In this document: positions 1 to 37,002 of the stretch, in pieces | Position numbering within the stretch: position 1 is the first letter of the stretch | Layout of the letters: the number at the start of each line of letters is the position of its first letter | Virus record (IMG/VR): IMGVR_UViG_3300046318_000474 | Location: 1-37,002 of that record | Direction: 5' to 3' (one strand) | DNA from: a virus | DNA: 37,002 nucleotides | Position numbers and translations under genes: made by a program | Notes under the pieces: generated by a model | What the model was told of the DNA's origin: nothing | Seen by the model: the letters and a program-made list of their open reading frames with translations, nothing else | The model's database searches: none

Positions 1-1865
1 ATACCACTCATATCAGATTCAGTCGCCGGTGTTTGTATCACTGGCGAACTTTTGTTTGGGTTGATGTTCGGTGGTGATTTCGGTTTAGGTGTTGATGGAA
101 TTGGTGCAGGAGTTCTGGATTCCACCATGGCAGTGGTTTTGGCTATCGCCGCCGCTTTTGCTAATGGTTCTAACGGAGCACCCTTTGGTGTGATATCACG
201 CATTTCATAATGTTCAGCACCAACCAACGCTGCACCGGCTTTACCAAATAATTTCTTTCCCATCTCAAAAACATTTGTGACAGTATCAACTGCACCTGCC
301 AATGGACTTTCACCGCCGCCAACTCCTGATATTCCTTCTGGACCGCCCACAGATACGTGCATATGATTATAATGTCCAGCAGTACGCCAAAGAACATTAT
401 ATCCTGCGGCTTCTAATTGTGGTTTTAATGCATCAAATTTTGCAGCTGCAACAGGATCATCAGCATCATTACCACTAACAATATTTAAATCGATTGCTTG
501 ACCACTGTAATGTCTAGAATTTGGACTGTGTTCACCGACCGGACCAAACGCAGCATTTTCACTTACTTTAATCCCCTGCCCTTGCAAATATTTTCCTAAT
601 CCAACAATATCATTTTTAGGTATTGCACCCTGTTGTGATATTTTAGTTGCATCTTGTTTACCGCCCGCTGGAGAATTCTGCGCAGCTGTTGTCATTAAAA
701 GTGGCGTCGCCTGTGCTGCTGAGGCCGGCGTATTCTTTGCAGCAGGTGTAACAAATGACGTTGGTTGTGTAGTGGATGCGGTTGATGAAGATACTTTCCC
801 AGTACTAGATTTTACACCAGGTGAAACAGGAGCGGATGGAACTGTTTGCTGTTGTGATGCAGTATTGATACTTCCAGTATCAGGAGGATTTATTGGTTCT
901 GGTCCAACACCAGAAGCAGTTTCTGTAAATGTTTTCCCACCACCCGCCGGAATTGCTGACGTCAATCCACCATCAACTATCGGTTGAGTTACTTTTTTTG
1001 ACGAAGTGGGTTGTGTTGAATTGGGTCCTAATTCATTGATATCACGTTTGTTATCTTTACTTCCCAATAACCATTCAAAAGCAGAATTGATTGTTTTAGC
1101 AACGTTGCCAACAAAATTGGCAACACCAACACCAAAATCAGTAACATCTTTGAGTGTTTCTTTTACAGGATCAAATTGCAATGCAATAACTGCAGCCAAT
1201 GCTGTTGCGGCTGTCATCTCTCCTTTGCCACTTTCTTTTTCGGCATCAGGTTGTTTAACTTCCTCAGGTTGCGCATCAACATCTTTTGCTTCAATATTAG
1301 CTTCTTTAGTTTGCGCTATTTCCTTTGCAGAAATTGCTTGTTTATTTTGTAGTTGTTGTTTGAGATAACCATCGATCGATGCCAATTGGTTGATCATGGC
1401 AACCAATGGTTTATTGATGTTAGCGTGTTTATTTTTTACAAGTGTGCCGCCACCAGTTTTTGGTTTCTTGGGATCTCGTGTTGTTTTTACTTTGGTTTTT
1501 TGTAGACCGGCTTCACCTGAGATTCCAAAGCCAGCAGTAAGATCTATATCAGGAGAGTCATTCTTTCCAAAACGTGGTACTGCATTGCTTAGTGTGCGTT
1601 GAAGACTGTCTGGTGCACGAACCTTAGTCTTCTCATCAATCCATCCCTGATTGGTATCATAGACGTATTTTTGTCCATTGATCGATATTGGATCGACTCG
1701 TTTGTCAATTTTGACACGCAATTTCTTTTGAACTGGTTCGTCTATTACCAGACTGTCGAGTAGTCTGATCAATCCTTTATCTGCAGGTTGTTTCGTTTTA
1801 GAATCTATCCAACCCTTATCAGCATCTTTGATAAACTTCTGATCGCCTATTGTTACTGGTGTCAT
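1..1865 (-). CDS. Tail hub/tape-measure-associated protein with M15-type peptidase domain (3' end outside window)
   Basis: The frame is open from an ATG at 1865 to the left edge (621 codons seen), with no stop. The ATG overlaps the upstream stop as ATGA, implying translational coupling. Seen in order: two copies of a GWIDxKTK repeat (about residues 3-39 and 59-95); a TGGGTL segment (137-142) followed by a helical 'LASID' stretch; a low-complexity Ser/Thr/Pro linker; then a metallopeptidase signature, SRHYSGQAID (H452, D459) and HYNHMHVS (H501, H503), matching the Zn-ligand pattern of M15 D,D-peptidases. After it, MGKKLFGKAGAALVGAEHY (535-553) closely resembles a segment of the neighbouring 706-residue protein. 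Inferred role: a virion-associated peptidase that cuts peptide cross-links in peptidoglycan during DNA entry. The C-terminus is unknown. The peptidase call is fairly firm; the exact place in the tail is not. Confidence 0.75.
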   Translation of the reverse strand, partial: MTPVTIGDQKFIKDADKGWIDSKTKQPADKGLIRLLDSLVIDEPVQKKLRVKIDKRVDPISINGQKYVYDTNQGWIDEKTKVRAPDSLQRTLSNAVPRFGKNDSPDIDLTAGFGISGEAGLQKTKVKTTRDPKKPKTGGGTLVKNKHANINKPLVAMINQLASIDGYLKQQLQNKQAISAKEIAQTKEANIEAKDVDAQPEEVKQPDAEKESGKGEMTAATALAAVIALQFDPVKETLKDVTDFGVGVANFVGNVAKTINSAFEWLLGSKDNKRDINELGPNSTQPTSSKKVTQPIVDGGLTSAIPAGGGKTFTETASGVGPEPINPPDTGSINTASQQQTVPSAPVSPGVKSSTGKVSSSTASTTQPTSFVTPAAKNTPASAAQATPLLMTTAAQNSPAGGKQDATKISQQGAIPKNDIVGLGKYLQGQGIKVSENAAFGPVGEHSPNSRHYSGQAIDLNIVSGNDADDPVAAAKFDALKPQLEAAGYNVLWRTAGHYNHMHVSVGGPEGISGVGGGESPLAGAVDTVTNVFEMGKKLFGKAGAALVGAEHYEMRDITPKGAPLEPLAKAAAIAKTTAMVESRTPAPIPSTPKPKSPPNINPNKSSPVIQTPATESDMSG

Positions 1866-3982
1866 GCCGCGAACTTCCAGTGTGCCAGGTACGTCATGAT
1901 CAGATCCTTACCGCCTGGATAATTAGGATCTAGAGCACCGAGTGTCCCGTCGTTAGATGCTTGTGATATTGATTTTTGTCCAGCTGATGCAGCTAGTGAC
2001 GGCCCAGACTCAGATGTCTTTTGTGCATCACCGGCAATAGTTGCTGTTTCAATTTTCTTAGATAGATCTTGTATCTTTTGACTCGGCCCGTCGATCTTTT
2101 CATTTAGTGGTTTATACGTATAATTTTGTGCACCGACTATAGCCGCACCGGCTTTACCAAAGATCTTTTTACCCATAGCCAACATGCCTTCAAGACTGCC
2201 TGGTGCTGCTTCACCGCCTGATCCACCTCCGCCTTGTAGATTGGCATAATTACCACCAGCAATCGATGTTGCATTGGCTTGTCTTTGGGCTATAGCTGCA
2301 CCAGATGATCTCTCATATTTGCTGTCGACAATAGCAGCAGCATCAGCAGCAGTTGTTGCTCCTCTCAATGCATTGCCGGCTGCTTTTTCAGAATTATTGA
2401 GTTCCCAATTAACAAACTCTAATTGTTCCTGGAAATTAGATTCTCTAATAGATTTTCCATATTGTCTTTCGAACTGGGCTTGTCTATCTGGATGCCATTG
2501 TGCAATACCATACGCATCTCCACCGTCACCTTCTGCATCTGTTCTTAATCCGGATTCTACAAACAAATTGCCGACAATACCAGACGCCTGTTCTTTAGTC
2601 CATCCTTTACTTTCAAAAAAAGCTTGTGCTTCTTCGGGACGACCTGTTTCAGACTTTGCTTTGATTCCTGTTGATGGAACTGCAGCTTTTGTGGCATTGC
2701 TAGTTGCTGTGTTTCCTGAAACTGTTACAGCCGCGGCTTTTCCTGGAGCATCAACATCCTTTGTGTTTTTCCATTCTTGATATGCATCCCATATAGCAAC
2801 TGCAATATCGTATATACCCCATACGAATAGACCAGCATTGAAAATAGCCATGGCTATACCTGGTATCGCTCCGATGCCGGTGCCTGCCAATAGGAAACCA
2901 CCGACAACTTTAGCTAGAATACCAGCAATTTTCTGCATGACCTTCTTGCCGAGGCGGCGTTCAAGGATAATAAGAAACCGCCTGCCGCCCCTTGTAGCAA
3001 ACCATGCTGTAGCCTTTTCAGCTCCTTGCAATCCCGCTTTTCTTGCTGCACCCTTTCCGGCACCAGTCATTGTTGCATAATTTGGTTTTTTTAATACATC
3101 TAGTGCCTTCATCCCCGCGCCAGCTCCTAGTTTTTTAATACTAGATCTGACACCTAATGCACCGATACCTGCTATAAAAGCGCCTTTTCCGGCACCGGAT
3201 TCTGCTTTTATTGGATTTCCATTTTCGTCTTTTGGCTGCAATGGATTTAATGATGAGTGCCATAATTTATCAAATACGTATTCGGCTACAATACCCACCA
3301 AACCGCCTTTTACGCCGCCTTTTAGGAAACCAATGAAACCGCCGACTCCAATGAAAGAAGCCATATCAACCAACCAGCCATAATCTTTCTTGAATGCCTC
3401 AACATTTTGTTTTAAAGCATCTAATTCAGTTGTATCTAGTTGACTGATTCCTAATGCACCGAGGCCTGCAATCAGCGCGCCGCCGGCTAATATTTTGTTG
3501 GCCATCGACGAACTGGGTTTTTTATCCATCCAACCCATATTTTCAAACATCGTTGTTTTGGTTTTATTTTCTACCGCAGCTTCTTTTTCTGCTTGTACTT
3601 GCTTTTGATAAGCAACACGATCATTTTCTATCTGTGTTCGTAATGTATTATCAATAGATGCAAGATATCCAACAGCAACAGCTAAAAGTTTCTCTGTTGG
3701 CATCTTTTCATTGAAGGCCGGTTTTGCTGCTTTTTTGGGAGTTGGTAAAGTACCACCACCAGTAGTTACCTTTTGTGTTCCAGCAGTGCCGGCTATACCA
3801 ACATTACCGATAACGGATTTTGTGGCATTGGGTTTATCTTCTGCATTAGCAGCATCAGATACTCCTTTAGCAAGTCCTTTGGCAAGTCCAGATGCCGCAC
3901 TGACGATTGAACCTGCCGCGTCAACAGCAAGTCCTAATCCTTTTACAGCAGTCTTGCCGATGAATATACTAGCGAGGCCCAT
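1862..3982 (-). CDS. Tape-measure-like/tail hub protein with embedded lysozyme-like domain
   Basis: 706 residues. The start overlaps the previous stop (TAATG). Seen: a Gly/Ala-rich N-terminus; TGGGTL near 74-79; a charged helical, probably coiled-coil stretch 95-140; several hydrophobic Gly/Ala-rich segments (about 163-180, 205-236, 266-278, 352-396); a lysozyme-like domain (about 447-560) with VGNLFVESGL-type motif (candidate catalytic E476) and YGIAQW (491-496), matching the phage tail lysozyme fold; and MGKKIFGKAGAAIVGAQNY (603-621), shared with the next gene. Hydrophobic segments and a position directly after the gp26/frameshift chaperone pair are typical of tape-measure proteins, which set tail length and enter the envelope with the DNA. 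No protein of the T4 gp29 type is otherwise visible here. It could instead be a hub lysozyme. The lytic domain is confident, the tape-measure role inferred. Confidence 0.7.
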   Translation of the reverse strand: MGLASIFIGKTAVKGLGLAVDAAGSIVSAASGLAKGLAKGVSDAANAEDKPNATKSVIGNVGIAGTAGTQKVTTGGGTLPTPKKAAKPAFNEKMPTEKLLAVAVGYLASIDNTLRTQIENDRVAYQKQVQAEKEAAVENKTKTTMFENMGWMDKKPSSSMANKILAGGALIAGLGALGISQLDTTELDALKQNVEAFKKDYGWLVDMASFIGVGGFIGFLKGGVKGGLVGIVAEYVFDKLWHSSLNPLQPKDENGNPIKAESGAGKGAFIAGIGALGVRSSIKKLGAGAGMKALDVLKKPNYATMTGAGKGAARKAGLQGAEKATAWFATRGGRRFLIILERRLGKKVMQKIAGILAKVVGGFLLAGTGIGAIPGIAMAIFNAGLFVWGIYDIAVAIWDAYQEWKNTKDVDAPGKAAAVTVSGNTATSNATKAAVPSTGIKAKSETGRPEEAQAFFESKGWTKEQASGIVGNLFVESGLRTDAEGDGGDAYGIAQWHPDRQAQFERQYGKSIRESNFQEQLEFVNWELNNSEKAAGNALRGATTAADAAAIVDSKYERSSGAAIAQRQANATSIAGGNYANLQGGGGSGGEAAPGSLEGMLAMGKKIFGKAGAAIVGAQNYTYKPLNEKIDGPSQKIQDLSKKIETATIAGDAQKTSESGPSLAASAGQKSISQASNDGTLGALDPNYPGGKDLIMTYLAHWKFAA

Positions 3983-4164
3983 TATTTTCTTCTACTTTCG
4001 AGTTCTTGTTTTTGTTCTTCAAGATATGACATCAGCATATCAACATATAGATCTCTTTCATAAGGTATTAAGTTTTCAATCTCTGTTATTGAATATTTAT
4101 GGTGTTGAGCCATCGAGAATATCATAGAGTAATATACTTGAAGTGTCGTATGACTCAACCCCAC
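3982..4164 (-). CDS. Second frame of tail assembly chaperone, probably made by -1 frameshift from the gp26-like gene
   Basis: A 60-codon frame that overlaps the 3' end of the gp26-like gene in the -1 frame and ends with TAATG at the start of the tape-measure-like gene. Its only early start codon is a GTG at 4164 with no Shine-Dalgarno sequence, but the frame continues upstream through the T7 run of the gp26-like gene. The product is short and charged, with an 'IPYERDLYVDML' motif and an acidic/basic helical tail. Small second frames placed just before the tape-measure gene are the hallmark of lambda G/GT-type chaperones; T4 has gp51 in the comparable place after gp26. I infer that it is made as the C-terminal part of a fusion of about 295 residues. 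Independent translation from GTG is the alternative. Confidence 0.65.
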   Translation of the reverse strand: MGLSHTTLQVYYSMIFSMAQHHKYSITEIENLIPYERDLYVDMLMSYLEEQKQELESRRK

Positions 4165-4173
4165 ATAAAAAAA
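4101..4173 (-). promoter_or_regulatory. Candidate -1 programmed ribosomal frameshift site (slippery T7 plus stem-loop)
   Basis: On the minus strand the gp26-like codons read GAT TTT TTT ATG TGG GGT TGA, so T TTT TTT (4173-4167) is an X XXY YYZ heptamer in frame, four codons before the stop. Seven bases later GTTGAGTCAT (4159-4150) can pair with ATGGCTCAAC (4113-4104) in a 10-bp stem with one G-U pair, extendable past one mismatch by two G-C pairs (4162-4161 with 4102-4101). The loop is 36 nt. Slipping back one base continues as TAT GTG GGG and enters the 60-codon second frame. Heptamer, spacer and stem all fit the known pattern; efficiency cannot be judged from sequence. Confidence 0.7.
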
Positions 4174-4868
4174 TCTCTGAGATTCGTTAACTCAATCGCC
4201 CTTTCATTACCAAGTTTGTTCTTGTACTCGAACTTATGATAAAGCTTTGGCATGCTCTCAAAGAACTTGCGGATCTTATCAAAAGTCTTAACGTCTAAAC
4301 CGTCAAGGAATTCGCCGATTTCTTTTTCAGAATATTCGTTGGCAATGTACACCTCTTCAGCATCATAGATCGTGTCAATACAATTGACGATGAAGAAGGT
4401 CATGAGATCTACCTCATTCTCGAACACACCCATCTTATCGGTAATCGATGCTGAAGGATATTTCATCGTCATTCCAACATCATCGGTAATGGAGATAGTA
4501 GGATCAACTGCATTTTCAGGATATGTGATTTCGATCTTATCTAGATCAAGTTCAAAGTCATAAACTTCTTCATCTTCAGTATCACGATATGAAAGCTTGA
4601 CGATATTGTTGACCGACCTAGCACGCAGTTTCAGGAATAGAAACTCAAGATCAAATGTGGTCAGATCATCTACACTGAAACTTGGTGTAGTAATACAGTT
4701 ATTTAAAATCTGTTTAATAGCACGAATGATTTCACCGTCATTGCCACCCTGTTGTGCGACGAGTAGGATCTTTTCTTCTTTAACAAGAAATGGTCTGAAT
4801 TCGATCTTCTTCTTCGAAGATGGAACTACTGCATCAAAGATAGGTTGACTAATTTTTGGTAATGACAT
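4155..4868 (-). CDS. 26: gp26-like baseplate hub assembly protein / tail assembly chaperone
   Basis: 237 residues, ATG at 4868 with a clear GAGGAGA ribosome site just upstream. The acidic, mostly helical protein has the N-terminal 'FRPFLVKEEKILL' stretch and the 'LTTFDLEFLFLKLRARSV' core that I associate with the T4 gp26 family (T4-type base plate protein). It lies immediately upstream of the short second frame and the tape-measure-like gene, the usual position of tail assembly chaperones that hold the tape measure before tube polymerisation. T4 gp26 is somewhat shorter (about 208 residues). The C-terminus (DFFMWG) contains the slippery T7 run, so two products are expected: this one and a frameshifted fusion. 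The family call is good; whether it acts as a hub subunit or a chaperone is open. Confidence 0.75.
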   Translation of the reverse strand: MSLPKISQPIFDAVVPSSKKKIEFRPFLVKEEKILLVAQQGGNDGEIIRAIKQILNNCITTPSFSVDDLTTFDLEFLFLKLRARSVNNIVKLSYRDTEDEEVYDFELDLDKIEITYPENAVDPTISITDDVGMTMKYPSASITDKMGVFENEVDLMTFFIVNCIDTIYDAEEVYIANEYSEKEIGEFLDGLDVKTFDKIRKFFESMPKLYHKFEYKNKLGNERAIELTNLRDFFMWG

Positions 4869-4887
4869 TATATTCTCCTCAATTCAA

Positions 4888-6057
4888 TTATGGTATTGTT
4901 GTATTAACAGTTGTAGGTGGCTGGGTTGTTGATTTTGTAGTGTTATTGACGAACCGCTCAATATATGGTGGAACTGCAATAGTATAGTCACCGACTATCT
5001 GCGAATCACCAAATATTGGTCCTGAGGCACTTTGTCGGCTGCGCTGCAGTGCCGTAATAGCAATATTACCAGGATTAGCTTTTTCTTCATCTGGTGATTT
5101 AGTAGATGCACGTGCGGCCGCATCTTGTTGTGCATCCATATAAAGAGCATTGGCACCAACTTTAGGTGTCTTCATGATCATATCGGTAAACGCAAATGTA
5201 ACATTATATTTCATCAATTGGTTTTCATCATTCCATGCCATGTTTATACTCTGAATGGAAATAGGAAATGCATCAAAAATATTGTATTCGATAGTAGTAT
5301 TTAACTGTCTATCATATACAAATACACTGACTTTGCTATTTGAGTAGTCATCTTTAAAGCCGACTTCATATGGTTCATAAGCATTAAACTCACCAGTGCT
5401 GATCATGTCAGCACCACCTTTTGAATCATGATTGACAATCAGGTTGATCCATTTATTAAAGAAATCGACGATCTCCGAATTACTATCTACAATCCATTGA
5501 AGTGTAAAGTCACCAAAGTTGACGTTGTATGGAACGATTTCAGTTGGACCATATCCATACCGACGAACAGCTTCTTCTTTGATTATTGATACACCAGGAA
5601 GAATAGCATTATCGCATCTCATGATAAGTTTATCTTTATTAATAGTCATGTAACTATTAAGAGCTTTGGTCAACTCATTAGTGTTACCATCATCATCGTA
5701 AGATCTAAATGGCGCAAACCTAACCAAATAACTGTGGGTTGCAACCGTTCCATAGTTATCAATTTCGGTTCTAAAATTGTTAATGTTGAATGTCGTCACC
5801 TTACTTCCGGTAACTGTAATCTCACCATTGAAGTTTCTGGGATCGTTAGGATTGTTCGGATCACCTGTCGACAGTGCACCGTTTTGTATTTCTTCATTCG
5901 TTGATGTTGCAGAAGCAAAATCATTGACTGTCTGGCTATATGCCTTTGGGGTGTATTTGACAACTGTATTGTCTAATCCCACTCCTTTTTGTGTCTCTTG
6001 TCCTGCGGCTGCAATAGCTGTATCCATGTCAGCTAAAAAGGTTGGATTGTCTGCCAT
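4888..6057 (-). CDS. 54: Tail-tube-fold baseplate protein, gp54-like tail tube initiator
   Basis: 389 residues; the ATG overlaps the previous stop (TAATG). The middle part has the tube-fold pattern seen in T4 gp19/gp54: an extended strand ending 'ILPGV', an 'FTLQWIVDSNSEIVDFFNKWINLI' helix segment (a mutable target-plus-width pattern), then 'VSVFVYDRQLNTTIEYNIFDAFPISIQSI' and 'NQLMKYNVTFAFTDM'. The T4 gp54 C-terminal half has the same order: strand, residue change around a tryptophan helix, 'FTGCIPISVS', then 'DVTFAYRVM'. Residues 1-75 and 335-389 are low-complexity arms. The product should sit at the start of the tail tube on the baseplate. A duplicated tail tube protein is the main alternative. 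19 nt separate it from the gp26-like gene, with no promoter seen. Confidence 0.6.
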   Translation of the reverse strand: MADNPTFLADMDTAIAAAGQETQKGVGLDNTVVKYTPKAYSQTVNDFASATSTNEEIQNGALSTGDPNNPNDPRNFNGEITVTGSKVTTFNINNFRTEIDNYGTVATHSYLVRFAPFRSYDDDGNTNELTKALNSYMTINKDKLIMRCDNAILPGVSIIKEEAVRRYGYGPTEIVPYNVNFGDFTLQWIVDSNSEIVDFFNKWINLIVNHDSKGGADMISTGEFNAYEPYEVGFKDDYSNSKVSVFVYDRQLNTTIEYNIFDAFPISIQSINMAWNDENQLMKYNVTFAFTDMIMKTPKVGANALYMDAQQDAAARASTKSPDEEKANPGNIAITALQRSRQSASGPIFGDSQIVGDYTIAVPPYIERFVNNTTKSTTQPPTTVNTTIP

Positions 6058-6653
6058 TATTGACCCCTAAAGATTTTCTTGGATTCTGCCCAGACCTGCG
6101 TCTTTGTTGCTTTGACAAAACGTTCTGTCGGCAGAAACAGAGCAACGTCCCATTCGGAAGGATACACATACATGAATCTAGAACGAACATGCGCATCTAG
6201 ATAGTGTTTCACGCACGGTTCAAAATACTTTAACTTCGAAACTGATTGCAATAACGAGTAATTCATCTTGATCTTGGTAGATTCATCGTACCGTGTATTG
6301 TTGGCATAATCATATAAACCATCCATCAACTTAGCACGAAATTGTGGTGGGAGATAGTGAAGGTTGATACCATAGAATCCACCTTTTACCTTACGGAAAG
6401 GAAAGATCAACGGGAATCTATCGTAGTATGCCAGTTCTTCTTTGTATTTCGGATCATAGTAGAACATGTACATCTGACCAACAATCGGATTACTGACCAG
6501 TCGTGCAGTGTCACCTTTCATCAGGGTACGTTCATTAACACGAGAGATCTTTCTGGCAGTTTCACGAAACCAATCGCGCGCTCCTTGGGTACGTGCCGGG
6601 ATCTGACCGGAACGGACACCTTGTGTAATGATTGAATCGAATACCGTCGCCAC
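6057..6653 (-). CDS. 2: gp2-like DNA end protector / head completion protein
   Basis: 198 residues, GTG start at 6653 overlapping the gp4 stop (TAGTG). The pattern 'MYMFYYDPKYKEELAYYDRFPLIFPF', then 'GFYGINLHYLPPQFRAKLMDGLYD', 'FEPCVKHYLDAHVRSRF' and 'WDVALFLPTERF' is one I associate with the T4-like gp2 family, the protein that protects DNA ends from host RecBCD and completes the head. T4 gp2 is longer (about 274 residues). In T4, genes 2 and 4 are adjacent, and the direct coupling to gp4 here supports the call. The assignment rests on recall of family motifs, not on a search, so it is moderate. A general neck or head-completion protein is the alternative. Confidence 0.55.
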   Translation of the reverse strand: MATVFDSIITQGVRSGQIPARTQGARDWFRETARKISRVNERTLMKGDTARLVSNPIVGQMYMFYYDPKYKEELAYYDRFPLIFPFRKVKGGFYGINLHYLPPQFRAKLMDGLYDYANNTRYDESTKIKMNYSLLQSVSKLKYFEPCVKHYLDAHVRSRFMYVYPSEWDVALFLPTERFVKATKTQVWAESKKIFRGQ

Positions 6654-7093
6654 TAAAATTTTATCCCTAATTCATACTCGGTCAAGATCTCGAACTTCCA
6701 TCCACGATCTTTGCAATAGTTGCCGGCTGCTTCCCACTTCGAGGAGTTGATTCCCCATGTCTGCACCTCGGTGATGTAACGCTTATTAGGCTTATTTATG
6801 ATCTTTGGAGGAGAGCATTGTGCCTTTGGTTTGATCTCTACGATGACTGTATCGATCTTGCCATCTGGTGTTTTCTTTTTGATAATAAAGTCTGGAAAGT
6901 ATCTATGGACTCGACCGTCAATTGGGGATCGATAGGGGATAACAAGTTCTTCGCTCCCCCATTGTATTACTCCAGGATGACTATCTAGCCATCCCATAAA
7001 TTTTAGTTCCCACCGACTTCTATACACAATATTCGATGGATCACCCAGATATTTTTGAGGATTTCTAGGTTGAAACTTTCCTTTGTATGCCAT
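6653..7093 (-). CDS. 4: Head completion protein gp4, PD-(D/E)XK nuclease-like
   Basis: 146 residues. N-terminus MAYKGKFQPRNPQKYLGDPS and following 'YRSRWELKFMGWLD' match T4 gp4, which fixes the start at 7093. Nuclease-like motifs: W28-E29, then YFPDF (D68) and VEIKPK (E86, K88), the arrangement of TnsA/PD-(D/E)XK enzymes. T4 gp4 is about 150 residues, so this is full length. In T4 the protein is needed to finish the filled head before tail joining. No Shine-Dalgarno sequence precedes the ATG; instead a late-promoter box ends only five bases upstream, so the transcript could be nearly leaderless. It is the first gene of the minus-strand late operon. Confidence 0.85.
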   Translation of the reverse strand: MAYKGKFQPRNPQKYLGDPSNIVYRSRWELKFMGWLDSHPGVIQWGSEELVIPYRSPIDGRVHRYFPDFIIKKKTPDGKIDTVIVEIKPKAQCSPPKIINKPNKRYITEVQTWGINSSKWEAAGNYCKDRGWKFEILTEYELGIKF

Positions 7094-7096
7094 TTT

Positions 7097-7110
7097 CTAT
7101 TTATAAATAG
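7097..7110. promoter_or_regulatory. Palindromic T4-type late promoter, potentially bidirectional
   Basis: CTATTTATAAATAG is its own reverse complement. It contains TATAAATA at 7102-7109 on the plus strand and again at 7105-7098 on the minus strand, the -10 consensus used by T4-type late sigma (gp55). It lies in the 46-bp gap between the divergent gp4 and gp48 genes. On the plus strand a start near 7115 would leave a normal leader with a GAAGAG ribosome site before ATG 7140. On the minus strand the predicted start falls at about 7092, at the gp4 ATG. Confidence 0.75.
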
Positions 7111-7139
7111 AATTAGCCCTTTAATTTGAAGAGAAAACG

Positions 7140-8354
7140 ATGTCACTAATCAATCTTAATATCGACAGTTTGAAGAAAGATACTAAAGGTATTCTTGATA
7201 GGATTGCTGATAACGTTGTCAATAAAATTGAAGGTAAGTTAGAAAATGCAGTTGAAGATCTATTTGCCAAGTCACTAAAGAAGATTGGTTTGGCAGACAA
7301 TATTGCCAGCCAACTGTCTGCACGGTTTGGTGATGCATTTTCGGTTGGAATGTCTGACAAGTATTTCCATAGTTCAACATCTGAGCAAAGTCGACTTACT
7401 CCACAACAAATATGTGAGAATGTTCTACCACGGTCCGGCGCCGAAACAACTGCCGTTGCAGTAGATCGTATTAATTATAATGAGGCAATGGGAGTAGCGG
7501 GACCATTAAACGGACCGATACATCAATATCCTGAACATCTCGGCAACTATTATTTTTCTATGAAGTTTGCTCAGTATCGTCGTCCCGCTCCACAGGTGAG
7601 AGCAACACTAGATTTCAAAGAAGCATTTGTGTTGCCACTTCCAAGAGAGTTAAAAGAATCTTTTGATATTAATGTATCTGAAAAAGATCAGAATATGGCC
7701 GGTGGTATTGCAGATGCCGCCACTGCATATTTTACAGATAAGTCAAAAAGTTTTAAACCATCGGATGCTGCCGAAACATTACTGCTAAGTAAGTTAGTGC
7801 AGATGTCAGGCGATTTTGGAGATGCCATTGGGCAGTTTGCAGGTGCAGTACCCAACCCTCACGTATCAGCAATATTTAGTGGTATCAGTCTAAGAACACA
7901 CAGATTTGAATGGACATTTTCTCCACGAAATAAAAATGAAAGTTTGCAGCTTCAACAATTAATTTATAAACTGAAAGCAAATGCACTTCCATCGTATAGT
8001 ACCAATGGTACTGCAGCCCTTCAATATCCTCAGTTAGTTCAATTGGATCTATATCCTTGGGCAAATAAAGGAGAAGCTGAAAAGCTGATTAGATTTAAAC
8101 CATGCCTGTTGAAAGATGTATCGGTCAACTATGCACCGCAGGGAATTCCTTCATTTTTTGCTGGATCTAAACAACCGACATTCATCCAGTTGAGTCTTGA
8201 ATTCTTAGAAACCGAAATCTGGACCGGCGCAGATTATGGTCGTGAAGGTGGTGATAGAATCAATGAGGTCTTAAATAAGGCTAGCGATGCAATACTTGGA
8301 GAAGGTACTCGCACATCATTTAAAAAACAATTGGATAAAACGTTTAGTCAATGA
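7140..8354 (+). CDS. 48: Baseplate tail tube cap gp48
   Basis: 404 residues, first gene of the rightward late operon, preceded by GAAGAG. The C-terminal half has the gp48-type tube-cap pattern: 'PNPHVSAIFSGISLRTHRFEWTF', 'SPRNKNESLQLQQLIYKLKANALPSYS', a strand 'LVQLDLYPW', then 'LLKDVSVNYAPQGIPSFF' and 'QPTFIQLSLEFLETEIWT'. The N-terminal 60 residues are helical and may bind the hub. Length is close to T4 gp48 (364). In T4, gp48 and gp54 sit on top of the assembled baseplate and start tube growth, so this gene and the gp54-like gene on the other strand are partners although separated by the divergent promoter. Confidence 0.75.
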   Translation: MSLINLNIDSLKKDTKGILDRIADNVVNKIEGKLENAVEDLFAKSLKKIGLADNIASQLSARFGDAFSVGMSDKYFHSSTSEQSRLTPQQICENVLPRSGAETTAVAVDRINYNEAMGVAGPLNGPIHQYPEHLGNYYFSMKFAQYRRPAPQVRATLDFKEAFVLPLPRELKESFDINVSEKDQNMAGGIADAATAYFTDKSKSFKPSDAAETLLLSKLVQMSGDFGDAIGQFAGAVPNPHVSAIFSGISLRTHRFEWTFSPRNKNESLQLQQLIYKLKANALPSYSTNGTAALQYPQLVQLDLYPWANKGEAEKLIRFKPCLLKDVSVNYAPQGIPSFFAGSKQPTFIQLSLEFLETEIWTGADYGREGGDRINEVLNKASDAILGEGTRTSFKKQLDKTFSQ

Positions 8355-8385
8355 TACGCCAATTAACAATATTTAAGGTAGAATA

Positions 8386-9213
8386 ATGGGTAGATATTTC
8401 GATCGCTTTCCACTTGTAAACTATGATGGTGTTCCGGCCAAGAATCTACTGACGAAAGTAGATTTTACAGAAGAAGCCCTGCGCGATATCTATTCGAATT
8501 TTGACTATGTGTTACAGCCTGGCATGAATAGACCAGATATGATCTCGTATAGCTATTATGATTCGACGCAGTATGACTGGTTAATCTATCTTTCAAATAC
8601 TGTTATCGATCCATATCATGACTTCTATAAATCATCTGAAGATTTCTATGCGCATGTAGTGGCCAAGTATGGTTCATATGAAATAGCTATTAATACTATT
8701 ATGTTTTATCGTAATGATTGGTCGCCTGATGATAGTGTTATCGATGTTAGTGTTTATGATGCTTTGACGCCGGCTCTTCGTAAATACTGGAAGCCTGTTA
8801 TGAATAATACATATCAGATTATAGGATATGATCGTGTCAAAGAAGACTGGACTGTTTCGACGAATAAGATCGTAAGCATCAAATTAGCCGATGCTAGTGT
8901 ACTTGTAGGATCTGATTTCATCCACCAAACATCTACGCAGGCACGCGGTGCTTTATTATCTGTGGATACTACTACAAATATTGCTATAGTGCAACACGTA
9001 ACAGGAATGTTTGCTGCAGATGGTTCAGATAGTATCGAAGAGGTAACGATTCTTAAACAGGTATTAAGTGAAGAAGAAGAAGCATTTTGGTCACCTGTAA
9101 ATGCTTATGAATATGAAGAAGAAAAAAACGAATTGAAGAGATATGTTAATCTTATCAAGCGCACATATCTGCCAGATGTTGAAAGATTATTTGTTGAGAA
9201 AATTCAAGAATGA
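8386..9213 (+). CDS. 53: Baseplate wedge subunit gp53
   Basis: 275 residues; AAGG lies upstream of the ATG and the stop overlaps the next start as ATGA. The stretch 'NRPDMISYSYYDSTQYDWLIYLSNTVIDPYHDFYKSSEDF' matches the T4 gp53 core ('PRPEELANAIYG..QLYWVLLMCNDNYDPYYGW..S'), a LysM-like wedge fold, and the C-terminal 'NLIKRTYLPDVERLF' helix also has a T4 counterpart. T4 gp53 is 196 residues; the extra about 80 residues form an insertion (about 125-235) with a small beta-rich 'VSIKLADASVLVGSDFI' segment. In T4 it joins neighbouring wedges to gp6/gp7 during baseplate closure. Confidence 0.85.
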   Translation: MGRYFDRFPLVNYDGVPAKNLLTKVDFTEEALRDIYSNFDYVLQPGMNRPDMISYSYYDSTQYDWLIYLSNTVIDPYHDFYKSSEDFYAHVVAKYGSYEIAINTIMFYRNDWSPDDSVIDVSVYDALTPALRKYWKPVMNNTYQIIGYDRVKEDWTVSTNKIVSIKLADASVLVGSDFIHQTSTQARGALLSVDTTTNIAIVQHVTGMFAADGSDSIEEVTILKQVLSEEEEAFWSPVNAYEYEEEKNELKRYVNLIKRTYLPDVERLFVEKIQE

Positions 9214-10502
9214 CCGATAAAGCAGTTATGATAGAAGGTAAGTATAAGTTACTTACTTTCCAATTGTCAACACCAACAAAACCGATTGATCTCACACCTT
9301 ATTGTGTGCGGGCCGACATTTATGAAAGTGTTTTAGAGCCGACTACTATTGCCGAGTTTATTATCTCAGACAAGACTGGCATGTTCAGTCATTTTAACTT
9401 TTCAGAACAAGTCATCTGTATCAAATTTACAACATATGAGGATAATCCAAAAGGCGCGGTTGATTATGATTTCAGCATAATCAAAACAGGTCCTGCCGAA
9501 TCATTAAATGACGATAAAGGCATGTTGTATAAACTAACCGGTATTTCACGTGAAGCCAAAAAGTCACCGACACTTAAGAATGTCCCATACACACGTGAGA
9601 AGATCGAGTGTGAAAATATGGTCAAGGCATATCTTGAAGCCCCGAATCTATTAAACTCTAAAAAACCGTTGTTTGCTGAAAAGACTGCGGGTCTCCATAC
9701 ATTCGCGATGAACAATATCACACCGTTCGAAGCAATCGATCAGGTACGTACTATGGCGATCTCACAAAAATATAATGGATCTGCATTTGTGTTCTTCGAA
9801 AATAGCCGTGGATATCATTTCAAATCTTTAGAAGCCTTGGTCGATGAGGGTCTTAAAAATATTGGTGATAAGTATTATATCCAATCTGCATTGGCCCATG
9901 CCGATGTGACAGGGTCTAAGTGGAGAAACATACTAGCATTTAAAACAATTCCGAATGTCAACCAAACTGTGGCCAGAACAATCGGCGGTGGTAAAAATCT
10001 AGTTGTTCGTCTTAATATCAAGACACGCGAATACGAAGAGTTTACAGCAGATTCTAAGATTCTAGATTTCATGCAGTTGAATAAGGGTGCACATCTATCA
10101 TCGATAAAATCACAAAATGAGATGAACACCGATGATGGTAAAATCACGGTATTACAGTACGACCCTGATAAAGAAACCCATGAGTTCGCTGATAAAGCAA
10201 ATAAGTTACCATATTATTTGACACATTTTTTAACAACAGTTGTGCAGATTACGGTATATGGCGATTCCACCGTCTCGGTTGGTGATGTCATCACCTGTGA
10301 GATTCCAGAACATGATGGTTTGCCTATCAGTGAAAACAAACCGTATGTTGATACTAGTTCTATTGTGGCCGGCAATTTCATAATCACCAAATGCCGTCAC
10401 GTATTAACGTTCAATGAAAAAGCAGAATATGTACAGGCATTAGAGATTGTTAGAGATGGTTATGGTGGCCACAAACCAAGAGCCAAACAGTTTGGTAGTT
10501 AA
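9210..10502 (+). CDS. 27: Baseplate hub protein gp27-like (late control D fold)
   Basis: 430 residues, ATGA overlap with gp53. Seen: an N-terminal beta domain ('KPIDLTPYCVRADIYESVLEPTTIAEFIISD'), a charged helical middle ('YTREKIECENMVKAYLEAPNLL', 'ITPFEAIDQVRTMAISQKYNGSAFVFFENSRGYHF'), and a late beta domain ending 'VGDVITCEIPEHDG...GNFIITKCRHVL'. This order matches the hub fold shared by T4 gp27, P2 gpD and T6SS VgrG N-terminal part, including the 'FFEN..GYHF' strand pair. It lies directly before the gp5-like spike, its known binding partner; together they should form the trimeric hub under the tail tube. T4 gp27 is 391 residues. Confidence 0.75.
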   Translation: MTDKAVMIEGKYKLLTFQLSTPTKPIDLTPYCVRADIYESVLEPTTIAEFIISDKTGMFSHFNFSEQVICIKFTTYEDNPKGAVDYDFSIIKTGPAESLNDDKGMLYKLTGISREAKKSPTLKNVPYTREKIECENMVKAYLEAPNLLNSKKPLFAEKTAGLHTFAMNNITPFEAIDQVRTMAISQKYNGSAFVFFENSRGYHFKSLEALVDEGLKNIGDKYYIQSALAHADVTGSKWRNILAFKTIPNVNQTVARTIGGGKNLVVRLNIKTREYEEFTADSKILDFMQLNKGAHLSSIKSQNEMNTDDGKITVLQYDPDKETHEFADKANKLPYYLTHFLTTVVQITVYGDSTVSVGDVITCEIPEHDGLPISENKPYVDTSSIVAGNFIITKCRHVLTFNEKAEYVQALEIVRDGYGGHKPRAKQFGS

Positions 10503-10514
10503 CGGAGAATAATA

Positions 10515-11378
10515 ATGCAAACCATGCAATGGTTTCAAGGTGTTGTTGAAGATATTGATGACCCTGAAAAATTGGGCCAAGTCCGTGTAAGAATCTTCGG
10601 TGAAAATGCTCCTCCTGGTGGTAAAAATGACTTGAACATTCTTCCATGGGCAAAGGTGCTTATGCCTGTGACCAGCGCCGGATTTATAGGATTGGGACAT
10701 GCTCCTGTTGGTTTAACCAAGGGCGCATGGGTAATTGGGTTCTATATGGGTGACAAAAAGCATCCGATGATTCTTGGATCGATGGTCATGGCCGACAGTA
10801 TCTCTGATCAGGCCGCTGGCAAAAATGCTGTCAAAAAAGAATATATCGAAGAACTTGGCGAAAAACCGACCAAGTATGATGCAAAATATCCTAATAATAA
10901 AACTATCAATACAACCTCCGGTCATCTTCTTGAAATAGACGACACTCCTGGATCTGAAAGAATCCATGTATATCATAAGACTGGATCGTATGTCGAAATA
11001 TTTCCGGATGGATCTATTGTTACCAAGTCGATGAAAGACAGTACGAGCGTGACGATAAACGATCATGCTATTTCGGTAGTGCGGGGCGATCTACAAATTG
11101 TTGCTAATGAAGGAAACATCCAGATTGCAGGCGACAAAGATGTCGATATCGTTTCTAAGAATTCCGATATCAATATTATCAGTGAAAATGGCAATGTCAA
11201 TATTAAATCGAATGATCTAGTATCGATAGATTGTACAACGGTGGATATCACAGGTGATGTTAAAGTATCTGGTAAAATCACTGTCGAGGGTGAAGTTAGT
11301 GGTGCTGGCAAGAAACTATCTAAGCATACACATACAGGTGTGGTGAAGGGCGGTTCTAATACTGGACCTCCTGCATAA
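10515..11378 (+). CDS. 5: Central spike protein, gp5/gpV-like, without lysozyme domain
   Basis: 287 residues with a GGAGA ribosome site. Residues 1-95 form an OB-fold ('GVVEDIDDPEKLGQVRVRIFG', 'LPWAKVLMPVT', 'GAWVIGFYMGDKKHPMILGSM'). From about 140 to 265 there are repeating short beta strands ('DVDIVSKNSDINIISENGNVNIKSND') typical of the triple beta-helix of gp5, gpV and VgrG. The C-terminus KHTHTGVVKGG has H271-x-H273, the iron-binding tip motif known from P2 gpV and phi92. The lysozyme domain that sits between these parts in T4 gp5 (575 residues) is missing, so membrane puncture is mechanical here and wall digestion must come from elsewhere. Confidence 0.85.
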   Translation: MQTMQWFQGVVEDIDDPEKLGQVRVRIFGENAPPGGKNDLNILPWAKVLMPVTSAGFIGLGHAPVGLTKGAWVIGFYMGDKKHPMILGSMVMADSISDQAAGKNAVKKEYIEELGEKPTKYDAKYPNNKTINTTSGHLLEIDDTPGSERIHVYHKTGSYVEIFPDGSIVTKSMKDSTSVTINDHAISVVRGDLQIVANEGNIQIAGDKDVDIVSKNSDINIISENGNVNIKSNDLVSIDCTTVDITGDVKVSGKITVEGEVSGAGKKLSKHTHTGVVKGGSNTGPPA

Positions 11379-11382
11379 TCTG

Positions 11383-11390
11383 AATAAATA
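11383..11390 (+). promoter_or_regulatory. Candidate late promoter, AATAAATA variant
   Basis: AATAAATA differs from the T4-type late box only in its first base. It lies in the 30-nt gap before gp25; a start near 11396 would leave a short leader with AAAGAG before ATG 11409. Such boxes occur by chance in AT-rich DNA, so position is the main support. Confidence 0.4.
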
Positions 11391-11408
11391 AAAGAAAAAG
11401 AGTTGTAG

Positions 11409-11846
11409 ATGGCCGATATTAAAAGAATAGACAAGATCACCAATTCGGAAAAAGCTTCCGAAAAGGCACCTTATTATAGCGACTTCTATAACAATTTTAA
11501 TATGCATCCACACAATAGAACACTGACAAGATACACGAACGAGAACTCAGTTAAAAGAGCTCTTCGCAATTTAATCATGACTCAACCTGGTGAAAGAAGA
11601 TTTCAACCAGAATTTGGATGCAATCTACAGCGGTTTCTATTCGAAAATATCAGTGATTATGTTGGCGGATTGATCAAAGACGTAATCAAAGAATCTGTTG
11701 ACAAATATGAACCGAGAGTAAGAATCGTTGATATCTTGGTTATAGCAAACGAAAGCAACAACGCCTACGAAGTAACCATCATTTTTGAAGTGATAAATAA
11801 TGTTAATCCAATGAGCATCAGCTTAACACTTTATAGAGTAAGATAA
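11409..11846 (+). CDS. 25: Baseplate wedge subunit gp25
   Basis: 145 residues. The central motif 'VKRALRNLIMTQPGERRFQPEFGCNLQRFLFENIS' is diagnostic of the gpW/gp25 family; the conserved PGER...PxFG turn is intact. T4 gp25 is 132 residues. The protein forms part of the wedge core and nucleates the sheath by offering a sheath-like strand; the family is shared with P2 gpW and T6SS TssE. The stop overlaps the gp6 start (TAATG), keeping the usual gp25-gp6 pairing. The N-terminal 35 residues are charged and variable. Confidence 0.93.
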   Translation: MADIKRIDKITNSEKASEKAPYYSDFYNNFNMHPHNRTLTRYTNENSVKRALRNLIMTQPGERRFQPEFGCNLQRFLFENISDYVGGLIKDVIKESVDKYEPRVRIVDILVIANESNNAYEVTIIFEVINNVNPMSISLTLYRVR

Positions 11847-13639
11847 TGGCAAATAGCAGTTTAGTCCTTACGCAATTAGATTTCAATTCATATAAAGAAT
11901 CCCTCAAGACATACTTGATGGGCCAAGATTCTTTTAAGGACTATGATTTTGACAGCAGCAATATCAATGTCTTACTTGATATTTTATCATACAACTCGTA
12001 TTTAAATGGCTTCTATTTGAATATGATCGGGAACGAAATGTTCCTAGATAGTGCCAAGTTAAGAGACAGTGTTGTATCACACGCCAAAGAACTTAACTAC
12101 CTTCCAAGATCATTTGGTTCTGCAGAAGCCGCTATTCAACTAACTGTTACTCCTACCGATTCTACAACACAATCAATCGTTGTACCAAAGGGCACAATAT
12201 TCCAGACACGTGTCGACGACTACAACTATGCATTTACAACAAATGAAAATGTTGTTATAACGAATTCAAATAATGGTGTTTTTACGAGCGATGCTATTAC
12301 TGTGTATGAAGGAAATTATCTTTCAGAAACATATATGGTAAACTATAATAATCCACTCGTATTTAAGATCAATAATAAGACGGTTGACATATCAAGTATC
12401 GGTGTTACTATTATCGAAGATAATGGATCACAAACATTAACATATTCTAGAGCTACTTCATTGTTCGGATATGATGGCAGTTCTAAAGTATTTTTTGTAC
12501 AACCTGCAACCGGTGACAAATATGAGATCGTCTTTGGTGATGGTGTCATTGGCCGCAAGCCGAAGAATAATGCAATCGTAGTAATCGAGTATCGTGTCTG
12601 TAACGGCGAACTTCCAAATGGAGCGTTCAAGTTTGTCAATACCGGGCGTATCGATAATCATGCAAACGTATCAGTAAGAACCGTGACTGCAGCACATGAT
12701 GGTTCGGTTGCTGAAGATATGAACTCTATCAAGTACAATGCTCCTCGTGCGTTCACTACACAAGAACGTGCTATCACCGCCGAGGATTATGAGAACCTGC
12801 TGAAGATTAATTACGCTGAAATTAATGCGGTAACGGCATACGGTGGCGAGGAAGCTTCTCCTCCACAATATGGTCGTATTTTTGTATCAGTCGATCTAAA
12901 TGGTGTCGATGGTCTTCCTAAGATCAAGGAATCAGAATATAAAAGATTCCTTAAGTCTAGAGCATCTGTTGCGATGGAGCCGATCTTTATATCGCCGGAT
13001 TACATCTATCTCAAAGTGTCTAGTAACGTCAAGTATAATATCAACAAGACTGGATTGAATCCTGAAGATGTGCGCACGTATGTGATCGCTGCTATCCAGT
13101 CACATGCAGCAACAAACTTGAATAACTTTGCCAGAACTCTTCGTTATTCGCGTCTAGTTAACGATATCGATAATGCAGAGTCGAGTATCATTAGTAATGA
13201 AACCGATGTTCAATTGGTAAAATATATTACACCATCTTTAAACATCTCTCAGAATCTGACCATTGATTTTAAAGCTGCGTTGACTTCTTCTGTCCCTGCA
13301 CTGAGTGATGAACACCCAGTTGCTGATATGCATTCGATCTCGTCAACCACATTTTCATATGATGGTATTTCGAGTTGCGTGCTCGAAGATGATGGTGATG
13401 GAATCGTTCGTATTGTCACCACAACCGGAAATAGTCATAAAAAGATCATAGATGTTGGTAAGGTCGATTATGATACCGGTATCGTATCGATCAATAACTT
13501 TAAAATCTCACAGTTTACTGGAACATCATTAAAGATATATGGTGTGCCGAGATATAAAGATATTGCATCTACCCAGAATGTGATATTAAACGTAGTAGAA
13601 TCAGATATCAATATCACTATCGAGCAGATTAGAGAATAA
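11846..13639 (+). CDS. 6: Baseplate wedge subunit gp6 (J-like)
   Basis: 597 residues. The N-terminus 'LTQLDFNSYKESLKTYL...FKDYDFDSSNINVLLDILSYNSYLNGFYLNMIGNEMFLDSAKLRDSVVSHAKELNYLPRS' is the signature of gp6-type wedge proteins. Further on are the 'FQTRVDDYNYAFTT' beta domain, 'YEIVFGDGVIGRKPKNN' and the 'RAITAEDYENLLKINYAEINAVTAYGGEEASPP' segment common to gp6, P2 gpJ and TssF/G-like wedges. T4 gp6 is 660 residues. Dimers of gp6 make the continuous inner ring of the baseplate that holds the hub and drives the shape change. The stop TAA abuts the next ATG with no gap. Confidence 0.9.
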   Translation: MANSSLVLTQLDFNSYKESLKTYLMGQDSFKDYDFDSSNINVLLDILSYNSYLNGFYLNMIGNEMFLDSAKLRDSVVSHAKELNYLPRSFGSAEAAIQLTVTPTDSTTQSIVVPKGTIFQTRVDDYNYAFTTNENVVITNSNNGVFTSDAITVYEGNYLSETYMVNYNNPLVFKINNKTVDISSIGVTIIEDNGSQTLTYSRATSLFGYDGSSKVFFVQPATGDKYEIVFGDGVIGRKPKNNAIVVIEYRVCNGELPNGAFKFVNTGRIDNHANVSVRTVTAAHDGSVAEDMNSIKYNAPRAFTTQERAITAEDYENLLKINYAEINAVTAYGGEEASPPQYGRIFVSVDLNGVDGLPKIKESEYKRFLKSRASVAMEPIFISPDYIYLKVSSNVKYNINKTGLNPEDVRTYVIAAIQSHAATNLNNFARTLRYSRLVNDIDNAESSIISNETDVQLVKYITPSLNISQNLTIDFKAALTSSVPALSDEHPVADMHSISSTTFSYDGISSCVLEDDGDGIVRIVTTTGNSHKKIIDVGKVDYDTGIVSINNFKISQFTGTSLKIYGVPRYKDIASTQNVILNVVESDINITIEQIRE

Positions 13640-14182
13640 ATGATTAACTTATACGTTAAACAACATAAAGTCACAAGACTTAAATATTTTGGGGTAACTC
13701 GAAAGGCCGATCCTTATTCATATAAAGGGTCTGGCACATATTGGAATCAGCATTTGATGTCTCATGGTGATGATGTAGAGACTATCAATGTTTGGAAATT
13801 TGATAATGATAAAAATGCATCTGAATTTGCTCTAAAATATTCTTTAGAAAATAATATTGTCACGTCACCAGAATGGGCTAATTTAATTTATGAAGATGCA
13901 TTAGGTAATCCAGGTGGATATGTACACACAGATGAAGCAAAATTAAAAATATCTAAAGCAAGATTAGGCAAACCTTTATCTGAGAACCATAGACAAAATA
14001 TTAAACTACATCATGCAAAAACCGGCGGCGCACATTTAGGAAAGAAATTTTCAAAGGAAACAAAAGCCAAAATGTCTGCAGTGCATAGTGGTAAAGTGTT
14101 GTCTGAAGAACACAAAAGAGCCATTTCTTTAGCTCAAACTGGAACAAAGCGCGGGCCATACAAAAAGAAAATTAAGTCATGA
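13640..14182 (+). CDS. Putative homing endonuclease with NUMOD3 repeats
   Basis: 180 residues. The N-terminal half ('LKYFGVT', 'YSYKGSGTYWNQHLMSHG', 'EWANLIYEDALGNPGG') resembles the GIY-YIG-like part of small phage homing endonucleases, although the catalytic GIY and YIG motifs are not clear. The C-terminal half has about three NUMOD3-type DNA-binding repeats ('KISKARLGKPLSENHRQNI', 'LGKKFSKETKAKMSAVHSG', 'KVLSEEHKRAISLAQTG') and a basic tail. It is a free-standing gene exactly fitted between gp6 and gp7: ATG follows the gp6 stop directly and its own stop overlaps the gp7 start (ATGA). It would act on DNA of related phages lacking the gene. It has no structural role I can see. Activity is uncertain given the weak N-terminal motifs. 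Confidence 0.75.
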   Translation: MINLYVKQHKVTRLKYFGVTRKADPYSYKGSGTYWNQHLMSHGDDVETINVWKFDNDKNASEFALKYSLENNIVTSPEWANLIYEDALGNPGGYVHTDEAKLKISKARLGKPLSENHRQNIKLHHAKTGGAHLGKKFSKETKAKMSAVHSGKVLSEEHKRAISLAQTGTKRGPYKKKIKS

Positions 14183-17100
14183 AAGATATAGAAAAACTAA
14201 TTTCGCCATTGGTAGAAAACCAATTCCCTTCTTTTTATAAGGAAGAAGGGCCACAGTTCATTGCCTTTGTTAAAGCATATTATGAGTGGATGGAAGCAGA
14301 GACACAAATCATCGGTGTCTCTAGTACTGATGGATTTATAACAGGCAATCTAGTATCACAAAATCATACCGAAACCAATAGAGTAACTGGCAGAATCTTA
14401 AGTGTCGATACTGTCTTAAATCAGATCCATATCTTACACACATCAACAGAACTCGCCGGTGAAGATTTCTCTGCTCCTGGCACATTGATTAATACAACCA
14501 ATGGAACAACTACTACCATAACCGAAGAGGTCTGGAGTGGCGGGGTATTACACCATGCTCGTCATCTTCCAACATATCGTGATGTCGATACAACACTAGA
14601 AAAATTCGTTGTACAGTTCAAAGAAAAATATCTCAAGAATATTCAGTTTGATACTGCTACAAATAAAAAACTTCTCATCAAGAATTCATTGGATCTTTAT
14701 CGCTCTAAGGGATCTGAACAATCGATCGATCTATTTTTTAAACTGGTATATGGTACTGTAGCTGAAGTAAAATATCCAGGTGAAAATGTATTACGACTAT
14801 CTGATGGTATCTGGGAAAAACCAGAATACCTCGAGGTTACTGCTAATGAATATAACGTAGATTATGTAGGCAAACAGATTATCGGTGCTTTATCTGGTGC
14901 TAAAGCTTTTGTTGAAAGATTTATTAGACGCCGTGTTGGCAATGGTCACGTCAACCTTCTTTATATTTCTGGCAAAGAAGGTGAGTTTAGAAACGGCGAA
15001 ATTATCGGTACTAATGTTGATAATACGCCAGATTATACGACATCAAAGCGTGCACAACTTATTGGTTCTGTCAGTCGTGTTACTATTATCGACAAAGGCG
15101 CCAACTTTAAAGTAGGTGATATTGTATCATTCCGTGGTTCTGCCCGTGGTATTGGTGGATTGGCTAGAGTAGTTTCGGTATCTGATGCGACCGGAGTTGT
15201 TGACTTTATCTTCGTCGATGGCGGTTGGGGATATACATTAAATGCAACATCGCTGATCTCTGAAAAGGTTCTTCGTCTTAATGATATAACGGCCAACACA
15301 CAGAGCGATCGATATTTCAATCTGTTCGAACAGTTTGCACAGCCTATTATTAATGTAGCATTTACATCAGCCACATCTAATGTTGCTAGTGGAGATTATG
15401 TATATCGGTATGCAGCCAATGGGCAATTAGCAGGTACCGGGGTTGTTATCGATACCGATCAAACCAATACATCTGGTCAGATTACGATTTCACATATTAC
15501 CGGCGTAATTGCCCCGAATGTTACATATTATATCAGCAGTAATACTGCATCATTTTTTGCTAATACGATTGAAGATCGTACAATCTCTGGTAAGGTCATG
15601 GGTATACCTCAAGTGTATACTCTTGAATTGTCAGGGCAGGTTGGTACACTTGCAGTTGGTCAGACGGTATATCAGAAAAACACAACAACGACGTTTGCAT
15701 CAGGCACAGTTAATAGTATTACCCAAACGGCATTTGGAAATAATGTAGTATTGATCGATGCAAGAGGTGCATTTAAAAACAGTGGTGCATTAGCTAATGC
15801 CACGTACACTGTTGGCACCGGTACTGTTACATCGAATACCTCTAATACCGTTATTGTTGGTTCAGGTACGGCTTTTAATAATAACTTTATCGGTTCGATA
15901 ATATATCAGACAACAGGCAATGTTGCAATCGGTACTGTAGAGTCGATCACAAACTCTACGTTTCTAACCCTGACATCAAACGCTAGTACGTATGTTTCTA
16001 GTAATGCATTCAATTATGGTTTAACATATCCAATCTACGTAACTGATAACTCGACGATATATGCTAATGTAGATAACGTGTCGGCTACGGCTGGTATATA
16101 CCAGATTAAAAAATATGTTAATACTATTAAATATCAAAGTGCCAATAACGACAAGTTCTTATACAGTAACTCGGTATATCAATATAGCAGTACTGGCAAT
16201 GTGATCTCTGAAGGTATTATTCTTACTGTAGACCATGATAGTGGGACCAGTACTGGTAATGTGACAATTATTCCTGTCAAGGGTTATTTTAGAGAAACCG
16301 ATTCATTCTATACTAATGGCAATACAGCCTCTGCTGTAGTTGTTACAACTTCTGTCTCAAATACTGGCGGCGATTATATTAATTCGCCATATGCCAGAAT
16401 GGTAGACGGCGTAAGTAATACACATGCAATACTCGAGTCTATCGGCCAAGGATCCGGAGCATCGTTTGGTGTCGGTACGATCGGAGATACAGAAACAGTT
16501 TTTGTAGGTACCGATCTAATTGGTGCCAATAACAATGGAACGCTAGATTACGATCGCAAGATCCTGACGGTTGCTTCATCTACAGGATTTGCAACGGGTG
16601 ATTATGCATATCAAACAGTCAATAAGATTGGATTTAATTCATCTTCATCTGTTAATGAAACAACCGGATTTATTACACTACCAACAGCCAATACATTGTT
16701 TACTGTTGGTGATAATATTCTATATGAAGTTGCAACTGGAAATACTGCGCTCAATGGCTTGATTGCAGGCAATTATTACTATGTTAATTTTGCAAATACA
16801 ACCGGTATTATTCTCTCATATCCATATCGTAAAACAGATCAAATTAATACTGCAAACTTCAGTGCCTTTGCCAACAATAAAGTAAATGAAGTTGGCCACT
16901 ATTTCTATAAGCAGGTATATGGTACAGTATTCGAAACGGGAACTGGTGTTGTAAAGGTAAAAGATTGTATTAAATCGTTTGGTAATACGGGCGGGACTGC
17001 CAATATTACCACATCAGCAAATAGCAATCTGATCAAATATGGTACACCTTCGACAAATACGACATTGCAAAATGTTACAGCATACGCGACGCTGACACAG

Positions 17101-19359
17101 GCGAACGTTCCATTTTCATCTCTTTCAATTAGATCTGCTGCCTATGGATTTGCTAAAAATCCACAAGGCGATATCGGCGATTTGATATATTCATGTTTAA
17201 ACTTCGGTAGATTTGAAATCGGAACGATTGGTAGTTTATCACAGGTCGATCCTGGTGCAGATTATAATATTGATCCATACGTTTTGGCGTATCAACCATA
17301 TATTGCTGGATTTGATCGCAAGGACTTTGTTCTTACGGTTAATAATGCAACGCGTACTTTTGTATCCGGTGAACGTATCAATCAGACACAAGCAAATCTG
17401 GTATATTATGATCTCAAGGTCGATTCAGGTGCGTATTCGAATACTTATGATGAGATTCAAGTATCGATCGATACTAAAAATGAAATCTCGAGTGCATTAG
17501 ATTTCATCTATTCTGGTTCAAATACCATTACCTTTATTGCCAATACCACCGGTGTAGGCAATACTGTATCTGATTTTATCTCGGTAGCCGGTAATCCATT
17601 CTCTAGCAATGATTATGTCCGTTATTATGCCGATACCGGCAATACTGTTATTAGTGGCCTATCAAATAACTCGTTCTACTATATCGGATTTTCGAATAGT
17701 ACCGGTATTACGCTATCGGCAACTGCTGGTGGTGCTAATATCGCGTTGACTGCTGGCGGGAATGAATCTGGTCATAATATTAAAAATTATCTTAATGATC
17801 TGGCTGACAATACTCGGATTGTTTATAAGACCCCAGCAGCTAATACTGTTATCGATGGGCTTGCTAATAACACTGCATATTATGTCGTATCATCAAACTC
17901 GGTTGGGTTTAAACTGTCGGCAACACGTGGCGGATCTGCACTTGGTATCAATGCGGCGGCAACTGCTGAAACACATCAAGTGTCTACAGTTCCTGGTTAT
18001 CTTCCATCTGATCGTGTTTACCAAAGCACAACTCCAGTAATGAATGCTTCGGTGCAATCGATCTTCTCTAATACTACCGGTGACTATGTTCGCGTAACTG
18101 GCAATACCGCAGCAATTAACGTTACAACTGCAAATACTCTATTGTCTTATACCAATCCATATGTCAACGGTGCAGTCTCATCAGCCGATCTATATCAGAT
18201 AACTTCGACTGCAAAGGGTATTATCAAAGAGGGATCTAACTCAACAGTTCTGTTTGTCAAGAGACTCTCATTCGAAAATACATTCCAGCCCGGAAGTGAA
18301 GTCATCGGTGATGTTTCCGGTGCAGTTGCAAATGTCGTAGGTGTCTCAGAGGATTCAAGTGAACTTTATCCAATTGGATTGAATGCTGTCATCGAAGCTA
18401 ACGTTACTACTGCCAATGGACAGGTAACTGTTCTTGATGTTTTCGACTCCGGGTTTGGCTATACAAATTCTGAAATTATCCAATACGTATCTGAAGACAA
18501 TACTCATTCCGGTTCAGCCAAAATTCTTATCGATGGCGCAGGCCAAGGCAAGGGATATTATAGAAGTTCCAAGGGATTCTTATCCGAGGACATGTACATC
18601 CATGATGGTGACTATTACCAAGAATATTCATATGAAGTTCTTACCAAGATTTCTGTTGATCGTTATTCGGATATGTTCAAGAAGGTCATGCATATGGCCG
18701 GTACAAAATTCTTTGGGTCAGCACTTATTGTAGAAGAAGCAAATGTTGCGCTAGCCTTGTCAGAGATTGCAACAGGCCAGCAGATTCAATTCAATGCAGC
18801 GACAGACGTATCAACTTCAAGTGATACTATTCAGACAGATATTCAAGGCAAGACATATGCATTTGATGCATTGAATGATGTAAATCAAGAAACTGAATTC
18901 TTTACTCTTCCGATTAATACACTGATTGCAAATGATTACGTACAATACGTATCAAACACCGGTAATTATATCGGAATTGGTGATGGCATGTCTACTATGA
19001 CAAATGCAGCATTCTATTATGTTGTATATTCGAATAGCAGTGGTATTAAGATATCGACTACACTAGGTGGCACTGCACTGAATGTGAATACTGCTGCAAT
19101 GATATCCGAAGAACACTCATTCACGCAATATATCAATCCATTTGCTAATGGCGACCTTCTCCTATATACTACAGGAACAGGCAACACCGCTGTGACTGGA
19201 CTGGCAAACGCTACATCATACTATGTTGTGAATAGCACTCCAAATTCTGTCAAGTTGTCATTGACTGCCAATGGAAGTCCTATAAATATAACAGCTAATA
19301 CAACAACTAGTGGTGCTAATACTGCTGGACACTATTTGACAAAGACCGTCGAGGAATAA
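14179..19359 (+). CDS. 7: Baseplate wedge protein gp7-like, greatly enlarged
   Basis: 1726 residues; T4 gp7 has 1032. The N-terminal 230 residues are the conserved wedge part: 'IEKLISPLVENQFPSFYKEEGPQFIAFVKAYYEWMEA', 'DTTLEKFVVQFKEKYLKNIQ', 'KNSLDLYRSKGSEQSIDLFFKLVYG'. Beta-rich Ser/Thr/Asn-rich material follows, with repeated Ig-like or beta modules, including five copies of a 'GLxNxxxYYVVxxNxxGxxLSxTxGG' unit. A second conserved part lies near 18540-18780 ('GQGKGYYRSSKGFLSEDMYIHDGDYYQEYSYEVLTKIS', 'HMAGTKFFGSALIVEE'), as in cyanophage gp7-type proteins. Its place after gp25-gp6 and before gp8 supports gp7. It should start wedge assembly by binding gp10- and gp8-type subunits. The repeat-rich middle probably projects outside the baseplate. 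Confidence 0.75.
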   Translation: MKDIEKLISPLVENQFPSFYKEEGPQFIAFVKAYYEWMEAETQIIGVSSTDGFITGNLVSQNHTETNRVTGRILSVDTVLNQIHILHTSTELAGEDFSAPGTLINTTNGTTTTITEEVWSGGVLHHARHLPTYRDVDTTLEKFVVQFKEKYLKNIQFDTATNKKLLIKNSLDLYRSKGSEQSIDLFFKLVYGTVAEVKYPGENVLRLSDGIWEKPEYLEVTANEYNVDYVGKQIIGALSGAKAFVERFIRRRVGNGHVNLLYISGKEGEFRNGEIIGTNVDNTPDYTTSKRAQLIGSVSRVTIIDKGANFKVGDIVSFRGSARGIGGLARVVSVSDATGVVDFIFVDGGWGYTLNATSLISEKVLRLNDITANTQSDRYFNLFEQFAQPIINVAFTSATSNVASGDYVYRYAANGQLAGTGVVIDTDQTNTSGQITISHITGVIAPNVTYYISSNTASFFANTIEDRTISGKVMGIPQVYTLELSGQVGTLAVGQTVYQKNTTTTFASGTVNSITQTAFGNNVVLIDARGAFKNSGALANATYTVGTGTVTSNTSNTVIVGSGTAFNNNFIGSIIYQTTGNVAIGTVESITNSTFLTLTSNASTYVSSNAFNYGLTYPIYVTDNSTIYANVDNVSATAGIYQIKKYVNTIKYQSANNDKFLYSNSVYQYSSTGNVISEGIILTVDHDSGTSTGNVTIIPVKGYFRETDSFYTNGNTASAVVVTTSVSNTGGDYINSPYARMVDGVSNTHAILESIGQGSGASFGVGTIGDTETVFVGTDLIGANNNGTLDYDRKILTVASSTGFATGDYAYQTVNKIGFNSSSSVNETTGFITLPTANTLFTVGDNILYEVATGNTALNGLIAGNYYYVNFANTTGIILSYPYRKTDQINTANFSAFANNKVNEVGHYFYKQVYGTVFETGTGVVKVKDCIKSFGNTGGTANITTSANSNLIKYGTPSTNTTLQNVTAYATLTQANVPFSSLSIRSAAYGFAKNPQGDIGDLIYSCLNFGRFEIGTIGSLSQVDPGADYNIDPYVLAYQPYIAGFDRKDFVLTVNNATRTFVSGERINQTQANLVYYDLKVDSGAYSNTYDEIQVSIDTKNEISSALDFIYSGSNTITFIANTTGVGNTVSDFISVAGNPFSSNDYVRYYADTGNTVISGLSNNSFYYIGFSNSTGITLSATAGGANIALTAGGNESGHNIKNYLNDLADNTRIVYKTPAANTVIDGLANNTAYYVVSSNSVGFKLSATRGGSALGINAAATAETHQVSTVPGYLPSDRVYQSTTPVMNASVQSIFSNTTGDYVRVTGNTAAINVTTANTLLSYTNPYVNGAVSSADLYQITSTAKGIIKEGSNSTVLFVKRLSFENTFQPGSEVIGDVSGAVANVVGVSEDSSELYPIGLNAVIEANVTTANGQVTVLDVFDSGFGYTNSEIIQYVSEDNTHSGSAKILIDGAGQGKGYYRSSKGFLSEDMYIHDGDYYQEYSYEVLTKISVDRYSDMFKKVMHMAGTKFFGSALIVEEANVALALSEIATGQQIQFNAATDVSTSSDTIQTDIQGKTYAFDALNDVNQETEFFTLPINTLIANDYVQYVSNTGNYIGIGDGMSTMTNAAFYYVVYSNSSGIKISTTLGGTALNVNTAAMISEEHSFTQYINPFANGDLLLYTTGTGNTAVTGLANATSYYVVNSTPNSVKLSLTANGSPINITANTTTSGANTAGHYLTKTVEE
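16680..16914 (+). repeat. YYVV-type beta module, copy 1 in gp7-like protein
   Basis: A divergent copy encoding 'LNGLIAGNYYYVNFANTTGIILS' and closing with 'NEVGHYF'. It aligns with the four later copies by the pattern GL.....YYV..aNttG..LS and the terminal GH. Confidence 0.55.
17515..17985 (+). repeat. Tandem YYVV-type beta modules, copies 2 and 3 in gp7-like protein
   Basis: Two adjacent units, 'VISGLSNNSFYYIGFSNSTGITLSATAGG' and 'VIDGLANNTAYYVVSSNSVGFKLSATRGG', each preceded by 'Y...A/TGNTV' and followed by a polar linker ending near 'ESGH' or 'AETH'. Similarity is clear at protein level and weaker at DNA level, so the duplication is not recent. Confidence 0.75.
18889..19350 (+). repeat. 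Tandem YYVV-type beta modules, copies 4 and 5 at the C-terminus of the gp7-like protein
   Basis: Copy 4 encodes 'AAFYYVVYSNSSGIKISTTLGG' and copy 5 'VTGLANATSYYVVNSTPNSVKLSLTANG', ending in 'AGHYLTKTVEE' at the stop. Both begin with an 'ANDYVQYVSNTGN' or 'ANGDLLLYTTGTGN' strand. The protein thus ends in a pair of these units. Confidence 0.75.
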
Positions 19360-21765
19360 ATGGCAACTACACAGAAACTCGTTACATCTAACTTTAATGT
19401 ACATAGTGCAGCCAGCTTTGTAAACACCTTTGCTAATACTGACTATTTCATTTTTGCCGGCAAGCATACTCCGTATACGACAAGTGATGTAGCAATTGCT
19501 ACGCCAAATAATAGCGTCAAATCATCGTACCTAGACATTTATGATAATATGATCTTTGCTAAAAAGATTAGTGACGCTGATATTGTCCATGTTATTCCAA
19601 AATATCTGTGGTCATCGAATACGTATTATACGCAATATGATCATCGTGATGGTGATCTATTTGATAAGCAATTTTATACAGTTGTTGATGATGATACTGA
19701 GTATAATGTATGGAAGTGTCTCCATAATGCCAGCAATACGAGTACTACTACATATTCTACGATCTCACCATCAAGAGTCGGCAGTTCAGCCGACCTGACT
19801 CCTATCGAAACTGGAGATGGTTATCTGTGGAAATACATGTACACTATCACCAAAACCCAGTATGAAAAATTTGCTACGACAAATTATATTCCTATTACTG
19901 CGAACACTGATGTCATATCCGGTGCAATTGATGGCAGCATTGAACTGATTGATGTGGTTGGAGCAGGCCGCGGCTATAATAACTATATTGCTAATGGCGT
20001 ATTTAAAACCGGTGATATTAGTATTGGCGGGGTTAATACGGTATATGGTGCGCCAGAAACGGCTGTTGCCATCGATGACTATTATCAAGGTTGCGTTCTT
20101 AAGATTACATCAGGCACGGGCATTGATCAATATCGTCGTATTGTCAACTATGAAGGTGTTGGTGTACAGAAGAAGTTTATTCTAGATTCTGGATTTACAG
20201 TAGTTCCTGGGGTGTCTGATACGTATCAGGTTTATCCGTACGTATATGTATGGGGTGATGGATCAGAAACAACAGTTGCAGACGGCCGCGCGATTATTAA
20301 TACAGCTGCAAATACTATTTCAAAGGTTGAAATCCTAAGCGTCGGCGCAGGATATCGATATGGCGAATCGTATGCATCTGATATGCCAAACACTACAACA
20401 GTAGATATCAACAGCGTGTATATCCCAATCCCAGATGTGATTTCACAGGGTACAAATTTTGTGGCCGCCGTATTGCAACCTATTCTCTCACCAAAGGGTG
20501 GGCATGGTTCCGATCCATGGAATGAATTAGGTGGTAACCGTGTTTGTATTTCCACCAAATTTACGAATAGTGAAAGCGGAACACTGCCAACTCAAAATGA
20601 TTTTAGACAGGTAGGATTGATTAAAAATCCATTATATACCAACGTTGATTTTGTTTTAAAAAGTGCCAATACGATCGGTGGTTTTTCTATTGGTGAAACT
20701 GTTTATCAGTTCAAGCAGTTTAAACTGCATGGTAATGTTAATATTACATCTTCGAATAGTACTATTCTTAAAACCAACTATGGTAAAATCTCTACTACCG
20801 CTACATTAGTAAATGCAGGAACTGCATATGATAGTTCAGTTGATACTCTAGTCTTTGATAATACCGGTACCGGCGGTTCAGGTGCAAATGCAACCTTTAC
20901 AAATAACGTATCTGGCGTAATCACAAGTATTATTGTATCTAATACCGGATCAAATTATGTCACCGCTCCATTGGTGTCAATTAGCACATTGACAGGTAGT
21001 AATGGATCGATTACCGTTTCACTTGATAATCCACAGACTCCTACATTCAAAGATTCATTTGCTACAGGTGATTATGTGTTGGTTCAAAAGGGAAGTAACA
21101 ATTTCCTTTCTACAGTATCTAATGTGCCTGAGGATTATCAGATTACATGTTCGACCAATTCTACATTTACTGCAAACAACGCTGAGATCTCGGCTGTTGT
21201 TCTTGGTGCTTCTGGTAAGGTAACATCAGTAAGTTCTGGGCAAATTACACTGACAAATGTATCTGGTGTATTTACCGAAGGCAGTAAAATTATCGGCACT
21301 ACAACCGGTTCTACTTCAGTTATTCAGACGTCTAATAATACCGTTACTGCAATCCAGGTCAATGATAAAGCTGCCGGTTCATTCAACACTTCAGTACAAT
21401 TGACCAGACTGGTTGGCAACTATACATCAGGAAGTTCATCATTTGTTGAAGATGAATTTGTTAGCCAAAATAGTTTGATTGCATATGCAAAACCACGTGG
21501 TTATTTGCATCATATTGAAATTTCAGCCGGTGCTGATGATGACGTTGCATTCATTAGTAATGAATTCGGTGTATTCAATTTAGATCCTGATGGTGTTCGA
21601 ACTGTATCGGGTAACACTTCTGGTGCTACCCTCGATAATTTATCGAATAAATACCCTGGAGACTTTGTAGTAGGAAGTGGTGAAGTATTATATTACGAAA
21701 ACCTAGATCCTATTACAAGAAGCGATAATAAATCAGAAATAATCAAGATAATTTTGGAGTTTTAA
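19360..21765 (+). CDS. 8: Baseplate wedge protein gp8-like with large insertion
   Basis: 801 residues; T4 gp8 has 334. Both ends keep gp8 landmarks: 'IPKYLWSSNTYYTQYDHRD', 'YNVWKCL', 'PIETGDGYLWKYMYTI' (T4: IEPGDGYVWEYLFEI), 'FRQVGLIKNPL' (T4: FRQISIITNPL), and the C-terminal 'SGEVLYYENLDPITRSDNKSEIIKIILEF' (T4: GEMIYMENRPPI...EEINILFTF). About 300 residues of beta-rich sequence (roughly 430-730), with repeated 'V.S..SG.ITL..VSG.FTEG' units, are inserted before the C-terminal motif. The gene follows gp7 directly with no gap. gp8 dimers bridge gp7 and gp10 in the T4 wedge; the same role is expected. Good confidence because three separate motifs line up in order. Confidence 0.82.
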   Translation: MATTQKLVTSNFNVHSAASFVNTFANTDYFIFAGKHTPYTTSDVAIATPNNSVKSSYLDIYDNMIFAKKISDADIVHVIPKYLWSSNTYYTQYDHRDGDLFDKQFYTVVDDDTEYNVWKCLHNASNTSTTTYSTISPSRVGSSADLTPIETGDGYLWKYMYTITKTQYEKFATTNYIPITANTDVISGAIDGSIELIDVVGAGRGYNNYIANGVFKTGDISIGGVNTVYGAPETAVAIDDYYQGCVLKITSGTGIDQYRRIVNYEGVGVQKKFILDSGFTVVPGVSDTYQVYPYVYVWGDGSETTVADGRAIINTAANTISKVEILSVGAGYRYGESYASDMPNTTTVDINSVYIPIPDVISQGTNFVAAVLQPILSPKGGHGSDPWNELGGNRVCISTKFTNSESGTLPTQNDFRQVGLIKNPLYTNVDFVLKSANTIGGFSIGETVYQFKQFKLHGNVNITSSNSTILKTNYGKISTTATLVNAGTAYDSSVDTLVFDNTGTGGSGANATFTNNVSGVITSIIVSNTGSNYVTAPLVSISTLTGSNGSITVSLDNPQTPTFKDSFATGDYVLVQKGSNNFLSTVSNVPEDYQITCSTNSTFTANNAEISAVVLGASGKVTSVSSGQITLTNVSGVFTEGSKIIGTTTGSTSVIQTSNNTVTAIQVNDKAAGSFNTSVQLTRLVGNYTSGSSSFVEDEFVSQNSLIAYAKPRGYLHHIEISAGADDDVAFISNEFGVFNLDPDGVRTVSGNTSGATLDNLSNKYPGDFVVGSGEVLYYENLDPITRSDNKSEIIKIILEF
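21646..21653 (+). promoter_or_regulatory. Weak candidate late box inside the gp8-like gene
   Basis: AATAAATA lies 117 nt before the DUF4815-type gene, within coding sequence. Chance matches are expected in AT-rich DNA; listed only because of its position before a highly expressed structural gene. Confidence 0.15.
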
Positions 21766-21769
21766 GTTA

Positions 21770-24700
21770 ATGGCTCTGCAGACCGATTTTAATGTATCAC
21801 CGTACTACGACGACTATGATCCTCAGAAAGACTTCTATAGAATTCTCTTTCAGCCGGGTGTGGCCGTACAGGCGCGTGAACTTAACCAACTACAGGCCAT
21901 TCTTCAAAATCAAATTGAGAAGTTCGGCGATAACATCTTCAAGCGTGGAACAATCATCGAAGGTTGTAATATCTCTAAGCATGAGATTCTTCCATACGTT
22001 AAGATTCGCGATCTCGAAGTTGATGGTACTCCTGTTGCCATTTCAATGTATGAGAATCTTTCTGTAAGAAATTCATCGAATGTTCAAGGTTATATCGTAA
22101 AAACCGTTTCCGGTTTCGAATCACGTTCGCCAGATCTTAATACGCTATATGTCAAATATAATGGATCTGGAACTGATAGTAATACCGCAACATTCAGTCC
22201 AAGTGATACTCTAGAAGTATTTGATACCAACTATCAGATCTTTAAAATGAAGATCAACAATGGATCGTCAGCATTTTCAAATGCCGATTCTGTTGTGGTT
22301 ATGTCGGCTATTGCTATTACTAATTCTACCGGTGGTAATACTTTCCCTGCAGGTGCATTCGTTGCTGGCCATGTTATTCAAAACGGTGTTGCCAATGCTA
22401 CTATTATCGAAGCTAACACAACTGCGAACTCGGAAGCACTTATTCTAAAGATCAAGCCGCTTGCTGCCGATCTTCTTACAGCCAATACCATTAAATGGCG
22501 TTTTGGTGCCGGTGAAACAATCAGAAACATAACCACTGCCAATGTCGCAAACGTTGCAGCTGTTATCGGTTCCGGTGCAGATGCATCGATCACTACAGAC
22601 TCATTAGGCAAAATCACGGCGTTGTCTGTTGTATCCGGCGGTGCAGGATATTATGTTCCACCACATGTCACTGTTAAGATCGATACAACATCTTCTATTA
22701 CTACAGCAGAGATTAATCAGCTTGATATCACTGCTCAGAATTACTTGGCATCTATAACTGTTGCCAACTCTGCGCTTTCGTCTATCGGTGCTGGTTATGG
22801 TGTTACAATCGACGAAGGAACTATCTATCAGAAGGGATTCTTCAGTCGCGTATCTAACCAATTGGTTGTTGTTAACAAGTATTCAAATACAAACTTCAAC
22901 AAATCTGTAGGCTTCCTAACAGAAGAAACCATTGTCACAAGCAATCAAGATACTTCATTGCTGGATAATGCTACAGGCACATACAACTATACTGCGCCTG
23001 GTGCAAATCGACTGAAGCTCACTCCGGTACTTTATGTTCTTGACAAAACTCTGGCCGATGCCAATACCGAATTCTTGCCGATTATTGAATTTTCTGACGG
23101 CCGTCCATATAAGCAAAGTCTATCGACCGTTTATAATATCATTGGCGATGAAATGGCCAAGAGAACCTATGAAGAATCCGGCAACTTTACTTTGGATCAG
23201 TTCCTTGTAACAACAAAGGATTCTAGCACATTCTCAGAAACTCCTACGGTATTTAAAGCTGCTGTAGATCCTGGTAGAGCATATATCAATGGATATAGAG
23301 TCGAAACAACCGACAACTATCTGACCAGTGTTAATAAGGGCATCGACACAGTTACCAATACTAATGCAGCACTGCGCCTTGGATTTGGTAATTTTATTCG
23401 TGTCAAAGAACTCGGCGGTGTTTTTGAATTTAATACCGGTGCCACGGTTGATCTTTATGATACTGCAAAAACATATTTGAGCACCGGGCCTGGTGCGGCA
23501 ATTACAGTACCAGGTGGGGGTACAAAGATCGGCACCGCGCGTGTTCGTTCAGTAGTCAATGAATATACAAATGCTGAACCAGGTTCTAAAGATGCAACAT
23601 ATCGTATGTACCTATTCGATATTGTAATGAATTCTGGTAAGAACTTCGGTAACGTTCGTTCGGTATATTATGGTGGTACAAATAAGGGTATCGCCGATGT
23701 GATCTTAAGTTCTGCTGGTGTTGCAGAACTTCAAGATACAAAAGACTCAGCGCTGCTCTTCAAGTCTGTTGATGCGATGAAGTATGCCAATAACATGACA
23801 TATACATACCGCACAATCAACCAAGGTGAACTTGCCAACTCGGCTGGATATATTGTTCTGAACCTCGGTGCTGGTGAAACTTTCCCGTACACCGGTCAAT
23901 TGAATTCTAGTGAACTCAGAGATTTTGTCGTAATCCCTCTGGCTGACTATGAAGGTCAATCAAACGCAACAGGCACGGTCACAACATCATCCACCTCGAC
24001 AAGTGTTACCGGGGCCGGAGGCATGGACTTCCGTACATCATTCAATGTCGGCGATTATGTAAAATTTGGCAATACATCATCAAATGCTATCGGTCAAATT
24101 GCACAGATCGCTGGTGCATCATCGATGATTCTGACTTCTAATGCCGCAACGTCATATACCGGTGGGTTTATGAAGGTGGCATATCCTAAGAGTGTTCCAA
24201 TCTCGTTAACAAACGATGCAACAAAATGGGCAAATGTTGAATCTGGCAATAGCCAAGTTCTTACGATCTATCTTGCCAACACTATTGCCAACTCGTCTGG
24301 TTCTAGTTCATCGGCTAATATTGCTATTGCATATAATGCAACTCGTACCAATGTCAGTTCGGCTGCAAAGACCGTACAGCGCAATATCCATACTCGTGTT
24401 GCAGTTGCTAATAATGCCGGTTCAACCCTAGGTCCTTGGGCTCTTGGTGTTTCTGATGCATTCCGTTTGAGAAATGTTTATATTGCAAATGGCGCATCAC
24501 GTGATATCACGTTTGATGTATCGACTGGTATTACAAATTCCGGTACTGCAAATGCATTCTTGACTTTCACCAATACACCTTTTGCTAATGGTGATGCATT
24601 GGTTTATTCGAATACTGCCGGCGTTGGTGTTGTTGGCGGTCTTGCCAATGGCAGTACATACTACGTTGTATATGCGAATGCAAGTGGATTTGCCTTATCA

Positions 24701-27109
24701 GCCACACGTGGTGGTGCAAACCTCACCTTGACGGTGAATAGTTCATCGACACACAAGTTTACCGGAAGCCCACTATATTTTGGTTCAGACACATACGGCG
24801 TGACTGATGTGACAAATGACTTTTATCTGGATATGAACCACAATCAAGATTATATGGATATTTCATATCTGTACAGAAAACCACGTAAGATTGTATTAAC
24901 AACTAATGACGTGTTGTTAGTTAAATATGATGCATTCAACGGCGGTGCAGGTGTTAAGACTGTTAGTTCGTATCCTATCAGTGATGGTGAAACATTTGCA
25001 CAGTTGTCATCAAGTGCCAATGTTCATACCATGGAAATCCCAGAATTCCTAGGAACAAGCGGCAAGTATTACGATCTTCGCGATCAGTTTGACTTCCGTC
25101 CTAAATCAAATAACACAATCGGTTTTGTTACAGATGTGACATCGGTTGCCGCCGGCGCGAATGCAGCATCTATTATCAACCCGAGTGAACCTGCAGATGT
25201 TGATAGGTTTGCATCAACAGAACAGTATTTTCCGGCCCCAGATACAACTCTGAATGCTAATATTGAATACTATGTTGGTCGTTCTGATCGTCTAGTTGTT
25301 GATAAGAATGGCGACTTTGTAATTCGCGAAGGTAAGCCAGGATTTATTAATGATGTTCCGAATGAACCAAGCGATTCGATTACACTACAGGTCCTTCGTA
25401 TTCCTGCATATCCATCGTTGCCCAACTCATTGTCTGCAGACATTGTTAAGATTGTAGATACTAAGGTTGCTAACGAAGCATACGGTCGTAGAAGATCACT
25501 ATATAGCATCTCTGCTACTATGACTGAAGCTGAACGTAATGCCATTCAGATCAAGAACTATAAGATGTCTGATATTGCTTCGCTGGAGAAGCGCATCAAA
25601 GATCTAGAATATTATGTGTCATTCACTCTTGCTGAAACTCTTGCTAAGGCACGATTCATTCCAAGTTCATTGGATGCACTGCTGGATCGTTTCCGTTATG
25701 GTTTCTTCGTCGATCCGTTCACGGATTACAACTATGCGGATCTCGAAAACCCAGAATTCTGGGCAACCATTCGTGACAACCAATTGTGCCCCAAATTAAC
25801 AGAGATCAATCTAGAATTCACCGATGGTGGTACTACAGGCATTGCAACCCTTCCATTCACAGAATTCAATGTAATATCGCAGGGTGATGCAACTGATGGG
25901 CCAGTAGTAACTGTTACTGCAAATAATACATCAACTACTGCAAACACTACCGGCCAGGTAACCGTTACTACTGTTACCCAGTCAACTGCAGTTGTTACAC
26001 AGTCACAAAGAAGCACTTCGCGTAACGATGATGGTTCGGTATATGAAGATTTCTTCTATACAATGAGCACACTTGTTGGACCGGTTGAATTCTATCTGAA
26101 TTCACGTGATAACAATATGGCTCTTGAAGTATTCCAAAGTTTCACAGCATCTGGCCCATGGACAAGTACAACTACTTCGGCCACTGCCCTTGGTATCTCA
26201 ACTACCGATATTTCCTCGAAGGCACTTTATAACCTTAACGGCGGTGTGTTCGAAAATGGCGGCAGTGTTAATAGAAAGAGTTACGGGCCGGTTGGACACT
26301 TCATTGAAGACAACTTCAAGCTTCTTTGGAGTCACGACCCGACCAATGGTCAGTATTATAGACTTCGTGTCTATAAGGGTAAAAACCACGGTGCGCAAGG
26401 AAGCAGCGGAACATTCTCGTTTAAGCTGTTCTATCCAACTGACGCTGTAACTACACGCACTATCACGGTAACCAACCCTAATAAGTTTGAATATACCGGC
26501 ATGATTAATAGTGTATCGCCACCGGAATTCGGTCTGGTAGCATCAGCACAATATGCTGGCATTTCTATTCCGTTTGGTGGAACAATTCCAGGTTCTAGAT
26601 TCGTTGCGGATTCACAGAAATTCATAATTTCTACATCTGGTCTTAAGCCAAACACTTATCACAAGTTCACGTTCAACGGTGAAGATCAGACTGCTAAGTG
26701 CGCACAAGTTAGAGACACCACAGTTAATACTTCCGGTCTTCTATCTGATAAGAATGGTGTAATCACCTTCGACTTCTTCTATGATGCTGGTATTACTGAA
26801 GCAACATCCGATGTTACTCAACAAAACAAGATGGCAGCTGCTATGGCTGGAACAAAGTCATTTGTTGTACAGAGTTTTGATGGAACGTCAAAGGCTTCTG
26901 GTTCTATTACAATGAAATATTATGCATCAATCTGGGAAAAATACACAGCTGCTGCAACAACTCCATTAAATGCAACACCAAGTATAACAACTACTTCGAC
27001 TGGTGTGGTTACACAGCCGGCTAGTGCAAGTCCGCCAACACAGGCTATTAATGATGCTATCAGTGTTAATAATGTAACGCTGTTTAATATCGGTAATATT
27101 AGATTGTAA
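21770..27109 (+). CDS. DUF4815-type large baseplate/tail structural protein
   Basis: 1779 residues, the largest protein in the window. A GGAG ribosome site lies inside the end of the gp8-like gene. The N-terminus 'FNVSPYYDDYDPQKDFYRILFQPGVAVQARELNQLQAILQNQIEKFGDNIFKRGTIIEGC' is the hallmark of DUF4815 proteins in T4-like cyanophages, probably the baseplate-binding part. Later: 'FRYGFFVDPFTDYNYADLENPEFWATI', 'FYLNSRDNNMALEVFQ' and a Thr-rich linker. One YYVV-type module (about residues 925-1000) is also found in the gp7-like protein. Position after gp8 suggests a peripheral wedge or fibre-carrying protein taking the place of T4 gp9/gp10, but no sequence match to those is visible. Family call firm, exact role inferred. 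Confidence 0.75.
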   Translation: MALQTDFNVSPYYDDYDPQKDFYRILFQPGVAVQARELNQLQAILQNQIEKFGDNIFKRGTIIEGCNISKHEILPYVKIRDLEVDGTPVAISMYENLSVRNSSNVQGYIVKTVSGFESRSPDLNTLYVKYNGSGTDSNTATFSPSDTLEVFDTNYQIFKMKINNGSSAFSNADSVVVMSAIAITNSTGGNTFPAGAFVAGHVIQNGVANATIIEANTTANSEALILKIKPLAADLLTANTIKWRFGAGETIRNITTANVANVAAVIGSGADASITTDSLGKITALSVVSGGAGYYVPPHVTVKIDTTSSITTAEINQLDITAQNYLASITVANSALSSIGAGYGVTIDEGTIYQKGFFSRVSNQLVVVNKYSNTNFNKSVGFLTEETIVTSNQDTSLLDNATGTYNYTAPGANRLKLTPVLYVLDKTLADANTEFLPIIEFSDGRPYKQSLSTVYNIIGDEMAKRTYEESGNFTLDQFLVTTKDSSTFSETPTVFKAAVDPGRAYINGYRVETTDNYLTSVNKGIDTVTNTNAALRLGFGNFIRVKELGGVFEFNTGATVDLYDTAKTYLSTGPGAAITVPGGGTKIGTARVRSVVNEYTNAEPGSKDATYRMYLFDIVMNSGKNFGNVRSVYYGGTNKGIADVILSSAGVAELQDTKDSALLFKSVDAMKYANNMTYTYRTINQGELANSAGYIVLNLGAGETFPYTGQLNSSELRDFVVIPLADYEGQSNATGTVTTSSTSTSVTGAGGMDFRTSFNVGDYVKFGNTSSNAIGQIAQIAGASSMILTSNAATSYTGGFMKVAYPKSVPISLTNDATKWANVESGNSQVLTIYLANTIANSSGSSSSANIAIAYNATRTNVSSAAKTVQRNIHTRVAVANNAGSTLGPWALGVSDAFRLRNVYIANGASRDITFDVSTGITNSGTANAFLTFTNTPFANGDALVYSNTAGVGVVGGLANGSTYYVVYANASGFALSATRGGANLTLTVNSSSTHKFTGSPLYFGSDTYGVTDVTNDFYLDMNHNQDYMDISYLYRKPRKIVLTTNDVLLVKYDAFNGGAGVKTVSSYPISDGETFAQLSSSANVHTMEIPEFLGTSGKYYDLRDQFDFRPKSNNTIGFVTDVTSVAAGANAASIINPSEPADVDRFASTEQYFPAPDTTLNANIEYYVGRSDRLVVDKNGDFVIREGKPGFINDVPNEPSDSITLQVLRIPAYPSLPNSLSADIVKIVDTKVANEAYGRRRSLYSISATMTEAERNAIQIKNYKMSDIASLEKRIKDLEYYVSFTLAETLAKARFIPSSLDALLDRFRYGFFVDPFTDYNYADLENPEFWATIRDNQLCPKLTEINLEFTDGGTTGIATLPFTEFNVISQGDATDGPVVTVTANNTSTTANTTGQVTVTTVTQSTAVVTQSQRSTSRNDDGSVYEDFFYTMSTLVGPVEFYLNSRDNNMALEVFQSFTASGPWTSTTTSATALGISTTDISSKALYNLNGGVFENGGSVNRKSYGPVGHFIEDNFKLLWSHDPTNGQYYRLRVYKGKNHGAQGSSGTFSFKLFYPTDAVTTRTITVTNPNKFEYTGMINSVSPPEFGLVASAQYAGISIPFGGTIPGSRFVADSQKFIISTSGLKPNTYHKFTFNGEDQTAKCAQVRDTTVNTSGLLSDKNGVITFDFFYDAGITEATSDVTQQNKMAAAMAGTKSFVVQSFDGTSKASGSITMKYYASIWEKYTAAATTPLNATPSITTTSTGVVTQPASASPPTQAINDAISVNNVTLFNIGNIRL
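24536..24766 (+). repeat. YYVV-type beta module in the DUF4815-type protein
   Basis: Encodes 'TNTPFANGDALVYSN' and 'VVGGLANGSTYYVVYANASGFALSATRGGANLTL', the same pattern as the five modules in the gp7-like protein, here once and in an otherwise unrelated gene. Confidence 0.7.
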
Positions 27110-27114
27110 TGTCT

Positions 27115-27122
27115 AATAAATA
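27115..27122 (+). promoter_or_regulatory. Candidate late promoter, AATAAATA variant
   Basis: Lies in the 37-nt gap before the 700-residue structural gene. A start near 27128 leaves a short leader with a strong GAGGAAG ribosome site before ATG 27147. First base differs from the T4-type consensus. Confidence 0.4.
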
Positions 27123-27146
27123 TATCAAAGATTACGAGGAAGTTTA

Positions 27147-29249
27147 ATGTCAGCATTTGATTACATCCAAACATTTAAAGTCAATAAAAATATTGTGGCA
27201 AATGCTACTGACCTGATGTTGACTTCGATTGAAGTATTTTTCAAAGGCAAGCCATCGACAAATTCAAGTGTCAGTGGTCACGCTAATCCTGGATTCAGTG
27301 CCTGGATTTGTGAAGTAGAAAATAATGAGCCAATTCCAGATCGTATTCTTAAAAATTCTATCTTGAATATTGAATATGATAAAATTAATACTTCTTCAAA
27401 TGCTGATATTCCTACTATTTTAGGTTTTACCGATCCGGTTGTTATTAAAAGCGGCACGTATTATGGTGTAGTCATTAAGTATAATGATCCTGCTTTTGAT
27501 ATTTGGATCAACAAGCAGGGTGACCGTTTGGTCAGTGCTGCCGGTGTTACAAACAACCCATCGCCTGGTTCGCAGGGAAGATTTGACGGGAATCTTTATA
27601 AAGCAACGAATGCCGGAAGTTATCAGACATTCAGCGATCGGGATCTTAAGTTCAAGGTCTTTATCGCTAAATATACATCTACTTCTCAGACAGTCTCACT
27701 GACCAATAAAGATTACGAGTTCTTTACGATCGATCGTACATTTGCAAATGCTTTCCATGGTGGTGAATGGGTGCATCAAGAAACAGCAAATGCTACCGGG
27801 ACAATTACAACGGTTGCAAATAGCACAGGTGCATATGTCATAGGTGTTGGTACGACATTTACAAATTATCAACTTGGTGATTATATTGTTGTAGCAAACA
27901 GCACGGTAAAAGATATCGTACAGATCAAGGGCATTGCTAATACCACACAGATGAGAGTCGACAGAGTTCCTGCTATGTTAGGTGCCGGTAACTTTTATGT
28001 TCCACCAGTTGGGCGCGTATATTACACAGACTATACCAGAAACAATATTATTCTAGTTGATTCATCTGCCAACTCAACAAATAAATTTGTTCAGGGCAGT
28101 CGTTTCCATGGTATGAGATCTTCAGCTTCTGCTAATATTGCATCGATCGATCGTTGGGCAGTTAACCATTTCAAACCGACATTCTTGATCGGCAATCCTG
28201 CAACATCTCAGTTTACATTGAACTATGCCATGGCAAATACAGCCAACCAACTTGGTTCGGCAACCAATCTAGATCTATTCAAGTTCAACAATTTCAGCAA
28301 TTATCTCGGTCATATTCTATCTCGTTCGACTGAAATCGATACATTGTTCAGTTCAAATCTTTTCGGAACAAGAAGAAAATCTGCTGTAGCTAATGTCGAT
28401 ATTCAAGTAAACGGTGATGCAAATAGTGTATTCAGTGTTCCATACATCAATACTAAGCAGCTTGACTGTTATGTGTATCAGAATGATATCAATTCAAGTA
28501 CCACAGAAACTAGAACTGTAGGGTTGGTTGCTATTGATGAATATGACACCGAGATCGGTAAAAACGGTCTAGGAAAGTCTAAGTACATTTCGAAGAAGAT
28601 TAGTTTTGCTGCTGACAAGTATTCAGAAGATATTGTCGTGTATCTGCAAGGGTATCGTCCAGCTGGCACAGAGATCAAGGTGTATGCCAAGATCCATAAT
28701 AGTGCCGATAAAGAATCGTTCGATACAAAAGCATGGACACCGCTTGCCCTAAAGAATAATACTGATAAGTTTAGTTCGGCAGAACCGAATGATATGTATG
28801 AATACACATATGGTTTCAGTCAGTATCCGGATATTCAGTATAGTTTGTCTGGTGCATTTACTACCGGATCATCAAGCAATACGATCACTACAACTATTGA
28901 TCTGTCTGCAACTTTAACAACCGGCGATTTGATCCGTGTATACGATCCGCTATTTCCTGAAAACCATGAAGTATTTCCAGTTGCTAGTGCCAACTCTACT
29001 GCAATTGTTATATTCAAACCGATCACAAATGTGAGTTTGGTTTCGAAAGACGTGCAGGTTGATAAACTAAAGTACAACAACATTGCATGGAATAATATTG
29101 CCAATGATAATACCGTACGGTATGTGAGTTCATCGTTGGTTGAGTTTGATCGTTATACCTCAATGCAGATCAAGATCGTATTATTATCAAATTCAACTAG
29201 CATTGTTCCTAGAGCAGAACAGATTCAAGTTATCGGAGCTTCAACCTGA
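27147..29249 (+). CDS. Conserved tail/baseplate structural protein of T4-like phages
   Basis: 700 residues with a GAGGAAG ribosome site. The N-terminal domain has 'ATDLMLTSIEVFFKGKP', 'NPGFSAWICEVENNEPIPDRIL' and 'DPVVIKSGTYYGVVIKYNDPAFDIWINKQGDR', a pattern I associate with a conserved protein that follows the DUF4815 gene in T4-like cyanophages. The C-terminal part has 'IKVYAKIHNSADKESFDTKAWTPL', 'YTYGFSQYPDIQYSLSGAF' and 'FDRYTSMQIKIVLLSNSTSIVPRAEQIQVIGAS', likely beta-sandwich. Its function is not known to me; context suggests a baseplate arm or fibre connector. Its stop overlaps the next ATG by one base (TGATG). Confidence 0.6.
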   Translation: MSAFDYIQTFKVNKNIVANATDLMLTSIEVFFKGKPSTNSSVSGHANPGFSAWICEVENNEPIPDRILKNSILNIEYDKINTSSNADIPTILGFTDPVVIKSGTYYGVVIKYNDPAFDIWINKQGDRLVSAAGVTNNPSPGSQGRFDGNLYKATNAGSYQTFSDRDLKFKVFIAKYTSTSQTVSLTNKDYEFFTIDRTFANAFHGGEWVHQETANATGTITTVANSTGAYVIGVGTTFTNYQLGDYIVVANSTVKDIVQIKGIANTTQMRVDRVPAMLGAGNFYVPPVGRVYYTDYTRNNIILVDSSANSTNKFVQGSRFHGMRSSASANIASIDRWAVNHFKPTFLIGNPATSQFTLNYAMANTANQLGSATNLDLFKFNNFSNYLGHILSRSTEIDTLFSSNLFGTRRKSAVANVDIQVNGDANSVFSVPYINTKQLDCYVYQNDINSSTTETRTVGLVAIDEYDTEIGKNGLGKSKYISKKISFAADKYSEDIVVYLQGYRPAGTEIKVYAKIHNSADKESFDTKAWTPLALKNNTDKFSSAEPNDMYEYTYGFSQYPDIQYSLSGAFTTGSSSNTITTTIDLSATLTTGDLIRVYDPLFPENHEVFPVASANSTAIVIFKPITNVSLVSKDVQVDKLKYNNIAWNNIANDNTVRYVSSSLVEFDRYTSMQIKIVLLSNSTSIVPRAEQIQVIGAST

Positions 29250-29458
29250 TGTTAGTCAAAACTGATATGCCTGGATATTATAAAGATACGGATACTGGAG
29301 TCATCATAAATAATGATGATGAGGCATATCGTAAGTTTGAAGCTGCACGGACTGCCTCTAAAAAGAATAAAGAATTGTGCAACAGAATTGGTGCGGTTGA
29401 AAACGATCTTAAAGACATCAAAAATCTTCTATTGCAGATAGTACACGGGAATAATTAA
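29249..29458 (+). CDS. Small coiled-coil protein of unknown function
   Basis: 69 residues. The N-terminus 'DMPGYYKDTDTGVIINNDDEAYRKFEAAR' is followed by a short heptad-like helix ('NRIGAVENDLKDIKNLLLQIV'). It is bracketed by one-base overlaps (TGATG before, TAATG after), so it is translated with the flanking structural genes. A similar short 'GYY+D...N' protein occurs at this place in T4-like cyanophages as far as I recall. A fibre-attachment adaptor or trimerising peptide is possible but unproven. Confidence 0.6.
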   Translation: MLVKTDMPGYYKDTDTGVIINNDDEAYRKFEAARTASKKNKELCNRIGAVENDLKDIKNLLLQIVHGNN

Positions 29459-31758
29459 TGGCAAGACAGGTAGCTAACGTCGATATTATTACAGACAGTT
29501 TCGAGATTTGGCTCTTAGAGACCAACGAGCTACTTAATGCTCTTTCGACTGAAGTGATGACAGCCAATGCCACGTATGCAAATACTGGCAATTCTACGTT
29601 CCAACGTACTGGCCAACTGTATGGCACATTCGGTGCTAACAACGTTGTTGTGTCAGACTGGATCAAAGGTGGAAACGTCAATGGTTCTTTTGCAAACCTG
29701 ATGGTTTCTACAAACGCTGTATTGTCTAATACCACAGCTGCAAACCTGATGTTGATGGTTGCAAACAGCACAACGTTCTCATACATCAATCCACAGGGTG
29801 GTTACTTTGGTAACACAACTGCTAACAGTTTCATTAATAGCATAGCTATTATAACACAGTCCAACTCAATTGTAAACACAAATATTAGCCCAACGCTCAT
29901 TCAAGTTGCAAATAGTACAGCAACATCGAATGTTATTGCTGGATCGTTTAAGACTGGCCTGTTTCAAGCCAACACAACAACTATTGCTGTGGGTGCGAAT
30001 GTTATCGCCAACGCTTCGGCATTGTACATTGCTGCTGGATCTAATACAGCGGTTCTTACCGAGAAGACTCTTACGACCGTTGCCAATCTTGATATTATCA
30101 ACGACAAGACTACATTCTCGAATGCCGTTGCTGTTACTGGCAACACTATCTTATCGAATACGCTATATACAACCGGAGCAGCAGTATTCTCAAATACTAT
30201 AGCGGCAACCGGCAATGTTACGTTCTCGAATACGCTGGCAGTTACCGGTGCTGCTACTCTTTCAAACACATTGGGTGTGACAGGTGCTGCTACCCTTTCG
30301 AACACATTGACAGTAACCGGTCTATCTAATACATCTGGTAACTTGAACACGCCAACTGCTAATGCGTCGGTTGCTATCAATGTCGGTGCTAATGTCAACT
30401 TGACAACTACTAGAGTCAATGTTGGTAACTCAACTGTTAATACGGCTATTACATCTACTGCAATTGATACTGATGGCACATTGGCGGTTCTGGGTACAAC
30501 AACGCTTTCAAATACAGCTGATATTGCGGGTCTTGCAAACGCAGCTGGCAACTTGAATACGCCAACTGCTAACGCTTCAGTTGCTATTAATGTTGGTGCA
30601 AATGTTAATCTGTCTACAACACGATTCAATGTTGGTAACACAACGGTTAACACATTCATCACATCGACTGCTATCGAAACAGATGGAACATTAACAGTTC
30701 TGGGTGCAACAACCCTTTCAAACACACTTAGTGTAACTGGATTGACAGATGCAACTGGCAACTTGAATACACCAACTGCTAACGCATCTGTTGCGGTTAA
30801 CGTCGGAGCGAATGTCAATCTGACTGCTGCTAGATTCAATGTTGGTAACACAACGGTTAATACTTTCATCACATCTACAGCGATTGAGACTGATGGTACA
30901 TTAACTGTCCTGGGTGCAACTACATTATCAAATACATTGGGTGTTACTGGTGCTGCAAATGTACTGAGCACGTTAGGTGTCACCGGTGCTGCTAATCTCC
31001 AGAGTACATTGGGTGTAGCAGGTGCTGCAAACGTTCAGAGTACATTGGGTGTATTTGGTGCTGCAACATTCTCAAATACAATTACTATTACCGGATTGAC
31101 GGCATTAAATGGTGGTATCAATACTACTACTGCAAATGCTTCAGCTGCGGTTAATGTTGGTGCAAATGTTAATCTAACACTTGATAGAATTAACGTCGGT
31201 AATACAACTGTTAACACGTTCATCACATCTACGGCAATCGATACCGATGGTACTTTAGCAGTAACTGGAGCTGCAACGCTATCTAATACGCTTGGAGTAA
31301 CCGGCGCAACAACACTGTCTAATACACTAAATGTTGTTGGTGCAGCCAATCTACAGAGTTCAGCAAATATTGCTTCGACACTTGGTATTGGTGGTGCATT
31401 GACCGTAGGCGGTATAACTACACTGCAAACAAATTATGTCATCGATGTTGCTGCAACTGCCGATGTCGGTTCGACTATTGGTCCGGTGTTGGTATATCGT
31501 TTCCCGAAAGCGACATACGCATCTGGCAAATTTAAAGTTCAAGTTAAGAACGGCAATACACAACTATCCGAACTGGTCCTAGCACACGACGGAGGAACTT
31601 TGGCATATGTAACCGTGTATGGTACGGTATCTTCAAATGGTGGTGCCTCTCCACTAGGAACATTTACAGCAAATACTGATACCGCAAATGTGAATCTATA
31701 TCTTGTACAAACTGTGGCTAATTCATCAGTAAAAGTTATAGCCCATTTAATTAAGTAA
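29458..31758 (+). CDS. Repeat-rich tail fibre protein
   Basis: 766 residues. The N-terminus 'VANVDIITDSFEIWLLETNELLNALSTEVMTAN' resembles the attachment end of cyanophage-type fibres. Next come polar Asn/Ser/Thr beta repeats; four copies of a 70-residue unit ('GNLNTPTANASVAINVGANVNL...GNTTVNTFITSTAI'); and, between copies 3 and 4, a run of 12-residue units ('AANxxSTLGVTG'). The C-terminal about 110 residues (from 'TLQTNYVIDVAATADVGS') are not repetitive: 'YRFPKATYASGKFKVQVKNGNTQLSELVLAHDGGTLAYVTVYG', probably a beta-sandwich tip. No S74 chaperone is present. It should be a long trimeric fibre binding host or linking to another fibre. The receptor is unknown. Confidence 0.7.
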   Translation: MARQVANVDIITDSFEIWLLETNELLNALSTEVMTANATYANTGNSTFQRTGQLYGTFGANNVVVSDWIKGGNVNGSFANLMVSTNAVLSNTTAANLMLMVANSTTFSYINPQGGYFGNTTANSFINSIAIITQSNSIVNTNISPTLIQVANSTATSNVIAGSFKTGLFQANTTTIAVGANVIANASALYIAAGSNTAVLTEKTLTTVANLDIINDKTTFSNAVAVTGNTILSNTLYTTGAAVFSNTIAATGNVTFSNTLAVTGAATLSNTLGVTGAATLSNTLTVTGLSNTSGNLNTPTANASVAINVGANVNLTTTRVNVGNSTVNTAITSTAIDTDGTLAVLGTTTLSNTADIAGLANAAGNLNTPTANASVAINVGANVNLSTTRFNVGNTTVNTFITSTAIETDGTLTVLGATTLSNTLSVTGLTDATGNLNTPTANASVAVNVGANVNLTAARFNVGNTTVNTFITSTAIETDGTLTVLGATTLSNTLGVTGAANVLSTLGVTGAANLQSTLGVAGAANVQSTLGVFGAATFSNTITITGLTALNGGINTTTANASAAVNVGANVNLTLDRINVGNTTVNTFITSTAIDTDGTLAVTGAATLSNTLGVTGATTLSNTLNVVGAANLQSSANIASTLGIGGALTVGGITTLQTNYVIDVAATADVGSTIGPVLVYRFPKATYASGKFKVQVKNGNTQLSELVLAHDGGTLAYVTVYGTVSSNGGASPLGTFTANTDTANVNLYLVQTVANSSVKVIAHLIK
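30337..31330 (+). repeat. Four 70-residue repeats plus 12-residue repeat block in the fibre gene
   Basis: Copies begin at 30337, 30547 and 30757 (exact 210-bp spacing) and at 31114. The last interval is 357 bp because about four 12-residue (36-bp) units of the AAN..STLGVTG type lie before it. Copies 2 and 3 are the most alike ('FNVGNTTVNTFITSTAIETDGTLTVLGATTLSNTL' in both). Confidence 0.85.
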
Positions 31759-31765
31759 GGTTGAC

Positions 31766-33397
31766 ATGGCAAATACTAATTTTAAAGTAGACAATGGTCT
31801 TTTAGTTAACGGAGATTCGCTATTACAGGCGAATTTAACCGTCAACGCGCACGTTTCTGTTGCGCAGACGCTTTCTGTTACCGGGGATCTTGCAGTCACT
31901 GGCAATCTTACTTATTCCAATACTTCTATTGCTGGTGATCTAATCCCGACTGCCAACGGTAAAGCACTTGGCAATACAAGTCGTACTTTTGATATTTACG
32001 GTGGAAACCTAAACCTATCAAATTCGGTTGTTATAGCAAACGGTATTAGTATTAATATTAGAGCCAGTGATGGTATTATTGCTAATGCTACTGGATTAAG
32101 TGTTAACGCATCATCGATTTCAAACGGTGTATTGAATATTGGTCAAGGTGGTACTAATGCTGCTACACGTGCAGCCGGACTTAATAACCTTTTACCGACG
32201 CAGAATGTTGCTGTAACCGGTTATTATCTGAAAACAGATGGTACAAATTCTGCATGGGTAAATGGTATTGGTTATACTGGATCTTCTGGTTATACAGGAT
32301 CAAGAGGTGATACAGGATACACCGGTTCAGGTGGTTCATCAGGTGCAACTGGTTATACTGGTTCGGCAGGCACTAATGGTTCTACTGGTGCGACCGGTTA
32401 TACCGGTTCACAAGGCGTTCAAGGCATCCAGGGTATCCTAGGTTACACAGGATCTGCCGGCACCAATGGTACAAATGGTTATACTGGATCAGTTGGACCA
32501 CAGGGTATAACAGGATATTCTGGTTCGCAAGGTATAATTGGTTACACAGGATCTGCCGGCACTAATGGCACAAATGGTTATACTGGATCAGTTGGGCCGC
32601 AAGGATCTATTGGCTATTCTGGATCGCAGGGCATCCTAGGTTATACTGGATCGTTTGGTATTACTGGTTATACTGGATCATTTGGTACAATTGGTTATAC
32701 TGGTTCAGTTGGTTACACAGGATCCGCTTCAACGGTCATTGGTTACACAGGATCATTTGGTATTACTGGATATACCGGATCGGCATCAACTGTCATCGGA
32801 TATACCGGATCTGCATCGACAGTTATTGGTTATACCGGATCAGCATCAACTGTTATTGGTTATACTGGTTCATTTGGTGTCACAGGATATACCGGTTCTG
32901 TCGGTTATACTGGTTCAGCATCGACTGTTATCGGTTATACAGGATCTGCTGGTACAACAGGTGGAACAGGATATACCGGTTCTGGTTATGGTACATCTGC
33001 CAGTGTTCAAATGGGATCATTGGGTGTCGGCGTTGCCGCATCTGGTACCTCAGGGGAAATCAGAGCAACAAACAACGTAACAGCATATTATTCATCAGAT
33101 GCCAGATTCAAAGAAAACGTAGAACCAATTGCAAATGCTTTGGATAAGGTTATGGCAATTGGCGGTAAGACATTCGATTGGACAGATTCATATATCAACG
33201 ACCACGGCGGTGCAGATGGTTATTTTGTTCGCAAGTCTGACTTTGGTGTGATCGCGCAGGATGTTGAAAGCGTATTCCCATTGGCTGTCAGAAACCGTGA
33301 AGATGGAACACTTGCAGTTGATTATGAAAAGTTGTGTGCATTAGCATTCCAGGCTATCAAAGAACTTAAAGCACAGTTGGATGAATTGAAAGGATAA
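31766..33397 (+). CDS. Collagen-like tail fibre with C-terminal peptidase S74 chaperone
   Basis: 543 residues. Residues 1-168 are an attachment and beta region ('NFKVDNGLLVNGDSLLQANLTV', 'GVLNIGQGGTNAATRAAGLNNL'). About 169-411 is a run of GYTGS repeats with Gly-X-Y triplets. The C-terminus has an S74-type intramolecular chaperone: 'YYSSDARFKENVEPI' (S444, D445, R447, K449), 'FDWTDSYIND', 'DFGVIAQDVESVFP', 'VDYEKLCALAFQAIKELKAQLDEL'. In this family the chaperone trimerises the fibre and then cuts itself off at the serine, here expected at about S444, leaving a mature fibre of some 443 residues. It follows the other fibre gene by seven bases with only a weak ribosome site. Confidence 0.85.
   Translation: MANTNFKVDNGLLVNGDSLLQANLTVNAHVSVAQTLSVTGDLAVTGNLTYSNTSIAGDLIPTANGKALGNTSRTFDIYGGNLNLSNSVVIANGISINIRASDGIIANATGLSVNASSISNGVLNIGQGGTNAATRAAGLNNLLPTQNVAVTGYYLKTDGTNSAWVNGIGYTGSSGYTGSRGDTGYTGSGGSSGATGYTGSAGTNGSTGATGYTGSQGVQGIQGILGYTGSAGTNGTNGYTGSVGPQGITGYSGSQGIIGYTGSAGTNGTNGYTGSVGPQGSIGYSGSQGILGYTGSFGITGYTGSFGTIGYTGSVGYTGSASTVIGYTGSFGITGYTGSASTVIGYTGSASTVIGYTGSASTVIGYTGSFGVTGYTGSVGYTGSASTVIGYTGSAGTTGGTGYTGSGYGTSASVQMGSLGVGVAASGTSGEIRATNNVTAYYSSDARFKENVEPIANALDKVMAIGGKTFDWTDSYINDHGGADGYFVRKSDFGVIAQDVESVFPLAVRNREDGTLAVDYEKLCALAFQAIKELKAQLDELKG
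32270..32997 (+). repeat. GYTGS collagen-like repeat tract
   Basis: About 22 GYTGS units and two GYSGS units, joined by short spacers (AGTNGTN, VGPQG, FGIT, ASTVI). Five GSASTVIGYT-type units (30 bp) in the second half break the strict Gly-X-Y phase. Codons for the same residues differ widely between units. Confidence 0.9.
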
Positions 33398-33400
33398 TAC

Positions 33401-33994
33401 ATGACCTTACAATCTTCCGGTGCAATAACACTAGCTAATATTCAGACAGAGTTTGGTGGTTCTAATCCAATTGGTCTCAACGAATATTACGCCGGTGGGA
33501 CATATGTTCCATCCTATACTACTGGTGTTAATGGTGCAGTACCATCAAGCGGTGCTATCAAACTATCAGATTTTTATGGAACAACATTAGGACTGTCTAC
33601 TACGATGACAGTCGGAAGCGCGTCATATACACTAGTTAAAACTAACTATTATGTAGATGGGTTTATTGGAGCCGGATCGCAACAAGATCTTGTTGCACCA
33701 ACTATTGGTTCAGTGTCACCTACTACATTTCGTGGAACTGAAGTCAAAGCACTGTATTGGATACAGGTCACCACCGGCCATAGTGGTACAACAGGTAGCG
33801 TTGCATTAGAATTGTCCGGAAATCAAGCCTCTGGATTTGTTACAGATGTTAGAATTGCTGGTGTATCAGTTGGTAGTATTGGCACACCTTCATACGACGG
33901 CACTGCTAATACTACAAGATTCAGTCTTGGCACAGGTGGTACATGGACAAATCCATTTGGAACAAGTGGCACAAAAGCAATTATAATATTATAA
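33401..33994 (+). CDS. Short tail fibre-like/virion structural protein
   Basis: 197 residues with an AAAGGA ribosome site overlapping the end of the S74 fibre. The N-terminus 'MTLQSSGAITLANIQTEFGGSNPIGLNEYY' and 'GAVPSSGAIKLSDFYGTT' is a recurring module in phages of aquatic bacteria, usually at the start of fibre or tip proteins. The remainder is Gly/Ser/Thr-rich beta sequence ('TTGHSGTTGSVALELSGNQASGFVTDVRIAGV'). It probably attaches to the fibre as a small accessory or tip protein. No enzymatic motif is seen. Confidence 0.6.
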   Translation: MTLQSSGAITLANIQTEFGGSNPIGLNEYYAGGTYVPSYTTGVNGAVPSSGAIKLSDFYGTTLGLSTTMTVGSASYTLVKTNYYVDGFIGAGSQQDLVAPTIGSVSPTTFRGTEVKALYWIQVTTGHSGTTGSVALELSGNQASGFVTDVRIAGVSVGSIGTPSYDGTANTTRFSLGTGGTWTNPFGTSGTKAIIIL

Positions 33995-34008
33995 ACAGGT
34001 AATATAAT

Positions 34009-34119
34009 ATGGATGAAGAACAAAATACACCAATTATAACAGAAACAGTGATAATTGACGAGATATCAGAAGATGGCACTCGTATATACACTGTAATTGT
34101 GAATCAAGAGGAATTATAA
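34009..34119 (+). CDS. Small acidic ORF (36 residues), unknown
   Basis: An ATG at 34009, weakly preceded by ACAGGTAA, opens 36 codons with many Glu, Asp and Ile residues and two short strand-like parts ('TPIITETVIIDEIS', 'TRIYTVIV'). Its stop overlaps the next start (TAATG), which argues for translation. Similar tiny acidic ORFs occur between phage fibre genes. Nothing about function can be said. Confidence 0.45.
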   Translation: MDEEQNTPIITETVIIDEISEDGTRIYTVIVNQEEL

Positions 34120-34583
34120 TGATTGCCAAACGCTATCTATATAGTACAGTCTGTGCAGACTTGGTTACTTTGCAAGATGGAGAATTGCTTCAAGGCATGA
34201 TTGATCAAAGTGCATATGCCAAACTATATGGAGTCTTTGTATATACTGGGCACAGTGAAATTGTGTCAAGTAATGCCAATAACGTAGGAATGTATTGGGA
34301 ATCGACAGGCAGATTTCAGCCAAATACTATAGAAGTTCCATGCGATGTTAGAGCTACTGGCGAAACAACATGGTTGTGCGTATCACAAAATGATGAAATA
34401 CGTAGAGAAGTACAAGAACAGATTGTTAATGGATCTTATATTCTTCCAGCTACGTGGGGATTTTTAGTTCTTGATGGATCTGTGCAAGTCGAAGGCAAAA
34501 CAGCAAACCAATTTCAGTTTTTTCGTGCGAGAGATATAGATGTAGAAGTTCAAGGAACTAGTGTTCTTCTTTTGGTAAAATAG
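34119..34583 (+). CDS. Unknown protein, possible beta-barrel (cupin-like) fold
   Basis: 154 residues with an AGAGGAAT ribosome site, coupled to the 36-residue ORF. The C-terminal part 'GSYILPATWGFLVLDGSVQVEGKTANQFQFFRARDIDVEVQGTSVLLLVK' has the strand-turn-strand pattern of a jelly roll or cupin, but without a clear metal-binding His set. It contains Cys residues (about 12, 75, 87). I do not recognise the family. Its place at the end of the fibre cluster could mean a fibre chaperone or decoration protein. Confidence 0.5.
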   Translation: MIAKRYLYSTVCADLVTLQDGELLQGMIDQSAYAKLYGVFVYTGHSEIVSSNANNVGMYWESTGRFQPNTIEVPCDVRATGETTWLCVSQNDEIRREVQEQIVNGSYILPATWGFLVLDGSVQVEGKTANQFQFFRARDIDVEVQGTSVLLLVK

Positions 34584-34590
34584 TGTGGCA

Positions 34591-34598
34591 TATAAATA
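34591..34598 (+). promoter_or_regulatory. T4-type late promoter TATAAATA
   Basis: Exact TATAAATA in the 33-nt gap between two genes. A start near 34604 precedes an AAAGAGG ribosome site and the GTG start at 34617. Correct strand, spacing and intergenic position make this one of the two best promoter calls in the window. Confidence 0.7.
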
Positions 34599-34616
34599 AA
34601 AACAAAAGAGGTTACT

Positions 34617-34946
34617 GTGGCACTTAAGGCAAACATCACGATTGATCAAGGAACAGATTTCTCAACGACCATCGATGTAACCGACGAAGATGGTAACTCA
34701 ATTGATCTATCCGGATATACCGGAACTTCTCAGATGCGTAAGCATTATACATCATCCAATGCCACTGCTTTTTCAGTAGCAGTAACCGTATTGACCGGTG
34801 CTGTTACTATTAGTATGAATGCTGCGACCACAGGAACGCTGACATCTGGTAGATATGTCTACGATGTAGAATTAAGAGATGCTGCAAACACAGTTTCAAG
34901 ATTGGTCGAAGGTATTGTAACGGTATCTCCTCAAGTAACGAGATAA
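34617..34946 (+). CDS. Small virion structural protein (Ig-like beta fold)
   Basis: 109 residues, GTG start at 34617 with AAAGAGG upstream and an exact late promoter. 'ANITIDQGTDFSTTIDVTDEDGNSIDLSGYTGTSQMRKHYTSS' and 'LTSGRYVYDVELRDAANTVSRLVEGIVTVSPQVT' form a repeated-strand pattern common in T4-like cyanophage virion proteins of unknown name, similar to small baseplate or receptor-binding beta domains. Its own promoter suggests high expression. Paired with the following 86-residue gene, three bases apart. Confidence 0.6.
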   Translation: MALKANITIDQGTDFSTTIDVTDEDGNSIDLSGYTGTSQMRKHYTSSNATAFSVAVTVLTGAVTISMNAATTGTLTSGRYVYDVELRDAANTVSRLVEGIVTVSPQVTR

Positions 34947-34949
34947 GAC

Positions 34950-35210
34950 ATGGCAATCAAAGCTTCCATCATTAAAAACACAGCATTAAAAGCTAAAGTT
35001 ACCAACACCGATGGTAGACTTTCGATTGCCACACCTATTACACTTAAGAACCAGATCCAAGAGATCCGAAGTATTGAAGATTTTGGTGATGTTGATGAGA
35101 TCAATGTAACCAATGGTGCTTCATTGGTTTACAACTCAACTAGTAGTAGATATGAAATCAGACCGTTTGAATTGGGTGATCTCGGCAACATCGACCTTGG
35201 AGAGTTTTAA
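34950..35210 (+). CDS. Small conserved virion-associated protein
   Basis: 86 residues. N-terminal 'MAIKASIIKNTALKAKV' is basic; the C-terminal half 'FGDVDEINVTNGASLVYNSTSSRYEIRPFELGDLGNIDLGEF' follows a 'DDVDxVxVxxGxxLVYNxxxxxYE' pattern recurring in fibre-region proteins of T4-like aquatic phages. Function unknown; the operon context suggests a virion component. It is the last rightward gene and ends two bases before the stop of the convergent glycosyltransferase gene. Confidence 0.55.
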   Translation: MAIKASIIKNTALKAKVTNTDGRLSIATPITLKNQIQEIRSIEDFGDVDEINVTNGASLVYNSTSSRYEIRPFELGDLGNIDLGEF

Positions 35211-35212
35211 GT

Positions 35213-37002
35213 TTATCTGCGGCGAACAAAGTGATAGTCGCCGTCTACTTCTCCGCCGCAGAACATTCCTGATACATTATCGAATCCAATCGAATTCATA
35301 TACTCGATAATCTCCTGTGCTTTAGGAGCACCCTTGTTATAATCCACATGCTGCATCTCTAGAATGATGTTATCACAATTTCTGATAACGCCTGCAGCTC
35401 CCTTAATAATATCAAGTTCTGCACCTTGTACATCCATCTTGATAAGATCAGGCAATGGGAAGTCCTGTGTTATAACAACCTGATCCAATGTCGATGTGTA
35501 TCTCTTTACCGGTTTGGCGAATAGTGTATCGGCCAATGGGCTGAGTTCAATATTCTCCTTATAGAGTGAGTTGCCACCAGGATTCTCTGTGTTTTCCCAG
35601 AATTCTACCTCTTGCCCAGATACGCTTCCAAGTACGCCGCAACTATGCTTAAGACCTTCTTCCTCGTAGATGAACTTGGTCGCATCCATTGCGTCGAACA
35701 CTACATATTCAGCACTCGGCCAGATCGTCTTAGCTTTGTCAGTCCAGTGAAGTACACATGCACCGATATCATAGATGACCTTTGGTTCAAACCCATTGGT
35801 TTTGAGTTTCTTCAGGTAATCGATATGGTCCTGTGGGAATAAATCCATCTGCCGAAGTTCACGCAAACGAGTCTTTTCTGCAGATTCAGTATACATGTTT
35901 GTTACCACCGGCAATTCGGGAGTGAATATGCGTTGCCCAACATGACCACATACAATCGATGTATCACACCAGATAGTGTATCCTTTGTCTCGTGCCTTCC
36001 TGCAGAAATCTAGATCCTCACTGAATGTATTGGCGTGATCTAATGCCTGATGGTATACGAACTGTGGATATCCTACGTCAGCAAAGACTTCCTTCTTGAC
36101 GAGAACGCACCCAAAACCACAACCACCAACCTCGATTAGACCCTTACCATACAGATTCTCGTATGGCAGGTGTCTCAATTGATGATCATAGATCTCAATA
36201 GTCTGATGATCGGTACGTTGGCGATAGATGCCAGATATGATTGGTTTGTTTCCAGCTAACATCTTCTGCAGTGTATCTGGTGCAAAGATCATATCATGAT
36301 CGACTGCAAAGAGATAATCGTATCCCTTAACTGTCCAATCAGCAATCAAGTTACGAACCTGGTCTACGGCATATCCATAGAAGTATTGGAAGTGTGCCTT
36401 GTATCCTTCAGGAATGATCTGGTCATAGATCGACTTGAATGTATCACCTTCGATGTCATTCTTACATGGAATAGCAATTAAAATATTCTTCATTTCAACA
36501 TTCTTTTTAATAGGATTTTGTTCAAACCATTTACCAAAGATGGCCTTTTCACGTTCGAACTGCTCGGGTGAAACGATGGTGACCGTAGGATCGGTAACGG
36601 TTGCAGACATTGGCGTTTCGAAATCGATGTTGTAAATCAGATAGTTCTTCTTATCATTCACCAATGCATTATGGAAGATAACATCATCGCCGAAATTGAT
36701 CAAGAGACCATCCGGAATTGGTTGCCAATTCTTCTTGTGAACAAACATTAATTGACCAAAGCAATGGATGACCATTCCTGGTTGCCATTCAAGGAAGTCA
36801 ATTGATCCATCTGTCTTTGCTGGTTGACCTAATGCAGGATCACCAACAATAATACCGAAAGCGCCGGCATCTGGTGCTTTCATCCGTGGTTCGATCTTAT
36901 CGAACAGTGTAGGATTAAATACAATGTCATCGTTGACGATGCAGAGTAGATCATAGTTACTATTTTCTACACCAAGATTCCATGCAGGATTAACACCACA
37001 AT
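35213..37002 (-). CDS. Glycosyltransferase-glycosyltransferase-FkbM methyltransferase fusion (5' end outside window)
   Basis: Open from the right edge to the stop at 35213, so the Met at 36883 is internal; 595 codons seen. First domain (partial GT-A): 'CGVNPAWNLGVENSNYDLLCIVNDDIVF', with NDD as DxD-like motif, to about 90 residues past the 36883 Met. Second GT-A domain (counted from that Met, 131-330): 'ILIAIPCKND', 'QVRNLI', 'YLFAVDHDMIFAPDTLQKML' (D195, D197), 'GCGFGCVLVKKEVF', 'SEDLDFCRKARDKGY'. Third (369-545): FkbM-type methyltransferase with 'VIYDIGA' and 'DLIKMDVQGAELDIIKGA'. It should build and O-methylate a glycan. The target (virion protein, host surface sugar or DNA) is unknown. 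An internal Met at 131 ('MKNILIAIPC') may mark a fusion point. Confidence 0.85.
   Translation of the reverse strand, partial: CGVNPAWNLGVENSNYDLLCIVNDDIVFNPTLFDKIEPRMKAPDAGAFGIIVGDPALGQPAKTDGSIDFLEWQPGMVIHCFGQLMFVHKKNWQPIPDGLLINFGDDVIFHNALVNDKKNYLIYNIDFETPMSATVTDPTVTIVSPEQFEREKAIFGKWFEQNPIKKNVEMKNILIAIPCKNDIEGDTFKSIYDQIIPEGYKAHFQYFYGYAVDQVRNLIADWTVKGYDYLFAVDHDMIFAPDTLQKMLAGNKPIISGIYRQRTDHQTIEIYDHQLRHLPYENLYGKGLIEVGGCGFGCVLVKKEVFADVGYPQFVYHQALDHANTFSEDLDFCRKARDKGYTIWCDTSIVCGHVGQRIFTPELPVVTNMYTESAEKTRLRELRQMDLFPQDHIDYLKKLKTNGFEPKVIYDIGACVLHWTDKAKTIWPSAEYVVFDAMDATKFIYEEEGLKHSCGVLGSVSGQEVEFWENTENPGGNSLYKENIELSPLADTLFAKPVKRYTSTLDQVVITQDFPLPDLIKMDVQGAELDIIKGAAGVIRNCDNIILEMQHVDYNKGAPKAQEIIEYMNSIGFDNVSGMFCGGEVDGDYHFVRRR

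Follow-up and report, generated by a model that had tools for sequence, protein, structure and literature searches.

In phage lambda, a single gene located between those for the tail tube and the tape measure protein provides a short and a long product, G and GT (Xu, Hendrix and Duda 2004), of which the short form binds the tape measure, while the extension present only in the long form binds the tube protein (PMC5009743). A 2016 review calls this G-T frameshift conserved among long-tailed phages, 'except T4' (PMC5009743). T4-like phages were studied by Vladimirov, Gautam and Davidson (2022; Virology 566:9-15), known to us through citing papers only, which credit that study with identifying T4-like tail assembly chaperones, with the observation that some T4-like phages use a short plus a longer fused gene instead of a frameshift (PMC10274946), and with poly-T slip signals in T4-like chaperone genes (PMC12846349). 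A -1 frameshift that had escaped annotation has also been described for other families of long-tailed lytic phages, in the tail chaperone gene at the TAC locus of phage Adele (Vandenendeviridae/Andersonviridae), where the motif is shorter, GTTTTT; the accessible parts of that account note no hairpin analysis (PMC12846349). Our literature search found no open paper on gp26/gp51 frameshifting. Going by these partial accounts, the kind of phenomenon described below is already known, as is probably the basic claim; the hairpin covariation, the breadth of the comparison and the survey of absent start codons may be new.

Here, we analyse a locus in the window, i.e. the whole 37,002-nucleotide stretch of DNA that makes up the 37 kb virus record IMGVR_UViG_3300046318_000474 (IMG/VR). 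Very probably, one gene of this virus gives rise to two tail assembly chaperones by -1 programmed ribosomal frameshifting of the lambda G/GT type. As in lambda, this gene sits between tail tube and tape measure genes and is predicted to yield a short and a long product; unlike lambda, it features a slip site consisting of U only, a strong 3' hairpin and a chaperone of the PF12322 family.

The gp26-like gene and its -1 frame

The window carries a T4-like tail operon with the order tube, chaperone, tape measure (table 1), and a tube gene directly upstream of the chaperone gene is found in several relatives as well. At its 3' end the gp26-like gene reads CTC AGA GAT TTT TTT ATG TGG GGT TGA, with the seven T in the register X XXY YYZ (GA[T TTT TTT]) and three sense codons ahead of the stop. 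A lone heptamer of this type is not rare, because 13 in-frame X XXY YYZ heptamers occur in the approximately 11,300 codons of the window; the tape measure gene also has an in-frame T TTT TTT, at its codon 454, which we put down to chance. Downstream of the heptamer and a 7-nt spacer, GUUGAGUCAU pairs with AUGGCUCAAC 36 nt further on, forming a 10-bp main stem with one U-G pair, and beyond one mismatch five outer pairs are possible. Folding of an 81-nt segment gave a dG of -24.1 kcal/mol versus a mean of -12 for shuffled sequences (z -4.65), with none of 200 shuffles being as stable.

The fusion of the gp26-like gene with the -1 frame is 295 aa long by computed translation (junction NLRDFFYVGL), and the -1 frame matches positions 58-115 of the 121 positions of phrog_634, termed 'baseplate hub assembly catalyst'. 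Its Pfam match to Nup192 (E 0.007) misses the cut-off and was dismissed as chance. The window contains a single chaperone gene with its -1 frame, corresponding to one match in its own record, which may be a fragment. An earlier note, written from the letters of the window alone, had described most of this correctly: the heptamer with its coordinates and counts, the spacer and the extendable 10-bp stem with its U-G pair, as well as a fusion of about 295 residues. It had also named a GTG as the only early start in the -1 frame; the GTG is indeed there, at 4164, but a TTG at 4158-4156, which overlaps the TGA, had been overlooked. In most close relatives this TTG is replaced by CTG (GGC TGA).

Table 1. 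Features of the chaperone locus and its neighbours (window coordinates).
Feature	Position	Strand	Evidence
Tail tube gene (gp19-like), upstream of the gp26-like gene	4888..6057	-	PF06841/PF23849, phrog_45
gp26-like gene, short form, TAC-N tail assembly chaperone, 237 aa	4155..4868	-	PF12322 E 3.2e-57; phrog_150 E 1.2e-61; AlphaFold model pLDDT 90.8
Slippery heptamer T TTT TTT	4167..4173	-	Sequence; at the same junction in 321/321 relatives as T TTT TTT/C/A
Outer stem extension, 5' arm, 5 bp past one mismatch, pairs with 4098-4102	4161..4165	-	Fold; conserved only in the closest clade
Main putative stimulatory stem, 5' arm, 7-nt spacer after the heptamer	4150..4159	-	Fold; covariation
0-frame stop TGA	4155..4157	-	Sequence
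Main putative stimulatory stem, 3' arm	4104..4113	-	Fold; covariation
Outer stem extension, 3' arm	4098..4102	-	Fold; conserved only in the closest clade
gp51-like C-terminal module encoded in the -1 frame, ending with TAA 3984-3982	3982..4167	-	phrog_634 E 2.2e-21; conserved protein alignment; module in frame in T4 gp51
Tape-measure-like gene with tail lysozyme domain, 706 aa; ATG starts on the last A of the -1 stop (TAATG)	1862..3982	-	Sequence; domain/family matches

A structure search with the model of the gp26-like protein finds viral gp26 proteins, and nothing in the PDB below E 0.001 among the matches listed. The HK97 chaperone 2ob9, the most probable PDB match among the best 50 listed, is not significant (prob 0.63, E 0.96, TMt 0.41 over 72 columns), and the likeness of the modelled fold to it is suggestive only; a PDB sequence search with gp26 yielded nothing but chance matches to guanylate kinases. 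Elsewhere in the window, a gp4-like head closure gene (6653-7093) matches the N-terminal domain of TnsA-like endonucleases (PF08722, E 5e-23) as well as phrog_218.

The slip site and downstream hairpins across relatives

IMG/VR was scanned with gp26 and the -1 module as queries, which recovered loci down to approximately 37% identity. Among the resulting 321 loci are the window itself, one duplicate (L081) and a pair of overlapping loci from a single contig; clustering at 70% identity left 109 lineages, for which all figures exclude L081. In each of these 321 loci, all of which have a recognisable -1 module, the junction carries T TTT TTT, T TTT TTC or T TTT TTA in register, and gp26 stops 0-8 codons past the heptamer; the six loci lacking a module match are T4 and five contigs that end at this point. 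In the same genes, a slippery form occurs at 1 of 107 other Phe-Phe pairs and at 10 of 24,460 other in-frame positions. Outside the T4 branch, the relatives included none with both frames but no slip site; in that branch the long gene is separate and in frame, as expected from the earlier note's equation of gp26/gp51 with G/GT. The protein encoded in the -1 frame is conserved across the alignment of relatives, and the same junction is present in GenBank phages of Synechococcus, Prochlorococcus, Caulobacter, Sinorhizobium, Ochrobactrum, Desulfovibrio, Stenotrophomonas, Vibrio and Aeromonas.

At the level of RNA structure, an 80-nt fold slid along the 109 lineages shows a mean z of -2.27 directly after the heptamer, versus 0 to -0.5 at most positions. 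Measured against -1 frames recoded synonymously, z averages -2.74; it lies below -2 in 66% of the lineages and is -5.17 in the window, whereas three gp26 segments that served as controls for this recoding gave means of -0.1 to -0.4. About a third of the lineages have no significant stem. A second, weaker fold signal (mean z approximately -1.1) is seen across lineages some 20-60 nt inside the next, i.e. the tape measure gene.

For covariation, 62 relatives of the window's clade were picked by protein identity and not by pairing. In this set the stem of the window is paired in 77% of cells, as compared to 26-44% when slid by 1-3 columns; double-sided stem changes amount to 25 cells versus 9.2 in shuffles, and the covariation score of 0.178 (versus 0.137) is reached by none of 500 shuffles. 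Covariation was also counted on the inner stem. Examples of compensatory changes are AGU/GCU to UGU/GCA (L109) and AGU/GCU to AAU/AUU (L126). Other lineages have unrelated hairpins at the same place, e.g. a perfect 14-bp stem in S-PM2. RNAalifold gave no consensus structure for the 62-sequence clade set, probably because this set mixes lineages with different hairpins. The conservation of the T7 run, with its variants ending in C or A, and the compensatory changes in the stem were the two checks across relatives that the earlier note had proposed, and both support its claim that a -1 frameshift joins the gp26-like gene to the second frame.

What the sequences show is the slip site, the frame layout, their conservation, RNA structure with covariation and homology to T4 gp26/gp51; slippage itself, how efficient it is and what the two products do are inferred. 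Most ribosomes would end at the gp26-like TGA and release the short form, TAC-N, of 237 aa, whereas a minority, stalled by the downstream stem, would slip back by one base on U UUU UUU and append the C-terminal module of approximately 60 residues to produce the long form, TAC-NC, of approximately 295 aa. Most likely, this slippage involves two Phe tRNAs in tandem on U UUU UUU and is promoted by the hairpin. If the lambda G/GT pair is a guide, the short form would coat the tape measure protein, with the extra module of the long form recruiting the tail tube protein. Among the points that count against frameshifting here, besides the lineages with no significant stem and the missing RNAalifold consensus, is the modest strength of U UUU UUU as a slip site, with A AAA AAG ranking well above it in synthetic constructs in E. 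coli (PMC5009743).

Start signals, annotation and alternative readings

In GenBank, many cyanophages and Vibrio phages have the -1 frame annotated as a separate small gene 51, which in the window would require ribosomes to reinitiate at the frame's own start codon (GTG 4164 or TTG 4158) once they have terminated on gp26. This seems very unlikely, since 37 of the 109 lineages lack any ATG, GTG or TTG in the -1 frame between the previous stop and module residue 12, and 69 lack an ATG. A Shine-Dalgarno-like motif is found in one of the 109 lineages, versus 77 of 106 gp26 starts. Taken alone, a missing Shine-Dalgarno sequence is a weak argument, because the next gene often has none either (16 of 94 have one) and coupling that is free of such a sequence is possible in this operon; the absence of start codons is the stronger argument. 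Moreover, the annotated 'gp51' starts are scattered, with some lying within the conserved module (P-HM2, C48C1), and some GenBank records annotate nothing at the -1 frame. A separate gene would also leave unexplained both the universal heptamer with its stem and the fusion of the module to a full gp26 domain in T4 gp51. All this is evidence that the 'gp51' annotated in cyanophages is a frameshift extension. PHROG 634 itself, the 'baseplate hub assembly catalyst', has apparently been assembled from pieces of a frameshift product; the part of T4 gp51 that aligns with the first half of this family is the end of the gp26-type domain.

A homopolymeric run could also make RNA polymerase slip, so that an mRNA with one extra U would encode the fusion, and the T run is indeed extended to eight in 15 of the 109 lineages and to nine in one. 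This reading is disfavoured because half of the lineages (54 of 109) have six T only, followed by C or A, a pattern that suits tandem tRNA slippage. Six T are a short run for polymerase slippage, and the long homopolymer of approximately 8-9 or more that is typical of genes with transcriptional slippage is not kept in the relatives. As a selected stem just downstream and a strict frame register are also ribosomal hallmarks, we regard polymerase slippage as very unlikely. Finally, the heptamer might reflect nothing but a protein motif (DFF or SFF) accompanied by chance stems, with the -1 frame remaining unused; in line with this, the arms of the stem coincide with the conserved residues LSH and AQHH. 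Yet TTC accounts for 28% of the Phe codons elsewhere, other Phe-Phe pairs are hardly ever slippery, the stability of the stem exceeds that expected from synonymous recoding, and the -1 protein is both conserved and homologous to the C-terminus of T4 gp51, which makes this reading almost certainly wrong.

Relation to T4 gp26 and gp51

In T4, the genes for the hub assembly chaperones gp26 and gp51 are divergent and separate. Both T4 gp26 (E 8.8e-64) and gp51 (E 3.9e-52) cover the whole PF12322 profile, whereas of the two only gp51 matches phrog_634, with its residues 147-246. A profile of the -1 module matches gp51 of T4, Aeromonas phage 50AhydR13PP and Serratia phage Muldoon as well as the long gene of Klebsiella phage phi1_146002; it matches neither of the two short forms scanned, T4 gp26 and the Klebsiella short gene. 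The Klebsiella phage presents a third arrangement, with long and short chaperone genes in tandem and overlapping by 14 nt (L344:2001-3294). T4 gp26 and gp51 are divergent paralogous genes for a short and a long form, and as gp51 carries a gp26-type domain and the -1 module in a single frame, it corresponds to the frameshift product. The short product of the window and the fusion are, module for module, homologues of gp26 and gp51, respectively; unlike the window with its one gene plus -1 frame, T4 has two divergent genes without a slip site. The earlier note's proposal that gp26/gp51 is the counterpart of G/GT is therefore supported, but not its notion of a short gene plus a second piece, the two being full paralogues.

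At the end of T4 gp26 (GAG TTC TTT GAG) the Phe pair is kept and the slip site is gone. A single gene with the slip site has been kept in Vibrio KVP40-type and in Aeromonas Ah1- and 65-type phages, which also belong to the Straboviridae. Because a scan of IMG/VR with T4 gp26 gave only 6 loci, what we say about the T4 branch comes mainly from GenBank records. In 45 of 96 related lineages, the ATG of the next gene overlaps or abuts the -1 stop (at a distance of -1 to +3), as does TAATG in the window, and tape measure translation may therefore be coupled to frameshifted ribosomes. The distribution of slip sites among T4-like phages tentatively suggests a scenario to which we give somewhat less than even weight: frameshifting would be ancestral in T4-like phages, with the T4 branch having duplicated the gene and frozen the two products as gp26 and gp51, and with the other lineages having kept the slip site while repeatedly swapping their hairpins for unrelated ones in the same position; given the overlapping or abutting start codon, tape measure synthesis may in addition be fed by frameshifted ribosomes and its dose be tied to that of the long chaperone.

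On the frameshift reading, in the records examined 'gp51' or 'baseplate hub assembly catalyst' is a mis-annotated separate gene. Beyond annotation, the T4-like chaperone genes offer more than 100 natural downstream regions, most of them with a hairpin, all solving the same frameshifting task.
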